Shown: positions 1-59,406 of the stretch, one piece after another
Layout: every line of letters begins with the position of its first letter
How positions within the stretch are numbered: position 1 is the stretch's first letter
Assembly (NCBI GenBank): GCA_900316355.1
Contig: ONCQ01000013.1
Coordinates: forward strand, 1-59,406
Direction: 5' to 3'
DNA: 59,406 nucleotides
Source: an uncultured Prevotellaceae bacterium
GTDB lineage: Bacteria; Bacteroidota; Bacteroidia; Bacteroidales; Bacteroidaceae
The notes under the pieces: model-generated
Databases searched by the model: none
What the model was told of the DNA's origin: nothing
The model's input: the letters and a program-made list of their open reading frames with translations, nothing else
Made by a program: the position numbers and the translations under genes

Positions 1-13
1 AATCTGGGACATG

Positions 14-47
14 ACAAAGCCCTGGCTTGGGAAAGTCGGGGCTTTGT
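14..47 (+). terminator. Rho-independent terminator of an upstream plus-strand gene
   Basis: A perfect 9-bp stem (ACAAAGCCC at 14-22, GGGCTTTGT at 39-47) with a 16-base loop is followed by TTTCTT. The T-rich side is on the plus strand, so it should end a gene lying before the window. No coding end is visible in bases 1-13. Confidence 0.7.
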
Positions 48-63
48 TTCTTAAAAAAACTAA

Positions 64-99
64 AAGAGGCCGTGTCTGTTACTTTTGACACGACCTCTT
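64..99 (-). terminator. Terminator of manC
   Basis: A 13-bp stem pairs 64-76 with 87-99 around a ten-base loop. Its one imperfect pair is a G-U wobble in the minus-strand RNA, and the minus strand continues into TTTTAGTTTTTTT. It starts five bases past the manC stop and is oriented to end that transcript. Confidence 0.75.
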
Positions 100-103
100 G
101 TGT

Positions 104-1186
104 TTATCCCTCCAGATGGGCGAGGGTTTGCAATCGTCGCATGGCAGCGGCATCGTCCTTGGGGCATATCATCAGCACCCCTTTTTCTTCCGTGACGACG
201 AAGTTGTCCAGTCCGCTGATAGCAGCCATGTGTCCCGATGGCAGCCGCACGATATTTCCCGAAGCGTTATCGAACAGCGCTTCGCTGTGCACTGTCACAT
301 TCCCGCGTCCGTCGGTCTTGATGTCTGTCGGCGGTTGCGGCGTATTGGTGCGCGGCGTGTACAGGGCATCGGTAGCAATCCCCTGCCACGACCCTAAGTC
401 AGCCCATCCGAAGCGGCATTTCTGCACATAGCTGTGTCCGGTATGCTCCAGAACGGCATGTTCCATGGATAGGTTGGGAAGCACTGCGTAGGTGGCCAGC
501 GAGGGATAGACATCCTGGTACTCCGGCACGTGCTTGATGATGTTGTGCAACATGTAGTGTGCGCCGAACACAAAGAGGCCGGTGTTCCACAGGAACTCGC
601 CGCTGTCCATGAACAGCTGTGCAAAGTGTTGGTCTGGTTTCTCGGTGAACGTCTTGACGCGGTGGATGCGTTGTTCCTCCTCGATGGATTCTCCCATTTG
701 TACGTAGCCATAAGCAATCTCGGGGCGTGTGGGGTGTACGCCCATGGTGATGACACCGTTGTGGTCCTCCATCGCACGAAGAGCGTACAATAGGTCATTG
801 TCGAACAGGTCGTCGCCGTAGATAACCTGATCGGAAGGTGATAGCACAATGCAGGCTTCCGGACATCTGCGCAGGATAACGGTCGTGGCCCAGGTCACAG
901 GGGCGAGGGTGCCGCGGCGCACAGGTTCTTCCAGAATCTGTTCGCGTGGCAGTTGTGGCAATTGCTCCTGCAGGATTGCCGTGTAGGAGTGATGCGTGCT
1001 GACATAAATGTTTTCAGGACGGATGAAGCGTGTGAAACGGTCGTAGGTCTGCTGGATGAGCGTACGCCCCGTGCCTTCAAAGTCCATAAACTGTTTGGGG
1101 AAGTTCTCGCGGCTTGCTGGCCACAGGCGGCTTCCGGTGCCTCCGGCTAAGATGAGGCAGAAATACTTCTCAGAAGGTTTGGTCAT
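104..1186 (-). CDS. manC: Mannose-1-phosphate guanylyltransferase
   Basis: The 360-residue protein should make GDP-mannose from mannose 1-phosphate and GTP in the cytoplasm, feeding GDP-mannose and GDP-fucose dependent glycan assembly. The nucleotidyltransferase signature LAGGTGSRLWP is at residues 13-23, followed by FPKQF, EPVRRGTLAP, SPSDQ at 116-120, FTEKP, LWNTGLF and GWADLGSW, which are characteristic of the mannose rather than the glucose branch. The length fits the single-domain form without a fused phosphomannose isomerase. It is the last gene of a minus-strand run behind a GH105 enzyme (34-bp gap) and an M20 peptidase, and is followed by a terminator. Many glycosyltransferases later in the window could use its product, though none is adjacent. 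No Shine-Dalgarno sequence is seen before the ATG. Confidence 0.93.
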   Translation of the reverse strand: MTKPSEKYFCLILAGGTGSRLWPASRENFPKQFMDFEGTGRTLIQQTYDRFTRFIRPENIYVSTHHSYTAILQEQLPQLPREQILEEPVRRGTLAPVTWATTVILRRCPEACIVLSPSDQVIYGDDLFDNDLLYALRAMEDHNGVITMGVHPTRPEIAYGYVQMGESIEEEQRIHRVKTFTEKPDQHFAQLFMDSGEFLWNTGLFVFGAHYMLHNIIKHVPEYQDVYPSLATYAVLPNLSMEHAVLEHTGHSYVQKCRFGWADLGSWQGIATDALYTPRTNTPQPPTDIKTDGRGNVTVHSEALFDNASGNIVRLPSGHMAAISGLDNFVVTEEKGVLMICPKDDAAAMRRLQTLAHLEG

Positions 1187-1220
1187 GGTAGGTTAGTATA
1201 TGTTCTTGATGTTCTTCCTC

Positions 1221-4200
1221 TTATTTCTTCACCACTTTTCGGCCATTAACGATAAAGATTCCCTTGTTCCAGGTTGCAGGGTGTATGCGCCTTCCGCTTA
1301 GGTCGTAGATGGTTGCAGGGGTAGTGGATTGTGGTTTTTCTGTGATTTCATCGATGCCTACGGATTCATTGAAGCGGATGCGAATCTCGGTGGGGCTGTT
1401 CCATTTATTGGTGCTGTTGCCGCTGCAGAGGATTCGCACATAGCGAGCCTCCACGGGTGTGAAACGGTAACGCTCCATCTGGTTGGTGAGGCCGCTGCTG
1501 ACGATGGTACCGGTGGCATCTGTCCAAGTCCGGTTGTCGATGGAGGTCTGTATCTTAAAGGTGAAGGTGCGCTGATTGCCATTGTAGAAAGCCATATCTA
1601 CGGCATAGACATTCTTGACATCCTTTAGTTCGAAGCAGATCCATTGGTTCATGCCCTCTTGGCTCCAGCGGGTGGATAGGTTGCTGTCGTTGACATTGGC
1701 TTCCACGTTCGTGTTATTTTCCCGTCCTATAGCGGTGATGGTGATGTTCTCCTGTTTTTCGTCCAGCGGCACGGTGCGCATCAGTGTGCGGCGCTGGTTG
1801 TCAGCCATCTCTCCGCCCGCCTCGCTGTGTATGTCGGAAACAATCAGCTCATAGCGGCCATAGTCCAGCGGCTCACTCAGCGTGATGGTCACCGTGTGGT
1901 CCTCGCCGATATGGAAGTCTGCGGCATCAACGGCTGTGAGTTCACTTAGATAAGGATCCCCGTTGATGAGCGAGCGCAACAGGTAGTTGCCCGCATCTGA
2001 GGCCTCTGTGGCGTCGGGCTGCTGGTTGAAGGTCACGGTGATTCGTGCGGCATCATCACTGAGCCGCACGCCCGTCATGCGAAGCTTTGGCAGGTTGGCA
2101 TCATCAGCCGCCAGCTTGCTCATCTCTGCGACGGCCATGAGGTAGGCGCCTACACCGAAGTCATGGTAGTCAGTAGCCTTGATGGTCGTGTTGGGGCTGG
2201 CATTTTCTCCTATAGGCTGTATGTACCCCACAGTGCCGTTTTCCTGTAGCGCGATGGTGGAGAGATAGTTCCAGGCACGCTCCAGTGTGGCGCCGTACTC
2301 CATCTCAGAGAGGATGCCGTTGCGGATACCCCAGGCGTATGCGAATGTGTTGAGAGCCGTGCCGCTCGTCTCGCGGCCTGGAGCCTGTGCCGGGTCATGG
2401 AGTGAGCGCGTCCAGTAGCCCTCGTCCTGCTGACATGCTTTGAGGGCTGCTGCCATACGACGGTAGTAGGTGATATACTCCTCGCGATGCACATCGTCCT
2501 CGGGTAGCTCGCTGAGCACCTTGGCGAAGGCGGCGAAGATCCAGCCGTCGCCGCGCGCCCAGAAGTCCTTCTTACCAGTGTATGTTGTGTGGGCAGGATA
2601 GACATATTTGGCATCGCGGAAGTAAAGACCAGTTTCCTCGTCATACATGATGCTGTTGGCATACTGCCAATAGTCGTACATCTTGTTGAGATAAGTCTGT
2701 TCGCCCGTGATGTGATAGAGCTTGGTCATGATAGGCATCACCATGAACAGACCGTCCACCCACCAGAGATAGTCGTTGGCATCGGTCGATATCTCATAGC
2801 CCATGACTTCCAAGGCACGTTCAATCTTCTTCGGGTCGTGCTGCGAGTCAAGGTTATAGAGGTCGGCATATACCTGGAAGCATACCTGGTTGTCGCCGAA
2901 GAGCACCCAGTTGCTCCCTTCGCCGTAGGTCTTATACTGCCATGTTTCGGGATTCGTGCCGGTGGCTCCCCACCAGTTGCTGCGCTCGGCCCATGCCGTA
3001 CTGTAGTTGCGGTATTGCTCATCGCCGGTCACATCATAGGCGGCCATGTTGCCAATGTGATAGACGGCTCTGTTCCAGAAGTAGTCGCCATAGTTGGGAT
3101 GGCGCTCCTGCCATGTCTGGTTGACGGTGTTCAGGATATGTAGTACTTCCTCGCGTTGGGGCAGTGTCTGCATGGATGTGGGAGCGAGCGGTTGCTCAAT
3201 GGTCTGTTTGAAATTGAGCAGTGCCTCAAACCATGCCTCGTCGCTGTCATAGCGCCCTGCGGGGAAGATCGACCATCCGCCACCGAAGTAGAATGTGAGC
3301 TCTGTGCCCACCGTGTAATCGGTTGTGAGACACAAGTGGCTGTCAATCACCTCAGTGGTGACAGCTCCTGCGTGTTCCCCAGAAGGTATATACGCCCCCT
3401 GGAAGAACCGTGCCCCGGCGCTCGTGATGCTGCCCTCGCTCTTTGCCTCTGCCCATGCCACCAAGCCTGGTGTCTTCGAGTCGGCCACGCCTTCCACGAG
3501 GTGTGTCATATCCGTATGCTGATACACCGCTACGGCCAGCTTGAATGTCTTCGCAGGGCCTTCGAAGCGCACGGTTGCCTTATTGAGCAGGGCACCCGCC
3601 GTAGTTGTAACGTGGAGCGTCTTGGTATAAGCAGAACCATCCACCATCACATTGTTATAGGTCAGTGTGAAGCTCGACTGCAGTGCTGACTGTTCATCGA
3701 TGACGCAGCTGTTATAGGGATTATGCATCTGCAGGTGGCCACCGACCACAGCTGCCGTGCCTCCGCATCCCAACCGTTTTCCGTTGACAGAGTAGGCATC
3801 CACGCCATACTGGCTCTCATTGTGGTAGTTGGAGAGTTTGTACATATCGTCGATGACGGGTATGGCCTTCTTTTTGAACCACACATCCACGCCCTGCGCT
3901 GTGTTGGGCTCGTTTTTGAGCAGCGTCGAGGAGTACATGCGGTAGGCGCAGAGGTCGTTTTCCCAAGCGATATCATCGCGCGTCGATGGCATCTTGACAG
4001 CGGCATAAGTCACTTTTGATGGTGCCGTGGGTGTACCGTCGGTCAGTGTGTAGCCAGTCGTAGCGCCGTGAGGAACGGTGGCGCGGAAGCGGATGGTATG
4101 CCCGTCGGCCAGCGCTTCGAAGGGCACTATCGTGCCGTTTTCGGTCTTCAGTGTATGAGTGGTTGGGTTGATATCCTCTGGCAATACTACCTCCACCGTC

Positions 4201-4313
4201 TCGTCCTGACGGTCGATGGCCAAGGTGTTCTTCAGGCGGAAACTGTAGTCTTGGGCTGTGCCGGGTAGGCAAAGGCCCAAGAAAAGCAGCGGTGAAAGAA
4301 GATGTTTGAACAT
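1221..4313 (-). CDS. Secreted GH105 unsaturated rhamnogalacturonyl hydrolase with DUF4861 and F5/8C domains
   Basis: This 1030-residue secreted enzyme has a signal peptide (about 1-20, ending TAQ). An N-terminal region of about 25-380 resembles DUF4861, and a GH88/GH105 alpha/alpha-barrel lies at about 390-700 with the hallmark WARGDGW and the run DYLWWVDGLFMVMP. A beta-sandwich linker follows, then a discoidin/F5-8C type carbohydrate-binding domain (about 855-985) and a short C-terminal sorting tail (YDLSGRR ... NGRKVVKK). GH105 enzymes release the unsaturated galacturonyl residue left by rhamnogalacturonan or ulvan lyases, so this likely acts on pectin RG-I products and complements the PL11 lyase at 53232. 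No clear promoter lies in the 54 bp before it, so it may be co-transcribed with the upstream M20 gene. The exact substrate is inferred. Confidence 0.85.
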   Translation of the reverse strand: MFKHLLSPLLFLGLCLPGTAQDYSFRLKNTLAIDRQDETVEVVLPEDINPTTHTLKTENGTIVPFEALADGHTIRFRATVPHGATTGYTLTDGTPTAPSKVTYAAVKMPSTRDDIAWENDLCAYRMYSSTLLKNEPNTAQGVDVWFKKKAIPVIDDMYKLSNYHNESQYGVDAYSVNGKRLGCGGTAAVVGGHLQMHNPYNSCVIDEQSALQSSFTLTYNNVMVDGSAYTKTLHVTTTAGALLNKATVRFEGPAKTFKLAVAVYQHTDMTHLVEGVADSKTPGLVAWAEAKSEGSITSAGARFFQGAYIPSGEHAGAVTTEVIDSHLCLTTDYTVGTELTFYFGGGWSIFPAGRYDSDEAWFEALLNFKQTIEQPLAPTSMQTLPQREEVLHILNTVNQTWQERHPNYGDYFWNRAVYHIGNMAAYDVTGDEQYRNYSTAWAERSNWWGATGTNPETWQYKTYGEGSNWVLFGDNQVCFQVYADLYNLDSQHDPKKIERALEVMGYEISTDANDYLWWVDGLFMVMPIMTKLYHITGEQTYLNKMYDYWQYANSIMYDEETGLYFRDAKYVYPAHTTYTGKKDFWARGDGWIFAAFAKVLSELPEDDVHREEYITYYRRMAAALKACQQDEGYWTRSLHDPAQAPGRETSGTALNTFAYAWGIRNGILSEMEYGATLERAWNYLSTIALQENGTVGYIQPIGENASPNTTIKATDYHDFGVGAYLMAVAEMSKLAADDANLPKLRMTGVRLSDDAARITVTFNQQPDATEASDAGNYLLRSLINGDPYLSELTAVDAADFHIGEDHTVTITLSEPLDYGRYELIVSDIHSEAGGEMADNQRRTLMRTVPLDEKQENITITAIGRENNTNVEANVNDSNLSTRWSQEGMNQWICFELKDVKNVYAVDMAFYNGNQRTFTFKIQTSIDNRTWTDATGTIVSSGLTNQMERYRFTPVEARYVRILCSGNSTNKWNSPTEIRIRFNESVGIDEITEKPQSTTPATIYDLSGRRIHPATWNKGIFIVNGRKVVKK

Positions 4314-4367
4314 ATCGGAGTTAGTTAGTGTTTATAGCTGTTGAAAAGTGCGGTGTTGGTGAAGCGA

Positions 4368-5477
4368 TTATAGGATAATGCCATCGAGCATGGTCAAGTA
4401 GTCCTTAATGGCTCCCCTTATCTCTGGGATGCGAATGTACTCATCTGCTGTGTGGCTGCGGGCGCTGTCGCCGGGGCCCATTTTCAGCGAAGGCCATGGC
4501 ATCAGGGCCTGGTCGGAAAGCGTTGGCGAACCGAAGGTGCGGCGTGGCTCGCCTTCCAACGTGGCACCCAGTGCCAATGCGCGTTGTACCAGCGGGTGCT
4601 GTTCATCAATGGATGATGAGTTGAGGCGGAAGGAACGGGCTGTCACTTCACTCTTCGCGTGCGCGCATACGCGTTCATATATTTCTTGGTTAGAGTAGCA
4701 CTCGTTACTCCGCACATCCACGGTGAACGTACAGCGGTCGGGCACCACGTTGTGCTGTGTACCCGCCTGCACGATGGTGACACTCATCTTCACGGGACCC
4801 AGCAGTGGCGATGATTTCGGGAAATGGTACGTGCGGAACCATTCGATGTCCTGTATGGCATGGTAGATGGCGTTGTCACCCTCATTGCGTGCTGCGTGTC
4901 CGGCCTTTCCGTGGGCTGTGCAGTCTAATACCATCAAGCCCTTTTCCGCAATGGCGGGCTGCATCTTTGTAGGCTCGCCCACGAGGGCTACGCTGACAGG
5001 TGGCAGCTGCTTCAGCGCACGCGCTATGCCATCACGCCCGGACACTTCCTCCTCGGCAGATGCCAGGAAGATGAAGTTGCAGGATTGAGGACGTGTTGCC
5101 AATATGCGGAATACCTGCAGTAATGCCACCAATGAACCGCCATCGTCATTGCTTCCCAGACCATAGAGGCAATCGTCTTCCAATGTTGGGGTAAAGGGGT
5201 CGCGTTGCCAAGCATCTACAGGTTTTACCGTGTCGATATGTGCGTTCAGCAGTAGGGTGGGGCGCTGTGCGTCGTAGTCACGGGCGATGCACCACACGTT
5301 ATGACCATCGCGCTGCAAGGAGAACCATTTGCGTCCGCTAGTGTCATGCTGCCTCTTGGCAATAAAATCAAACAGCACATCAGCAGCAGCGCCCTCGTTG
5401 CGGCTGGTGCGCGGCGTGGCGATAAGTTGTTGCAGCAGTGCAACCGCTTCGTCGGTCATGGATGATAAATTGCTCAT
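4368..5477 (-). CDS. M20 family metallo-deacetylase/peptidase, ArgE/DapE type
   Basis: The 369-residue cytoplasmic zinc hydrolase carries the M20 metal ligands in order: H80-x-D82 in NAHIDTV, D111 in GSNDDGG and the E142-E143-E144 cluster in ASAEEEVSGRDG. A dimerisation domain follows (GKAGHAARN), and a distal SPTLSDQALM segment takes the position of the last ligand region. The overall pattern resembles acetylornithine or succinylornithine deacetylases of Bacteroidetes arginine synthesis, but DapE and generic dipeptidases share it, so no symbol is given. It heads the minus-strand run ending in manC. A perfect -7 box 24 bp upstream supports the chosen ATG. Confidence 0.85.
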   Translation of the reverse strand: MSNLSSMTDEAVALLQQLIATPRTSRNEGAAADVLFDFIAKRQHDTSGRKWFSLQRDGHNVWCIARDYDAQRPTLLLNAHIDTVKPVDAWQRDPFTPTLEDDCLYGLGSNDDGGSLVALLQVFRILATRPQSCNFIFLASAEEEVSGRDGIARALKQLPPVSVALVGEPTKMQPAIAEKGLMVLDCTAHGKAGHAARNEGDNAIYHAIQDIEWFRTYHFPKSSPLLGPVKMSVTIVQAGTQHNVVPDRCTFTVDVRSNECYSNQEIYERVCAHAKSEVTARSFRLNSSSIDEQHPLVQRALALGATLEGEPRRTFGSPTLSDQALMPWPSLKMGPGDSARSHTADEYIRIPEIRGAIKDYLTMLDGIIL

Positions 5478-5500
5478 GACTTTTTTTCATCTTGCAGCTG

Positions 5501-5508
5501 CAAAGGTA
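5501..5508 (-). promoter_or_regulatory. Bacteroidetes -7 box for the M20 gene
   Basis: The minus strand reads TACCTTTG, an exact match to the TAnnTTTG -7 element of the primary Bacteroidetes sigma factor. It lies 24 bp upstream of the ATG at 5477. Confidence 0.75.
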
Positions 5509-5645
5509 ATGATTTTTTCTATTATCGTCTCATAAAAGGGTTGTTTTTTCCGAAAAAGTGCTACTACATAAGCCAAAAAGGGAAAAAACGTGGTTTCTTT
5601 CACACAAATCTTTCAACTTTCACCCTTTTACTCTCAACTTTTCAC

Positions 5646-5653
5646 TATCTTTG
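5646..5653 (+). promoter_or_regulatory. Bacteroidetes -7 box for the acyl-CoA ligase gene
   Basis: TATCTTTG matches TAnnTTTG exactly. Transcription should start near 5660, downstream of the first in-frame ATG (5558), so the ATG at 5684 is the usable start. Confidence 0.75.
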
Positions 5654-5683
5654 TCCCATCATTTCTGTCAAAAGTCTCTGCTT

Positions 5684-7492
5684 ATGCTGAATCATGCTTC
5701 TCTTTCCGTGCTCATTCATGAGCAGGCCAAGGTGTATGGCGACCGCGTAGCGCTGAGCTATCGCGACTATGCAACAGCCACGTGGCGAACCATCTCATGG
5801 AACGATTTCTCCAAGCGTGTATCGTTGGTGTCTAATGCCTTGTTGACGATGGGCGTGGGCGTACAAGAGAACATTGCCGTGTTCTCCCAGAATAAGCCCG
5901 AGAGTGTCTGCGTCGATTTCGGTGTGTATGGCATCCGTGCGGTGAGTATCCCCTTCTATGCCACCAGCAGCGAGGCGCAGATCCAATATATGATTAACGA
6001 CGCCTCCATTCGTTTTGTTTTCGTGGGCGAGCAGTATCAGTACGACACCGCTTTCCGTGTCCTCAAGATGTGTCCCACGCTGGAGCGCCTCATCATCTTT
6101 GACCCCACGGTGCAGAAGAATCCGCAGGACCAGGTGTCTCTCTACTTTGATGAATTTCTGCGACAGGGCGAGGGCTTCCCCTTCTCAGAGCAGGTGGCAG
6201 AACGTGCTGCTGCCGTGCAGCCCGATGACTTGGTGAACATTCTCTACACTAGCGGCACTACGGGTGTCTCTAAGGGCGTCACTCTCACCTATCGTATGTA
6301 TGCAGCTGCCATCCCCGCCAACGATGCTGTTATGCATCTCTCTGACAAGGATGTTATCATGTGCTTCCTGCCTTTCACCCATGTCTTTGAGCGTGCCTGG
6401 AGCTATTGGTGCCTGAGCCGTGGCGCACAGCTGGCCATCAACCTCAAGCCGCAGGATATCCAGATGACGTTGCGTGAGGTGCATCCCACTTGTATGGCCG
6501 CCGTGCCGCGCTTCTGGGAGAAGGTGTATGCGGGTGTGCAGGAGAAGATAGCCACCAGCAGTGCCATGCAACGGAAGCTGATTCTGGATGCGCTCGCCGT
6601 AGGCAAGAAATACAATATCGACTACAAGATGAAGGGTATCATCCCTCCGTTGCCGCTGAAGCTACGCTATGCTTTCTACGAGAAAACCATTATCTCTCTT
6701 CTCAAGAAAACCCTCGGCCTCGAGAATGCCCACTTCTTCCCCACGGCAGGCGCTGCTATCCCGCGTGAGGTGGAGGAATTTGTGCATTCCTGCGGCATCA
6801 ATATGACAGCCGGTTACGGTCTTACCGAGACGACGGCCACCGTCAGTTGTGACTGGCATGACTCCCCCGTCTGCGTAGGCTCCGTGGGCCGTGTCCTTGA
6901 AGGTATCGAAATCAGCTTCGGCGAGAACAATGAGATTCTCCTCAAGGGAGACACCATCACTAAGAGCTATTACCGTAAGGCTGAGATGACGGCACAGGCC
7001 ATCGACAAGGATGGCTGGTTCCACACCGGTGATAGCGGCTACATCAAGAACGGCGAGCTCTACCTCACCGATCGCATCAAGGACCTCTTCAAGACTAGCA
7101 ATGGTAAGTATATCTCCCCGCAGGCACTGGAGTCGAAGTTTGTAGTGGATCGCTATATCGATGAAATCGCGATTATTGCTGATGAGCGCAAGTTCGTGTC
7201 AGCTCTCGTCATCCCCGACTACAGCCTTCTGGAGAAATGGGCGCGCGATAATGCCGTCGCCTTTGAGACGCGCGAGCAGCTCTGCGAGAACCCCTTGGTC
7301 GTGCAGATGGTGCTCAGCCGCATCTCTATGTTGCAGCAGGAGTTCGCCCACTACGAGCAGGTGAAGCGCATCACGCTTCTTCCAAGGCCTTTCTCCATGG
7401 AGCGTGGCGAGCTTACCAATACGCTGAAGATACGCCGCCCCATCATCGCCAAGAACTACAAGGATCTCATTGATAAGATGTATGAGGAATAG
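5684..7492 (+). CDS. Long-chain fatty acid--CoA ligase (AMP-forming)
   Basis: The 602-residue enzyme activates fatty acids to acyl-CoA through an acyl-adenylate. The P-loop-like motif YTSGTTGVSKG lies near residues 187-200, the adenylate motif YGLTETTATVS near 377, and HTGDSGY followed by DRIKDLFKTSNGKYISP near 447-480. The insert and end resemble the long FACS form common in Bacteroidetes. The frame remains open back to 5558, but those 42 codons overlap the promoter at 5646 and encode no family-like sequence, so the later ATG was chosen. The gene diverges from the M20 gene. Substrate chain length cannot be read from the sequence. Confidence 0.92.
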   Translation: MLNHASLSVLIHEQAKVYGDRVALSYRDYATATWRTISWNDFSKRVSLVSNALLTMGVGVQENIAVFSQNKPESVCVDFGVYGIRAVSIPFYATSSEAQIQYMINDASIRFVFVGEQYQYDTAFRVLKMCPTLERLIIFDPTVQKNPQDQVSLYFDEFLRQGEGFPFSEQVAERAAAVQPDDLVNILYTSGTTGVSKGVTLTYRMYAAAIPANDAVMHLSDKDVIMCFLPFTHVFERAWSYWCLSRGAQLAINLKPQDIQMTLREVHPTCMAAVPRFWEKVYAGVQEKIATSSAMQRKLILDALAVGKKYNIDYKMKGIIPPLPLKLRYAFYEKTIISLLKKTLGLENAHFFPTAGAAIPREVEEFVHSCGINMTAGYGLTETTATVSCDWHDSPVCVGSVGRVLEGIEISFGENNEILLKGDTITKSYYRKAEMTAQAIDKDGWFHTGDSGYIKNGELYLTDRIKDLFKTSNGKYISPQALESKFVVDRYIDEIAIIADERKFVSALVIPDYSLLEKWARDNAVAFETREQLCENPLVVQMVLSRISMLQQEFAHYEQVKRITLLPRPFSMERGELTNTLKIRRPIIAKNYKDLIDKMYEE

Positions 7493-7554
7493 TTTAAGGT
7501 TTAAAGTTTAAAGACGGGCACATCAATTGTCAATCCGCAAATAGAAATATATAG

Positions 7555-8667
7555 GTGATCACTCAAGAACAGTTAAAAGAAATTCAGGAGCGCGTGGAGG
7601 CGCTCTGTAAATACCTCGATATCCCACGTAAGCAGATGGAATATGAGGAAGAACAGTTGCGCACGCAAGCCCCCGACTTCTGGGAGGATGCTAAGCGTGC
7701 AGAGGAACAGATGAAGAAAGTCAAGGGCCTTGAGAAATGGATTAAGGGCTATGCTGAGGTGAGCACCCTCGCGGAGGAACTTGCCACCGCCTTTGACTTC
7801 TACAAAGAGGAACTCGTTACTGAACAGGAGGTGGATGAGTTGTATGCCAAAACCATCGATTCCATCGAAGTGCTGGAGCTGCGCAATATGCTACAGCGTG
7901 AAGAGGACTCTATGGACGCTGTTCTCAAGATCAACTCAGGAGCAGGCGGCACAGAGGCACAGGATTGGGCGCAGATGCTGATGCGCATGTATATGCGCTG
8001 GGCTGAGCAGAATGGCTACAAATGCGTGGTCAGCAACCTCCTCGAGGCGGATGATGCCGGCATCAAGTCGTGTACCCTTGAGATTATGGGCGATTACGCC
8101 TATGGCTACCTGAAGGGCGAGAATGGCGTCCATCGTCTAGTACGCGTATCGCCTTACAACGCTCAGGGTAAGCGCATGACCTCTTTCGCCAGCGTCTTCG
8201 TTACACCTCTTGTGGACGATTCCATCGAGGTGAACATCGAGCAGGCCCGCATCTCTTGGGACACTTTCCGCAGTAGCGGTGCCGGAGGACAAAACGTAAA
8301 TAAAGTGGAGTCGGGCGTTCGACTGCGCTACCAATATAAAGACCCTTATACGGGTGAGGAGGAGGAAATCCTCATTGAGAACACCGAGACGCGCGACCAG
8401 CCCAAGAACAAAGAGAACGCCTTGCGGCTGTTGCGCTCCATGCTCTATGACAAAGAACTGCAACACCGTATGCAGGAGCAGGCCAAGGTGGAGGCGGGTA
8501 AGAAGAAGATTGAGTGGGGTTCGCAGATTCGTTCCTATGTCTTCGATGACCGCCGTGTTAAGGACCACCGTACCGGCTATCAGACGTCTGATGTCGGTGC
8601 TGTCATGGATGGTAAAATCGACGGTTTCATCAAGGCCTACCTCATGGAGTTTGGCGGCGAAGCCTGA
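7555..8667 (+). CDS. prfB: Peptide chain release factor 2
   Basis: The 370-residue RF2 recognises UGA and UAA stop codons and triggers peptide release. The catalytic GGQ is in SSGAGGQNVNK (about 242-250) and the codon-recognition tripeptide is SPY (about 197-199), the RF2 SPF-type rather than the RF1 PxT-type. The start codon is GTG, and no better in-frame ATG precedes the conserved ITQEQLKEIQERV. The slippery CTT-TGA-C site that regulates RF2 in many bacteria is absent: the equivalent position reads CTC GAT in frame. It lies 62 bp after the acyl-CoA ligase gene, with no -7 box noticed between them. Confidence 0.96.
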   Translation: MITQEQLKEIQERVEALCKYLDIPRKQMEYEEEQLRTQAPDFWEDAKRAEEQMKKVKGLEKWIKGYAEVSTLAEELATAFDFYKEELVTEQEVDELYAKTIDSIEVLELRNMLQREEDSMDAVLKINSGAGGTEAQDWAQMLMRMYMRWAEQNGYKCVVSNLLEADDAGIKSCTLEIMGDYAYGYLKGENGVHRLVRVSPYNAQGKRMTSFASVFVTPLVDDSIEVNIEQARISWDTFRSSGAGGQNVNKVESGVRLRYQYKDPYTGEEEEILIENTETRDQPKNKENALRLLRSMLYDKELQHRMQEQAKVEAGKKKIEWGSQIRSYVFDDRRVKDHRTGYQTSDVGAVMDGKIDGFIKAYLMEFGGEA

Positions 8668-8686
8668 GAATGGCGGCCATAAAATT

Positions 8687-8722
8687 GTCGAAATAACGTT
8701 ATAACGAAATAACGATATTACG
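8687..8722. repeat. Short AATAACG intergenic repeat
   Basis: Between prfB and the next small gene the sequence AATAACG or a near copy occurs four times in about 36 bp (for example 8692-8698 and 8708-8714). It is a low-complexity spacer repeat and no function is visible. Confidence 0.5.
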
Positions 8723-8775
8723 AGGCCGCCCAACCTCATTAAACCTTAAACTTTAAACATTAAACTAAACAAAAT

Positions 8776-8922
8776 ATGAGCAAAACAAAGAAAGAGCTGC
8801 GTGCAGCCAAGAAGGCCGAGCGCGAAGAGCGTCAGGCCAAGCGTGTCATCAATTGGATTGTCGGGGGACTTCTCGTCTTCTTCCTCGTTATCTTCTTTGG
8901 CTACCTGATTATGTACGCCTGA
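8776..8922 (+). CDS. 48-residue single-pass membrane protein
   Basis: The small gene starts at ATG 8776 and stops at TGA 8920-8922. The product has a highly charged Lys/Glu/Arg-rich N-terminus (about 1-23), a Trp at the interface and one hydrophobic helix (about 27-47, GGLLVFFLVIFFGYLIM). By the positive-inside rule the charged part should be cytoplasmic. It ends only four bases before the CYTH gene, so the two are probably translated from one message. I do not recognise a named family. Confidence 0.65.
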   Translation: MSKTKKELRAAKKAEREERQAKRVINWIVGGLLVFFLVIFFGYLIMYA

Positions 8923-8926
8923 TATT

Positions 8927-9400
8927 GTGGAAATCGAACGTAAATTCCTCGTCCGTGATGACAGCTACAAGTCCTTGTCTGCCAGTCACAGCTACATTGA
9001 GCAAGGTTACATCGCCTCCGGATGCGGGCGCACAGTGCGCGTCCGCATCCGTGGCGACAAGGCTTTTCTGACTATCAAGGGCCCCAGCCTCGATGGAGGG
9101 CTTAGCCGCTATGAGTTCGAAACCGAGATCCCCCTCTCCGATGCCCATGACCTCATGCAACTCTGTGAACCCGGCATCATTCGGAAGGAGCGTTGGTTAG
9201 TACCTATGACCGATGGTCACACCGTTGAAATCGATGAGTTTTTTGGTGACAACGAAGGTCTCGTCATGGCTGAGATAGAGCTCGGCGCTCCTGATGAACC
9301 ATTCCTTCGTCCTGACTTTCTGGGTGATGAAGTCACCGGTAACCGGCGGTACTACAATGCCCATCTACGTCATTATCCCTATCGTATGTGGGCATCATAG
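8927..9400 (+). CDS. CYTH domain protein (triphosphate tunnel enzyme)
   Basis: The 157-residue protein starts with GTG. It opens with the diagnostic ExExK motif (E2, E4, K6 in MEIERKF), followed by alternating charged beta strands (RVRIRGDKAFLTIKG, RYEFETEIP) and the late EIDEF and MAEIEL acidic strands that line the metal-binding tunnel. CYTH proteins hydrolyse inorganic triphosphate, thiamine triphosphate or related compounds; the small bacterial stand-alone form is usually a tripolyphosphatase, but the substrate here is unknown. It directly follows the 48-residue membrane protein gene. Confidence 0.85.
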   Translation: MEIERKFLVRDDSYKSLSASHSYIEQGYIASGCGRTVRVRIRGDKAFLTIKGPSLDGGLSRYEFETEIPLSDAHDLMQLCEPGIIRKERWLVPMTDGHTVEIDEFFGDNEGLVMAEIELGAPDEPFLRPDFLGDEVTGNRRYYNAHLRHYPYRMWAS

Positions 9401-9453
9401 GTATCATAAAGAAATTACTTTACACAAACATATCAATCACTGAAAGGCTTACT

Positions 9454-10485
9454 ATGAGAAAAAGGAAGTATCTCATGTCCTTTGCGACGTTGCTGATGGT
9501 AGCGTTGTTTGGCAGCTGTGGTCAGGAAAAGAAAGTAGAACGCCCTACGAGTGTGAAGGTGTGCACGGTGAAAGTGTCAGCGTACAGCCATGTCGTGGGC
9601 AAGACTTATACCGGTGTCATCGAGGAAGAAGACGGGGCGAATGTCTCGTTCGGCGTTTTGGGCACCGTGGAGCGTGTGATGGTCGAGGAAGGCCAGTTTG
9701 TGCGCAAAGGTCAGGCGTTGGCTGAGGTAGATGGTCAGACCGTTCGTAACACCTATGAGATCTCTTCCTCCACGCTGGCACAGGTAGAGGATGCCTATCG
9801 TCGTGTCAAGGATTTGTACGACAAGGGCACGCTGCCGGAGATACGCATGGTGGAGATGGAGAGTGCCCTGACAAAGGCACGTGCTGCCGAGGCCATTTCA
9901 CGCAGGAATGTCGATGAAATCGTACTTCGTGCGCCTTTCGATGGGTATGTTGCCTCTTCGAATGCGCATGTGGGCGGAGGCGCTGTAATCGGTGTTACCG
10001 GCTTCCATCTTGTGAAGATAGACCGTGTGAAGGTCAAGATGTCTGTCCCGGAGAAGGAGATTGGAACTATCGAGAAGGGGCAGAAGGTGCACTTCACCGT
10101 GGGCGCATTGGGGGATAGCATCTTCAATGCCACCATCGTGCACCACGGAATCACCGCCAATCCGGTGAACCATGCCTACTCCGTCAGCGCCATCGTGGAG
10201 AATCGTAGCCACACGCTGCTGCCTGGCATGGTGTGCAAAGTGCGCTTGGAGGAAGCCGGCGATGACTACACCATTGTGGTGCCGCAGCAGGCTGTGCAGA
10301 TTAGCGGTCACGACAAGTTCGTCTGGAAGGTACAGGGAGGCAAGACTCATCGTCAGGAGGTCACCACCGGTGAGCTGATCAATGAGGGGGTTGTGATTGA
10401 AAGCGGCCTCACGACTGGCGACGAGATAGTCATTGAAGGACAGAATAAAGTGTGCGAGGACACGGCGGTGGAAGTTGAAGGCTGA
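9454..10485 (+). CDS. RND efflux periplasmic adaptor lipoprotein (HlyD/MFP family)
   Basis: The 343-residue adaptor starts at ATG 9454; an earlier in-frame ATG at 9388 lies inside the preceding gene. The signal peptide ends in a lipobox (LFGSC, Cys22), so it should be lipid anchored. A biotinyl-lipoyl-like hairpin domain (GTVERVMVEEGQFVRKGQALAEVDG), a short helical hairpin, the returning lipoyl half (LRAPFDGYVASS) and the beta-barrel/membrane-proximal part follow. It links the inner-membrane pump at 10517 to the TolC-like channel at 13635, completing a tripartite efflux system. No adjacent regulator is present and the substrate is unknown. Confidence 0.9.
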   Translation: MRKRKYLMSFATLLMVALFGSCGQEKKVERPTSVKVCTVKVSAYSHVVGKTYTGVIEEEDGANVSFGVLGTVERVMVEEGQFVRKGQALAEVDGQTVRNTYEISSSTLAQVEDAYRRVKDLYDKGTLPEIRMVEMESALTKARAAEAISRRNVDEIVLRAPFDGYVASSNAHVGGGAVIGVTGFHLVKIDRVKVKMSVPEKEIGTIEKGQKVHFTVGALGDSIFNATIVHHGITANPVNHAYSVSAIVENRSHTLLPGMVCKVRLEEAGDDYTIVVPQQAVQISGHDKFVWKVQGGKTHRQEVTTGELINEGVVIESGLTTGDEIVIEGQNKVCEDTAVEVEG

Positions 10486-10516
10486 CTTCGTGCGCGCGTA
10501 AAGATAAAAGGTATAG

Positions 10517-13500
10517 ATGGCAACGAACGAAAGAAAACATACGGATGTTGTGGCGGCTGCCATGCGCCACAAGAGTATCACGCTGCTACTCGTGTTCATC
10601 ATGATGGCTGCGGGTGTGGTGTCCCTGATTCACATCCCAAAGGATGAGTTCCCGAGTTTCCAGATGCCTGTTGGTCTCGTCGTAGGTGTCTATCCCGGTG
10701 CTTCGGCCATGGAAGTGGAGCAGCAGTTGGCACGCCCGCTGGAGGAGTTCCTCTGGACATTCAAGGAAATCAATAAGGCCAAAACCACTGTCCAGTGCTT
10801 CAATGATGGCTGCGCAGTCATCGTATGGCTGGACCCAGGCGTGAAGCAGACGACGGAGTTCTGGAACAAGCTCAAGGAACGCCTGAAACTCTTTAAGATG
10901 ACGCTGCCCACGGGCGTGCTGGCTGTGATTGCCAACGATGACTTCGGTGATTCATCGGCCATGCTCATGACCCTTGAGAGCGAACAGAAGACCTACCGCG
11001 AGATGGGCGAATATGTCACGGGGCTCAGTGACCGTCTGCGTGCCGTGCCCAGCCTGTCAAATATCATCCGCATGGGCGGACAGAAGGAACAGCTGGCAAT
11101 CTATCTCGACCGCGACCGCCTCACAAAGTACGGCATCAATACGGCGATGCTTATGAGCAAGCTGTCCGGACAGACGGGAACGCTCTACACCGGTAATCTG
11201 GCCGACGGCAAGCTTAGTCGTGCCATTCATGTGCAGACGTCACTCAATACCGAGAACGATGTGGCACAGACCATCCTCAACAGTTCTCCCACAGGCGAGG
11301 TGTTGCGCGTGGGCGACATCGCCACCATCCAGCGCGAGTATCCTACCCCGCGTACCTATATTAAAAACAATGGCAAGAAGTGTATCCTGCTCTCGCTGCA
11401 GATGAGCAAGGGACATAATATCGTGGACTTTGGCCGTCAGGTGAAAGATATCGTGCGCGAATACGAGGCTACCCTGCCTTCAGACGTGCACATCAACATC
11501 ATTAGCGACCAGAGTCAGGTCGTCGGGCACTCTGTCAACGAGTTCATGAATGAGATGCTCATAGCCATCATCTCTGTCATCATCGTGGTGATGCTGATGC
11601 TTCCTTTGCGTGTGGCAGGTGTTGCCGTGGCCACGATACCTATCACCATCTTCGCCTCTATCGCTGTCTTCCTGCTACTGGGTGTGGAGATTAATAGTGT
11701 CACCCTGGCAGCGTTGATTGTCACCTTGGGAATGATTGTGGACGACAGTGTCGTCGTGGTGGACTGTTACCTCGACAAGCTTGATGCGGGCATGGGACGA
11801 TGGCGTGCTGCAGTGCAGTCATCGCGCGAGTTTGCTGCCAGCATCATCACGGCCACCTTGGTCATCAGCATCACGTTTTTTCCCCTCATCTTCACGACCG
11901 ATCAGATTATCCACGACTTCCTGCAGTGGTTCCCCTATGCCGTAGCTATCGTGCTGACGGTGTCCTTAGTGGTAGCTATCTTCGTGGTGCCTATTCTGCA
12001 GTATCAGTTTATCCGTAAGGGCCTGCACCAGCCTGCAACTACTGCTCCTGAGGGCTCTTCCGAAGGCCCGAAGCCCAAACGCCGTTCGATGCTCGATGTG
12101 CTGCAGAGCGCCTATGACCGCCTTATTGAGTGCTGCTTCCGCCACAAGCGCATCACCATGGCCGCTGGGCTGGCCAGCATCATCTTGGGTGGTCTGCTGA
12201 TGCTCAAAGTGCCGCAGCGACTGATGCCGCGTGCCGAGCGCAATCAGTTCGCTGTAGATATCATCTTGCCCACGGGCACAGACCTTGATTACACCGCTGC
12301 GGTGGCTGATAGTCTCGCCGCCATCCTGCGTAAGGATGAGCGCGTGGTCAACCTCACCACCTTCTATGGTAGTGGCTCACCTCGCTTCCACGTGACCTTC
12401 GTGCCCAACTTCGGAGGTACTCATTTTGCCCAATTTATCGTCAATACGCACAATGATGCCGAGACCCAGGGAATGCTCGATGATTATGCCGAACGCTACG
12501 CCACCTATTTCCCCGATGCGCAGGTGCTGTTCCGGCAAATTGAATATTCCGACCGCCAGTACCCCATCGAAGTCATCGTCGAAGGTGACAATCTGGATAG
12601 CTTGCATGTGGCCATCGACAGCATACGCGGTCGTCTGATACAGAACAAGGATGTGGCATCCATCAGCACCAGCTTCGGTGCCACGAACAGCCGCGTGGAT
12701 GTCATCATGAATCCCGAAGAGGCCAACCGCATGGGCATCAGTAAGTCGTTGCTCTCGCTGAACTTTGCCATGCGCTATGGCGGAGGCATTCCTGTGACCA
12801 CTGTCTGGGAGGGTGACCAGATGCTGGATGTGGTCATCAAGGATATTGACGCCGGCGTGAACAATATCGATGACTTCAAGAATATACGCGTCTCAGGCCT
12901 GTTGCCTACGTTGACCGCTACGCCTCTCTCGCAGATTGCCGAAGTCAAGGCGGGGTGGAGCGACGGTTGCATCACCCGTGTAAACGGCCAACGCCGTGCT
13001 TCCGTGTTCGGACTCATGGGACGTAATGCCAAAATTGGTGAGCTGACAAAGTTCATCTACAAGGATTTGCAGACGCTGCGCTTGCCCGAGGGCGTGCGGA
13101 TCCGTCAGGGCGGACAGGCAGAGATGGAAGCCACCTACCGTCCGCAGATTTACCTGGGTCTGGAGATTGCCGTTGTTCTCATCTTCTTCATCATCGTGTT
13201 CCATCTGAAGAGCATCCCGCTGACGCTGCTCATTATGTACTCTCTGGGCTTCTCGATGCTTGGCGGCGCGCTGGGTATGTTCATGTTCGGACAGGAGTTC
13301 GGTGCCACAGCCGTGTTGGGCTTCATCTCCCTTATGGGCATCATCACCCGATGCGGCATCATCATGATTGACTATGCCGAAGAACTGCATGTGAAGGATG
13401 GACTCAGCGTGGATGAGGCTGCGCTGGAATCTGCCAAGCGCAGGTTCCGCCCCGTCTTCCTGACGTCGGCCGCCGCATCGATGGGTGTCATCCCGATGGT

Positions 13501-13651
13501 GATCAAGAATTCTCCGCTATGGGGCCCGATGGGCGTGGTCATCAGCATCGGTGCATTGATATCAATGCTGCTGATTGTCACGATGATACCCGTTGGGTAT
13601 TGTGTAGTACGCAAAAGACAAAAGGATACGGCTTATGACGAAGATATGTAA
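10517..13651 (+). CDS. RND family efflux pump, inner-membrane permease
   Basis: The 1044-residue protein shows the RND duplication: TM1 near residue 20, a large periplasmic loop, six helices around 340-500, then a second loop and helices around 870-1035. TM4 carries the adjacent acidic pair in GMIVDDSVVVVD (about 404-415) needed for proton relay. The second half contains VLGFISLMGIITRCGIIMIDYAEE, where some RND pumps have a different polar pattern. It begins 31 bp after the adaptor gene and overlaps the TolC-like gene by 17 bp. The sequence is closer to the short multidrug or lipid-type RND subgroup than to classic AcrB, but the substrate cannot be deduced. Confidence 0.93.
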   Translation: MATNERKHTDVVAAAMRHKSITLLLVFIMMAAGVVSLIHIPKDEFPSFQMPVGLVVGVYPGASAMEVEQQLARPLEEFLWTFKEINKAKTTVQCFNDGCAVIVWLDPGVKQTTEFWNKLKERLKLFKMTLPTGVLAVIANDDFGDSSAMLMTLESEQKTYREMGEYVTGLSDRLRAVPSLSNIIRMGGQKEQLAIYLDRDRLTKYGINTAMLMSKLSGQTGTLYTGNLADGKLSRAIHVQTSLNTENDVAQTILNSSPTGEVLRVGDIATIQREYPTPRTYIKNNGKKCILLSLQMSKGHNIVDFGRQVKDIVREYEATLPSDVHINIISDQSQVVGHSVNEFMNEMLIAIISVIIVVMLMLPLRVAGVAVATIPITIFASIAVFLLLGVEINSVTLAALIVTLGMIVDDSVVVVDCYLDKLDAGMGRWRAAVQSSREFAASIITATLVISITFFPLIFTTDQIIHDFLQWFPYAVAIVLTVSLVVAIFVVPILQYQFIRKGLHQPATTAPEGSSEGPKPKRRSMLDVLQSAYDRLIECCFRHKRITMAAGLASIILGGLLMLKVPQRLMPRAERNQFAVDIILPTGTDLDYTAAVADSLAAILRKDERVVNLTTFYGSGSPRFHVTFVPNFGGTHFAQFIVNTHNDAETQGMLDDYAERYATYFPDAQVLFRQIEYSDRQYPIEVIVEGDNLDSLHVAIDSIRGRLIQNKDVASISTSFGATNSRVDVIMNPEEANRMGISKSLLSLNFAMRYGGGIPVTTVWEGDQMLDVVIKDIDAGVNNIDDFKNIRVSGLLPTLTATPLSQIAEVKAGWSDGCITRVNGQRRASVFGLMGRNAKIGELTKFIYKDLQTLRLPEGVRIRQGGQAEMEATYRPQIYLGLEIAVVLIFFIIVFHLKSIPLTLLIMYSLGFSMLGGALGMFMFGQEFGATAVLGFISLMGIITRCGIIMIDYAEELHVKDGLSVDEAALESAKRRFRPVFLTSAAASMGVIPMVIKNSPLWGPMGVVISIGALISMLLIVTMIPVGYCVVRKRQKDTAYDEDM

Positions 13652-14981
13652 GAGAATGTACCTGATAGTGCTGCTCGCTGTTGTCGCATCGACTGCGGTG
13701 CAGGCACAGAAAATCATGACGCTGAAGGACTGCATCGCCGCAGCCCGACAGGGCAATACACAGGTCAAGGATGCGGAGTATGATGTGATGATGGCCGATG
13801 AGTTGCGCAAGTACATCAACACGAAGTTCTACCCCATGCTCAGCGCTTCCTTCACCCACTTCGAGTCATCGGACTATCTCATCAACCAGGACCTCTTCAG
13901 TGGCCCGATTAAAGACATTGTTGATCTCATCGTTGACAATGTGGACATTTATAAGGACGGTGGCATCCGTGCCATCAAGCGTGGCACCTCGGCGGGCCTC
14001 TCGCTCGTTCAACCCATTTACACGGGTGGGCGCCTGCGCTACTTTAATAAGTTAGCTAAGATGAACGTGGACGCGCGTGCGAAGATGAAGGATGTCGTGG
14101 ATGACAATGTCGTGCAGACCACTGAGTTCCTGTACTACAAGGTTGTGGAATTCCACGAGACCGATAAGCTGTTGGAGGCGATGGAGAAAGAAGTGGCCAA
14201 CATCCATCAGGATGCCGTCAACATCTATGACAATGGTCTCGTGAATAAGAACGATGTCCTCAGCGTGGAGCTTGTTCAGGACCAGCTGTCTGCCCTTCGT
14301 GTGAAGGCGGCCAATGGCTGCAAACTGCTTCGTCGTGCCTTGGCTAAGTACATCGGTTTGGCCGACGAGGACATCGATGTGGATATGAATGTGGAGAAGG
14401 ATATCGTGCCGCCTGAGACCCTGAAGATGAATACCGCGCAGGCCGTGGAGGCACGCACCGAAACCCAACTGCTCGATGTGTGGGCCGACAAGGCTTCGCT
14501 GGAGACCAAGATCTCACGGGCGTCGATGCTGCCGATGGCGTTCATCGGAGGGTCGGCTAGCTACGGCAAGCTCCTTGGCAACTGGAAACCCCGAGCCATA
14601 GCCTTCGCCACGGTGCAGGTGCCCCTCAGCGCCTTCTGGAGTGAGCGCCACCTGTACAAACGCTCGAAGATTGCCGAGCAGAAGGCCCTCGACTTTCGTA
14701 AGGACAAGCGTGAACTTATTACGCTGCAGGTGCAGGATGCTTACGACAACCTCGAGAGTACCTACCGCCAGACACAGATTTCCGCGAAGAGCATCACGCG
14801 TGCCGAGGAGAACCTGCGCATCAACCGCGAACACTACCGCGCCGGCATGTCGAACATGACCTCGCTCTTGGATGCGCAGCGCCAGGCCCAGCAGGCTCAA
14901 ATGCAGTACAATAGCGCCATCTGCGAGTATATGCAGGCCAAGACGCGCTATCTCATCCTCACCGGACGACGTCAGTACTAA
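13635..14981 (+). CDS. TolC family outer-membrane efflux protein
   Basis: The 448-residue protein has a signal peptide (about 1-24, ending VQAQ) and the tandem alpha-helical/beta-barrel architecture of outer-membrane efflux factors. The repeat beginnings are recognisable (MTLKDCIAAARQGNTQVKDAEYDV and the distal QVQDAYDNLESTYRQ and ITRAEENLRINREHYRAGMSNMTSLLDAQRQ, the typical last helix). It overlaps the end of the RND permease gene by 17 bp, indicating translational coupling, and a strong terminator follows immediately. Confidence 0.92.
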   Translation: MTKICKRMYLIVLLAVVASTAVQAQKIMTLKDCIAAARQGNTQVKDAEYDVMMADELRKYINTKFYPMLSASFTHFESSDYLINQDLFSGPIKDIVDLIVDNVDIYKDGGIRAIKRGTSAGLSLVQPIYTGGRLRYFNKLAKMNVDARAKMKDVVDDNVVQTTEFLYYKVVEFHETDKLLEAMEKEVANIHQDAVNIYDNGLVNKNDVLSVELVQDQLSALRVKAANGCKLLRRALAKYIGLADEDIDVDMNVEKDIVPPETLKMNTAQAVEARTETQLLDVWADKASLETKISRASMLPMAFIGGSASYGKLLGNWKPRAIAFATVQVPLSAFWSERHLYKRSKIAEQKALDFRKDKRELITLQVQDAYDNLESTYRQTQISAKSITRAEENLRINREHYRAGMSNMTSLLDAQRQAQQAQMQYNSAICEYMQAKTRYLILTGRRQY

Positions 14982-14984
14982 GAC

Positions 14985-15023
14985 AAAAAGAAACGCCCGA
15001 CAAGCTGTCGGGCGTTTCTTTTT
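14985..15023. terminator. Bidirectional terminator between the RND operon and efp
   Basis: A perfect 12-bp stem (AAACGCCCGACA 14991-15002 with 15006-15017) and three-base loop is flanked by A-rich sequence on the left and TTTCTTTTTTTG on the right, so it can end both convergent transcripts. Confidence 0.92.
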
Positions 15024-15039
15024 TTGTTTGTATCAAGCT

Positions 15040-15606
15040 TTAAGCCTTCACGCGGCCGAGATAGCTGCCGTCGCGTGTGTCCACCTCGACAATCTCGCCC
15101 TCGTTGATGAAGAGAGGTACGCGAATCTCAGCGCCCGTCTCCACCTTGGCAGGCTTCAAGGTGTTGGTGGCTGTGTCGCCCTTGAGGCCAGGCTCTGTCC
15201 ATGTGATGGCGAGCTTTACCTTCACGGGCACGTCGGCATAGAGGACGGTCTCGGTGCTGGCATCGGTGACGACCTCCACGTTCTCACCTTCCTTCATGAA
15301 GGCAACGCCGTTGATCTGGTCCTTGGGGATGGGAATCTGCTCGAAGGTCTCATTGTTCATGAAGATGTAGTCCTCACCCTCCAGATAGAGGAACTGGTAG
15401 CTACGGCGCTCAACGCGCACATCCTCGAGCTTCTCGCCGATGTTGAAGCGACGCTCCAGCACGTTGCCACTGACCACGTCCTTCAGGGTGGTGCGCATGA
15501 TGGTGTTGCCCTTACCAGGCTTCACATGCAGGAAGTCGATGCAGAAATAGAGCTTGCCGTCCATGCGGATGCAGGTGCCCTTCTTGATGTCTTGGGAGTT
15601 AATCAT
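15040..15606 (-). CDS. efp: Translation elongation factor P
   Basis: The 188-residue EF-P relieves ribosome stalling at polyproline. The KOW-like N-terminal domain has the loop VKPGKGN, placing the normally modified lysine at residue 32, followed by the two OB domains ending EGEIVEVDTRDGSYLGRVKA. No EpmA, EarP or YmfI-type modification gene is nearby. The gene faces the RND operon across a shared terminator and is divergent from rpmH, with its own -7 box about 150 bp upstream. Confidence 0.96.
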   Translation of the reverse strand: MINSQDIKKGTCIRMDGKLYFCIDFLHVKPGKGNTIMRTTLKDVVSGNVLERRFNIGEKLEDVRVERRSYQFLYLEGEDYIFMNNETFEQIPIPKDQINGVAFMKEGENVEVVTDASTETVLYADVPVKVKLAITWTEPGLKGDTATNTLKPAKVETGAEIRVPLFINEGEIVEVDTRDGSYLGRVKA

Positions 15607-15751
15607 AAAAAATATCGTTTAATGTTAGAAGGTTGACGTCTAAAGTGCTTGGCACAGTGTCTCGTTTTGAATCCCTTGTGAAGTCCTTTGTCGAAGGCTT
15701 TTCCATTCAATTTTAAACCTTCAACTTTAAACTTCTTAAGTTTTTCGGGTG

Positions 15752-15759
15752 CAAAGGTA
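15752..15759 (-). promoter_or_regulatory. -7 box for efp
   Basis: The minus strand reads TACCTTTG (exact TAnnTTTG). It implies an efp leader of about 145 nt, which contains a TTTAAAGTTGAAGGTTTAAAA-like AT-rich stretch but no recognised riboswitch. Confidence 0.65.
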
Positions 15760-15833
15760 GTGAAAATTACACAAAAAGCGCAAGAGATTGAGCAAAAAAT
15801 GATTGAAATGTTGCGTGAATGAAAAAAAGTGCC

Positions 15834-15841
15834 TACTTTTG
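15834..15841 (+). promoter_or_regulatory. -7 box for rpmH
   Basis: TACTTTTG is an exact TAnnTTTG match, with a TTG at 15811-15813 in a plausible -33 position. It lies 48 bp upstream of the rpmH ATG and is divergent from the efp promoter. Confidence 0.75.
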
Positions 15842-15888
15842 CAGCCCGTTAGCCCACTTTATGCAACAAAACAAATAAAGATAGCATT

Positions 15889-16044
15889 ATGAAACGTACA
15901 TTTCAACCCCACAACCGCAGAAGAAAAAACAAGCATGGTTTCCGTGAACGTATGACCACCGCCAATGGCCGCCGCGTGCTGGCCTCACGTCGTGCGAAGG
16001 GTCGTAAGAAGCTCACCGTCTCTGACGAGCGTCACGGCAAGTAA
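15889..16044 (+). CDS. rpmH: 50S ribosomal protein L34
   Basis: The 51-residue, strongly basic protein begins [18 protein letters not shown] and contains [22 protein letters not shown], the invariant L34 core. The Bacteroidetes-specific acidic extension (TVSDERHGK) follows. The gene has its own promoter at 15834 and a strong terminator beginning 25 bp downstream. The usual neighbours dnaA and rnpA are not here. Confidence 0.98.
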
Positions 16045-16068
16045 TTCTAGACCGTCACACTTGTTGTC

Positions 16069-16122
16069 GCGGCGCAGATGATACACTCCAGTGAATGTGT
16101 CATCTGCGCCGCACGGTTTTTT
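16069..16122 (+). terminator. Terminator of rpmH
   Basis: A 13-bp perfect stem (16069-16081 with 16100-16112), extendable across a bulge by TACAC/GTG, is followed by ACGG and a six-T run at 16117-16122. The last T residues abut the Shine-Dalgarno sequence of the next gene. Confidence 0.85.
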
Positions 16123-16128
16123 AGGAGG
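16123..16128 (+). promoter_or_regulatory. Canonical Shine-Dalgarno AGGAGG of the PASTA gene
   Basis: AGGAGG ends five bases before ATG 16134. Bacteroidetes genes rarely use such a site, and it decides the start over the in-frame GTG at 16128 that lies within it. Confidence 0.7.
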
Positions 16129-16133
16129 TGCAC

Positions 16134-16748
16134 ATGAGCATTAAAGACAAACTTCTCAGCCCCATCGTGTGGGGCAACCTGCTGGCAATGGCGTTGGTGA
16201 CTGTCATCCTGGCGCTGGTGCTGTGGCAGGGAATGGCCAGCTATACGCACCACGGCGAGAACATCCTGGTGCCGTCGCTGACGGGCTTGCAGGAAACAGA
16301 TGCCAGATACCGTCTGGAGCAGCTGGGCCTGCATGCTGTGGTCGTGGATTCATCCTATAACAAGGGTATGGCGCCTGGCTGCGTGCTGAGCCATACGCCT
16401 GAAGGCGGTCGCCACGTCAAGAGCGGTCGCAATATCTACCTCACCGTCAACACCGAGCGCACGCCGATGATGGCGTTGCCCGACCTTGCCGACAACAGCT
16501 CCCTGCGCGAGGCACAGGCCCAACTCACGGCGATGGGCTTCCGCTTGGCACCCGTGGAATATGTGCATGGCGACAAGGACTGGGTTTATGGCGTCAAGAG
16601 TGCCGGCCGCAACGTATATACAGGCGAGCGCGTGTCCATAGATATTCCATTGGTGCTGCAGGTGGGCGAGGGGAGTGGCGAAATCGACGAGTCACAGGAA
16701 GACATAACCATCGACACCTACGATATTCTCGATGATGTGCTCGAATGA
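16134..16748 (+). CDS. PASTA domain membrane protein
   Basis: The 204-residue protein has a short cytoplasmic N-terminus, one transmembrane helix (about 12-35) and two extracytoplasmic PASTA domains (about 42-110, ILVPSLTGLQETDARYRLEQ, and about 114-180, MMALPDLADNSSLREAQAQL). An acidic C-terminus follows. PASTA modules bind peptidoglycan fragments, but no kinase or penicillin-binding domain is attached. The gene overlaps the pseudouridine synthase gene by 17 bp and precedes ddl, so it sits in a cell-wall and housekeeping block. A terminator ends just before it, yet no TAnnTTTG box is visible, so its promoter is uncertain. Confidence 0.88.
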   Translation: MSIKDKLLSPIVWGNLLAMALVTVILALVLWQGMASYTHHGENILVPSLTGLQETDARYRLEQLGLHAVVVDSSYNKGMAPGCVLSHTPEGGRHVKSGRNIYLTVNTERTPMMALPDLADNSSLREAQAQLTAMGFRLAPVEYVHGDKDWVYGVKSAGRNVYTGERVSIDIPLVLQVGEGSGEIDESQEDITIDTYDILDDVLE

Positions 16749-17817
16749 GGATGACGAGCTGCTGCTCGACGATGAGACCATCGATGACGAGGGCTTGGAG
16801 CTCGCGGCCGATGGCACGCTCTACGAGCACCGTCGTGTGGTGGCCGACAAGGGGCAGACGCTCCTGCGCGTGGATAAGTTTCTAATGGAACACCTGCGCG
16901 ACACGAGCCGCGCGCGCATCCAACGAGCTGCTGAGGCGGGGTGCATCCATGTGGGTGGTCGCCCCGTGAAGAGCAACTACAGGGTGAAGCCCTTGGACGT
17001 GGTCACACTGATGCTGGATCATCCGCGCATGGAGACGGAGGTCGTGGCCGAGGACATCCCGCTCGACATCGTCTATGAGGACGATGACCTGTTGGTCGTC
17101 AACAAGCCGGCAGGACTGGTGGTGCATCCGGGTGTGGGCAACTACACAGGCACCCTTGTGAACGCACTGGCCTGGCACCTGCGCGACAACCCTAAATACA
17201 ATCCCAACGACCCAAGCGTGGGTCTCGTGCATCGCATCGACAAGGACACCAGTGGATTGCTTGTTGTGGCTAAGACTCCTGAGGCCAAGACGCACCTCTG
17301 CCACCAGTTCTTCGTCAAGAGCACGAAGCGACAGTACAACGCCCTCGTCTGGGGCAGCTTCGACAAACCGGAGGGTAGGATAGAGGGCAATATCGCCCGT
17401 GACCCGCGCGACCGTCAGCGCATGACGGTGTTGCCGCCCGAGAGCGAGATGGGCAAGCCCGCTGTCACCCATTGGCGCGTGCTGGAAGCCTTCGGGCCTG
17501 TCACATTGGTGGAATGTGTGCTGGAGACCGGCCGCACCCATCAGATCCGGGCCCACATGAAGAGCATCGGCCACCCTCTATTCGCTGACGAACGCTATGG
17601 GGGCTTCGAGATTTTGCGCGGGCAACCCACCGCCAGTTACAAAGCCTTCGTGCGCAATGCCTTCGACACCTGTCCACGCCAGGCCTTGCACGCCCGCACC
17701 CTGGGCTTCGTACACCCTCGCACCAAGCAAGAGATGTTCTTCGAGGCACCGCTGCCCGAGGACATGAAACAGTTGATAGAGAAATGGCGGACCCACCCCC
17801 CTGCCCCTCCCTTGTAG
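16732..17817 (+). CDS. RluD-type 23S rRNA pseudouridine synthase
   Basis: The 361-residue enzyme has an acidic N-terminal extension, an S4 RNA-binding domain (about 45-105, LRVDKFLMEHLRDTSRARIQRAAEAG) and the RluA/RluD catalytic domain. Its signature is HRIDKDTSGLLVVAKT, with the catalytic aspartate at 170, and the distal GRTHQIRAHMKSIGHPL motif follows. These features point to modification of helix 69 of 23S rRNA by an RluD-like enzyme. The start overlaps the PASTA gene by 17 bp; the first few residues are not conserved, so a later start cannot be excluded. The last residues and the TAG stop are contributed by a REP-like element (17791-17827), a sign that the original C-terminus was altered. 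Confidence 0.92.
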   Translation: MMCSNEDDELLLDDETIDDEGLELAADGTLYEHRRVVADKGQTLLRVDKFLMEHLRDTSRARIQRAAEAGCIHVGGRPVKSNYRVKPLDVVTLMLDHPRMETEVVAEDIPLDIVYEDDDLLVVNKPAGLVVHPGVGNYTGTLVNALAWHLRDNPKYNPNDPSVGLVHRIDKDTSGLLVVAKTPEAKTHLCHQFFVKSTKRQYNALVWGSFDKPEGRIEGNIARDPRDRQRMTVLPPESEMGKPAVTHWRVLEAFGPVTLVECVLETGRTHQIRAHMKSIGHPLFADERYGGFEILRGQPTASYKAFVRNAFDTCPRQALHARTLGFVHPRTKQEMFFEAPLPEDMKQLIEKWRTHPPAPPL

Positions 17818-17954
17818 GGAGGGGAGTATAGACCTAAATATATTGTATATAACGACATTACTATATTAATTATATTATAAATGGAAAAAGACACAATTAG
17901 TCAAATACAAACTACTCCCCTCCCTACAAGGGAGGGGCGGGGGGGAGGGTCCCC
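17791..17954. repeat. REPIN-like pair of inverted REP elements
   Basis: Two copies of a GC-rich element of about 38 bp lie in inverted orientation. The left copy (17791-17827) has stem CCCCTCCC at 17804-17811 with GGGAGGGG at 17817-17824 around TTGTA. The right copy (about 17916-17954) has CCCCTCCC at 17917-17924 with GGGAGGGG at 17930-17937 around TACAA. The reverse complement of the right copy matches the left over the stem, loop, flanking AGTA and a C-rich head with a few differences. Between them lies an AT-rich spacer holding the RluD end and the ddl start. Confidence 0.8.
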
Positions 17955-18948
17955 CATTGTGGCCATCGTCTGCGGTGGCGACAGTTCGGAACACGATGTC
18001 AGCCTGCGCAGTGCGCAGGGCATCTATAGCTTCCTCGACAAAGAACGCTTCGAGGTGTTCATCGTTGAACTCAACGGCCTCGTGTGGGAAGCTCACCTCG
18101 AGGGCGACAAGCGCGTGCAGGTCAGCCGCGAGGATTTCTCCTTTAAGGTGGGCCGTCGCACGGTGAAGCCCGACTTCGCCTACATCACCATTCACGGCAC
18201 CCCCGGCGAGAATGGCCTGCTGCAGGGCTACTTCGACCTGATACATATGCCGTACTCCACCAGCGGCGTGCTCGTGGAGGCCATGACCTTCAACAAGTTC
18301 ACGCTGAACCAGTACTTGAAAGGTTTCGGCGTCAGCGTCTCCGAGAGCCTTGTGGTGCGACAGGGCAATGAGGACCTGGTGACTGACGATGAGATCATCA
18401 ACCACATCGGCTTGCCCTGCTTCGTGAAGCCCAACGCTGGCGGCAGCAGTTTCGGCGTGACCAAGGTGAAGACACTGGAACAGCTGCGCCCCGCCATCCG
18501 TTTGGCGATGGAGGAGAGCGACGAGGTGATGGTGGAGGCTTTCATGCCTGGCACAGAGCTTACCTGCGGCTGCTACAAGGTGGCCGGCAAAGAGGTCATC
18601 TTCCCCGTCACGGAGGTGGTGACGCACAACGAGTTCTTCGACTACGACGCCAAGTACAACGGCTCTGTCGATGAGATTACCCCAGCCCGCATCAGCGATG
18701 AGCTCAGCGAGCGTGTGCAGGCTCTCACCAGTGCCATCTATGATATCCTCGGTTGCTCCGGCATCATCCGCGTGGACTATATCGTCACGAAGGTGACCGA
18801 AGACGGCCGCGAGCGTGAGCGCATCAACATGCTGGAAATTAATACGACGCCCGGCATGACAGCCACCAGCTTTATCCCCCAGCAGGTGCGCGCCGCGAAA
18901 CTCGACATCAAGGATGTGCTGACAGAGATTATTGAAGATAAATTATGA
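17881..18948 (+). CDS. ddl: D-alanine--D-alanine ligase
   Basis: The 355-residue ATP-grasp ligase makes the D-Ala-D-Ala terminus of peptidoglycan. VAIVCGGDSSEHDVSLRSA begins the catalytic fold; HGTPGENGLLQGYFD, CFVKPNAGGSSFGVTKV, the ATP loop region and LEINTTPGMT (Mg ligands) follow. About 24 residues before VAIVCGG are unusual: TTPLPTREGRGGGSP is encoded by a REP-like element inserted into or fused to the N-terminus. The ATG at 17881 is the only good start before the conserved core. The gene overlaps the acyltransferase gene by 4 bp. Confidence 0.94.
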   Translation: MEKDTISQIQTTPLPTREGRGGGSPIVAIVCGGDSSEHDVSLRSAQGIYSFLDKERFEVFIVELNGLVWEAHLEGDKRVQVSREDFSFKVGRRTVKPDFAYITIHGTPGENGLLQGYFDLIHMPYSTSGVLVEAMTFNKFTLNQYLKGFGVSVSESLVVRQGNEDLVTDDEIINHIGLPCFVKPNAGGSSFGVTKVKTLEQLRPAIRLAMEESDEVMVEAFMPGTELTCGCYKVAGKEVIFPVTEVVTHNEFFDYDAKYNGSVDEITPARISDELSERVQALTSAIYDILGCSGIIRVDYIVTKVTEDGRERERINMLEINTTPGMTATSFIPQQVRAAKLDIKDVLTEIIEDKL

Positions 18949-20126
18949 CTGAGTCTTTTGATTCTATACGCCCCTATAACGACGACGAGGTGCGGGAGGC
19001 CATAGACAGCCTGCTCCACGACCGTCAGTTCTCGCATCTCCTGAAAGGGATGGTGCCCTTCTTGCCGGTGGCCGTGAGTCGCGGCATCCTGCGCCTGGCT
19101 ACCATCGGCATCCGCTCTACTCTCGGCTTCCAGTTGCGCTTCATGAAACCCATCGTGAAGCTCATCCTGCGCCGTTGCTCCACAGGACATTCCTTCGTGC
19201 ATGACGGCATCGCTCCCGGCCCGGAGCGCTACACCTTCATCAGCAACCACCGCGACATCGTGCTGGACAGCGCCATCTTGGACCTGATGCTCCACGACGC
19301 GCATTTCCCCACGACCTGCGAGATAGCCATTGGTGACAACCTGCTCATCTATCCCTGGATACGCACGTTGGTGCGCCTGAACAAAGCGTTCATCGTGCAG
19401 CGTTCGCTATCGATGCGTGAGATGCTGAAAGCCTCGCAGACGATGAGCCAATACATGCACTATGCCATCAACGAGAAGCACGAGAATATCTGGATTGCAC
19501 AGCGTGAGGGACGTGCCAAGGATTCGAGCGACCAGACACAGACGTCCCTGCTCAAGATGCTGGCTATCGGCGCTGAGGACACCGCCAGTGCCATCCAGCG
19601 CCTCAAGGAACTGCACATTGTGCCCCTCACCATCAGCTATGAGTACGACACCTGTGACTACCTCAAGGCGCAGGAGTTCCAGTTGAAGCGCGACAATCCC
19701 GCGTGGAAGAAGTCGAAGCAGGATGACCTCACCAACATGCGCACAGGCATCTTCGGGCAAAAGGGGCATGTGCACTATCAGACCGGGCGCCCCGTGAACG
19801 AATGGATTGATGCGCTGGCCGACCTGCCCGAGAAGGAGTTCTTCCTGGAGCTGACGCAGCGGATGGACCACGAGATACACCATTCCTACCAACTCTATGC
19901 CGGCAACTACGTGGCTGCAGACCTGCTGGCAGGTACTGACGAGGGCCACTACACGCCTGCCGAGAAGGTCACCTTCGAGAACTATCTCCAGAAGCGCGTG
20001 GACCTGGCTGCTAAAGGGCTGCAAGACGCTGGCGTCACCCCCGACACCGACTTCCTGCGCGAGCGCATCCTCACGATGTACGCAAATCCGGTAAAGAATA
20101 AGGTGAGAGGGCGAAGTGAGGGATAA
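18945..20126 (+). CDS. Glycerol-3-phosphate/1-acylglycerol-3-phosphate acyltransferase family protein
   Basis: The 393-residue protein contains the acyltransferase core FISNHRDIVLDSA (about 100-112), followed by a substrate block IWIAQREGRAKDS and a helical C-terminal half not found in short PlsC enzymes. The His and Asp of the catalytic motif are separated by five residues instead of the canonical four, although an alternative Asp sits two residues after the His. It probably transfers acyl chains in phospholipid or lipid synthesis at the inner membrane. It overlaps ddl by 4 bp (ATGA), so is translationally coupled to it. Confidence 0.8.
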   Translation: MTESFDSIRPYNDDEVREAIDSLLHDRQFSHLLKGMVPFLPVAVSRGILRLATIGIRSTLGFQLRFMKPIVKLILRRCSTGHSFVHDGIAPGPERYTFISNHRDIVLDSAILDLMLHDAHFPTTCEIAIGDNLLIYPWIRTLVRLNKAFIVQRSLSMREMLKASQTMSQYMHYAINEKHENIWIAQREGRAKDSSDQTQTSLLKMLAIGAEDTASAIQRLKELHIVPLTISYEYDTCDYLKAQEFQLKRDNPAWKKSKQDDLTNMRTGIFGQKGHVHYQTGRPVNEWIDALADLPEKEFFLELTQRMDHEIHHSYQLYAGNYVAADLLAGTDEGHYTPAEKVTFENYLQKRVDLAAKGLQDAGVTPDTDFLRERILTMYANPVKNKVRGRSEG

Positions 20127-20208
20127 GGTTAAAGTGAAGGCTGAGAGTTTTCGATAAAAAGAATAATGATAAATATAAGAGGTAATAGGAATCAGAAGAG
20201 TTGGCGAC

Positions 20209-20214
20209 AGGAGG
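20209..20214 (+). promoter_or_regulatory. Canonical Shine-Dalgarno AGGAGG of the NigD-like gene
   Basis: AGGAGG ends five bases before ATG 20220 and selects this start over the in-frame ATG at 20166. It has the same spacing as the site before the PASTA gene. Confidence 0.6.
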
Positions 20215-20219
20215 CTTCC

Positions 20220-20909
20220 ATGTCCCATGGGGCTTCGTGGGCTCAACATTTATCGTTTATCATTTATCGTATATCATTTATCATTTGTATATTCTCTTTT
20301 CTCTCCCTAACCGCCTGCTCCAGCGACTCGGAAGATTCCGAGGACTCCTTTCCCCCGCTCATCACGGAGATGGCACTCATCAAGGTGGGAGAGACCACTA
20401 ACGACGTGACGCTCTACACCGACGGTGGCAAGCAATACCGCGTCCTCAGCGAGCTGCAGGGCATGAAACCGCACGCCTGGGGACGATGCCTCTGCGGCTA
20501 TGTCCTGAAGGAGGAGGGAGCCGTCGAGGTGAGGACCTTGCAGAACGTCGCCGTGCTGCCCAACAGCGGTAAGGTGTCCCCGGTCATGCATGACCCAGTG
20601 GGCGTGGTGAGCGCCTGGATGGGTGGCGGCTTCGTGAACATGCATCTGAAGAAAAAGACGAAAGGGGCTGACCACAACTGGGGCTTCATCCTCGATAACA
20701 CCTACGCGAATACAGCCGGCGGCACCACCTATGAAGTGTCGCTCTATCACGACCAGAAAGACGACCCGACAGCATACAGCACTGATGTCTATTTTAGCAT
20801 CCCGGAAGACGCCCTCTCCAAGACACGGGTGCAGGGCGACAGCGTGCGGCTGTCCATTATCACTTTTGAACCACAACTCTATCATTGGCATTTTGCCCTA
20901 ACATACTGA
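20220..20909 (+). CDS. NigD-like outer-membrane lipoprotein
   Basis: The 229-residue protein has a signal peptide ending in a lipobox (SLTAC), then a Ser/Asp/Glu-rich linker (SSDSEDSEDS) and two beta-rich halves resembling NigD-like proteins of Bacteroidales. It ends STDVYFSIPEDAL ... SVRLSIITFEP, the usual NigD C-terminal block. The hydrophobic signal segment is encoded by a low-complexity ATCATTTATC-type repeat. The function of the family is unknown; some members lie in bacteriocin operons. It follows the acyltransferase gene by about 90 bp and precedes the first glycosyltransferase gene by 4 bp. Confidence 0.65.
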   Translation: MSHGASWAQHLSFIIYRISFIICIFSFLSLTACSSDSEDSEDSFPPLITEMALIKVGETTNDVTLYTDGGKQYRVLSELQGMKPHAWGRCLCGYVLKEEGAVEVRTLQNVAVLPNSGKVSPVMHDPVGVVSAWMGGGFVNMHLKKKTKGADHNWGFILDNTYANTAGGTTYEVSLYHDQKDDPTAYSTDVYFSIPEDALSKTRVQGDSVRLSIITFEPQLYHWHFALTY

Positions 20910-20913
20910 TGAT

Positions 20914-22059
20914 ATGGCACATAAACACCTTCACATTGGCTACGACGCTAAGCGTGCAGCAGAGAACAGGACCGGCTTAGGCAACTACAGCCGCTTCGTC
21001 ATTCGCGGCCTCGCACAGTGGGCACCCAACCTGCGCCTCTACCTCTTCACGCCCAATGCCAACAAGACCAAGGCTTTTTCAGGCATTGACAAACTGGCTG
21101 CCGTCACCTTGCGCTATCCCAAAGGCTTCTTCTGGCCACGCTTCCGTGCGCTGTGGCGCCAGTGTGGCGTTGCTGCAGACGCTGCTAAAAAGAAGGTGAA
21201 GCTCTATCACGGTCTCACGGGTGAGCTGCCCTTGGGCCTCCATCACAAAGGCATCAAAAGCGTGGTCACCATCCACGATCTCATCTTCCTGCGCTACCCC
21301 CGCTACTATCATCTCATCGATCGCTGGATCTACCATTGGAAGTTCCGCTCGGCTTGCCGCCGTGCCGACCGCATCATCGCCGTGAGCGAGTGCACGAAGC
21401 GCGAGATTATGCATTATTTCGGTACGCGCGAGGATAAGATTTCCGTCATCTATCAGGGCTGCGACGAGCAGTTCGCACAGCCCGTAGCAGAGAACCACAA
21501 GGAGATGGCACGCCGTCGCTACCGTCTGCCCGAGCGTTTCATCCTCTACGTCGGGAGCATCGAGGAGCGCAAGAACCTGCTCCTCTTGGTGGAAGCCCTC
21601 CGCCAGCTCCCCGACCAGGATATCAGCGTCATTGCCCTCGGCCATCAGACTGACTATGCCAAGAAGGTACGCAGCTATGTGAAGAAGTACGACCTCGGTC
21701 GTCGCGTCCATATCATCAGCGGTGTGCCCTTCGCCGACCTTCCCGTCTTCTACCAGCTCGCGCAGGTCTTCGTCTATCCCTCCCGCTTCGAGGGCTTCGG
21801 CATCCCCATGCTCGAAGCCATCACCAGCGGCACACCTGCCATCGGCTGCACGGGCTCCAGTCTGGAGGAGGCCGGCGGTCCCTCCAGCCTCTATGTCTCG
21901 CCCGATGACCCCGCAGCCCTCGCCGACGCCATCCAGCGTGTCCTCACCGATGTGGACCTGCGCGCTAAGATGATTGCCGATGGCCGCGCCTACGCCCAGC
22001 GCTTCGATGCCGAGCAGCTGACGATGCAGATGCTCCAACTCTACTCATCTGTACTATAA
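20914..22059 (+). CDS. GT4 family glycosyltransferase
   Basis: The 381-residue GT-B enzyme starts with IGYDAKRAAENRTGLGNYSR, a glycine-rich acceptor loop typical of mannosyltransferase-like GT4 proteins. The C-terminal nucleotide-sugar site carries the EX7E motif in FEGFGIPMLEA (E293 and E301). VGSIEERKNLLLLVEA marks the start of the donor domain. No membrane segment is present. It is the first of four closely spaced plus-strand glycosyltransferase genes. The donor sugar is unknown, but GDP-mannose from manC is plausible. Confidence 0.9.
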   Translation: MAHKHLHIGYDAKRAAENRTGLGNYSRFVIRGLAQWAPNLRLYLFTPNANKTKAFSGIDKLAAVTLRYPKGFFWPRFRALWRQCGVAADAAKKKVKLYHGLTGELPLGLHHKGIKSVVTIHDLIFLRYPRYYHLIDRWIYHWKFRSACRRADRIIAVSECTKREIMHYFGTREDKISVIYQGCDEQFAQPVAENHKEMARRRYRLPERFILYVGSIEERKNLLLLVEALRQLPDQDISVIALGHQTDYAKKVRSYVKKYDLGRRVHIISGVPFADLPVFYQLAQVFVYPSRFEGFGIPMLEAITSGTPAIGCTGSSLEEAGGPSSLYVSPDDPAALADAIQRVLTDVDLRAKMIADGRAYAQRFDAEQLTMQMLQLYSSVL

Positions 22060-22087
22060 ACAAATCTCACTATTCCAAAGCTTTCCT

Positions 22088-22840
22088 ATGGCAAAGATTT
22101 CCGTCGTCATCAACACCTACAACGCCGAGCGCCACTTAGAAGCTGTACTGCAATCCGTAAGCGGCTTCGACGAGGTCGTGGTGTGCGACATGGAAAGCAC
22201 CGACTCGACACTGGACATCGCCCGCCGCCACGGTTGCCGCATCGTCACGTTCCCACGTGGCGAACACCGCATCGTGGAGCCCGCACGCCAGTTCGCCATT
22301 GAGCACGCCTCGCATCCCTGGGTGCTGCTCGTGGATGCCGATGAGTTGGTGTCACCCGCCCTGTGCGAGGCCCTTTATGCCCACAGCAACCGTGAAGATG
22401 CCGCTGCTGGTCTCTTCATCCCTCGCAAGAACTATTTCATGGGACGCTTCATGCACTGCCACTACCCCGACTACCTCCTCCGCTTCTTCAAGCGCGATGC
22501 AGTGACCTGGCCGCCCTATGTACACGCCGTGCCGCAAATCGCAGGCAACACCGAACGCCTGCCCGCAGCACGCAAGGAGCTGGCCTTTGAGCACCTGGCC
22601 AACGACAGCGTCAGCGACATCCTGCGCAAGACTGACTCCTACACCGACTATGAGCTGCTGAAGAAACAGGGCAAGCACTATGGCCCGCTGGCCTATGTCT
22701 GGCGCCCCTTCTTCCGGTGGTTCAAGGCATACATTCTCAAAGGCGGCTGCCGCGATGGCCTTCCCGGCTTCATCAAAGCCTGCCTCGAAGGGTACTACCA
22801 ACTAATCATGCTCTCCAAAATGGCAGAGCAACGCACCTAA
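22088..22840 (+). CDS. GT2 family glycosyltransferase, WaaE/KdtX type
   Basis: The 250-residue GT-A enzyme begins ISVVINTYNAERHLEAVLQSV and has MESTDSTLDIARRHGC plus the metal-binding motif DADE at 83-86. The pattern and length resemble the beta-glucosyltransferase WaaE/KdtX family acting on lipopolysaccharide core. The late PALCEALYAH and the Arg/Tyr/Phe-rich C-terminus suit peripheral membrane association. It lies 28 bp after the GT4 gene and 4 bp before the next one. Acceptor and linkage are inferred only from the family. Confidence 0.87.
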   Translation: MAKISVVINTYNAERHLEAVLQSVSGFDEVVVCDMESTDSTLDIARRHGCRIVTFPRGEHRIVEPARQFAIEHASHPWVLLVDADELVSPALCEALYAHSNREDAAAGLFIPRKNYFMGRFMHCHYPDYLLRFFKRDAVTWPPYVHAVPQIAGNTERLPAARKELAFEHLANDSVSDILRKTDSYTDYELLKKQGKHYGPLAYVWRPFFRWFKAYILKGGCRDGLPGFIKACLEGYYQLIMLSKMAEQRT

Positions 22841-22844
22841 AAAA

Positions 22845-24062
22845 ATGAACGAATCGCAATCCTTACCACGTGAAAAGCTACGTATCCTCTTTGTCATCAG
22901 TCGTTTTCTGGACGGTGGCATAGACACCGTGTTGGTGGAATTGCTGAAGAATCTGGTGCGCAATTCCTCGACGCTGCACGGCACACTGGTTATCACGCAT
23001 AAGATGGCCGGGAAAGAAGTCTTCCTTGACCAGATTCCACCCGACGTGGATATTCACTACATGGTGAGCGAGCGCTGGCTGCTGTGGTACAAGCGCCGCA
23101 AGCTGGACGGGCACCGCAATCACCTGCTCTCGCTGCTGGACGAGGTGTTCCTGAACCCCATCCGCAATTATCGGCAGCGCCGTCGCTTCCGCCGTTTTCA
23201 GCAAAACGTGGACGTGGTCATCGACATCGACTCACGCGCCCATTCCATGATTGACTGGTCGCTGCTGACGCTGAACATCGCCTACTTCCACTTCAGTTTC
23301 CAGCACCTACTCGACACGCATCCGCACTATATGCGCCGGACCGCCAAAGGCTTGGCGCACTACGACTATGTCGTTTCCATCTCCAAGGAAATGGCACTGG
23401 AGGGCGCACGCCTGTTCCCGTGGCTGCGGGATAAGCTGGTGACCATCTACAATGCCGTGCGCCGCGACCACCTGCTTCGCCGGGCATCCGAGGAGGTGAC
23501 TCATCCCCTTTGGTACCGCCTCTCCCATGAGGGTTTCATGCTGGCCGTAGAGCGTCTGGAAGAGAGCCAGAAGGACCTCACCACGCTGATTGAAGCCTAT
23601 GCCGTGCTCACGCACAAAATGTCCTATGTCCCCCACCTCGTCGTTCTAGGAGAAGGCAAGGACCGAGAGACGCTGCAGAGCCTCATCGACCAGCGCGGCC
23701 TCACGGAGCACGTGCATCTGCTGGGCTTCACGCAGAATCCCTACCCATGGATGAAGCAGGCACAGCTGATGGTGCACAGCTCCAAGTTCGAGGGCCTTCC
23801 CACGGTGCTCATCGAAGCCCTGATGCTGGGCAAGCAGATCATCGCCAGCGACTGCCCCACGGGGCCTCGCGAGATCCTCGCCGACGGCAAGGCCGGCATC
23901 CTTGTGCCCGTCGGCGATGTCCAAGCGCTGGCAGATGCCATGCACGCCGTCCTCACCGACGTAGCCCTACAGGAACGTCTGCGCGAGGGCGTTAGCAACC
24001 AGACCATGCTGTTCCAGCCACGCGAGAACATCCTGAAGCTGATGGAACTATTAGGCGAATAG
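22845..24062 (+). CDS. GT4 family glycosyltransferase
   Basis: The 405-residue GT-B protein begins with a charged segment and LRILFVISRFLDGGIDTVLVELLKNL, a glycine-containing acceptor loop. The donor-domain EX7E motif is FEGLPTVLIEA (E316 and E324), followed by SDCPTGPREIL. It resembles the sugar transferases of LPS and capsule clusters in Bacteroidetes. Its Arg/His-rich middle (about 75-120) may favour membrane contact. It is separated from its neighbours by 4 and 13 bp, so it is part of the four-gene operon. Confidence 0.9.
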   Translation: MNESQSLPREKLRILFVISRFLDGGIDTVLVELLKNLVRNSSTLHGTLVITHKMAGKEVFLDQIPPDVDIHYMVSERWLLWYKRRKLDGHRNHLLSLLDEVFLNPIRNYRQRRRFRRFQQNVDVVIDIDSRAHSMIDWSLLTLNIAYFHFSFQHLLDTHPHYMRRTAKGLAHYDYVVSISKEMALEGARLFPWLRDKLVTIYNAVRRDHLLRRASEEVTHPLWYRLSHEGFMLAVERLEESQKDLTTLIEAYAVLTHKMSYVPHLVVLGEGKDRETLQSLIDQRGLTEHVHLLGFTQNPYPWMKQAQLMVHSSKFEGLPTVLIEALMLGKQIIASDCPTGPREILADGKAGILVPVGDVQALADAMHAVLTDVALQERLREGVSNQTMLFQPRENILKLMELLGE

Positions 24063-24075
24063 CACACCCGAAGAA

Positions 24076-25005
24076 ATGAAAGTCAGCGTCATCATCCCCA
24101 ACTTCAACCACGCCCCCTACCTGCGGGAGCGCATCGACAGCGTCCTGTCACAGACGCTGACAGACTTGGAAGTGTTCCTGCTCGACGACTGCTCCACCGA
24201 TGACAGTCGCGCCGTCATGGAGGAGTATCGCCACGACCCTCGCGTGCGACAGATCATCTTCAACGAGCACAACTCCGGCAACACCTTCCTGCAATGGCAG
24301 CGCGGCTTCGCACTTGCACAGGGCGAATACCTCTGGGTGGCAGAGAGCGACGATGCCGCAGAGCCCAACTTCCTGGAGACACTCGTCGGCGAGCTCGACC
24401 GCAACCCGCAGGCCGTCCTCGCCTACTCCCACTCGCGGATGGTTGGCAGCCAAGGCGAACCGTTGGACTTCACCTGGCACCCCAAAGGCAGTTCCGGCAA
24501 AATCCTCACCTACGACGGTCCCTGGTTCAACCGCCACCGCATGATTGTGCAGAACAATGTCTATAACGCCAGCATGGTCGTCTTCCGCAAGAGCTCCCTC
24601 GCCGCCATCCCCGCCGACTACCAGCAGTACCGCTACTGCGGCGACTGGCTCTTCTGGGTCGGTGTCTGCGAGCAGGGCCAAGTCATCGAGGTCTGCCGCG
24701 TCCTCAACCGCTACCGCCAGCACCCGCAGAAGGTCACTGCCAACTCACAGCTCGACGGCCGCAAGTGGCGCGACATCGGTGGCATTTTGCGCCATTTCAT
24801 CACGCTGTTCCACCTTACGCCACTGCAGCAACGCTGCCTGCGCGGCCGCTGGACCAAGCGTTTCAACAAGGAGAGTCGCGGCATTCTGGCCACCAGCCCC
24901 GCCCTCCTCGACATCCGCTCCACCTTCCCCGACCTCTACGCCGGCACCTCCCTCGACATCTTCCTCTACGAATTCTGCAAGCCCTTCGGCTTCCTCAAGC
25001 AGTAA
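24076..25005 (+). CDS. GT2 family glycosyltransferase
   Basis: The 309-residue protein has the GT-A start VSVIIPNFNHAPYLRERIDSVLSQ, LLDDCSTDDSR at 36-45 and the metal-binding SDD at 91-93 in WVAESDDAAEP. It continues with an RYCGDWLFWVG acceptor-side block. No membrane span is evident. It closes the plus-strand glycosyltransferase run and is convergent with the next gene across 84 bp without a clear terminator. The sequence is notably GC-rich compared with the convergent block. Confidence 0.88.
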   Translation: MKVSVIIPNFNHAPYLRERIDSVLSQTLTDLEVFLLDDCSTDDSRAVMEEYRHDPRVRQIIFNEHNSGNTFLQWQRGFALAQGEYLWVAESDDAAEPNFLETLVGELDRNPQAVLAYSHSRMVGSQGEPLDFTWHPKGSSGKILTYDGPWFNRHRMIVQNNVYNASMVVFRKSSLAAIPADYQQYRYCGDWLFWVGVCEQGQVIEVCRVLNRYRQHPQKVTANSQLDGRKWRDIGGILRHFITLFHLTPLQQRCLRGRWTKRFNKESRGILATSPALLDIRSTFPDLYAGTSLDIFLYEFCKPFGFLKQ

Positions 25006-25089
25006 GATGATGCGCTGACGAAGTCCGTGAATCGACCGATTCCCCATACGGCATCTACCACCACCTCTTAGCGAAGCCGGCGGTTCTCC

Positions 25090-25884
25090 TCAGCGTTCGA
25101 GAAGATGGATGAGGCGAATGGCTGTGTGAATGATTTTCTTGTAGAACTTCTTCTTATTGATGAGACGATTCGCTTCTATGGATAGCGGATGGATGGTGGA
25201 TAAATACGTGAGCGTGGCACTGACAGCGGGAGAGAAATGCTGGGAGAACAGCATCTCGCGTTCTTTGGCCTGCAGCTGGATCATGCTGTTACTTATCCCA
25301 CCCATTTCGAAGTCACATACGACGACGGGAACATACTGGAAGATGTAGCCCTGCAGGGTGAACTCTATCCACTTCGCCCAATCGGCAAAAAGGCGATAGC
25401 GCTCATCATAGGGCGACTGCTGCATCACCTGACGCTTGATGAACATAGCCTGGTGGCAGATGTTGTCTCGGCAGAAGAAGTGGAGAGAGATGTCCTCTGG
25501 CGCTCGCTTACGCTTCTGACGTCCATCGGGAAATACCTGCATCCAATCACCATAGAGGATGTCAGCCTGACGGGGCTGGCTGAACACCCGTTCCAGTACG
25601 GTGGGAGCGTGGAAGGTGTCGCCGGAGTTCATAAAGACAAGGTAATCTCCAGTAGCATGCTGCAGGGCCTTGTTCATTGCATTGTAAGGCCCCTTGTCCG
25701 GCTCGCTGCACCAGTAGGCAATCTCCGCCTGATGTGCCTCGATGAAATCCTTGTCGCCATCGGTGCTGCCGCCGTCTATGACAATCCACTCCCAGTCCTT
25801 ATAGGTTTGGGCCACGATGCTCTGAAAGGTCTTCTGCAACCCTTCGAGATGATTCCGATTGACGGTGATGACAGATATCTTCAT
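25090..25884 (-). CDS. GT2 family glycosyltransferase
   Basis: The 264-residue GT-A enzyme begins ISVITVNRNHLEGLQKTFQSIVAQTY. IDGGSTDGDKDFI is at 37-49, the EPDKGPYNAMNKAL helix at 61-74 and NSGD, the DXD equivalent, at 86-89. This layout is typical of small Bacteroidetes glycosyltransferases that add GlcNAc, galactose or similar residues. It is the last gene of the minus-strand glycan operon starting at 32524. Confidence 0.9.
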   Translation of the reverse strand: MKISVITVNRNHLEGLQKTFQSIVAQTYKDWEWIVIDGGSTDGDKDFIEAHQAEIAYWCSEPDKGPYNAMNKALQHATGDYLVFMNSGDTFHAPTVLERVFSQPRQADILYGDWMQVFPDGRQKRKRAPEDISLHFFCRDNICHQAMFIKRQVMQQSPYDERYRLFADWAKWIEFTLQGYIFQYVPVVVCDFEMGGISNSMIQLQAKEREMLFSQHFSPAVSATLTYLSTIHPLSIEANRLINKKKFYKKIIHTAIRLIHLLER

Positions 25885-25908
25885 AGATGACAGAGGAATG
25901 ATTATGGA

Positions 25909-27258
25909 TTAAATGCTTCTATCTTGCCTTTTCATTTTGCGATGAACGAGCGGACAATATCCCCCCTCCAATACTTCGGGGTGCTGTTTAATGTAAAGAT
26001 TCGTGAAGAAAGACGAAGATGGATTCTTACCTTGCTTCCATCCTTCATTGAGATAATGCGCAGCTGGTGCCATTCCAGATGCCATAGAGCCAGAGTAATG
26101 GACCAGATACCATTTTCTGTTAAAGTGCGAGCTGAGAAGAACTATCATAAAGTTCTTCAGTACCTGCCATCTCAGCGAGCATAGTTGTTGGATAAAAAAA
26201 AGAATTTCAGGAAGATATAGGGCGTATGCCAATGAAGAGGCTGCAGAAGGGGGAACTGGCGAGGGGGTATCATTCCAGCCGTAGGTTTTTGCACTCATGC
26301 GGAGACATTCAACATCGGGATTGGGCTCCTGCTGACACCACTCAATAATCTTATACCGGTTGATCATCCATTCTTTATATCCCTGTTCTATTGTGTGATA
26401 AGCGTTCGCCTGTAGCGTTCTTACATCAAGAGAGATGGTCTTCCGAGGAACCTTATGGGTACTGCCCTCACACGAATAGAGGATACCATTCACCCCGTCG
26501 GCGATGTACTCGTTCATGGTTGGAGTGTTGGGCGCAATGACACAACGTCCCATGGACATGGCATCTAAGAAACTTAGTCCGATGCCTTCATACAATCGTG
26601 GTGCCATATAATAGGCATATTTGCCCATCTCATGGAATACATCCTCTTTCTTCTCAAACCATTGGGTAGAGGTAATCTGTATGTCATGGGACTCCATTTG
26701 GGTCTGTTCACAGCGGAAGCCCGGATCAGGGGCCTGGTGCAGATGGATGTGGTGAATATGTAGGGGGACGGATACTTCCATGAGTGTCTGCAGATTGGGC
26801 TGCTTCCTCCTTTGCCAGAAGAAGGCCCCATCCTCACGACCCCATTCATCAACGGGCTTTGGTTGGGGGAAGTACTGGATGTATTTTGCATCAAAGCCGC
26901 TTGCAGCCAGCTCTTCATGGAGCTTCTTGGAGAAACAGATAATGGTAAAGTTCACATAACCTTTCCAAACCATGGGGTACAACCCTTGTGTAGCAAGGAA
27001 GTGGTCATACATGGGGAAGAATACGCCTCGTTTCCATGTAAAATGTTTCTGCATTTCCTGAACATCTGGCATAATCTGCCAGATGACAAGGACGTCAAAA
27101 TGGGTACCCTGGACATCAACCTTCTCGCCTATCGGCTGATTCTGTGAATCCATATAAAGCTCTGTGACATCAAAAGATGCCTTCAGCTCTTCCAACAGGA
27201 AACTTGACGATTTGGTTTTCTGATGAAAAGAATGCCCTATATATAAAACGGTGTCCAT
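25909..27258 (-). CDS. GT-B glycosyltransferase with C-terminal HYxxxGW-type module
   Basis: The 449-residue protein begins MDTVLYIGHSFHQKTKSSSFLLEEL and carries a donor-domain signature LYEGIGLSFLDAMSMGRCVIAPNTPTMNEYI (about 230-265), so it is a GT1/GT4-like enzyme. The C-terminal part (about 375-440) contains FNRKWYL, AHYLNEGWKQGKNPS and LYIKQHPEV, the WYL/HYLxxGWxxGxxP repeat attached to various surface-glycan glycosyltransferases. Its role is unknown; it could bind the growing glycan or a partner. Gaps to its neighbours are 17 and 24 bp. The coding sequence is AT-richer than the plus-strand genes. Confidence 0.75.
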   Translation of the reverse strand: MDTVLYIGHSFHQKTKSSSFLLEELKASFDVTELYMDSQNQPIGEKVDVQGTHFDVLVIWQIMPDVQEMQKHFTWKRGVFFPMYDHFLATQGLYPMVWKGYVNFTIICFSKKLHEELAASGFDAKYIQYFPQPKPVDEWGREDGAFFWQRRKQPNLQTLMEVSVPLHIHHIHLHQAPDPGFRCEQTQMESHDIQITSTQWFEKKEDVFHEMGKYAYYMAPRLYEGIGLSFLDAMSMGRCVIAPNTPTMNEYIADGVNGILYSCEGSTHKVPRKTISLDVRTLQANAYHTIEQGYKEWMINRYKIIEWCQQEPNPDVECLRMSAKTYGWNDTPSPVPPSAASSLAYALYLPEILFFIQQLCSLRWQVLKNFMIVLLSSHFNRKWYLVHYSGSMASGMAPAAHYLNEGWKQGKNPSSSFFTNLYIKQHPEVLEGGYCPLVHRKMKRQDRSI

Positions 27259-27275
27259 CGAGGTGCGAAAGAGTT

Positions 27276-29045
27276 TTATTTAGCAGTTAGTTGTTGATTA
27301 AAATAATCTCCTCTGAGAATCCATTCTGACAGGCGATCTGCCTGAGGTGTGTAGGAATCGCGGTATTTAGGTCGCAATAGGGTATGTCCCAGACCACACC
27401 AGTCATCACGGACAAACAGATCCAGCAAGGTCGTATAAACATCCAACTGATTACACGTACCAGTCCACGACTGGCGCATGTTAATGTCTCCATTGATGAT
27501 AAATAGCGGCAAGTCTGTACTTATCCGACCTTCCATGTCCAGTTGTTTGGGCTCTATATGATGGTCGGATGCAATGACAATCACACTTCTGTCATATACA
27601 CCGGTTTCCTTTAGGGAGTTAATATATTGTTCTATTTGCTCATCAAAATAATGACATTTAATGAGATAGTTCCTGTATTTTTCAGGAAGGCTACTGTCTG
27701 TCAATGTGAGGTCTGAATCCGGCTTCAGGTGATATGGGCCGTGCATTGACATCGTCAGTATCAAGGAGAAGAAGGGTGGTGCTGTCTGGCAATCTACAGA
27801 AGATGCCATAGAGAATATCTGTTCATCTGTTAAATCTGCAGAAACCGCAACTCGGTCTTGGACATCATCTTTTGAATAGATTTTGTCAATGCCATACACC
27901 TTGCACATGTCATCCTGCGACCAAAAGGTTGCTACGGTTGGAATAACAATATGAGAAGACTTTATTCTGCCATACTCTTTCAACAGTTTGGGCAGACCCT
28001 TTAGCTGACAACTTTTGGCGACATCTACCGTAATTACAGACCGTAGCGGCAATAACCCTGTCATGTAAATCAGTTGGCCATCCGAGGATTGTCCACATGT
28101 GATATTAGGATGGATATGGGAATTAAAATAGACATTTCTTTCCGTTTTAAGCCTATTCATGAAAGGGGTTATCTCATGACCATCCACAACTAGGTCGGCA
28201 GTTTCTGAGAGATAAGACTCTACTAAGATAAATATCAGGTTCTTGTCTTTCAGCAGAGGCCTGTCGGAAATTCTTTCTGAATGGTCTGAGCAGAACGATG
28301 CAATTTCATCAATTTGGTTCTGAGTCAGTTCGTAGTTATTAGATATGTAATCACTCATGCAATAGAGAAATCGTCTGGTGAAGCCCATCTTAAAGAGATA
28401 GATATTGGGCTTGACAGAGCTTTCCCATTTATAGTAGGGAACTAAATCATAGAAGCCATCCTTGAAACTCTGGTAATACTTCCCATCACCGATGTGAAAG
28501 AGCAACCACAGAATAAAATACATATACACAATGCCCACGGAGGTCAGCAACGAAGCAAAAGATTTTTTTTGCAATCCCTTATCTTTCCATTTTACATACA
28601 GAAAGCCAAAAATGGCTGCAAAAACAAGGAATAGCGCATCAACATATGAGACAGCTGAGAGAATGCTCAGCAACACGTCTTTATCATTCAGATTTCCGAT
28701 CTGAAAGAGCACATTTTTAGGTAAGTAGATCCCAAAGAAACGAGCATATAGAATGTTGGCGTATGCTAAGACCATTGATAAGAAAAATGCTAATGGCAGT
28801 GAAACGCGCACCCGTCCAATGGTCAACAGATATGAGAAGAGATAGATGACTACGGCATCAACCACACACGCCCACAGATTACTTACTGCACGACAATTCG
28901 GATAGTCCTCTAACCCGATGTGCGTGGCAATGTAATAGTGCATAAACAAAAAGTTGAGGACTATCATACAAAATAGTATGATAAACCTCAGATTGAGCAA
29001 TGAGCTCATTCGGGACAGAAGGCTTTTGAAACGTTTACGAGGCAT
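27276..29045 (-). CDS. LtaS-like membrane phosphotransferase (sulfatase superfamily)
   Basis: The 589-residue protein has about five N-terminal transmembrane helices (within residues 15-185) and a large extracytoplasmic alkaline-phosphatase-fold domain. LIFILVESYLSETADL gives the first metal-binding Glu, GQSSDGQLIYMTGL holds the likely nucleophile, a Ser in place of the Thr of LtaS, and VIVIASDHHIEPKQ gives the late Asp/His ligands. Such enzymes move phosphoglycerol or phosphoethanolamine from phospholipids to surface polymers. It lies in the same operon as a CDP-glycerol glycerophosphotransferase-like gene, supporting a phosphoglycerol role, but this is inference. Confidence 0.85.
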   Translation of the reverse strand: MPRKRFKSLLSRMSSLLNLRFIILFCMIVLNFLFMHYYIATHIGLEDYPNCRAVSNLWACVVDAVVIYLFSYLLTIGRVRVSLPLAFFLSMVLAYANILYARFFGIYLPKNVLFQIGNLNDKDVLLSILSAVSYVDALFLVFAAIFGFLYVKWKDKGLQKKSFASLLTSVGIVYMYFILWLLFHIGDGKYYQSFKDGFYDLVPYYKWESSVKPNIYLFKMGFTRRFLYCMSDYISNNYELTQNQIDEIASFCSDHSERISDRPLLKDKNLIFILVESYLSETADLVVDGHEITPFMNRLKTERNVYFNSHIHPNITCGQSSDGQLIYMTGLLPLRSVITVDVAKSCQLKGLPKLLKEYGRIKSSHIVIPTVATFWSQDDMCKVYGIDKIYSKDDVQDRVAVSADLTDEQIFSMASSVDCQTAPPFFSLILTMSMHGPYHLKPDSDLTLTDSSLPEKYRNYLIKCHYFDEQIEQYINSLKETGVYDRSVIVIASDHHIEPKQLDMEGRISTDLPLFIINGDINMRQSWTGTCNQLDVYTTLLDLFVRDDWCGLGHTLLRPKYRDSYTPQADRLSEWILRGDYFNQQLTAK

Positions 29046-29058
29046 AGAATTGCAACGT

Positions 29059-30015
29059 TTATATCTTCAGGGATTGTAGGAGATTACTTATGATTCGCTT
29101 CCTGACTGGTTTATTGTATAGGAAGAAGTCTATCGTGGGGCTGTAGTTTCTCCATTTGTTGAGCCCGTGATAGACCTTATGTGGGGGTATATGCACGAAC
29201 CGTGTCTTCATCTTGCGGACGATGTACAGTTGGTAGCCCTGCTTCACCACCTCGTAGTTGAAAGGCACGTGCTCGCATAAAGATGCATTGACAGCCTTCA
29301 GCTCCGGCGTCTGATATGCTACGTACTCAAGGTCTTTAACAACTTCCCATCGATAGATGCCAATGCCGTTGAATGCGGAATGACAGGGGTGATAAGAACG
29401 AATATTGATGAGTCGTTGCTCCATATATGTCAGCGCTAAGTTGTCATCTATGCGGATGGCATAATCTCCACCTTGATAGGGATTGATGCCTTTCTTGACA
29501 TAGGCGAAATAATCATACATGATGGGACTGATGCACTGATGGTCCTTGTAGTCTATAATTACTTGTCCATTGGCAAAAAGAGCCCCCCAGTCCTTGGGCG
29601 CTTCATCGATAGCTTGCACGACGGTATCGGGGTCGAAATCTTCCATGTCAATGTCTATAAAGCAGAAGAGATCTGGTTGATAGCGCTCGCGAACCTCTTT
29701 CAGGACGCGATTGCGAAAACGAGCCATCTTTTCGATACGCGGATAACTCTGACCTGGATATGGCGTAGCGGCAGTCTTCTGAGGAATGGTCGTCTGCCCA
29801 GTTTTTTCGTTAATGGAAAGGACATGAGGATTCCGTAGAGCCCATTCCCGTAGGAGTTCTGTGGTGCCGTCCGTGCTGTCATTTTCATAGACCACCACAT
29901 GATAATCCTTAAAGAGCCCCCCCATGGCCTCTACCTTCTGGATATTCACTTGCAAGTGATTCGCACAATCTCGTGCAAGGATTCCAATAACAATGGTTGA
30001 ATCTACAGATTTCAT
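29059..30015 (-). CDS. GT-A type glycosyltransferase, CAP59-like
   Basis: The 318-residue protein starts at ATG 30015, six bases before the upstream gene's stop; the longer frame to 30081 lies inside that gene. It begins STIVIGILARDCANHL, continues YENDSTDGTTELLREWA and has the metal-binding DIDMEDFD. ALFANGQVIIDY, SAFNGIGIYRW and RFVHIPPHK complete a pattern resembling CAP59/Anp1-like mannosyltransferases more than ordinary GT2 enzymes. No membrane span is seen. The distance to this family is too great to be sure without a profile search. It lies 5 bp from the GT2 gene and 13 bp from the LtaS-like gene. Confidence 0.65.
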   Translation of the reverse strand: MKSVDSTIVIGILARDCANHLQVNIQKVEAMGGLFKDYHVVVYENDSTDGTTELLREWALRNPHVLSINEKTGQTTIPQKTAATPYPGQSYPRIEKMARFRNRVLKEVRERYQPDLFCFIDIDMEDFDPDTVVQAIDEAPKDWGALFANGQVIIDYKDHQCISPIMYDYFAYVKKGINPYQGGDYAIRIDDNLALTYMEQRLINIRSYHPCHSAFNGIGIYRWEVVKDLEYVAYQTPELKAVNASLCEHVPFNYEVVKQGYQLYIVRKMKTRFVHIPPHKVYHGLNKWRNYSPTIDFFLYNKPVRKRIISNLLQSLKI

Positions 30016-30020
30016 GACAT

Positions 30021-31181
30021 TTATATTTTGGTAATCATTAAAAAGAGAAAGAGAAGCGTTACGACCCAGATCACCAACCACACGATTCTTTCTATTCTCC
30101 GCTTCTTCCTTAACTTGCGAATTCGTATTCTCAAAGAATCAGCCTCCTGCTGTTGTGCATCGCACTCCCGTCTGAATGAATCTGCCTCATGCCTCAAAGC
30201 CTGTGTTGTATGTTCAAAGGCGGCCATCTGTTTTTTCCTTTCTTCCAACTTCCTTGCCAGAAGAAGGGCAATCTCTGGCGCAGGGGCTTGTTCGCAGAGC
30301 GGAGTCATCCACTCCTCCACATCTTTGTACCCGACAGTCCTTTCCGCAGCTAATTCCACACTGGCGCGTACCATGGAGTGCTGGATTTCTGCGAGAATCC
30401 TTTGATGCAACGGACTATCTGCATAGTGCGTAGCCACAAACTGCTTCAAGGCCTCTAACACTCGGAAAGCACCAAGGGTGCTGATGTATTCTGCAACCGT
30501 CAGATTATTCTTGGTGGAGATTCCGACCCCAGCTCGATAGTGATACATGCGGTCGGGTATGCTAAGTAAACGTTGTGTGTAAGAGAATAGGACAAAACCA
30601 AAGCTCTGATCCTCTGCATAAATGCAATGGACTTCGGGCAACACAGAGAAGGCCTTTTGGGCAATACTTGTGCGTATCGCCTTTCCGACTTGATTATAAG
30701 GCAACATTTCGTTGACATAGCCTGCAGTAAGAATGGCATCGCTGCCTACAAGATATTCCACCTGACGGTTGAAAAACGAATCTATTGCCTGTATTTGTTC
30801 CGTAGGCATCTCCTTTCCGGGCTCAACAGTTAGGCCGAATTGAAGAATGTCCACATCATTCTTTTCAAGGACCTGGGCCAGACGCTCTGCTGCGTTCAAA
30901 TCAAACCAATCATCCGGGTCAAGAAACAGAAGATAGTCCCCCTTGGCGATGGTGATGCCTGCCTTACGGGCTAATAACGTGCCGCTGTTTTGCTGCGTCA
31001 CAACCTGAATACGGCTGTCTTTCTGCTGGTATTCAGCAAGAATTGCAGGACACGCATCTGTTGAGCCATCATCCACACAAATAATCTCAATATCTTGAAA
31101 CGTCTGGTTCACGACAGAGTCTAAACACTGACGAAGATATTTCTCAACATTATAAACAGGTATGATAAAGGAGAACTTCAT
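30021..31181 (-). CDS. GT2 glycosyltransferase with coiled coil and C-terminal membrane anchor
   Basis: The 386-residue protein begins FSFIIPVYNVEKYLRQCLDSVVNQT. VDDGSTDACPAIL is at 36-48 and the metal-binding DPDD at 88-91 within GDYLLFLDPDDWFD. A helical middle follows, then a heptad-like charged coiled coil (about 310-360, rich in Arg/Glu/Gln), a basic patch RKLRKKRR and one terminal hydrophobic helix (about 364-383). The enzyme is therefore probably tail-anchored with its catalytic domain in the cytoplasm. It overlaps the CDP-glycerol transferase-like gene by 4 bp, and that product has the same tail architecture. A frameshifted relic of a closely similar gene lies at 35000. Confidence 0.87.
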   Translation of the reverse strand: MKFSFIIPVYNVEKYLRQCLDSVVNQTFQDIEIICVDDGSTDACPAILAEYQQKDSRIQVVTQQNSGTLLARKAGITIAKGDYLLFLDPDDWFDLNAAERLAQVLEKNDVDILQFGLTVEPGKEMPTEQIQAIDSFFNRQVEYLVGSDAILTAGYVNEMLPYNQVGKAIRTSIAQKAFSVLPEVHCIYAEDQSFGFVLFSYTQRLLSIPDRMYHYRAGVGISTKNNLTVAEYISTLGAFRVLEALKQFVATHYADSPLHQRILAEIQHSMVRASVELAAERTVGYKDVEEWMTPLCEQAPAPEIALLLARKLEERKKQMAAFEHTTQALRHEADSFRRECDAQQQEADSLRIRIRKLRKKRRIERIVWLVIWVVTLLFLFLMITKI

Positions 31182-32524
31182 ACAGCGAACAGCGAATATA
31201 AAAGAGCAATTAATAACAACGCCGACAGATAGGCGAGAAGGCGTATGACGCGCAGATGTACAGCCTTCTTCTTGTTCAGCCGCTGAATCTGACCTTCTTT
31301 TTGAAGAATCATTTCCGTAGCCTGTTTGAGCTGTGAGCTCAAATCACTTGACTTTTTGCGTTCAGCCAGCATGAGCCGCTGCTCTATTTGGTAATAGATA
31401 TGAAACGAGAAATCGGAACGATACTTGAAGAAGCTGTCCGCAATGGCACATTTCTCCGCTTCCAGCTGAAAGTGATGTTTTGCATATTGACACGTCATCG
31501 CAATGAGCTCATCCGGAGTCTTGCAGATGTTGTAGAAATGGTGCTGAAGACCTAATGCAGCTTGCACCTTTGCACCGTCATCGGCATCGTTCATGTCCAA
31601 ATACGGATCATCCTTATCTGGAATCCAATAGAACGTAGGCTTATGTTGAAACATGAAATCAAAGGAAATGCTTGAGCAGTCCGTAATACAAGCCTTGGCG
31701 TGACACACCCAATATTTTATCTCCTCCTGTCTGATAAACTTCACATTCTCGCCTAAGTTAAAGTCAGCAACCCTGTTCTGGATGTGATGGTGGAGGGCTA
31801 CAATGAGTTTGATTCCATTATCACGGAAGCGCTGAATATTCTCTTTGGAAAAGAACTTGATCAGATTCTGCCAATAAAGCGACCGGTGGATCTTGTCTAT
31901 TCCTTTTTCCAACGAACTCCTCCACGTAAACATGACAAAGACATAATTGTCGTCCAACTCAGAAGACAGATCCCTGCACTGGTCGAACCGAGGCAGACCG
32001 GCGACGAAACACAAATCCTTGCTCCACGGTTGTTTGGGCATCAGGCTTTCGATGAGCTCTTTTTCTCTCTTTGAGGACACGTTCATGTCGTTGAAGGGAG
32101 GAAAATAGCGCCAAGTCAGTTCTGAAATATTGATGGCTGCTATGCCATGCTGCAGGAAGACCAATCGGCAATCATCCAATTGATAGAGCCAGTCGTGGAT
32201 TCCCCGGTTCATTGCGGCATTCTCTTGGACAAAGGCACGGCATCTGGCTAAGACTTCATCATGTTCCAACAACTCCTCATCTTCCCCATTGCCATTAAGG
32301 ACAATCACATCCTTCAATGCGTCTTCTTTTACAAGCTGCTGATACAAGAAATGTTCTTTCCAAATAACATATCTGGACGGAATATCGTTTCGTTGAAGCC
32401 ACCGAAAGAACGTCCATGAATCGACAGGATCGTTGGTACGCGAATTCAGTTGCCCTGTTACGACGTATAAATCATGAGGACATTTCTCGCGTAACCTTTC
32501 TATATATTCATATCGATTCATCAT
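31178..32524 (-). CDS. CDP-glycerol glycerophosphotransferase-like protein with C-terminal membrane anchor
   Basis: The 448-residue protein has features of the TagB/TagF family: LQHGI at 124-128, GLPRFD at 176-181, MFTWR near 198-202, ALHHHI near 245 and ITDCSSISFDFMFQHKPTFYW near 284-303. These residues bind CDP-glycerol or CDP-ribitol and polyol phosphate chains in teichoic-acid enzymes. The C-terminus has a charged coiled coil (about 380-415), a Lys/Arg patch and a terminal transmembrane helix (about 430-447). Teichoic-acid-type enzymes are unexpected in a Gram-negative, but polyol-phosphate-decorated surface glycans exist. It is the first gene of a seven-gene minus-strand operon. No tagD/gct-like cytidylyltransferase is in the window. 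Confidence 0.82.
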   Translation of the reverse strand: MMNRYEYIERLREKCPHDLYVVTGQLNSRTNDPVDSWTFFRWLQRNDIPSRYVIWKEHFLYQQLVKEDALKDVIVLNGNGEDEELLEHDEVLARCRAFVQENAAMNRGIHDWLYQLDDCRLVFLQHGIAAINISELTWRYFPPFNDMNVSSKREKELIESLMPKQPWSKDLCFVAGLPRFDQCRDLSSELDDNYVFVMFTWRSSLEKGIDKIHRSLYWQNLIKFFSKENIQRFRDNGIKLIVALHHHIQNRVADFNLGENVKFIRQEEIKYWVCHAKACITDCSSISFDFMFQHKPTFYWIPDKDDPYLDMNDADDGAKVQAALGLQHHFYNICKTPDELIAMTCQYAKHHFQLEAEKCAIADSFFKYRSDFSFHIYYQIEQRLMLAERKKSSDLSSQLKQATEMILQKEGQIQRLNKKKAVHLRVIRLLAYLSALLLIALLYSLFAV

Positions 32525-32671
32525 ACTGGAGACCTTGAAGAGGTGGAGTCCTTGTTATAGAAACTTGATTACCATGAACGGGGTCAGTCTTGAAACATTG
32601 CCAGCGTGTCCTTCGCAATCATCGATGCATCATTGATGGGGATGACGCAGGCTTGGACTCTGGGAATACCG

Positions 32672-32679
32672 TGCAAAGT
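32672..32679 (-). promoter_or_regulatory. Near-consensus -7 box of the minus-strand glycan operon
   Basis: The minus strand reads TTACTTTGCAC about 150 bp before the first gene, one position off TAnnTTTG. The same TTACTTTGCAC occurs before the operon at 53021, in each case behind a run of A. The 32525-32814 interval has no convincing gene; a short minus-strand open stretch (VIPINDASMIAKDTLAMF) near 32600-32660 is too short to call. Confidence 0.4.
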
Positions 32680-32754
32680 AAATCATTTTTTTCTAAATGG
32701 GCGCAAAATAAATGTTATTTAATCTTAAAGTGTAATTCGTGCCGTGATAAATTT

Positions 32755-32794
32755 ATTCGGGGACGAAGCATACGAGAGTGCTCAGTCCCCGAAT
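32755..32794 (-). terminator. Stem-loop after the orphan tail
   Basis: ATTCGGGGAC (32755-32764) pairs perfectly with GTCCCCGAAT (32785-32794) around a 20-base loop. On the minus strand it is followed by AAATTTATC, a weak tail, so termination or mRNA-end stabilisation is plausible. It lies 20 bp past the tail-relic stop codon. Confidence 0.5.
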
Positions 32795-32814
32795 GATATT
32801 GGGTTTAAGAATGT

Positions 32815-32940
32815 TTACTTAATCACGACCCTCTTGCCGTTCTTTACATAGACACCAGCCTTGGTTGGCTTGCCATTCAATGGGCGACCGCTCAGGTCGT
32901 ACCAGTTGGCATTCTTTGCGAAGTCTGCCTCGTTGCACCC
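32815..32940 (-). pseudogene. Orphan C-terminal secretion-tail remnant
   Basis: The minus strand of this stretch translates, with no in-frame start, to about 38 residues ending WYDLSGRPLNG ... AGVYVKNGKRVVIK then TAA (32815-32817). This is the same kind of C-terminal tail as on the GH105, LRR and PL11 proteins in this window. No body of a secreted protein precedes it: upstream lie a REP-like hairpin and the end of the LRR gene, which has its own tail. It is best read as the 3' end of a lost secreted-protein gene, followed by that gene's stem-loop at 32755-32794. Confidence 0.65.
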
Positions 32941-32985
32941 CTGCAACGGAGCTCACCTCCCTCTCGGGGAGGACGGGAGGGGCTC
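32932..32985. repeat. REP-like GC-rich double hairpin
   Basis: A small hairpin CGTTGCA/TGCAACG is followed by CCTCC...GGAGG and a GGGAGGGGCT end (32956-32984). Its reverse complement starts GCCCCTCCC, as do the REP copies at 17791 and 17916, but the rest differs. It ends about 7 bases from the LRR stop codon and separates it from the orphan tail. Confidence 0.55.
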
Positions 32986-32990
32986 GCTAT

Positions 32991-34487
32991 TTACTTCACA
33001 ACGACCTTCTTTCCTCCGTGGATATAAATTCCCGGAGCAGTCGGCTTCTCCGCAAGCTCTACGCCGTTGATAGTGTACCAAGGAGCAGAATCATCAGCAT
33101 CGGCAGCCTCGACATTGTTTACTTCGGTTGAAGGGTCAACACCTGCGTATTCTACCCAAGTGTCTCCGTCATAATAACGCGGTATCCATCCTTTAGCCTT
33201 CGCAGCAGTCACCTGAGTAGTTGTCATCACGTTCTGTTCGTTCTCATAATAGACAACACGCATAGTGTAATTGCTTACTGTCGGCAGACTCGCCACGAGT
33301 GCATCCATAGCAGCGCCCTTTATTCGGTTCTGATAACAGTACAGCCTTGTCAGCACCGTATTCTTAGACACATCAAGAGAAGTAAGTTGGTTGTCGTAGC
33401 AGCGTAGCTCTGTCAGCGCAGTACATCCTGATATATCAAGCGAAGTAAGCTGGTTGGAGTAGCACCACAGTTCTGTCAGCGCTGTAAATCCTGACACATC
33501 AAGCGAAGTAAGCTGGTTGGAGTAGCAGTGCAGCCTTGTCAGCGCAGTATTCTTCGACACATCAAGAGAAGTAAGCTGGTTGCCGCCGCAGGACAGATAT
33601 TTCAGCGCAGTATTCTTCGACAAATCAAGAGATGTAAGCTGATTGTTGTAGCACCACAATATTTCCAGCGCCGTATTCTTCGACACATCAAGAGAAGTAA
33701 GTTGGTTGCTGTAGCATTCCAGCTCTGTCAGCGCAGTATTCTTCGACACATCAAGAGAAGTAAGCGGGTTCTTTTGGCACTTCAGACTTGTCAGCTTCGT
33801 ATTCTTCGACACATCAAGCGAAGTAAGCTGGTTGCTGTAGCATTCCAGCCCTGTCAGCGCAGTATTCTTCGACACATCAAGAGAAGTAAGCTGGTTGTCG
33901 AAGCAGTCCAGATATATCAGCGCAGTATTCTTCGACACATCAAGAGAAGTAAGCTGGTTGGAGCCGCAGGACAGCGTTTCCAGCGCAGTATTCTTAGACA
34001 CATCCAGCGAAGTAAGCAGGTTGTCGTAGCACTCCAGCCTTGTCAGCGCAGTATTCTTCGACACATCAAGAGAAGTAAGCTGGTTGTTGTCGCATTGCAG
34101 CCATGTCAGTGCAGTATTCTTCGATACGTCAAGCGAAGTAAGCTGGTTGTTGTAGCAGAACAGCGTTGTCAACGCAGTACATCCCGAAACATCAAGGGAA
34201 TTGAGCTGGTTGTCGCTGCAGCGCAGATCTTCCAGCGCAGTAAAAAATTCAATGCCCTTCAGACTGCTGATGGTTCCAGGTGAAAAATAAGTCCCCGATA
34301 CATTAATACTTGTCACTCCAGCAATCTCCTCATCCGTCAGCTTTCCGTCGCTGCCATAATCCTGACTCAGCAGATAATTTCGGAAACTCGCATCCGGGAA
34401 ATTCGTTTCGTTAATTTCCACATCAGCCCATGCCGTGCCAGCCGACAGCAGCATAAGCGCAGAAAAAAGTAAGTGTTTAAGTGTCAT
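32991..34487 (-). CDS. Secreted leucine-rich repeat protein with C-terminal sorting tail
   Basis: The 498-residue protein has a signal peptide (about 1-21, ending AWA) and a cap region with INETNFPDASFRNYLLSQDYG and LTDEEIAGVTSINVSG. Fourteen near-identical 21-residue leucine-rich repeats follow (TALxxLxCxxNQLTSLDVSKN, about 83-376) plus one degenerate repeat, a linker and a tail ending PGIYIHGGKKVVVK. Such repeats form a curved solenoid, suiting surface adhesion or ligand binding. The start lies only 6 bp after the stop of a truncated toxin gene and no -7 box lies between, so it may depend on the antitoxin promoter at 34921. It probably expands and contracts by recombination between its repeats. 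Confidence 0.88.
   Translation of the reverse strand: MTLKHLLFSALMLLSAGTAWADVEINETNFPDASFRNYLLSQDYGSDGKLTDEEIAGVTSINVSGTYFSPGTISSLKGIEFFTALEDLRCSDNQLNSLDVSGCTALTTLFCYNNQLTSLDVSKNTALTWLQCDNNQLTSLDVSKNTALTRLECYDNLLTSLDVSKNTALETLSCGSNQLTSLDVSKNTALIYLDCFDNQLTSLDVSKNTALTGLECYSNQLTSLDVSKNTKLTSLKCQKNPLTSLDVSKNTALTELECYSNQLTSLDVSKNTALEILWCYNNQLTSLDLSKNTALKYLSCGGNQLTSLDVSKNTALTRLHCYSNQLTSLDVSGFTALTELWCYSNQLTSLDISGCTALTELRCYDNQLTSLDVSKNTVLTRLYCYQNRIKGAAMDALVASLPTVSNYTMRVVYYENEQNVMTTTQVTAAKAKGWIPRYYDGDTWVEYAGVDPSTEVNNVEAADADDSAPWYTINGVELAEKPTAPGIYIHGGKKVVVK
33297..34241. repeat. 63-bp tandem repeats encoding LRR units
   Basis: Fifteen consecutive 63-bp units encode the LRR solenoid. The segment around TCAAGAGAAGTAAGCTGG recurs in most units with very few changes, whereas the part encoding the variable positions differs. 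Antisense frames across this region stay open only because of the repeat. Confidence 0.88.
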
Positions 34488-34493
34488 AGGTAA

Positions 34494-34634
34494 TTATGTT
34501 TTACAACCTGTACGTGGATGCGCCATGATGTCCATCAGAATCTTTGTGGCCTTCTTGAACAGCTGAGGATTGGACTTCTTCCACTTGCGCAACATCCGGT
34601 CAGCCTCCTTGGAGTACTCAATCGTGTAGGTCAT
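34494..34634 (-). pseudogene. Truncated YoeB/Txe-like toxin
   Basis: The 46-residue frame begins MTYTIEYSKEADRMLRKWKK and continues NPQLFKKATKILMDIMAHPRTG, the N-terminal half of Txe/YoeB toxins of about 85-90 residues. It then ends CKT-stop, just where the family continues with GxGKPE and the catalytic Arg/His-containing strands. The catalytic half is missing, so the protein should not cleave mRNA. Its ATG overlaps the antitoxin TGA (ATGA). The LRR gene starts 6 bp after its stop, suggesting a deletion or insertion joined the two. Confidence 0.72.
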
Positions 34635-34888
34635 AGGCTGTCGAAATATCGCTGCATCTCCTCAGGGGTGCTGCATTTGATGGTCTCACCCTTGGCATAT
34701 TCGCGGCGAGCCTTGTTGATGGAGCGGCGCATGGCGGGGGTGATGGTGTGGTCATCACTGATGGTGGCAGTACGCACTGAGGCTATGCCGCGTATCATTT
34801 TCAGTGCCCGCTTGATGTCGGCCACAAGCGCATTATCTTCCAGCGTCACTATTATTTGGGATGTCTGTGGTAATGTCATTGTTGCCAT
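34631..34888 (-). CDS. Antitoxin of a YoeB/Txe-like module
   Basis: The 85-residue protein has a beta-rich N-terminus (TLPQTSQIIVTLEDNALVADIKRALKMIRGIASV) and a charged helical C-terminus with NKARREYAKGE and CSTPEEMQRYFDSL, like antitoxins paired with YoeB-type toxins in Bacteroidetes. It precedes the toxin gene by an ATGA overlap, the usual order. Antitoxins of this kind normally bind their own promoter through the N-terminal part, so it may now regulate the downstream LRR gene. A perfect -7 box lies 33 bp upstream. The exact antitoxin family is not certain. Confidence 0.7.
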   Translation of the reverse strand: MATMTLPQTSQIIVTLEDNALVADIKRALKMIRGIASVRTATISDDHTITPAMRRSINKARREYAKGETIKCSTPEEMQRYFDSL

Positions 34889-34920
34889 AATAAATACGTA
34901 TTTATATGAAATTTCGAGGG

Positions 34921-34928
34921 CAAAGGTA
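34921..34928 (-). promoter_or_regulatory. -7 box of the antitoxin operon
   Basis: The minus strand reads TACCTTTG (exact TAnnTTTG), 33 bp before the antitoxin ATG at 34888. It is the only clear -7 box upstream of antitoxin, toxin fragment and LRR gene. Confidence 0.7.
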
Positions 34929-34999
34929 CAAAAAATATTTCAAAAAACTGCATTTGGTGAGGATATTAACACAGTTTCTACACAAATATTTTGCTTTTT

Positions 35000-35096
35000 T
35001 GTCAAGAGAAGCCATTCGTTCTATTCTGTTCAAATCATACCAGTCATCAGGGTCAAGGCGTAGAAGATAGCCCCCTGGTAATGGTGATGCCAGCTC
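35000..35096 (-). pseudogene. Frameshifted relic of a GT2 glycosyltransferase gene
   Basis: On the minus strand the stretch reads GITITRG, then after a net two-base loss YLLRLDPDDWYDLNRIERMASLD. This matches GITIAKGDYLLFLDPDDWFDLN of the intact GT2 gene at 30021, and the DNA is clearly alike over about 80 bp (35016-35095 against about 30890-30975). Upstream and downstream the match decays, with stop codons. The rest of 34889-35389 holds the antitoxin promoter, AT-rich sequence and two TCTATCAC octamers; no gene is seen there. Confidence 0.72.
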
Positions 35097-35311
35097 ATCA
35101 ACAAGGCATTCGTATAATTCGTTGTGAGAAAAGATAGCGTTGTTTAATTTTACACATAAATATAATAATTTCTAAGTTTTATCTGACACATCTATCACCG
35201 CAGTAGATAACTAATTTATAATAAACGGACTGCATTGTGAATGATAGTGTGATAAATGGTGTGAGAAGTGATAGATTTAACACTTATTTAACACAAATAT
35301 AATCCATAATA

Positions 35312-35343
35312 TTTGCATTTCGCGGATTTTTGTTATATCTTTG
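35312..35343 (+). promoter_or_regulatory. Full Bacteroidetes promoter of the DUF6078 gene
   Basis: TTTG at 35312-35315 and TATCTTTG at 35336-35343 are separated by 20 bp, a textbook -33/-7 pair. Transcription should begin near 35350, giving a short leader before ATG 35390. Confidence 0.82.
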
Positions 35344-35389
35344 CAGGCAGATAACAAGAACCATGTTTTACACTTAAAAACCGTTTATT

Positions 35390-35833
35390 ATGGAAACAGC
35401 TTTACTTTTCTCTGACGTTCCCACCAACTGGCCCATTTGCTTTCAGACGGGCTGTCCACTGGCCGCCAACTGCCTGCGCCACCATGCTGCGCAGCTCGCA
35501 CCGGCCGACCTGCGACACCACGAATGTGTGCTGCCCGGCGCACGTACGGCCGACGGCTGCCACAGCTTCGTCGAGGACAAACCCGTGCGTCTGGCACGCG
35601 GCATGAAGCGCCTGCTGCCGCGTATCACCTCCGAGAAGGGCATGGCGCTGCGCCAGCAACTCTACAACCTCTTCGGTAGCACCTCGCAGTTCTACCGCTA
35701 TCGCCGAGGCCGCTGGCCCATTCCGCCCGCACTGCAGGCACGCGTCGTGGCGCTACTCCACAAGTACGGCTACAAAACAGATCAGCCCTTCGACGAATAC
35801 ACTGATGGGTATTACTTCGGGCAGAATGGATGA
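35390..35833 (+). CDS. DUF6078-like cysteine-rich protein
   Basis: The 147-residue protein begins METALLFSDVPTNWPICFQTGCPLAANC and has a cysteine cluster C17, C22, C28, C46 and C57, suitable for a metal site. It then has the conserved run KPVRLARGMKRLLPRIT, a FYRYRRGRWPIPP motif and an acidic aromatic end (FDEYTDGYYFGQ). This resembles DUF6078 proteins of Bacteroidales, whose function is unknown. The central RxxLYxLFGSTSQFYRYRRGRWPI part could be a compact DNA-binding helix-turn-helix. It has its own strong promoter and is followed by 22-bp palindromic repeats and the VirE-type gene. Confidence 0.72.
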   Translation: METALLFSDVPTNWPICFQTGCPLAANCLRHHAAQLAPADLRHHECVLPGARTADGCHSFVEDKPVRLARGMKRLLPRITSEKGMALRQQLYNLFGSTSQFYRYRRGRWPIPPALQARVVALLHKYGYKTDQPFDEYTDGYYFGQNG

Positions 35834-35895
35834 TGCAGGGTTACACAACACATAGTGCAGGACTACACAATACAGGGTGCAGGATGTTATCACCA

Positions 35896-35981
35896 ATGGC
35901 AAATCATTTTGCCATGCATGGCAAATCCATTTGCCATCAGTGGCAAAAGCTTTTGCCACCAGTGGCAAATTGCAATGGACT
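35896..35981. repeat. Tandem 22-bp palindromic iterons
   Basis: Four head-to-tail units start exactly 22 bp apart (35896, 35918, 35940 and about 35962). Units 1 and 2 are ATGGCAAA, four bases, TTTGCCAT. Unit 3 is the perfect 20-bp palindrome GTGGCAAAAGCTTTTGCCAC. Unit 4 keeps GTGGCAAA and then decays. The array sits between the DUF6078 and VirE-like genes, ending about 65 bp before the VirE start. The even spacing of two helical turns suits cooperative binding by a dimeric protein. Confidence 0.88.
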
Positions 35982-36046
35982 AGGCAGTTTATGAGAATCG
36001 GACAAGGCGCAAGGCGCATTCAACAATAACGAAAATACTAAAGCCA

Positions 36047-38167
36047 ATGAGATTCACAGGTATCAGAATAGACAAGAAACAGCAGATGAAGCTGAGCGTG
36101 CATGAGGCCGCATGGTTCATGGAACGCATGAGATACGAGACGCAGGAGCTCCTCATCAGCGGCTTCCGCGACTTCCTGAAGCGCGGATCGAAGTGGGGCA
36201 GCTACCCGCAGATGAGCAAGATAGCCAGGGTGTGCGTGAGCGCTGACTTCGGCCGCACGCCATCGGGCGACCTCACCATGAAGACCTTCAACGGCCTCGT
36301 GGTGCTGGAAGTACGACAGGTGGCCAACACCTCCACGCTGGAACAGCTGAAGCGGCGTGCCATGCAGTCGCCCGCAACATGGGCGGCGTTCATCGGTGCC
36401 AGCGGTCAGACGGTGAAGATCCTCGTGCGCGCAGAGCCTGACAACGGCGAGCTGCCGCAGGACGAAGTGAGCGCCGAGGATTTCTACACGACGGCCTACC
36501 ACCAGCTGCTGCCCCTCTACGACGGTCTGCTGGGTTGCCGCGTGACGCGCATCACGCCCCGCCTGCGCAACGCCTTCCTCATGCCCCTCGACACACAGCC
36601 GCTGGTCAACGAGGCTGCCGTGCCCTTCCGCATCACGGATATGCCGGCAGCCACCACGGACGATGCCGAGCAGCACCTGCTGGCGTTACCCGAGCCGCCC
36701 CGCGACTACCGCGAGGCGGACATGGAGCAGTACGTCATCCACGAACATCTCTACACGCAAGCCGCGCACGAGGCACACGACCGGCTGAAGGGCACACAGC
36801 GCTTCACGAGTGCGTGGTGGAAGGGCTTCGTCAGCAGCGTCATCACCGACCTCTGCCAGCAGGGCCTCGGCGAGGAGGAAGCGGTGTGTGTGACCTGGAA
36901 CAACCTGCGCTTCAAGGACGAGCCGGGGCTGACGGAAAACTTCGTGCGCGCCACCGCCGAGGCCATCTACGAACAGGAGGGGGCAACGGGCGAGAGCCGC
37001 ACGAAGAGCATGGTGGAGCCGCTCATGCAGACCATCATACGGCGCATGACCACCCGCTATGTGCTGCGCCACAACACGGTGATGGGCTACACGGAGTATC
37101 GCCCGAACCATTCGTGGGCAACGCCCTGGGAACCTGTCACGGACAAGGTCATCAACACCTTCACCACCGACCTGCAATTGGCCGGCCTCAACGTGTGGGA
37201 CCGCGACGTGAAGCGCTACATCAACTCCACACGCATCCGCGACTACAACCCCATCGAGGACTATCTGTGGAAATGCCGCGGGAAGTGGGACGGCCGCGAC
37301 CGCATCCGCACCCTCGCAGCCACCGTGCCCACGGACGACCCGGCACAGTGGGCAGAGTGGTTCCACACGTGGTTTCTGGCGATGGTGGCACAGTGGCAGG
37401 GGCGCGACCGCCGCTACGGCAACAGCATCGTGCCGCTGCTCATCTCCGCACAGGGGATGCACAAGAGCACCTTCTGCCGCTCGCTGCTGCCGCCCGAACT
37501 GCGCTCATGGGGCTACACCGACAACCTGTCGCTCGCCGAGGAACGCCCCGTGCATCTGGCCATGTCGCAGATGCTGCTCATCAACCTCGACGAGTTCAAC
37601 CGCATCTCACCGCAGAAGCAGCAGGGCTTCCTGAAGAATATCCTGCAGCTGCCCAGCGTGAAGGTGAAGCGTCCCTACGGCAAACATATCGAGGAGGCGC
37701 CACGTCTGGCATCCTTCATTGCCACGACGAACATGGCCGACGTGCTCACCGACCCCTCCGGCTCGCGCCGCTTCATAGGCGTCAACGTGAAGGGCAGCAT
37801 CAATGTCTCACGCCTGCCTAACCACGAACAGCTCTATGCGCAGGCGCTGAAGGAGCTGGACGGCGGCGCGCGCTACTGGTTCGACGATGCTGAGACCGAG
37901 CAGATAATGCGACACAACCGTCAGTTCCAACAGGTGCCCAGTGCCATGCAGCACTTCCTCGAATACTTCGAGCCGGGCACGGACGACAACGGACGGTGGC
38001 TGACAGCGGCTGCCATCCTTCAGGAACTCAGGCAGTCCCTCGGCAGCGTGTTCCAAGTGCCCTCAGTAATCACCTTTGGGCGACAGCTGCATGGATTGGA
38101 AAGTCTCCAGCGGCATCGCTCAAGAAATGGCGAGATTTACTATGTTCAAACGCGGGATAAGGACTAA
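36047..38167 (+). CDS. VirE family primase-helicase-like protein with BT4734-like N-terminus
   Basis: The 706-residue protein has a BT4734-like N-terminal domain (about 45-195, KIARVCVSADFG, FNGLVVLEV) related to primase-polymerase folds. A helical linker follows, then a VirE/superfamily-3-like ATPase domain (about 340-610). Walker A is ISAQGMHKSTF near 465-475, Walker B LLINLDEFNRI near 507-517, and sensor ATTNMADVL follows. An additional C-terminal segment (about 620-706) resembles a winged-helix region. Such proteins occur in mobile elements of Bacteroidetes and in many chromosomes. Iteron-like palindromes lie just upstream, as in replication modules. The coding sequence is GC-rich and intact. 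Confidence 0.82.
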   Translation: MRFTGIRIDKKQQMKLSVHEAAWFMERMRYETQELLISGFRDFLKRGSKWGSYPQMSKIARVCVSADFGRTPSGDLTMKTFNGLVVLEVRQVANTSTLEQLKRRAMQSPATWAAFIGASGQTVKILVRAEPDNGELPQDEVSAEDFYTTAYHQLLPLYDGLLGCRVTRITPRLRNAFLMPLDTQPLVNEAAVPFRITDMPAATTDDAEQHLLALPEPPRDYREADMEQYVIHEHLYTQAAHEAHDRLKGTQRFTSAWWKGFVSSVITDLCQQGLGEEEAVCVTWNNLRFKDEPGLTENFVRATAEAIYEQEGATGESRTKSMVEPLMQTIIRRMTTRYVLRHNTVMGYTEYRPNHSWATPWEPVTDKVINTFTTDLQLAGLNVWDRDVKRYINSTRIRDYNPIEDYLWKCRGKWDGRDRIRTLAATVPTDDPAQWAEWFHTWFLAMVAQWQGRDRRYGNSIVPLLISAQGMHKSTFCRSLLPPELRSWGYTDNLSLAEERPVHLAMSQMLLINLDEFNRISPQKQQGFLKNILQLPSVKVKRPYGKHIEEAPRLASFIATTNMADVLTDPSGSRRFIGVNVKGSINVSRLPNHEQLYAQALKELDGGARYWFDDAETEQIMRHNRQFQQVPSAMQHFLEYFEPGTDDNGRWLTAAAILQELRQSLGSVFQVPSVITFGRQLHGLESLQRHRSRNGEIYYVQTRDKD

Positions 38168-38192
38168 AAACGGGTGAGATCTATCACCCATT

Positions 38193-38277
38193 CTCCCATC
38201 TATCACACAATCTATCACCTTCCATCTATCTGTTAATGAACAGTATAGGCGGAAGGTGACAGATGTGATAGATGTTT
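38193..38277 (+). terminator. Terminator of the VirE-like gene
   Basis: CATCTATCACACAATCTATC... CACCTTCC (from about 38196) pairs imperfectly with GGAAGGTGACAGATGTGATAGATG (about 38251-38274), followed by six T. The stem is built from the TCTATCAC octamers. It lies directly before the convergent ABC transporter stop codon (38279). Confidence 0.68.
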
Positions 38278-38278
38278 T

Positions 38279-40105
38279 TTATAATTGTTGCATGTCGTAG
38301 AGGCGTTTGTAGTAGCCGTTTTTGGCGATGAGCTCCTCATGCTGTCCGCACTCCACGATCTCGCCTTCGTAGAGGACGTAGATTTCATCGGCATTCTTGA
38401 TGGTGGATAGGCGGTGTGCAATGGCGATGGTGGTGCGGCTCTTCATCAGTCGCTCCAAGGCCTCCTGCACCAGACGCTCGCTCTCGGTGTCGAGGGCCGA
38501 GGTGGCCTCGTCGAGGATGAGGATGGGCGGGTTCTTGAGGATGGCACGGGCGATGCTGACGCGCTGGCGCTGACCGCCGGAGAGGCGACCACCACGGTCG
38601 CCAATCATGGTGTCGTAGCCGTGCTCGCTCTCCATGATGAAGTCGTGGGCATTGGCTATCTTAGCGGCCTCGATGACCTGTTCCATCGTGGCGTTATCTA
38701 CGCCGAAGGTGATGTTGTTGTAGAAGGTGTCATTGAAGAGGATGGCCTCCTGGTTGACGTTGCCGATGAGGGCACGCAGTTCGGAGATGCGTACACCCTT
38801 GATGTTCTTGCCGTCGATGAGTACTTCACCCTCCTTCACATCGTGGTAGCGCGGCACCAGGTCCACGAGGGTACTCTTGCCGGAGCCGGACTGTCCCACG
38901 AGGGCGATGGTCTTGCCCTTTGGCACGACGAGGTTGATGTGCTTGAGCACGGGACGCCCTTCGATGTAACTGAAGCTGACGTCGCGCAGCTCCACCTCCT
39001 TCTCGAAGGCTGGCAGCGGCTGCGGGTTCTCGGGCTCACGGATGGGGTTCTCGGCCTTGAGAATGAAATCGATACGGTCCATGGAGGCGAGGCCGAGGGG
39101 AATCTGATAGGTGGCCTTCGAGAGCTCCTTCAGCGGGTTGATGACGCTGTAGAGGATGACCATGTAGAAGATGAAGGTGGAGGCATCGATGAGGTTGCTC
39201 TCGCTGAGGATGAGGAAACCGCCGAACCACAGCACGATGACGATGATGATGGTTCCCAGGAACTCCGACATGGGATGGGCGGCGTTCTGGCGGATGACCA
39301 TCGCATTCATGCCACGGCGAAACTCATCGTTGACGAAGGTGAAGCGCTTCAACATCTTCGACTCGGCGATGAAGGCTTTGATGATGCGCAGGCCGCCCAG
39401 CGTCTCGTCCAACTGCGCGATGATGTCACCCCACTGGCCCTGCACGGCAGAGGACTGGCTCTTCAGCTTGCGGCTGACGACACCCATGATCCAGCCTGCC
39501 ACGGGAGCTACGACGATGACGAAGACCGTCAGCTGCCAGCTGGTGGCGAAGAGGGTGAAGAAGCAGACGAGGATGGCGATGGGCTGCCGGATAAGCATGT
39601 CAATGGAGCTGGTGATGGAGCTCTCAACGCATTGAACGTCAGCGGACATACGGGCGATGATATCTCCTTTTCGCTCTTCGGAGAAGAAACTCAGCGGCAG
39701 CTTCAACACCTTCTCATAAACCTGCACGCGGATGTCGCGTACGACGCCCGTGCGCAAGGGCACCATGATGGCGGAGGAACCGAAGTACCCCAACGTCTTG
39801 AGTCCCGTCATGATAATCAGTGCAACGCCCATGAACACCAACGTGAGGAATGCTCCGTTGTTGGCCATCATCTCCTGAACCCACGCATAGGCGTTGTTGA
39901 CGATGATGTCCTTCTTGAATTCAAAAGGCTTGTAGGTATATACGGCCTGGTCTATCTTGAACAGAATGTTGAGGATAGGGATGAGGACCATGAACGAGAA
40001 CACGTTCATCCATTGTGAGAGGAAGTTGAGCACGACCGACCAACCCAAGTACTTGCGGTAGGGCTTCAGGTAGCGTGCCATTATGGAAAGGAACTGCTTC
40101 AGCAT
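38279..40105 (-). CDS. MsbA-like ABC transporter, fused permease-ATPase
   Basis: The 608-residue half-transporter has six transmembrane helices in the first 330 residues and an ATPase domain with Walker A GQSGSGKST (about 403), signature LSGGQRQR (about 507), Walker B and D-loop ILILDEATSALD (about 525-536) and the switch His in AIAHRLST. This layout fits the MsbA group that flips lipid A-core or other lipids across the inner membrane. The surrounding lipid A and glycan genes support an envelope role, but a drug or glycolipid exporter is also possible. It has its own promoter and ends convergently with the VirE module. Confidence 0.85.
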   Translation of the reverse strand: MLKQFLSIMARYLKPYRKYLGWSVVLNFLSQWMNVFSFMVLIPILNILFKIDQAVYTYKPFEFKKDIIVNNAYAWVQEMMANNGAFLTLVFMGVALIIMTGLKTLGYFGSSAIMVPLRTGVVRDIRVQVYEKVLKLPLSFFSEERKGDIIARMSADVQCVESSITSSIDMLIRQPIAILVCFFTLFATSWQLTVFVIVVAPVAGWIMGVVSRKLKSQSSAVQGQWGDIIAQLDETLGGLRIIKAFIAESKMLKRFTFVNDEFRRGMNAMVIRQNAAHPMSEFLGTIIIVIVLWFGGFLILSESNLIDASTFIFYMVILYSVINPLKELSKATYQIPLGLASMDRIDFILKAENPIREPENPQPLPAFEKEVELRDVSFSYIEGRPVLKHINLVVPKGKTIALVGQSGSGKSTLVDLVPRYHDVKEGEVLIDGKNIKGVRISELRALIGNVNQEAILFNDTFYNNITFGVDNATMEQVIEAAKIANAHDFIMESEHGYDTMIGDRGGRLSGGQRQRVSIARAILKNPPILILDEATSALDTESERLVQEALERLMKSRTTIAIAHRLSTIKNADEIYVLYEGEIVECGQHEELIAKNGYYKRLYDMQQL

Positions 40106-40134
40106 AGTTTATGGCGTTGCGAGGTTTTCGGGGG

Positions 40135-40142
40135 CAAAGATA
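40135..40142 (-). promoter_or_regulatory. -7 box of the ABC transporter gene
   Basis: The minus strand reads TATCTTTG (exact TAnnTTTG), 30 bp upstream of ATG 40105. Confidence 0.75.
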
Positions 40143-40218
40143 GTGATAAAATGAAAAATGAAAGAATGAAAAGTGAAAATAAAGGAGTGAAAAGTGAAAA
40201 AAGACGATAAATGGCGAT

Positions 40219-41418
40219 TTATGCGTTCTTTTCACTTGTGATGTCAGCATAGTCCTTTCGGCACAATTCCCATATAAGTCTTAACCAGATGATGGCAATG
40301 GGCAATGCTTTTAGTGCATAGGGTTGCACCCATGTTTTACGGATGTAGGCAGGGAAGAGGTCGGAGGGTGACATGGAGGTAAGGATGAATGCGAAGATCA
40401 TCAAAGCGATGTCCCATCGTGAGCGCGACCACGGTGCCACCCAGTACCACAGCGCCACACCCACGAAGGCGATGATGTAGGTGCTGGACTCACTGCCTGT
40501 GCTGAAAAGGACGGTGAACATCAGTACGCTGGCGACGATGGTCAGTTGGAAGGGCAGGTGGCGGAATTGCTTCCATCGCAGGAAAGGTAGTCCCAACAGT
40601 GCCATGCCCGGCAGGATGAGCCAGAGGTCGGAATAGGAGGCACAGCCCGATATCTTGCGCGCCATACCCAAGAGCGAGATGTTCTGCCCGCCAGAGAAGA
40701 TGTTCTGGGCGTTCTTGGCGGTGAGGCTCTGGTACCACTCGCCATACTGGCTGATGATGTATTCAGGGCTGCTGATGAGCATGGGGGCTGCGAACATCAC
40801 GACAGCCCAGAACAGGAGCGAGGCGATGAAACGCCCTTTGTGCTTGGAGAAGAAGAAAAAGGCCAATCCCACGATACCGTACAATTTTACGAAGGTTCCC
40901 AGCATCAGCCAAAAGGCTGCCCAAAAGTCACGTTCGCGCTGCAAACATACGAAGGTGAGGATGATGCCTGCCACGATGGCGATGTTGAACTGGGCCATGA
41001 ACAAGCTGGTGAGCAGTTCATGAGCACAGAACCATAGGGTGGCAATCTGGATCCCTTGGCGCACAGGCAGCTGGCGGATGGCGGCAAAGAGGAACAGTGA
41101 TAACGCCGTGAGCCACATCCACAAACCCAACCATTCCGGCACCACGGCAAAGGGTGCTATGACAAGGCTGAAAAAAGGTCCGTAGAAGTTGGTGTCGAAA
41201 TATTCTGCAGGATATTCCGCATAGAGCGATGTCTGTTGCAACGTGTGCCAGAAGACACCGCGGAAGATGAGGAAGTTGTTATTGTGTCTGGCTATCTTGG
41301 CTAATGCAGCTGCTAATGCTAACAGAAGCCACAAGGCCAATACTGTCCGCGGATTGCTGAAGAAAGGGCGCTGGAAGAATTGGCGCAATTGTGTGATGAG
41401 TTTTGTTGGGCTAATCAT
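40219..41418 (-). CDS. GT87 family (DUF2029) polytopic mannosyltransferase-like protein
   Basis: The 399-residue integral membrane protein has about ten hydrophobic helices. An early loop SLYAEYPAEYFDTNFYGPFFSLVIAPF contains the acidic and aromatic residues typical of GT87/DUF2029 polyprenyl-phosphate-mannose dependent transferases. WLMLGTFVKLYGIVGLAFFF and the late GSESSTYIIAFVGVALW also fit. These enzymes act on the periplasmic face and use lipid-linked sugars. It overlaps the GT11-like gene by 8 bp, and a GtrB-like enzyme that could make the lipid-linked donor is divergently encoded next door. Confidence 0.78.
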   Translation of the reverse strand: MISPTKLITQLRQFFQRPFFSNPRTVLALWLLLALAAALAKIARHNNNFLIFRGVFWHTLQQTSLYAEYPAEYFDTNFYGPFFSLVIAPFAVVPEWLGLWMWLTALSLFLFAAIRQLPVRQGIQIATLWFCAHELLTSLFMAQFNIAIVAGIILTFVCLQRERDFWAAFWLMLGTFVKLYGIVGLAFFFFSKHKGRFIASLLFWAVVMFAAPMLISSPEYIISQYGEWYQSLTAKNAQNIFSGGQNISLLGMARKISGCASYSDLWLILPGMALLGLPFLRWKQFRHLPFQLTIVASVLMFTVLFSTGSESSTYIIAFVGVALWYWVAPWSRSRWDIALMIFAFILTSMSPSDLFPAYIRKTWVQPYALKALPIAIIWLRLIWELCRKDYADITSEKNA

Positions 41419-42280
41419 GCTGTGGAGGTCTCATGAAATAATCATCGAAACGACGGAGCTGAGTGTCGAAGGACAGGAAGTCGTCAAGGGTGAACGTTTC
41501 ATCGGCATAAAGGATGAAGTGCAGCGGCACATCATGATACATGGCGGCTACAAGGCTGTAGGAACTGGGAGGCCCTAACAAGTAGTCACAGTGGGAGAGG
41601 GCGCAGAGATCTTCTGCTGGATTGCCTTCAGGAAAGACGAAGTCCACAGACGCTAATTGACGACGCAGGAATCGTTTGGGGAGAGCAACATTTCCACATA
41701 CGACGACGACGAGATGCTTGTCGGGGAAAAGCTCCTGAAACTGATGGATGGCCTTGGCAAAGGTTTCATCATTAAAGAAATAGCATCCGCCCATGAGCTT
41801 TTTATAGTCGCCACGACGGATATGAACCCCCAATAGAATATTGTTTTCGTCTTGTTCCCATTCCGCAAGCAGGTGCTGCACATGTTTCTCAATGGGGGCG
41901 TCGAAGGAGAAGAGGCGGACGATGTCGTTGCGGTACTTGGCAAAGAGGTCATAGAAGCGAATGTGCCATCCTGTGACGGCCATGATGGTATGGCTTGTCA
42001 GCTTCTTCTCTAATTCGGCTTCAGGGACATAAGGTACCTCAAAATGCGTGATGGGCAGGATGTGCATCCTGACCAGCGCTTTAACGATGGCATGCGTGAC
42101 GATGTTGTGCCAGAAGGTGTGGCAAATGCGGAAATACTGGTATTTGTAAGCAAAGCGCAACGAGATTGTGCAGACATGGTGCTCACGCGCCCAGGCATAG
42201 ACATGACTATATTGGATGATGTTGTTGCACATCTGTCCTTTGTCATGCACGAAGAGGATATGTTTATTCCCTATTGCCAT
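41411..42280 (-). CDS. GT11-like glycosyltransferase (possible alpha-1,2-fucosyltransferase)
   Basis: The 289-residue protein contains GVHIRRGDYKK (151-161), the HxRRGDY motif that binds GDP-fucose in GT11 and related enzymes, and later DYLLGPPSSYSLVAAMY, the matching fucosyltransferase block. An N-terminal NNIIQYSHVYAWA replaces the usual GNQLFQ segment, so the match is partial. GDP-fucose is made from GDP-mannose, so ManC is relevant, but no gmd or fcl gene is in the window. It is transcribed from its own promoter together with the GT87 gene. Confidence 0.65.
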   Translation of the reverse strand: MAIGNKHILFVHDKGQMCNNIIQYSHVYAWAREHHVCTISLRFAYKYQYFRICHTFWHNIVTHAIVKALVRMHILPITHFEVPYVPEAELEKKLTSHTIMAVTGWHIRFYDLFAKYRNDIVRLFSFDAPIEKHVQHLLAEWEQDENNILLGVHIRRGDYKKLMGGCYFFNDETFAKAIHQFQELFPDKHLVVVVCGNVALPKRFLRRQLASVDFVFPEGNPAEDLCALSHCDYLLGPPSSYSLVAAMYHDVPLHFILYADETFTLDDFLSFDTQLRRFDDYFMRPPQHD

Positions 42281-42344
42281 TTAATACCTTTTGAAGTATG
42301 AGCTTCGGCGATTTTTATGTGACCGACGAGCTCAAAAACGGCGG

Positions 42345-42352
42345 CAAAGGTA
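42345..42352 (-). promoter_or_regulatory. -7 box of the GT11/GT87 pair
   Basis: The minus strand reads TACCTTTG (exact TAnnTTTG), 65 bp upstream of ATG 42280 and divergent from the box at 42415. Confidence 0.7.
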
Positions 42353-42414
42353 CAAAATTTTACTGAATGAAGGTTGTTTGGCTTGCAAAAAGGTTGGTTG
42401 TCGTGAAAAAAACG

Positions 42415-42422
42415 TACCTTTG
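42415..42422 (+). promoter_or_regulatory. -7 box of the GtrB-like gene
   Basis: TACCTTTG is an exact TAnnTTTG match with TTG at 42394-42396 as a plausible -33 element. It lies 25 bp before ATG 42447. Confidence 0.75.
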
Positions 42423-42446
42423 CGGCGGTTATAGGCAGCATAAGGA

Positions 42447-43415
42447 ATGAAAAAGAAAGTTTCCATATTGATTCCTTGTTATAATGAGGAGAAGTCACTT
42501 CCCTTGATGTATCAGGCTCTATGCGACCTGGTGTCATTTCCAGATTTGAGTGAGCGCTACGATTGGGAATGGCTCTTTGTTAATGACGGTAGTACTGACC
42601 ATACGCTGGATGTCCTGCGCAGACTGCGGGACAGAGATTCGCGTGTTTGCTACATTGACCTATCCCGAAATTTCGGAAAGGAGAATGCGATGTTAGCGGG
42701 TTTCGACTATGTCACAGGCGACTGTATGATTATCATGGATGCAGACTTGCAACATCCACCGGCATTGATTCCGCAGATGCTGGAGCAATGGGAACAGGGC
42801 TATGATGATGTTTATGCCAAACGCCTTTCGCGAGGGCGTGAAAGCTGGTTGCGCCGTAAGTTGAGTCTGTTCTTCTACTCCTTGTTACAACATTCTACTC
42901 GGGTGAATGTCCTGCCTAATGTGGGGGATTTCAGACTCCTTGACCGTAAGTGCGTCAGTGTGTTGCGGCACATGCGCGAGAGTCAGCGCTACACGAAAGG
43001 AATGTATAGTTGGATTGGTTTCCGAAAGACAGAGTTACCCTTTGAGCAGCAAGACCGCGTGGCGGGAACATCGTCGTGGAATTTCATGAGCCTGTTTAAT
43101 TTAGCCATTGATGGAATCACGTCTTTTACCACATTTCCACTACGCCTGGCTACTATTTTGGGAATTGCTGTTTCTTTGGCCGCATTTCTCTTCCTCGTCT
43201 ATGTGCTCGTCTGCACGTGGATATGGGGTGATCCCGTACAAGGTTATCCGACACTGATGGTCGTGATCCTTTTCTTGGGGGGTGTAGAATTGTTGGCACT
43301 GGGTATCATCGGAGAATACCTGGGGCATATTTATCATGAGAGCAAGCGGCGTCCTGCTTACATCGCACGCGAATACAACGGTGAAGAATTGATGGATGGC
43401 TATGCCCGCTTATAG
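42447..43415 (+). CDS. GtrB/DPM1-like polyprenyl-phosphate glycosyltransferase
   Basis: The 322-residue GT2 enzyme begins VSILIPCYNEEKSLPLMYQAL. NDGSTDHTLDVL and the catalytic MDADLQHPPALIPQM follow, then KRLSRGRESWLRRKLSLFFY, the motif common in dolichol-phosphate mannosyltransferase and GtrB proteins. Two C-terminal transmembrane helices (about 235-260 and 270-295) anchor it. It should transfer glucose or another sugar to undecaprenyl phosphate for use on the periplasmic side. A GtrA-like flippase gene faces it and the two overlap by 16 bp at their 3' ends, rather than forming the usual co-directional pair. Confidence 0.88.
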   Translation: MKKKVSILIPCYNEEKSLPLMYQALCDLVSFPDLSERYDWEWLFVNDGSTDHTLDVLRRLRDRDSRVCYIDLSRNFGKENAMLAGFDYVTGDCMIIMDADLQHPPALIPQMLEQWEQGYDDVYAKRLSRGRESWLRRKLSLFFYSLLQHSTRVNVLPNVGDFRLLDRKCVSVLRHMRESQRYTKGMYSWIGFRKTELPFEQQDRVAGTSSWNFMSLFNLAIDGITSFTTFPLRLATILGIAVSLAAFLFLVYVLVCTWIWGDPVQGYPTLMVVILFLGGVELLALGIIGEYLGHIYHESKRRPAYIAREYNGEELMDGYARL

Positions 43416-43825
43416 AGGTAGGCGAACTGGAGCACCAAAAAGTTGATACAAGCAGCAACTCCCATGTCTAAGATGGGAGCTACCCATTCGCTGAACCCCA
43501 TCCAAAGGAATAGGTTCAACAGACCAATCTCTACAAAATAGTTCAGCAGATGGCTGGCGGCAAATCCCATTACATTGCGACGGCTGGGTCTCTGCTGAAA
43601 GGTGAAGTAGGTCGTAAGGACATAATTGCAGAGGAAGCTGACGATGAAACCTGCGGTATATGAGATGTTGACATCTTGGTGCAGTGTGATGAGTAGTGCA
43701 TATACTCCATAGTGGATGGCCGATGCTACGATACCTGTCAGGGCGAAGCGCAGGAAGCGATTGATGGTGGCATGTCCATCGGAACTCCTCAAATATTTGG
43801 CGATTAATTTTAACATGGTAGTCAA
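43400..43825 (-). CDS. GtrA family membrane protein
   Basis: The 141-residue protein has four predicted helices and the family patterns RFLRFALTGIVASAIHYGVYALL and FLCNYVLTTYFTFQ. GtrA proteins are thought to flip undecaprenyl-phosphate-linked sugars. It closes the ten-kilobase envelope operon that begins at 53021. It overlaps the deacetylase gene start by 4 bp and the GtrB-like gene by 16 bp in antisense, which could allow transcript interference. Confidence 0.88.
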   Translation of the reverse strand: MTTMLKLIAKYLRSSDGHATINRFLRFALTGIVASAIHYGVYALLITLHQDVNISYTAGFIVSFLCNYVLTTYFTFQQRPSRRNVMGFAASHLLNYFVEIGLLNLFLWMGFSEWVAPILDMGVAACINFLVLQFAYLYKRA

Positions 43826-44601
43826 TTTCGTTCCTCGACAAATTCCTGAAAGGTTACAAATCGCTCACCGTGTGCTTTCAGCATCTTGATGAGGTTATCC
43901 AATCGCTGGCACATCTGCTGTCCGCTGTGGTTACGGATGATGAAGGGCATGCGCAGCTCGGGGTGCTCGCGCAATTCGTAGAACTCCCACGGATGGAAGT
44001 AGGTGACGAAGTAGCTGTCATGCTTCAGCGTGCGGCACACCATCCAGTGGTAGAGACTTTCGGGCAGGTTGTGCAGCGAGAGCCAGAAGAGGGGGAAGCG
44101 CAGCCAGGGGGTGACGGAAGCTGGAATCTGCATGACGCCGTCCTTCATGAACCAGGTTCTTGGTGCGGTGAGATGCATGTAGCGCCCGGGGATGAAGGCT
44201 GGGTTCAACGATGAGTTATAGGTGTAGCCAGCTGCCGCGATGGCCTCATCGGAGACAGGGAACATGCGGGGTTGGCGATAGCCGTGGGCCTTGATGCCCG
44301 ATGTTCTTTCTATGATTTCCTTCGACTCCTTGACATCGGTGGCCTTGGGATTCCAGTGGTCCACACCGTGGCAGGCCACCTCATGACCCTCCTTGATGAT
44401 GCGTTGCATCACCTCTGGGGCATGTTCGGCAAAATTACCCGTGCAGAAGAAGGTGGCACGCACGCCATTCTCCTTCAGCACATCAAGGATGCGGTTGGTG
44501 CCCAGTATGGATACCTCCATGCCTTCCTTGAGCGTGTCGTAATCGACTCCATGCTCGCGTGGTACATCAAACTCTTCGGTGTCAAAACTCAAAAGTATCA
44601 T
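43822..44601 (-). CDS. Polysaccharide deacetylase family protein (NodB fold)
   Basis: The 259-residue protein begins MILLSFDTEEFDVP, with the catalytic Asp and metal Asp of motif 1. FFCTGNFAEHAPEVMQRI and the metal-binding H78-x3-H82 in CHGVDH come next, then GYRQPRMF (motif 3). There is no signal peptide, so it acts in the cytoplasm or on a cytoplasmic-face lipid-linked substrate. In this operon it likely removes acetyl or other N-acyl groups from an LPS or lipid A related glycan. Gaps to its neighbours are a 4-bp overlap and 5 bp. Confidence 0.88.
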   Translation of the reverse strand: MILLSFDTEEFDVPREHGVDYDTLKEGMEVSILGTNRILDVLKENGVRATFFCTGNFAEHAPEVMQRIIKEGHEVACHGVDHWNPKATDVKESKEIIERTSGIKAHGYRQPRMFPVSDEAIAAAGYTYNSSLNPAFIPGRYMHLTAPRTWFMKDGVMQIPASVTPWLRFPLFWLSLHNLPESLYHWMVCRTLKHDSYFVTYFHPWEFYELREHPELRMPFIIRNHSGQQMCQRLDNLIKMLKAHGERFVTFQEFVEERN

Positions 44602-44606
44602 TGTTG

Positions 44607-45563
44607 TCAGAATCTTAATTTACCCGTCTCTGGGTCTATCATTTTATCGTACTCTTCGCGTGTACGTTTCCAACGGTTGTGAGTCCATAGCCAGTAGGCA
44701 GGCTGTCGGCGGATGCTTTGCTCAAGGCGTTGGAAATAGTCTTCCGTGATGGAGAGATCGGGTTGCTGTTTGGGCGTAGGGGTCATCAGCTGGAACTCTG
44801 CTTCGTAGTAGCCGCGACGTACACGTCGGATGTCAATATACACGCAGGCCATGTTGTATCGGCGTGCGATACGCTCGGTGCCGGTGAGGACTGGGGTTTG
44901 AGGATGGTTGAGGAATGTCAGCCAATGACCGATATTGTTCCAAAATGGAACTTGATCGGCAATGAAGCCCATAATTACGGGGCGTCCTTGCCGCTGGTTG
45001 TCAACGATGCAGCGCAGCACATCCATGATTTTCACATTCTCGGTCCCCATGCGATGCCGCGAGTATAGCAGCAATTTATCCATGACATGTGATTCAAGGA
45101 CGTGGTAAACCTGTGAGCCAAAGTAATTGCCCTGTACCCACAACGGGATACTCGTAATCCACTCCCAGTTGCAGTAATGACCCAGGTATAAAGCTACTCC
45201 CTGTCCTTTGTCAGCGAAATCCTCCAGCAGTTTGGCATTGTGGAAGACCATGTGCTTGTGCATCGTTTCCTTACTCATGGAGAACAGCTTGAGCGTTTCC
45301 ACGATGTAGTCACCAAACCAATGGTAGAATTGCCGTTCTATCTGTCGCAGTTCTTCCTGACTCTTCTCAGGGAAACTATCTCTCATATTTTTGCGTACGA
45401 TGGCTTTGCGATAACCAATGACGCGGTAGGTGAGGAGATAGATGAGGTCGGAGATGAGGTACAGCAACCAGAATGGAAGCAGTGAGATGAGATAGATCAG
45501 ACTGAACGCAAGGCTATAGACTATGCGCTGCCCGAAAGTGAGTGTATATGTGGATTGTTCCAT
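44607..45563 (-). CDS. LpxL/LpxM-like lipid A acyltransferase
   Basis: The 318-residue protein has an N-terminal membrane helix pair (about 15-48) and the HX4E catalytic motif LGHYCNWE (H129, E134) of late lipid A acyltransferases. GFIADQVPFW and YFQRLEQSIRRQPAYWLWTHNRWK follow, both characteristic. It should add a secondary acyl chain to lipid A. It lies between the deacetylase and the first LtaS-like gene in one operon, linking those genes to lipid A/LPS maturation. Confidence 0.9.
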   Translation of the reverse strand: MEQSTYTLTFGQRIVYSLAFSLIYLISLLPFWLLYLISDLIYLLTYRVIGYRKAIVRKNMRDSFPEKSQEELRQIERQFYHWFGDYIVETLKLFSMSKETMHKHMVFHNAKLLEDFADKGQGVALYLGHYCNWEWITSIPLWVQGNYFGSQVYHVLESHVMDKLLLYSRHRMGTENVKIMDVLRCIVDNQRQGRPVIMGFIADQVPFWNNIGHWLTFLNHPQTPVLTGTERIARRYNMACVYIDIRRVRRGYYEAEFQLMTPTPKQQPDLSITEDYFQRLEQSIRRQPAYWLWTHNRWKRTREEYDKMIDPETGKLRF

Positions 45564-45577
45564 GATGACACGTGGGG

Positions 45578-47602
45578 TTAGGGGGTGAGGCGGTCTTCGT
45601 TCATGCGCGACATATACTGCTGGATGATGGCCTTCAGCTCGCGCTCCATCTGTGGCTGACGTGGCTCGCGGCCTACGAGATTCTCCTGCAGTAGGCTGTC
45701 GCCGAGGGCATAGACGGCGCGCGTCTGCTCGCCATCGAACTGCAGCAGGCGTCCGTGCTTGATATATTGATAGATACCATTGTTATAGTTCACTGCCCAG
45801 GTGCTGTCGGCGGCCGTATGGAAAAGATCGAGGCCAAAGGCGAAGTAGGGCGTATCATGATGTAGCAGTCCCAACACGCTGGGCATGATATCGATGTGTT
45901 GGGCAATGCTCTCACGCATCCCTGGTTGGAAGAGATCACCGCTGGGATCATAGAAGATGATAGGTGAGCAGAAGCCGCCGATATCTGTCTGATAGAAGGC
46001 GTGGTCGCTGAGGTTGGTGTGGTCGGAGGTGAGCACGAAGAGCGTGTTCTGGAACCATGGCTGCTTGTGGGCTTCCTCGAAGAAACGGCGCAGGGCGTGG
46101 TCGGTGTAGCGGATGCACTTGTGGATGATGAGGCCCTCTTCGGGGAAAGTGTCGCGATAGGCCTCTGGTATCTGGTATGGATGGTGGCTGGTGGCGGTGA
46201 AGAGTGCTGTCATGAAGGGCTCCTTCAATTCAGAGAGTTGGGCGCAGTAGAACTGCATGAAGGGTTCATCCCAGATGGCCCACATGCCATCGAAGTCCTC
46301 ATCACCACGGAAGCGGGAGTCGGCATTGAACTCATCGCGGCCGAAGTATTTCTGGAAACCTGTCTTGCGAGCGAAAGCCTGGAAACCCATGCTGCCGTTC
46401 TCGGCACCATGGAAGAAGGCTGTCTCGTAGCCATGTTTGTCGAGCTCCTGTGCCAGGCCGCCGAAGGTGTTCATGGAAGCGGGCGTCAGCACGAAGGGTT
46501 CCACGAACATAGGAATGCTGGAGAGAATGCTGGGCATGCCATCGATGCTCTTGCGGCCGTTGCAGAAGGACCAGCGGAAGGTGGCGCTCTCGTGGCATAG
46601 CTCATCCACGAAGGGTGTGTAGCCGGCGTAGTGACCGTCCTCAAGCGTCTCATTGAGAGCACCGATGTATTCGCGTCCGAAGCTTTCGATGATGAACACG
46701 ACTACATTCTTGGGAATGAAGGTGCTATCGGTTAGAGATGAGTGGATAGGCGTGTAAATTCCGGCCATTTCATCGGCATCCTCATAGTAGGCGGGTGTTA
46801 TAAATTTAGCCTTTCCGATTGTTCGGATGAGGGCAAAAGGTGTGTTCAGGATGATGGCAGCCTCGGCAGGGCGGGCAACATACTGGTTGGCATTGGAGAT
46901 GGTGATGGGACGCACGGCTGTGGTGGCACCGCCACGCATGCCGATAACGGTCAATGGAATGTAGGCGGCGAAGATAACCAGATGCAGGAGGTAATAATAA
47001 AGCCCTTGGGCTTTCGATGTGAAGACCATGGTCTTATGGCCTGAAGAGCATGGTCTTATGGCTTGAAGACCATGGTCTTCAGACGGAAGCCTGTAGACCT
47101 TCCAAAGGAACGTGATGAAAGTGATGCCTGCGAGCACCAGATACCAGTGGCGCAGTAGCTCGATTCCTATGATGTTCGCGAGGTTCCCTTCATTCGAGAA
47201 TTCCTGGAAGACAGAGGTGGTGGTGCGGCGCCCAGTATATTGGAAATAGACGGCATCGGCTAAGTTGATGATGATAGCAAGGCTGTTTACGATGATGAAG
47301 ACCCATTTCGCTGCCGTCTGCCACCGGCACCGTTCCTTCCAATGCAAGGGGATAAGCATAAGGAAGGCGTAGAGAACGTTGGTGTAGAGGATGGCGGAGG
47401 TGTCGAACATCCACGCCCCCGTGACGATATCCTTGAGCGAGTTGGCGCTCCAAAACTGTGGGAAGGCGGAATAGTTCTCTGCCCAGAAGACTAGACGGCA
47501 TAGCCAATAGACGACATAGGCCATCGCCATGTTCCAGACGAAGGCTAACGGCGTGCAGAGCAACGGCGTGGCGAATAATGCGTGGTCTTTTTTTACTCTC
47601 AT
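45578..47602 (-). CDS. LtaS-like membrane phosphotransferase (paralogue 1)
   Basis: The 674-residue protein has about five N-terminal transmembrane helices (within 15-225) and a periplasmic alkaline-phosphatase-fold domain. VVVFIIESFGREYIG has the metal ligand E306. CNGRKSIDGMPSILSS places a Ser (352) where LtaS has its nucleophilic Thr, and SDHTNLSDHAFYQ has the late ligands. It should transfer a phosphoglycerol or phosphoethanolamine group to an envelope glycan. It is one of three tandem paralogues separated by 1-4 bp. The cytoplasmic or inter-helix loop at about 172-195 is encoded by a 22-bp tandem repeat. Confidence 0.86.
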   Translation of the reverse strand: MRVKKDHALFATPLLCTPLAFVWNMAMAYVVYWLCRLVFWAENYSAFPQFWSANSLKDIVTGAWMFDTSAILYTNVLYAFLMLIPLHWKERCRWQTAAKWVFIIVNSLAIIINLADAVYFQYTGRRTTTSVFQEFSNEGNLANIIGIELLRHWYLVLAGITFITFLWKVYRLPSEDHGLQAIRPCSSGHKTMVFTSKAQGLYYYLLHLVIFAAYIPLTVIGMRGGATTAVRPITISNANQYVARPAEAAIILNTPFALIRTIGKAKFITPAYYEDADEMAGIYTPIHSSLTDSTFIPKNVVVFIIESFGREYIGALNETLEDGHYAGYTPFVDELCHESATFRWSFCNGRKSIDGMPSILSSIPMFVEPFVLTPASMNTFGGLAQELDKHGYETAFFHGAENGSMGFQAFARKTGFQKYFGRDEFNADSRFRGDEDFDGMWAIWDEPFMQFYCAQLSELKEPFMTALFTATSHHPYQIPEAYRDTFPEEGLIIHKCIRYTDHALRRFFEEAHKQPWFQNTLFVLTSDHTNLSDHAFYQTDIGGFCSPIIFYDPSGDLFQPGMRESIAQHIDIMPSVLGLLHHDTPYFAFGLDLFHTAADSTWAVNYNNGIYQYIKHGRLLQFDGEQTRAVYALGDSLLQENLVGREPRQPQMERELKAIIQQYMSRMNEDRLTP
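47021..47086. repeat. Three tandem 22-bp units inside an LtaS-like gene
   Basis: Units at 47021-47042, 47043-47064 and 47065-47086 repeat GAAGACCATGGTCTTATGGC with few changes, each built round the palindrome GACCATGGTC or its variant. The period is not a multiple of three, so the units are read in three different frames and together stay in frame. Confidence 0.85.
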
Positions 47603-47606
47603 CTTG

Positions 47607-49544
47607 CTACTCTATACCGGTCTGTTTGGCTGTCAGGTGATTGCCGTTCATGCGGGTCATATATTGTTGGATTGCGGCTTTCAGCTTTCTCTCCATATCT
47701 TCGCGGATTCGTGCATAAAATGGAACTGTCACTTGATTGTTCTGAAGCAGGGGATCAATGCGGAAATCGTAGAAAGCTGTACTTTTCGTTCCGTCGAACT
47801 GTAGCAGGTAATGGTCCTGAACGTACTGATACTGGTCGTGGATGTAGGAAAGGGTGCCGATGTGTTCTGTCGTATCGCTCAGTAAATCGTTCCCAAAAGA
47901 GAAGTAGCGGCCTTGGTAGCCTACGTGATGCAGGATAGTAGGCAGAATGTCTGTCTGCTGGATGATGCCTGGGCGATGTCCACGCCATGTCGTGTCGGTG
48001 GGATGGAAGAAGAACACGGGAACCCTAAATGCGCCCAAGTCATTGATAAACTCGGGCGAGGACTGCATGTTGATATGGTCACCCATGAGCACAAAGAGCG
48101 TGTGCTCAAACCAGGGCTGTTGGCTGGCTTCCTCAAAGAAACGGCGGAGGGAGTGGTCGGTATAGCGAATGGCCTTGAAGATAGGCAGCTTTCCCTCGGG
48201 GAAGGTGTCGCGATATTGGGGCGGAATCTGGAAGGGATGGTGTGAGGTGAGGGTAAAAAGTCCTGCACAGAAGGGTTCTGGCGTGTGGCTTAATGTCTGT
48301 GCCATGAATTGCATGAAAGGTTCATCCCATATCCCCCAATGGTGATCCCATTCAGCATCGTTGTTGAATTCATTGCGACCGTAATAGGCATCAAAGCCAC
48401 AGGCCTTCACGAAGCCATCGATGGAAAGGGACCCATTGTCGGCACCATGGAAATAGGCGGTATGATAGCCCATAGGTTTTAGATAATTGCCGATTCCATC
48501 AATATCATTCATTGTACCATGGGAACTCATGAAGCTCGCAACCATCATAGGAATGGAGGCAAAAGCTGATGCCTGAGCATCGATGCTGCTGATGCCATTA
48601 GACAGGGAAAGGTCAAAAGTAAGGCCTTCGCGCATGAGTGAGTCCAAGAAGGGCGTGCAGTCTTCTTCAGCATTCGGGTTGAGATATCGGGAATAGGAAC
48701 TGCTGAAACTTTCTAAAATGATAATGATGACATTGTCCTTGTGGCGAAGGGTGTCACCTGTGAGAGTTAGCTCATGGACAGGGGTGTAGATTCCATCTAA
48801 AAGGTTTTCTTCGAAATAGCTGACCTGCGGGTAGCTCTTCTTGGAGAAGGTGCGGAAGATGGAGAAGGGCGTGTTCATGACCAGCACGGCGTGGGACGGC
48901 TGCTGCACATATTCGCGGGCATTGCCGTTGTGCAAAGGACGTAATTCAGGGTCAACGCCTCCACGTATCCCGACAATGAGAAGCGGGGCTGAACACAAAA
49001 GTCCGATGACTTGTGTGAGATAGTATTTCCAACGGGGGGCAGTGGAGGGTGAGGGAGTACGATACAAGAGCCATAACGCCACTGCTAAAAGGACCCCTAA
49101 CAACGTGAGATACCAATGGTTGGCAAGTTCAAGACCGATAATGTTGGTGAGATTATCATTTTGGAACTCAGTAAAGACGGATGCCGTTGTGCGCCGCTTG
49201 ATGAAGGGGTAATAGACAGCGTCCGCAAGGTTGGACGCCAAACAGATGGTGTTGACGGCAACGAACAGGATATGCAGGAAGGTTTGCCAGTCGCGCCGTT
49301 CCTTGATGTGCAATGGGAAGAAGAGTAGCAATACATACAATGCATTGCTGTAGGCGATGGCAGAGAGGTCAAATCGAAGGCCTCCTCGGATGATGCCCCA
49401 TGCTTCAGCAGCGCCTATGCCATGGAATAGTGTATGGTTCTCTAAAACGAAAGCCAATCTGCACAGCATATAAGCTACTATCAGCAGCAACAGGTTGCAG
49501 CCGAGAGCATATGCCGTTGAGGGATGTCGTTTGTGATTTGCCAT
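47607..49544 (-). CDS. LtaS-like membrane phosphotransferase (paralogue 2)
   Basis: The 645-residue paralogue shares the five-helix N-terminus and periplasmic catalytic domain. VIIIILESFSSSYSRYLN has the first ligand, LSNGISSIDAQASAFAS places a Ser at the nucleophile position, and LMGDHINMQSSPEFI has the late His/Asp ligands. The WDEPFMQFMAQTL and FTLTSHHPFQIP motifs are shared closely with paralogue 1, so a duplication produced the pair. It is 4 bp from paralogue 1 and 1 bp from paralogue 3. Confidence 0.86.
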   Translation of the reverse strand: MANHKRHPSTAYALGCNLLLLIVAYMLCRLAFVLENHTLFHGIGAAEAWGIIRGGLRFDLSAIAYSNALYVLLLFFPLHIKERRDWQTFLHILFVAVNTICLASNLADAVYYPFIKRRTTASVFTEFQNDNLTNIIGLELANHWYLTLLGVLLAVALWLLYRTPSPSTAPRWKYYLTQVIGLLCSAPLLIVGIRGGVDPELRPLHNGNAREYVQQPSHAVLVMNTPFSIFRTFSKKSYPQVSYFEENLLDGIYTPVHELTLTGDTLRHKDNVIIIILESFSSSYSRYLNPNAEEDCTPFLDSLMREGLTFDLSLSNGISSIDAQASAFASIPMMVASFMSSHGTMNDIDGIGNYLKPMGYHTAYFHGADNGSLSIDGFVKACGFDAYYGRNEFNNDAEWDHHWGIWDEPFMQFMAQTLSHTPEPFCAGLFTLTSHHPFQIPPQYRDTFPEGKLPIFKAIRYTDHSLRRFFEEASQQPWFEHTLFVLMGDHINMQSSPEFINDLGAFRVPVFFFHPTDTTWRGHRPGIIQQTDILPTILHHVGYQGRYFSFGNDLLSDTTEHIGTLSYIHDQYQYVQDHYLLQFDGTKSTAFYDFRIDPLLQNNQVTVPFYARIREDMERKLKAAIQQYMTRMNGNHLTAKQTGIE

Positions 49545-49545
49545 A

Positions 49546-51366
49546 TTATTTCGTAGTTCCTAATGCTTTTAAGTCGTTTGAAGTTGCCTGTAGGATGGCT
49601 TTCCCAAGGCGCTCCAGACGCTGTGGCTGGGTGCTTTCTACTGTCAAGAAGCGTTGTGCATCGAGGTCATAGGCCATGAACCCCGTGCTGTCAGTCAGCG
49701 AGAAGCCATTGTTGAAGGTGTGAATCGCAAAGGGGTAGGTGTATGAGTCGCTGAGAACATCGCGGCTCCAGCGGAAAGTGTCATGGGGGAGATGTAACTG
49801 GGCTAACAGGGTAGCCGCAAGGTCTGTCTGGTTGCATGGTGCAGTGATAACCCTTGGTGACTTCACGGCGCCCCCAGTCCACACGAGTGGAATCTTATTG
49901 CGGAGTGGATGGGATTGAGAATATTCTCCATAATTAAGACTATGATCAGGGAGAAAGATAATCAGTAGGTTGTCCCATTGCGGCGTATTCTTCAGTTTCC
50001 CGATGAAATCGCCGATACACGTGTCAAGGTAATAAAAGGCATTGGGGATTTCTTCCTGATATTGTGCGAGAGGTACATCCCAAGGCTCATGGGAGCTGAG
50101 AGTGGAGAAACCGATGAGGAAATGCTCGTCCTGAGGCATCTCGATGATTTGCCGGTAGAGCGTGTTGAAAGTGATGTCGTCCCGCACCCCCCATTTCGCG
50201 GTGTTCTGCTCTTGACGTGTGTAGTCAGCCTTCCATGTTAACTTTTCCCAACCTGTGGTGATGAGATAGCTGCGCATGTTGGTGAAGTTGATGTCGCCAC
50301 CGTACAGGTAATAGGTGCGATATCCAGCTTGCTGCACGCTGGAAGCGATGCTCGGAAGGTGGGATGTCTTCTGCGGCATTTTCATCACGGACGATGTGGG
50401 AAACGACGGATAACCGCTGTAGGTGCACACCGTGCCACGATCGGTGCGATAGGTGTTGCCGAAGCAATTCGAGAAATAGACGCCATCATGTTTCAGCTGT
50501 TGCAGGTGGGGCATATATTCGCCCATAATCTCTCCTGCACTCTCCATGAGGACGATGACGATATTGGGGCGTGACGTAGTTAGAAGAGAATCCGTATCAG
50601 TCGATGAAATGGGGTAAAGTTCCTCCACTAATTCGTTGCACTCTTCATCGTCAAAGAAATGATAGTCAACAATATCGTGTGCTGTTTTCTCAAAAGATGC
50701 TAAGAAGCTGAAGACTGGATTCACAGCGGAATGGTTGAGGAACTGGTTCTGGGAATAATAGACTTGACCGATGTTGGTGGCGGACTCCCCCATACCGCCT
50801 CGGATGCCGATGACGATAAGTGGTATGCTGATGATATAGCAGAGTGTTTCCGAAATCTTCGTGGTGACGTTAGCGGTTTCCCGACTCGCTGACGGCTTCA
50901 AAAAGGTGTAGCCATAAAAGATAATAGCGGTAACAGCAATAAAGATAACCACTCTAATCATAATATAGCCGACGGAAACGCTGGCGGCAGCCTCTGAGGG
51001 AGACGCTAAGTATTGTAGGCAGGAGGCATCGAGCTTGAATCCCCAAAAGGGATACAGACTGCTATCAGCCACGAAAGCAAGCGAAAGCGCAACAGAGATG
51101 ATGAAGAAATAGACGTGAAGAATGTTGCTTGTCACCTTGCGGTGGTTCCACCATACGCAGATCATGGCTAGAAGCAGTGGCAGGATGAGGATGTAGAGCG
51201 CTGTTGAGAGGTCGAGTGAGAGCCCATGCCATAGTACATCTGCGACGTTTGCGGGCGTGAAGTCTCTGCCGGTATGGCAGCAGGCCATAAAAACAATTTT
51301 GGCTGCGCAGAAAACAAACACAGTCCACAGGTAGGTCCTTAGTAGAAAGGCGATTCTTTGCTTCAT
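49546..51366 (-). CDS. LtaS-like membrane phosphotransferase (paralogue 3)
   Basis: The 606-residue protein has the same topology but is more divergent. The first ligand is in IVIVLMESAGEIMGEYMP and the nucleophile position reads TYRTDRGTVCTYSGYPSFP, a Thr as in LtaS. LLIIFLPDHSLNYGEY has the late ligands. GKLTWKAD and the SSHEPWDVPLAQY block recall phosphoglycerol transferases. It precedes the paralogues and follows the GT9 gene by 15 bp. Confidence 0.86.
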   Translation of the reverse strand: MKQRIAFLLRTYLWTVFVFCAAKIVFMACCHTGRDFTPANVADVLWHGLSLDLSTALYILILPLLLAMICVWWNHRKVTSNILHVYFFIISVALSLAFVADSSLYPFWGFKLDASCLQYLASPSEAAASVSVGYIMIRVVIFIAVTAIIFYGYTFLKPSASRETANVTTKISETLCYIISIPLIVIGIRGGMGESATNIGQVYYSQNQFLNHSAVNPVFSFLASFEKTAHDIVDYHFFDDEECNELVEELYPISSTDTDSLLTTSRPNIVIVLMESAGEIMGEYMPHLQQLKHDGVYFSNCFGNTYRTDRGTVCTYSGYPSFPTSSVMKMPQKTSHLPSIASSVQQAGYRTYYLYGGDINFTNMRSYLITTGWEKLTWKADYTRQEQNTAKWGVRDDITFNTLYRQIIEMPQDEHFLIGFSTLSSHEPWDVPLAQYQEEIPNAFYYLDTCIGDFIGKLKNTPQWDNLLIIFLPDHSLNYGEYSQSHPLRNKIPLVWTGGAVKSPRVITAPCNQTDLAATLLAQLHLPHDTFRWSRDVLSDSYTYPFAIHTFNNGFSLTDSTGFMAYDLDAQRFLTVESTQPQRLERLGKAILQATSNDLKALGTTK

Positions 51367-51381
51367 CCTTAATCCTTCTCT

Positions 51382-52425
51382 TTAATCAGGCAACCTCTCT
51401 TCTATTTTTTTGACAACAGATTCTGGTGTGATACCTGTCAGGCAGCGGTAGTCTCCGAACTGGCAGGGCTCTTTGCCATAGATGGAGCAGGGACGGCAGG
51501 GAAGGTCTGTGCGCTGAAGGACATCTTTAAAACACTGGCCATAGCCAAGGAAACCCGCAAAGGGATGCGTGGCTCCCCAGATACTGACGACGGGAACGGC
51601 GGCCAAGGCGGCCAAGTGCATATTGCCGGAGTCCATGCTCACCATGACTTGGCAATGCGAGATGAGTGCCAACTCTTCAGCGATGTTGTTGAGCTTGCCT
51701 GCCATGTTTTCGGCGTGAGTATAGCGCTCGGCCCATTGGTCGAGGATTTCGGACTCCGTCTTGCCTGCGCCAAAGAGGAAGATACGGGTGTCACCGCGGG
51801 CGTTGAGTTGACGGATGACCTCCTCCATCTGTTCCTGAGGATATGTCTTACCTTCATGTATGGAGAACGGGGCGATGGCCACCCAGTGACGCTCGGGGCG
51901 CAAAGAGGGGTCGAAAGAGGGCACTGCCGTAGAGAGGTCGGCACCTCCTTGGGGATAAAGGCTCTTGAAATCCAGCGACCAATCATCGAAACCCAGACGA
52001 CGAAAGACATCCACGTACTTCTCAAACATGCTCGTCTGCGGCACTTTTACCTCCGCAGACAGGAAGGCTTTCCGTGCACGTCGGTCCTTTCGGATATGGG
52101 CCACGTGGTGTCCTGCGATATGCAAGCGCATGCGCAGCCATTTCGTCCGTAGTACGTCGTGCAGGTCGGCAATGTGTGTCGGCTGCAGGGCAAAAAGCCT
52201 TCGCGCCAGGAGGTTAAGTCCATGGTAGCCTGCGTGCTCTCCTTTCAAGTCGGCAGCCATGAATCCTACGTTTGATGGCAACAGGCTGAAGAGCGGCTGC
52301 GCCCAAGGACGGCTTACGACTGTCACGCGGACGTCGGGGTGCTGACGGGCAAAGCTGTCGATAACGGGAAGCGTCATCAATACGTCGCCCATAGCTGAGA
52401 AACGAAGAACAATAACGTGTGTCAT
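51382..52425 (-). CDS. GT9 family heptosyltransferase-like protein
   Basis: The 347-residue GT-B enzyme begins HVIVLRFSAMGDVLMTLPVIDSFA, the ADP-heptosyltransferase start. HIADLHDVLRTKWLRM follows, and the donor-domain SMDSGNMHLAALAAVPVVSIWGATHP contains the GT9 binding loop. It likely adds a sugar to the LPS inner core. The start overlaps the DUF4254 stop by ATGA. The C-terminal CRPCSIYGKEPCQFGDYRCL is cysteine-rich, as in many Bacteroidetes members. Confidence 0.9.
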   Translation of the reverse strand: MTHVIVLRFSAMGDVLMTLPVIDSFARQHPDVRVTVVSRPWAQPLFSLLPSNVGFMAADLKGEHAGYHGLNLLARRLFALQPTHIADLHDVLRTKWLRMRLHIAGHHVAHIRKDRRARKAFLSAEVKVPQTSMFEKYVDVFRRLGFDDWSLDFKSLYPQGGADLSTAVPSFDPSLRPERHWVAIAPFSIHEGKTYPQEQMEEVIRQLNARGDTRIFLFGAGKTESEILDQWAERYTHAENMAGKLNNIAEELALISHCQVMVSMDSGNMHLAALAAVPVVSIWGATHPFAGFLGYGQCFKDVLQRTDLPCRPCSIYGKEPCQFGDYRCLTGITPESVVKKIEERLPD

Positions 52426-53021
52426 TTGGAATACAATACCGGGTTCGTATCGGGGTCGTTGTACATCTTCATCTGCTTATACACCTTCATCCATTTGCGC
52501 CCAGCCTCGATGTCTGCCAAGAGCTGGTCGATGGCGGTGGAGAGGTCTGTCTGCTGCTCCAGCAGCACATTGAGCTTCTGCTGGCAGGTCGCGCGATGTG
52601 CCTCGCTGGCATCGGAGCGTTCAGCCTGTTCTCGCATGTGGTAGATTTTCAGCGCCAGGATGCTGAGGCGATCGACGGCCCAGGCAGGGCTCTCGGTGTT
52701 GATGGAAGCATCGGGCTGCGGAGTGATATCGTGGTACTTGGTATAGAAGAAGCTGTCAATGGTCTCCACCAAATCTGTGCGGTCTTGGTTGCTCTGGTCG
52801 ATACGGCGCTTGATAGCCAACGCACCCACGGGATCGATGTGCGGGTCGCGGATGATGTCTTCTAGATGCCATTGCACCGTATCAATCCAGCATTTGCGGT
52901 ACAGGTCTGCTTCGATGCCCTCGGCATAGGGATTGTGCATCGGAGTGTCCACATCGTCTGTCTTGTGGTAGTCGAGAATGGCGCGTTCGAAGATGGGACG
53001 GGCTAGCTCAGAGAATGTCAT
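52422..53021 (-). CDS. DUF4254 family protein
   Basis: The 199-residue, largely helical protein begins MTFSELARPIFERAILDYHKTDD and contains ESPAWAVDRLSILALKIYHMREQ and LLEQQTDLSTAIDQLLADIEAG. It is typical of DUF4254, which in Bacteroidetes is commonly encoded next to GT9 heptosyltransferases. No catalytic motif is evident. It overlaps the GT9 gene by 4 bp and heads the ten-kilobase envelope operon. The function is unknown; a scaffold or core-assembly partner of the heptosyltransferase is plausible. Confidence 0.88.
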   Translation of the reverse strand: MTFSELARPIFERAILDYHKTDDVDTPMHNPYAEGIEADLYRKCWIDTVQWHLEDIIRDPHIDPVGALAIKRRIDQSNQDRTDLVETIDSFFYTKYHDITPQPDASINTESPAWAVDRLSILALKIYHMREQAERSDASEAHRATCQQKLNVLLEQQTDLSTAIDQLLADIEAGRKWMKVYKQMKMYNDPDTNPVLYSK

Positions 53022-53051
53022 AAGCAGTAGTATTTGTTATTGTTAAGTGTG

Positions 53052-53059
53052 CAAAGTAA
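53052..53059 (-). promoter_or_regulatory. Near-consensus -7 box of the DUF4254 operon
   Basis: The minus strand reads TTACTTTGCAC, 31 bp before ATG 53021, behind a run of A and with TTG 20 bp upstream. It is the same variant as before the 32524 operon. Confidence 0.5.
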
Positions 53060-53174
53060 CATATTTTTTTGCGTTTGGGCAAGCAAAGCGAATATTTTCT
53101 TTGTTTTTAGTGCCTTTTGAATGAAACTTTGGATAAAATCCTTTATTTTTTTCGTTTTCTTAGAGAATACACGC

Positions 53175-53182
53175 TATCTTTG
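53175..53182 (+). promoter_or_regulatory. -7 box of the PL11 gene
   Basis: TATCTTTG matches TAnnTTTG exactly, about 50 bp before ATG 53232. It lies in a region divergent from the DUF4254 operon. Confidence 0.75.
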
Positions 53183-53231
53183 CACCGGAAATTGGTCATT
53201 TGCCTCGTATAACAAACTATAGTTACAATCA

Positions 53232-56200
53232 ATGAAACACAAAATCTTTCTTCTCGTGACGCTGTTGGGCTTGTCAGTAACCGCCTTTGCACAGCGCTTC
53301 ACGGACAAATTAGACCGCGGTCTTGTGGCCACGGTGGCCATGAGCGGCTCTGGAAATTTCATTTCATGGCGTATTCTTCCAGAGGAATACCATGATGTGA
53401 CATATAATCTTTACTGCAATGGGTCGCTCCTCAAGGGCGGCCTGAAGGTAAGCAACTATGTGCATGCAACCGGAACAGCGGCCAGTAAGTATCAGGTGGC
53501 TGCTGTCAGAGGTGGCCAGGAGGGTCAGCTCTGCAAGGAAGTCCAACGCTGGAGCGGCATCTCAAATCTCACGAACGGTGTCAGCGATAATCCCCATACT
53601 GGCTATCTCGATATTCCGTGCCAGCCAGCAGTGGATAGGGCAGGAATAGACTGCACTTCATTATATGAGTTTAATGACTGCGTGCCTGCGGATGTCGATG
53701 GTGATGGAATTGTAGAACTCATCTGCAAGCGTAACTATACAGGTGGAGTCAACGATGCCAATAATAAAACCCGCTTCCACCGTATTGAAATCATCAAGCT
53801 CACGGGTGAGCGCCTGTGGTGGATAGACCTTGGTCCGAACATGATGGCAGGTCCCGATGAACAATGGGATGCTGTGGCCTTCGACTGGGACATGGATGGC
53901 AAGGCAGAGGTGTTGTTGCGCGGTGCTAACAATATGTATGTTCACACCAAAACAGGCCACGATATAGCCATCGGTAACATGAACTATTATGCTCCGCGTG
54001 ACCAGTACACCTGCGTGGGCGATGAGTACCTGCTTTACATCAATGGTGAGACAGGTGAGCCTTACGGCTGGGATGGTACAAAAGACAGCTTCACCCCCAT
54101 GGCATATCCCCTCAAACGTTATGAGAGTGGAGAGTCACAGAGCCTCGCCGTTTGGGGGCAGGACGGTGATGGCGGTCACCGCTCTACAAAGCACTATTTC
54201 GGTGCTCCCTATCTCGATGGCCAGCATCCCAGCATCTTCCTCGGACGTGGTTGCTATACTCGCCATAAATTCGTTGCGCTTAATGTGGATCCGGCTACCC
54301 ATGCTCTCTCGCAGCGTTGGTATTGGAGTAACAACCAAGGCTGGGGAAGTCCGTGGTATGGCAACGGCTACCACAACTTCGGTATTCAGGATGTAGATAT
54401 GGATGGGCGCGATGAGATAGTCTTTGGCTCTATGATTATTGATGATAATGGTAAGGGTCTTTCGACGACGGGGCTTGGCCACGGAGATGCGCAGCACTGC
54501 TCAGACCTCGACCCCTACCGTTGGGGCCTGGAGTTCTTTGCTTGTAACGAGGATGAGCCGGCAATGAACTATCGCAACGCCACCACATCACAAATGTATT
54601 ATCGCATGCAGAGCACCGGTGATGACGGCCGTGCGCTTGCTGGCAATTTCACCAATAGATACCCGGGATGCGTAGGACAGTCATCACAGACGGGTGTCCT
54701 CAGTCTCACTGCGGACAAGGTTATCAGCGGACAGGGTGGTTATGCCCTGAATTTCCGCATCTATTGGGATGGCGACCTCTGCTCGGAGATCCTTGACAGC
54801 CCCGGTACTGCCAAGGCCGCTAAAATTGAGAAGCTCGATGGCGGACGTATATTCAACTCGGAGGGCCACCTGAATAACGATTCCAAGAACAATGCCTGCC
54901 TCACGGGCGATATCCTTGGCGACTGGCGTGAGGAACTGCTGGTGGCTAACGGTACCGGCATGCGCCTCTATACCACCTCAAGACCCACAACCTTCCGCAT
55001 CCCTTCGCTGTGGTATGACCATGGCTATCGCAATGGCATGGTCTGGGAAACTATCGGTTACAACCAGCCCCCTCATACCAGCTATTTCCTGGGAGAGCTG
55101 GAAGGTATCACGGAAGCACCTCCTGCATTGACAACCACCGGAAGAGTTCTTGTGGCAAACGGCGGTACCATCGGTGCAGACATGAACGATAAGCAGGTGC
55201 TTGCATTTGCGAACGGTAATTTCAGTGTGACCATTAGCGAGGGTGCACATCCTCAGGTTGCCTTCTTCAACGTGCCCCACTGGGTGCAGGGAAACAATCC
55301 TGCAGAATCAAGCAGCAAAATCGCTCCGACTTTCACGACCTATACCTGCACTGCTACTGGCGGCGGCTTTGCTGGAGCAACACGAATCGTCAAGCAGGGA
55401 GAAGGTGAACTCAAACTGCCGGCGGTGGCAATGAACCACACGGCACCGACCGACGTATGGAATGGTACGCTGACGTTCTCGGGTACGATGTTGCAATCCT
55501 CACTGTGGCTCAACCGCCATACGGCATTGAATTCCGATGGCGGCTCCTTCAGACGTATTAAAGCGGATTACAATGCTACCATACGTCCCGGAGGTGCTGA
55601 AAAACAAGGTACCATCACGACAGACTCCCTGATTCTCGGGTTCGGTTCGCGATTGCAACTGGATATCTATGCTGACGGCGTGAAGGCCGATAAGATCACA
55701 ACGCGCACTCTTGAAATCGAGACAAAGCTGTCGGGGACTTGGCTTACCTATGGACCTAAGTATCTCGCACCGGTCATTGAGCTCGTCAACCACGGCAACA
55801 CGATTGCCTCGGGTGATTACCTCATCATGGAGGGCTTGGAGACGGTCAAAGGAACAGTCTCTGAGATCATCATTGAAGGTCTGGGCACAGAGAAGAGGTC
55901 TTCACTCCGACAGGACGGCGACAAACTCTATCTCGTTGTGACAGATGTTCGTCAGGCAAGCGACGTCTTGTGGACGGGAGCGGAGAGTGCTGACTGGCAG
56001 TTTGGTGGCGACCGCAACTTCCGCCTCACAGACCAACCGGAGGGTGAACCGGACTATTTCGTGACGGGCGATATCGTGCGCTTCACCAACGATGCCACGA
56101 AACTCTCCGTGAACATCAAAGGCGAGATAGATGCGAAAAGTGTCATCGTTGATGCCTCGAAGGGCTACACATTCAAAGGAACAGGTGCTATCGTAGGCGC

Positions 56201-57836
56201 GACCTCGCTGGTTAAGGATGGCACTGGAAGCCTTACTATTCAAACCGATAACACCTTCACAGGCGGTACGCGCATTAGTGGCGGAAAGGTGATAGTCACC
56301 AACCTCAGCAACGAGAACATGGCATACGGCAACCTCGGTGCGGTGACGACGACGGCATCTAAGTTTGTGATAGAAAATGGGGCCGAGCTCTCTACCAGTG
56401 GTGTGGTCACACAAGGCTCACCGATGCAGATGGCCAGCGAAGCAGGCGGTGTCATCAATAATGCTGGCGACTTCGTTGTCAACAAGCCCATCTCTGGCAC
56501 AGTCCTTACCAAACGCGGAGCCGGATGGATGAAGTTCAACACCTCCTCCTCACTTCAGCGACTCATTGTGGCGGCAGGTACGGTACAATGTATCAATGCT
56601 AACAGAATCGCAAATACAGTAGAGTTCCAAGGCGGTTCCTACCTCGAGAATACGGGTAGTAGTTTTACACTTTATGTACCTAAAGGAAAGACAGGAAGCT
56701 GGAGCTCCGTGGATAATGCCACCTATACAAACAAGGTCACTGGCGAGGGAACGCTGACAATCTATTGCTCTGAGATCAAGGGAAATACTTGGTTCGCCAC
56801 GCGTACGCAGCTGGCCATGGATTTCCGCGATTTCGAAGGAACCATCAATGCCACGGGCCGTACCGACGATTCAGGACCGCGTTGGACACTGAATACGGCC
56901 AATGGCATGCCGAAGGGTACCTTGAATATTGCAGCAGGTTTGGAAGTCCAGAACACAGGCAAGACATTCGCTATCGGCAAGCTTGCGGGCACAGGTAAGC
57001 TAGGAGGATATGCAAGCTTCAGCAACAGTGGTGGCAGTGGGGCTAACACCTGGCAGGTGGGCAATGATGCAAACTGGACATGGGGTGGAGCGGTAGTTGC
57101 CAACTCCACGCTGATCAAGGTGGGCACAGGTGTGGCTACCTTCAGTGGTAAGAGCACCCATACCGGTGCCACACGTGTCAATGCAGGTACGCTTTGTGTC
57201 AAGGCCGGAGCTACCCTTGGCACGGGTGCTCTTACAGTCGCCAACGGTGCTACACTCTCTGGCACGACAGCCACGACACCCCTTACAAACTCCTCGTACT
57301 CTTTCAACTCGGGTTCAACCTTGCAGGTGGGAACTTCCGCTACGGCCACCAGCGGTTATATGGATTTCGGCACGAAGAATGTAACGATAGCCAGTGGCGC
57401 TGTCCTTGACATGGGACTGTCACGTGCGGCCGTCACTAACACATCTGGTGAAGTGACGAATACGGGCGGTACATACCTTCAGAATATTCAGAAGTTGACA
57501 TTCAACGGTACCATCCGTCTGCACTACAGTAGTACCTTCGCTACAAACGTACAGGTCGGTGACTATGTTGTACTTTGGAAAAACGTGACGACCTTCGCAG
57601 GTACTCCTAAACTGGAGTCTGAAGTCATCGATGCGGAGAAGGGTCTCTTCTGGGATACGTCGGAAATCGCCAAGGGTATCCTTCGTGTGACCGATGTGGT
57701 ACCTGTCGGCATCCGCGGCATTGCTGCTGAGAAGGGTGAGCCGGATGTTATCTATACCCTCGACGGCCGCCGTGTTAACGAGGCACAGCGCGGTCAGGTA
57801 TATATCGTCAATGGAAAGAAAGTGCTTGTGAAATAA
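53232..57836 (+). CDS. Secreted PL11 rhamnogalacturonan lyase with beta-strand repeats and sorting tail
   Basis: The 1534-residue protein has a signal peptide (about 1-20), then a PL11 rhamnogalacturonan endolyase-like domain (about 22-630). This contains calcium-binding DxDxDG loops (PADVDGDGIVEL near 155, FDWDMDGKAEV near 218, IQDVDMDGRDEIVF near 388) and the YesW-type MVWETIGYNQPPHTSYFLG. The long C-terminal half holds several autotransporter-associated beta-strand repeats (near 723, 996, 1095 and 1298, for example GTGSLTIQTDNTFTGGTRIS). It ends with a tail YTLDGRRV ... VYIVNGKKVLVK. This combination suggests a cell-surface enzyme displayed on a long beta solenoid. It complements the GH105 enzyme at 1221. 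No SusC/SusD pair is adjacent. Confidence 0.86.
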   Translation: MKHKIFLLVTLLGLSVTAFAQRFTDKLDRGLVATVAMSGSGNFISWRILPEEYHDVTYNLYCNGSLLKGGLKVSNYVHATGTAASKYQVAAVRGGQEGQLCKEVQRWSGISNLTNGVSDNPHTGYLDIPCQPAVDRAGIDCTSLYEFNDCVPADVDGDGIVELICKRNYTGGVNDANNKTRFHRIEIIKLTGERLWWIDLGPNMMAGPDEQWDAVAFDWDMDGKAEVLLRGANNMYVHTKTGHDIAIGNMNYYAPRDQYTCVGDEYLLYINGETGEPYGWDGTKDSFTPMAYPLKRYESGESQSLAVWGQDGDGGHRSTKHYFGAPYLDGQHPSIFLGRGCYTRHKFVALNVDPATHALSQRWYWSNNQGWGSPWYGNGYHNFGIQDVDMDGRDEIVFGSMIIDDNGKGLSTTGLGHGDAQHCSDLDPYRWGLEFFACNEDEPAMNYRNATTSQMYYRMQSTGDDGRALAGNFTNRYPGCVGQSSQTGVLSLTADKVISGQGGYALNFRIYWDGDLCSEILDSPGTAKAAKIEKLDGGRIFNSEGHLNNDSKNNACLTGDILGDWREELLVANGTGMRLYTTSRPTTFRIPSLWYDHGYRNGMVWETIGYNQPPHTSYFLGELEGITEAPPALTTTGRVLVANGGTIGADMNDKQVLAFANGNFSVTISEGAHPQVAFFNVPHWVQGNNPAESSSKIAPTFTTYTCTATGGGFAGATRIVKQGEGELKLPAVAMNHTAPTDVWNGTLTFSGTMLQSSLWLNRHTALNSDGGSFRRIKADYNATIRPGGAEKQGTITTDSLILGFGSRLQLDIYADGVKADKITTRTLEIETKLSGTWLTYGPKYLAPVIELVNHGNTIASGDYLIMEGLETVKGTVSEIIIEGLGTEKRSSLRQDGDKLYLVVTDVRQASDVLWTGAESADWQFGGDRNFRLTDQPEGEPDYFVTGDIVRFTNDATKLSVNIKGEIDAKSVIVDASKGYTFKGTGAIVGATSLVKDGTGSLTIQTDNTFTGGTRISGGKVIVTNLSNENMAYGNLGAVTTTASKFVIENGAELSTSGVVTQGSPMQMASEAGGVINNAGDFVVNKPISGTVLTKRGAGWMKFNTSSSLQRLIVAAGTVQCINANRIANTVEFQGGSYLENTGSSFTLYVPKGKTGSWSSVDNATYTNKVTGEGTLTIYCSEIKGNTWFATRTQLAMDFRDFEGTINATGRTDDSGPRWTLNTANGMPKGTLNIAAGLEVQNTGKTFAIGKLAGTGKLGGYASFSNSGGSGANTWQVGNDANWTWGGAVVANSTLIKVGTGVATFSGKSTHTGATRVNAGTLCVKAGATLGTGALTVANGATLSGTTATTPLTNSSYSFNSGSTLQVGTSATATSGYMDFGTKNVTIASGAVLDMGLSRAAVTNTSGEVTNTGGTYLQNIQKLTFNGTIRLHYSSTFATNVQVGDYVVLWKNVTTFAGTPKLESEVIDAEKGLFWDTSEIAKGILRVTDVVPVGIRGIAAEKGEPDVIYTLDGRRVNEAQRGQVYIVNGKKVLVK

Positions 57837-57855
57837 AAAGCAGATTCCAATATGG

Positions 57856-57891
57856 AAGGCGGCTGTGTCCATCATCAGACACAGCCGCCTT
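57856..57891. terminator. Terminator after the PL11 gene
   Basis: A perfect 14-bp stem (57856-57869 with 57878-57891) and an eight-base loop are followed by TTGTT on the plus strand. It lies 20 bp past the PL11 stop and 18 bp before the convergent mnmA stop. Confidence 0.85.
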
Positions 57892-57908
57892 TTGTTAATG
57901 ACCCTTTG

Positions 57909-59024
57909 TTATATCTTCAGGGCTTCGTCTCTTCGAATCTCTCCTGAGCCGAAGCAGCGATGCTTGTCCTTGTCATATAAAACCGCAAACTGTCCTGGGG
58001 CTACGCCCTGCAACGGCCGTTCTGTCTCAACCTCCAACAAACCATCGGAGGTCGGGGTGATGACAGCCGGACAGAAGTCTGGTGTATGACGAATCTTGAG
58101 CGTTGCGGAGAGCGACGTGCCCCCTTCTGCTTCGTTGAATGGGTTCACTGTCAGCCAATGGGGAGCGGCAATGTAGAAGTGAGACTCGTAAGCTTCTGCG
58201 GTATCATAGCCGTTGGCCACCCAAAGAATGTTCTTCTCCATATCCTTCTTCACTACATACCAAGGGCCGCCTCCGAATCCTAGGCCTTTACGCTGCCCGA
58301 TGGTGTGGAACCACAAGCCATGGTGCATACCCAGCACGCGCCCGGTGGCTTGGTCGATGACCTGTCCGGGTTTCTCTCCCAGGTATTTACGTATATAGTC
58401 GTTGTAGTTGATTTTCCCGAGGAAACAAATGCCCTGACTGTCCTTGCGGTGGGCGGCGCTCAGATGCTCGCGTTCGGCAATGGCGCGTACTTCCGACTTG
58501 GGCAGATGGCCGATGGGGAAGCAGGCTTTCTGCAGCTGCCATGGCTGTAGTTGCGCCAGAAAATCGGTTTGGTCTTTCACCGGGTCTGGGCTCGTGCAGA
58601 GCCATGTACGCCCTTGCTCATCCTCTTCGGTGGTAGCGTAGTGCCCCGTGGCGATGATGTCATAGTCTTTGCCTATGCGTTCATCGAAAACGCCAAACTT
58701 AATCAACCGATTGCACATGACATCCGGATTCGGTGTCAGACCCTGGCGTACCTGTGAAATGGTGTAGTCAACCACCTTGTCCCAGTAGTCTTTATGCAGG
58801 TCAACCACCTGAAGGGGCAGGGCATACTTATGTGCCACGGCTCGTGCCATCTCCAAGTCTTCTTCGATGGTGCACGTAAAATCCGTTGTGTCGCGCTCCG
58901 GCCCGATCTGGATATACCACAAGTCCGGACGGATGCCCTGCTCCACCAGGACAGCAACTGCTACAGAGCTATCAACGCCGCCCGATAGCAATGCTGCAAC
59001 TTTTTTGCCTTGTAAATCTCTCAT
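57909..59024 (-). CDS. mnmA: tRNA 2-thiouridylase MnmA
   Basis: The 371-residue enzyme thiolates uridine 34 of Glu, Gln and Lys tRNAs. The PP-loop is SGGVDSS (14-20), NPDVMCNRLIKFG holds catalytic Cys104 and SQGICFLGK holds Cys200. The C-terminal region resembles the usual beta-barrel. An open frame extends upstream to 59180, but a perfect -7 box at 59044-59051 starts transcription inside it, and ATG 59024 directly precedes the conserved core, so that start is used. Confidence 0.95.
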   Translation of the reverse strand: MRDLQGKKVAALLSGGVDSSVAVAVLVEQGIRPDLWYIQIGPERDTTDFTCTIEEDLEMARAVAHKYALPLQVVDLHKDYWDKVVDYTISQVRQGLTPNPDVMCNRLIKFGVFDERIGKDYDIIATGHYATTEEDEQGRTWLCTSPDPVKDQTDFLAQLQPWQLQKACFPIGHLPKSEVRAIAEREHLSAAHRKDSQGICFLGKINYNDYIRKYLGEKPGQVIDQATGRVLGMHHGLWFHTIGQRKGLGFGGGPWYVVKKDMEKNILWVANGYDTAEAYESHFYIAAPHWLTVNPFNEAEGGTSLSATLKIRHTPDFCPAVITPTSDGLLEVETERPLQGVAPGQFAVLYDKDKHRCFGSGEIRRDEALKI

Positions 59025-59043
59025 GTGTTCTTGTTTGGTGCTG

Positions 59044-59051
59044 CAAAGGTA
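59044..59051 (-). promoter_or_regulatory. -7 box of mnmA
   Basis: The minus strand reads TACCTTTG, an exact match, 20 bp before ATG 59024. It rules out the longer open frame as the translated start. Confidence 0.78.
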
Positions 59052-59196
59052 GTGCATGCTTGGCGGAAAACCAAGTTTTTCCCAGAAAAACAAACAATCT
59101 CGATAATAATATATAAATATGTTTGCGTGCACGCGCGCACAAGGCATTCCATGAATGAAAAAATGTGTTTTTTTCTTCATTTTTTTGTAGAAACGC

Positions 59197-59227
59197 TTGC
59201 AGGAATGAAAAAGTTGGCGTACCTTTG
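59197..59227 (+). promoter_or_regulatory. Strong promoter of the downstream (probable rRNA) operon
   Basis: TTG at 59197-59199 and TACCTTTG at 59220-59227 are separated by 20 bp, a near-ideal Bacteroidetes promoter. An extended AT-rich stretch lies upstream, as in many strong stable-RNA promoters. Confidence 0.72.
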
Positions 59228-59406
59228 CACCCGCAAACGAGAAAGGGACACCCCTGTTTTCAGGGGCTGTAGTTTACGCTCGCTCCGCACGCGGAGAATT
59301 GCACTTAGAAATCGTTCTTTGAAAGATTAGCTAATAAGACAAAGTAGTACAAGGAAGCAAGAAATTGCAACCGTCATTTCTTATCCAAGCAGGTCACTCT
59401 CAAGTA
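59228..59406 (+). promoter_or_regulatory. Leader of a probable rRNA operon with boxA-like site
   Basis: No open frame follows the promoter at 59220. The leader has a CCCCTG/CAGGGG hairpin (59251-59266), a CTCCGC/GCGGAG hairpin (59283-59296) and GTTCTTTGAAAG (59314-59325), which resembles the boxA antitermination element (TGCTCTTTGA-type) in bacterial rRNA leaders. The 16S gene itself would lie beyond the window. A ribosomal-protein or other long leader is an alternative. Confidence 0.55.

Follow-up and report, generated by a model that had tools for sequence, protein, structure and literature searches.

A palindrome array between a DUF6078 gene and a VirE-type gene

Which protein is addressed by the evenly spaced palindromes that stand between two genes of an uncultured Prevotellaceae bacterium, and what is the array for? 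An earlier note on the window (by which we mean the whole 59,406-nucleotide stretch of DNA analysed here) proposed replication iterons or an operator for a dimeric regulator. Our analysis retains an array for a dimeric protein beside a primase-helicase, placed now in a unit bounded by terminal inverted repeats (TIRs), but not the assignment of the array to the VirE protein. The features that the argument needs at the outset are:

35336–35343, + strand: candidate DUF6078 promoter motif TAnnTTTG, the Bacteroidetes −7 promoter consensus
35390–35833, + strand: DUF6078 gene, 147 aa, with four invariant Cys (17, 22, 28, 57), a predicted lambda-repressor-like helix-turn-helix (HTH) domain at about 66–140 and a predicted recognition helix at 98–105
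35834–35877, + strand: two imperfect 22-bp direct repeats directly 3' of the DUF6078 stop (77% identity, spacing 22), possibly decayed array units
35897–35969, no strand: 22-bp-spaced palindrome array, with sites in the DUF6078 register at 35908–35925, 35930–35947 and 35952–35969
36047–38167, + strand: VirE-type gene, 706 aa, with a BT4734-like_N domain (its family is counted among the AEP primases) and a VapE-like ATPase domain

Exact copies of the palindrome TGGCAAA-N4-TTTGCCA begin at 35897, 35919 and 35941, a step of exactly 22 bp, and a left arm alone follows at 35963, giving three complete units and one half. Four units with the same arms at 22-bp steps had been described; the steps are exact and three units complete, but the fourth has only its left arm. 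The third (GTGGCAAAAGCTTTTGCCAC, 35940–35959) is a perfect 20-bp palindrome, as the earlier note had it. Three exact copies in the real window compare with none in any of 200 block shuffles, and tolerating up to three mismatches raises the window's matches to eight, whereas shuffles average 2.9 and 1 of 100 reached eight. Because the arms alternate every 11 bp, the array is palindromic in two registers offset by 11 bp, the second reading TTTGCCA-N4-TGGCAAA at the three positions listed above. The array ends 78 bp before the VirE start. Elsewhere the window holds a second 22-bp array of another type (AAGACCATGGTCTT, 47019–47091) without a recognised reader and, at 32991–34487, a leucine-rich-repeat protein gene whose DNA has a period of 63 bp and whose opposite strand carries a long ORF.

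Both neighbouring genes proved to be of the kinds named earlier. The first product matches DUF6078 (Pfam, E 2.2e-33) and no other Pfam family at E ≤ 1, while the second has BT4734-like_N and VapE-like domains. The four DUF6078 cysteines are invariant across 27 aligned proteins. The fold is predicted with confidence (pLDDT 89.5), the matches of residues 66–140 to lambda-repressor-like HTH domains are weak yet consistent (Foldseek, VIA-align), and the predicted recognition helix spans the variable positions p2-p3-p4 of an S-p2-p3-p4 stretch. This stretch reads STSQ in the window protein, and SRTH, SRAQ, SRRQ and SERT in those of L001, L053, L015 and L024, respectively. As for the second protein, the BT4734-like family is listed among AEPs, and VirE-type ATPase domains are predicted helicases for mobile-element replication, in the relevant sections of PMC5862659.

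Arrays follow DUF6078 genes with or without VirE

DUF6078 matches occur in 82 of 139 genomes of the genus, with none in the other 57. We read 114 loci, comprising the higher-scoring matches and 23 named ones, and dropped 19 duplicates to obtain 95 distinct genes, a set that leaves out lower-scoring and fragmentary matches as well as one with an internal stop. The relatives that carry a name derive largely from samples of ruminant gut. Among 94 usable 3' flanks (one was short or N-rich), a palindrome pair reached the threshold in 33 when the spacing was 22 bp, in 32 for 33 bp and in 11 for 23 bp; across the remaining spacings between 12 and 35 the number never exceeded four. The corresponding controls at 22 bp were 0/93 for DUF6078 5' flanks, 0/470 for shuffles and 5/327 for 3' flanks of other long ORFs, the last being stop-to-stop ORFs with spurious ones among them (Fisher 4e-19). 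The first site lies a median of 12 bp after the DUF6078 stop codon (range 2–75, 35 loci), and the array sequences differ between lineages of the genus.

These counts speak against an iteron owned by VirE, since a VirE gene was found downstream in only 27 of the 95 distinct loci and arrays stand after DUF6078 whether or not VirE follows. Reading the regions upstream of BT4734_N homologues gave a similar answer: among the matches 30 loci were read, 28 having enough upstream sequence (three of these with DUF6078 nearby), and a 22-bp palindrome pair reached threshold in 5/28, with 0–3 at other spacings. A VirE-specific iteron was rejected as a general rule, the palindromes being mostly absent upstream of homologous VirE genes. 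The source genome has at least five VirE/VapE genes, and all five have a 22-bp array upstream when inspected by eye; an iteron-like role of the array is possible. TGGCAAA-N4-TTTGCCA also occurs elsewhere in that genome, often in 22-bp pairs or triples, at sites without VirE, and TTTGCCA-N4-TGGCAAA has 27 exact copies there. DUF6078, put forward earlier as one of the binders to test, emerges from the comparison as the likely one.

The candidate promoter motif TAnnTTTG is found within 200 bp upstream of 64/93 DUF6078 genes, versus 164/1860 mononucleotide shuffles, yet in the 200 bp after the DUF6078 stop it appears at 1/27 VirE loci. The array is therefore probably not an operator of a VirE promoter, a role that we disfavour on this count, and DUF6078 and VirE look like one operon.

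Residues of the predicted recognition helix covary with half-site bases

The helix pattern fits 44 of the 95 DUF6078 proteins and does not fit 51. Scoring covered 35 of the 44, those with two or more sites that read N1-T-N3-N4-CA...TG; the remaining nine had fewer than two. A basic residue at helix position p2 goes with G at N1 (22 proteins), an acidic one with C (4) and a neutral one with T (9), without exception (35/35). Position p3 relates to N4 in a similar manner, with Ala or Pro accompanying T (16) and polar residues accompanying C (18), and one exception having A (34/35). The code was spotted by eye first and then scored on the same loci; taking one protein per 70%-identity cluster, the rules hold in 23/23 and 22/23, respectively, and 0/20000 permutations reach either of them. 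The partial correlation between site and helix, given the rest of the protein, is 0.62 (0/5000 permutations). In the window the code fits the second register, TTTGCCA-N4-TGGCAAA, and not TGGCAAA-N4-TTTGCCA.

Four proteins with a single site lie outside the code set; among them, that of locus L075 breaks the p3 rule and that of L134 goes with the A of the exception. Another locus outside the set, L022 (fewer than two sites), has an array that looks to be of the window's type. Specification of operator bases by recognition-helix residues is a feature of lambda-repressor-like (XRE) HTH proteins, seen here as covariation (35/35, 34/35). On the best reading of these sequence comparisons, DUF6078 is an HTH protein that acts as a dimer and is directed to its own array.

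The unit lies between terminal inverted repeats and has gene-less derivatives

Inverted repeats of about 100 bp enclose the DUF6078 gene, the array and the VirE gene in the window:

35181–35284, + strand: left TIR, of the ATCTATCAC...GTGATAGAT type (35185–35277 with the L037-only model, E 1.3e-5)
38171–38276, − strand: right TIR (38274–38189 with the L037-only model, E 2.1e-8)

The unit thus measures 3096 bp (35181–38276), limits that come from a model including the window's own ends. When a model was built on the ends of the L037 derivative alone, its only matches in 459 kb were the left and right ends of the window unit; blastn found no TIRs for the window unit, and those given here rest on profile models. 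The right TIR ends beside the 3' end (38279) of a convergent ABC-transporter gene. A second DUF6078-array-VirE unit of the source genome (C60, at locus L044, of the GTCCCA type) has inverted 100-bp repeats at both flanks, as do relatives, and C60-type ends occur in 8/139 genomes, at several loci in some. Across the 25 units examined, TIRs were found in 13/17 with VirE versus 0/8 without, a count in which L060 and L069 have less than 700 bp of 5' flank, so that a left end may fall beyond it.

Three gene-less derivatives retain the two ends together with an array. One of 578 bp (L216) contains scraps of both genes and is clearly internally deleted, while those of 580 bp (L081) and 394 bp (L037) have a different interior; many dispersed arrays are without recognised ends. 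Outside DUF6078 and VirE, seven full units have no + strand ORF of 100 codons, and thus no visible transposase gene. No consistent target-site duplication was found at the units. The ABC-gene site was compared in 29 relatives (of 138 matching), where the window element was not found, one sequence being masked there, and where the next genes differ. At the rhaA site (30 loci), several loci have rhaA about 10–20 bp from a transporter gene, and the source genome has another gene inserted there; no clean empty site emerged. Relatives (L243, L245 and L247) carry other TIR-like ends and other palindromes 3' of rhaA, where the source genome has its L037 derivative, as if this place were favoured. Beside this window-type derivative lies a Y1_Tnp-like gene (L037, 6098–7429; E 1.2e-4, 22.6 bits, cut-off 23). 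At another locus, L334, an inverted pair (2928–3066 and 5424–5562; 69.5% over 141 columns) encloses a VirE gene that lacks an accompanying DUF6078 gene.

Arrays are dispersed by type on a 22-bp grid

When 139 genomes were scanned for four types of palindrome, counts were high in few of them, with at most one match per genome for reversed-pattern controls. A genome was counted at two or more sites, or at one for the longer pair pattern, the cut-offs being chosen after the counts were seen, and protein type was taken from fetched loci only. On this basis GTCTCA palindromes were present in 6/7 genomes with a matching DUF6078 versus 6/132 others (Fisher 7e-7), GTGCCA in 4/4 versus 3/135 (2e-6; G044, which has the same half-site with a 5-bp centre, is not counted as a match), GTCCCA in 4/5 versus 4/134 (2e-5) and TTGCCA in 2/3 versus 4/136 (0.005). 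Counter-cases, all of them draft genomes with no matching DUF6078 among the loci read, are G094 (24 sites), G073 (10), G096 (10), G034 (9) and G106 (7), together with G127, which has nine GTCCCA pairs. The source genome has at least two array types together with their readers.

The 22-bp step is shared by arrays of unlike sequence. In a 400-kb sample of the source genome (20 × 20 kb, chosen regardless of arrays), chains of at least three palindromes of any sequence numbered four at period 22; periods 25 and 33 had a single chain apiece and the rest of the range 15–33 had none, nor did shuffled sequence yield any at 22. Several arrays switch palindrome type on an unchanged 22-bp grid. For example, the arrays at L080, L043, L095 and L049 are mosaics of unrelated palindromes.

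Arrays with resolved context (36 of 50) lay between convergent genes in 14/36 cases, with 17 tandem and 5 divergent, compared to 16/126 convergent, 84 tandem and 26 divergent among random gaps. The convergent excess (Fisher 8e-4) was obtained with a home-made gene caller and compares arrays from several genomes with an expectation from the source genome only. Two arrays stand at orthologous sites in the related genomes G000 and G125, which share a three-unit array in-frame in proA (L203, 3524–3585; L214, 3577–3638). Two solved ProA sequences have about 12 and 16 fewer residues at this position, and the in-frame array looks like an insertion. Another array is found inside a different long ORF (L202, L215).

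A proposed mechanism and its rivals

We consider it probable that the palindromes are the cognate array of DUF6078 on a mobile element that lacks its own transposase and whose primase-helicase probably copies it. The comparisons that favour this are the helix/half-site code, the 3' placement of arrays, the TIRs, the deletion derivatives and the dispersal by type; from them we infer binding by DUF6078 and replication and movement of the element. A DUF6078 dimer would read palindromes of the form N1-T-N3-N4-C-A...T-G-n4-n3-A-n1, and the 22-bp step, equal to two helical turns, would set neighbouring dimers on one face of the DNA. DUF6078, the array and VirE, an AEP-type primase with an SF3-type helicase, would form one operon inside the roughly 100-bp TIRs, mobile without a transposase of its own. 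Dimers filling the array could then recruit VirE, leading to copying of the unit. We favour this initiator-like role because BT4734-like proteins are among the AEP primases, VirE-type ATPases are predicted mobile-element helicases and the array is probably not an operator of a VirE promoter. Our best guess, although we put it at less than even odds, is that arrays bound by DUF6078 behave as iterons do and open or mark the DNA so that VirE can copy the element; genome G027, with 14 dispersed sites and no BT4734_N match, speaks against such copying, as do the many dispersed arrays without recognised ends. Copying through the arrays might also spread them. Internally deleted copies retain both ends and an array, and matching arrays are scattered through the genome, often between convergent genes and at least once in-frame inside a gene. 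Taken to its full extent, the proposal would be a self-spreading DNA free of transposase and recombinase, in which code-addressed DUF6078 recruits an AEP-primase/SF3-helicase to copy a TIR unit and seeds arrays in 22-bp register, even in-frame within genes; we offer this tentatively and think it rather unlikely as a whole.

Other explanations account for part of these observations. If DUF6078 were an ordinary repressor, the array would be an operator for VirE or for DUF6078 itself and the dispersed arrays its regulon. The predicted lambda-repressor-like fold and the 78 bp between array and VirE agree with such a role, and co-evolution of operator and recognition helix is normal for repressors. 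We nevertheless judge it unlikely, since 26/27 VirE loci are without TAnnTTTG in the 200 bp after DUF6078 (which usually has one upstream), 68/95 DUF6078 loci showed no VirE gene downstream (over 1.5 kb in most cases), dispersed arrays are enriched between convergent genes (14/36 versus 16/126 random gaps) and one array lies in-frame inside proA. The convergent bias would be in line with a nucleoid, insulator or termination factor, whose functional chromosomal sites are merely carried by VirE elements; the exact helical spacing and the two arrays at orthologous sites in G000 and G125 could be read likewise. Against this, array types differ sharply within one genus, with at least two and their readers in the source genome, 57/139 genomes have no DUF6078 match and the proA array looks like an insertion, all of which makes such a factor improbable.

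Dispersed palindromes and gene-less TIR derivatives are also what would be expected if the arrays were selfish palindromes resembling REPs and mobilised by a different enzyme (a transposase of the Y1/RAYT or DDE type acting in trans, for instance), with DUF6078 as a passenger or silencer, and the Y1_Tnp-like gene beside the L037 derivative, just below the cut-off, would fit. However, seven full units are without a + strand ORF of 100 codons besides DUF6078 and VirE, and the array sequence tracks DUF6078 residues, which a passenger role would not explain; we regard this account as somewhat less likely than an ordinary repressor. Finally, tandem repeats are easily produced by slippage, and the mosaic make-up of some arrays could be taken to suggest a minisatellite, or plain chance, with no reader protein. 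One 22-bp grid common to different palindromes, the helix/half-site code and the 0/470 shuffles at threshold reduce the probability of this to almost nothing, and we rejected it on the shuffles, the fixed grid in the genome sample and the DUF6078 flank counts.

Comparison with known systems

Iteron-controlled plasmid replicons combine helically phased repeats beside replication genes with a DNA-binding protein. The window unit resembles them in its observed phasing, its replication-type gene and its putative DNA-binding protein, but it is chromosomal and TIR-bounded, and its arrays are dispersed. With DNA transposons and MITEs it shares terminal inverted repeats (13/17 VirE-bearing units) and derivatives keeping both ends (internally deleted clearly in L216, and with a different interior in L081 and L037), but the full-length element has no transposase, its genes in the window being DUF6078 and VirE.

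The closest published relative in form is the BrickBuilt MITE of Porphyromonas gingivalis, which has 23-nt tandem repeats, 12-bp IS5-like TIRs and 19 intergenic copies, some without one or both ends (PMC4596501). Both belong to Bacteroidales and place tandem repeats of nearly equal length in a gene-less unit with inverted ends. BrickBuilt, however, has one repeat family, with no partner protein described in the consulted sections of that source, whereas here there are 22-bp palindromic units, TIRs of about 100 bp and other sequence, a cognate protein and gene-bearing full units. Closest in logic are the REP/BIME palindromes with their RAYTs, in which a protein gene is likewise linked to its own dispersed palindromes in type-specific pairs (PMC2817692). 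RAYTs are described there as tyrosine transposases with two inverted REPs around the gene and a GTAG-type head, in contrast to the HTH-like DUF6078 with its one 3' array. No Y1/HUH tyrosine transposase was seen in the linked gene, whose window product matches only DUF6078 in Pfam (E ≤ 1), and the DUF6078 5' flanks (0/93 at 22 bp) give no inverted repeats on both gene sides. AEP primase-helicase modules include BT4734-like proteins and a predicted helicase ATPase for element replication, but the relevant sections of PMC5862659 do not describe a TIR-bounded element that combines a palindrome array with an HTH partner, as present here. Palindromic elements also lie in-frame inside genes in Rickettsia; these measure about 150 bp, with no cognate protein described in the sections of PMC10969869 used here, compared to the three-unit array in proA.

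Each of the known kinds compared here differs from the system in a defining feature, and the DUF6078-array-VirE unit appears to be a form of mobile DNA not described before, scattering binding sites around genomes. Our literature search found no published work naming DUF6078 and no description of such a system. The proposal would give DUF6078, a domain without known function, a possible role, together with a compact protein-DNA recognition code, and would explain one class of 22-bp palindrome arrays found dispersed in this Bacteroidales genus. It poses the question whether a TIR-bounded element can be mobilised by a primase-helicase and an HTH protein without a transposase; a trans-acting transposase, if found, would lower the novelty and bring the system nearer to known kinds. 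A search of viral contigs found no relative. Distant DUF6078 relatives (H1–H8), at 25–35% identity, come from three Bacteroidales plasmid records and five phage-labelled gut records.
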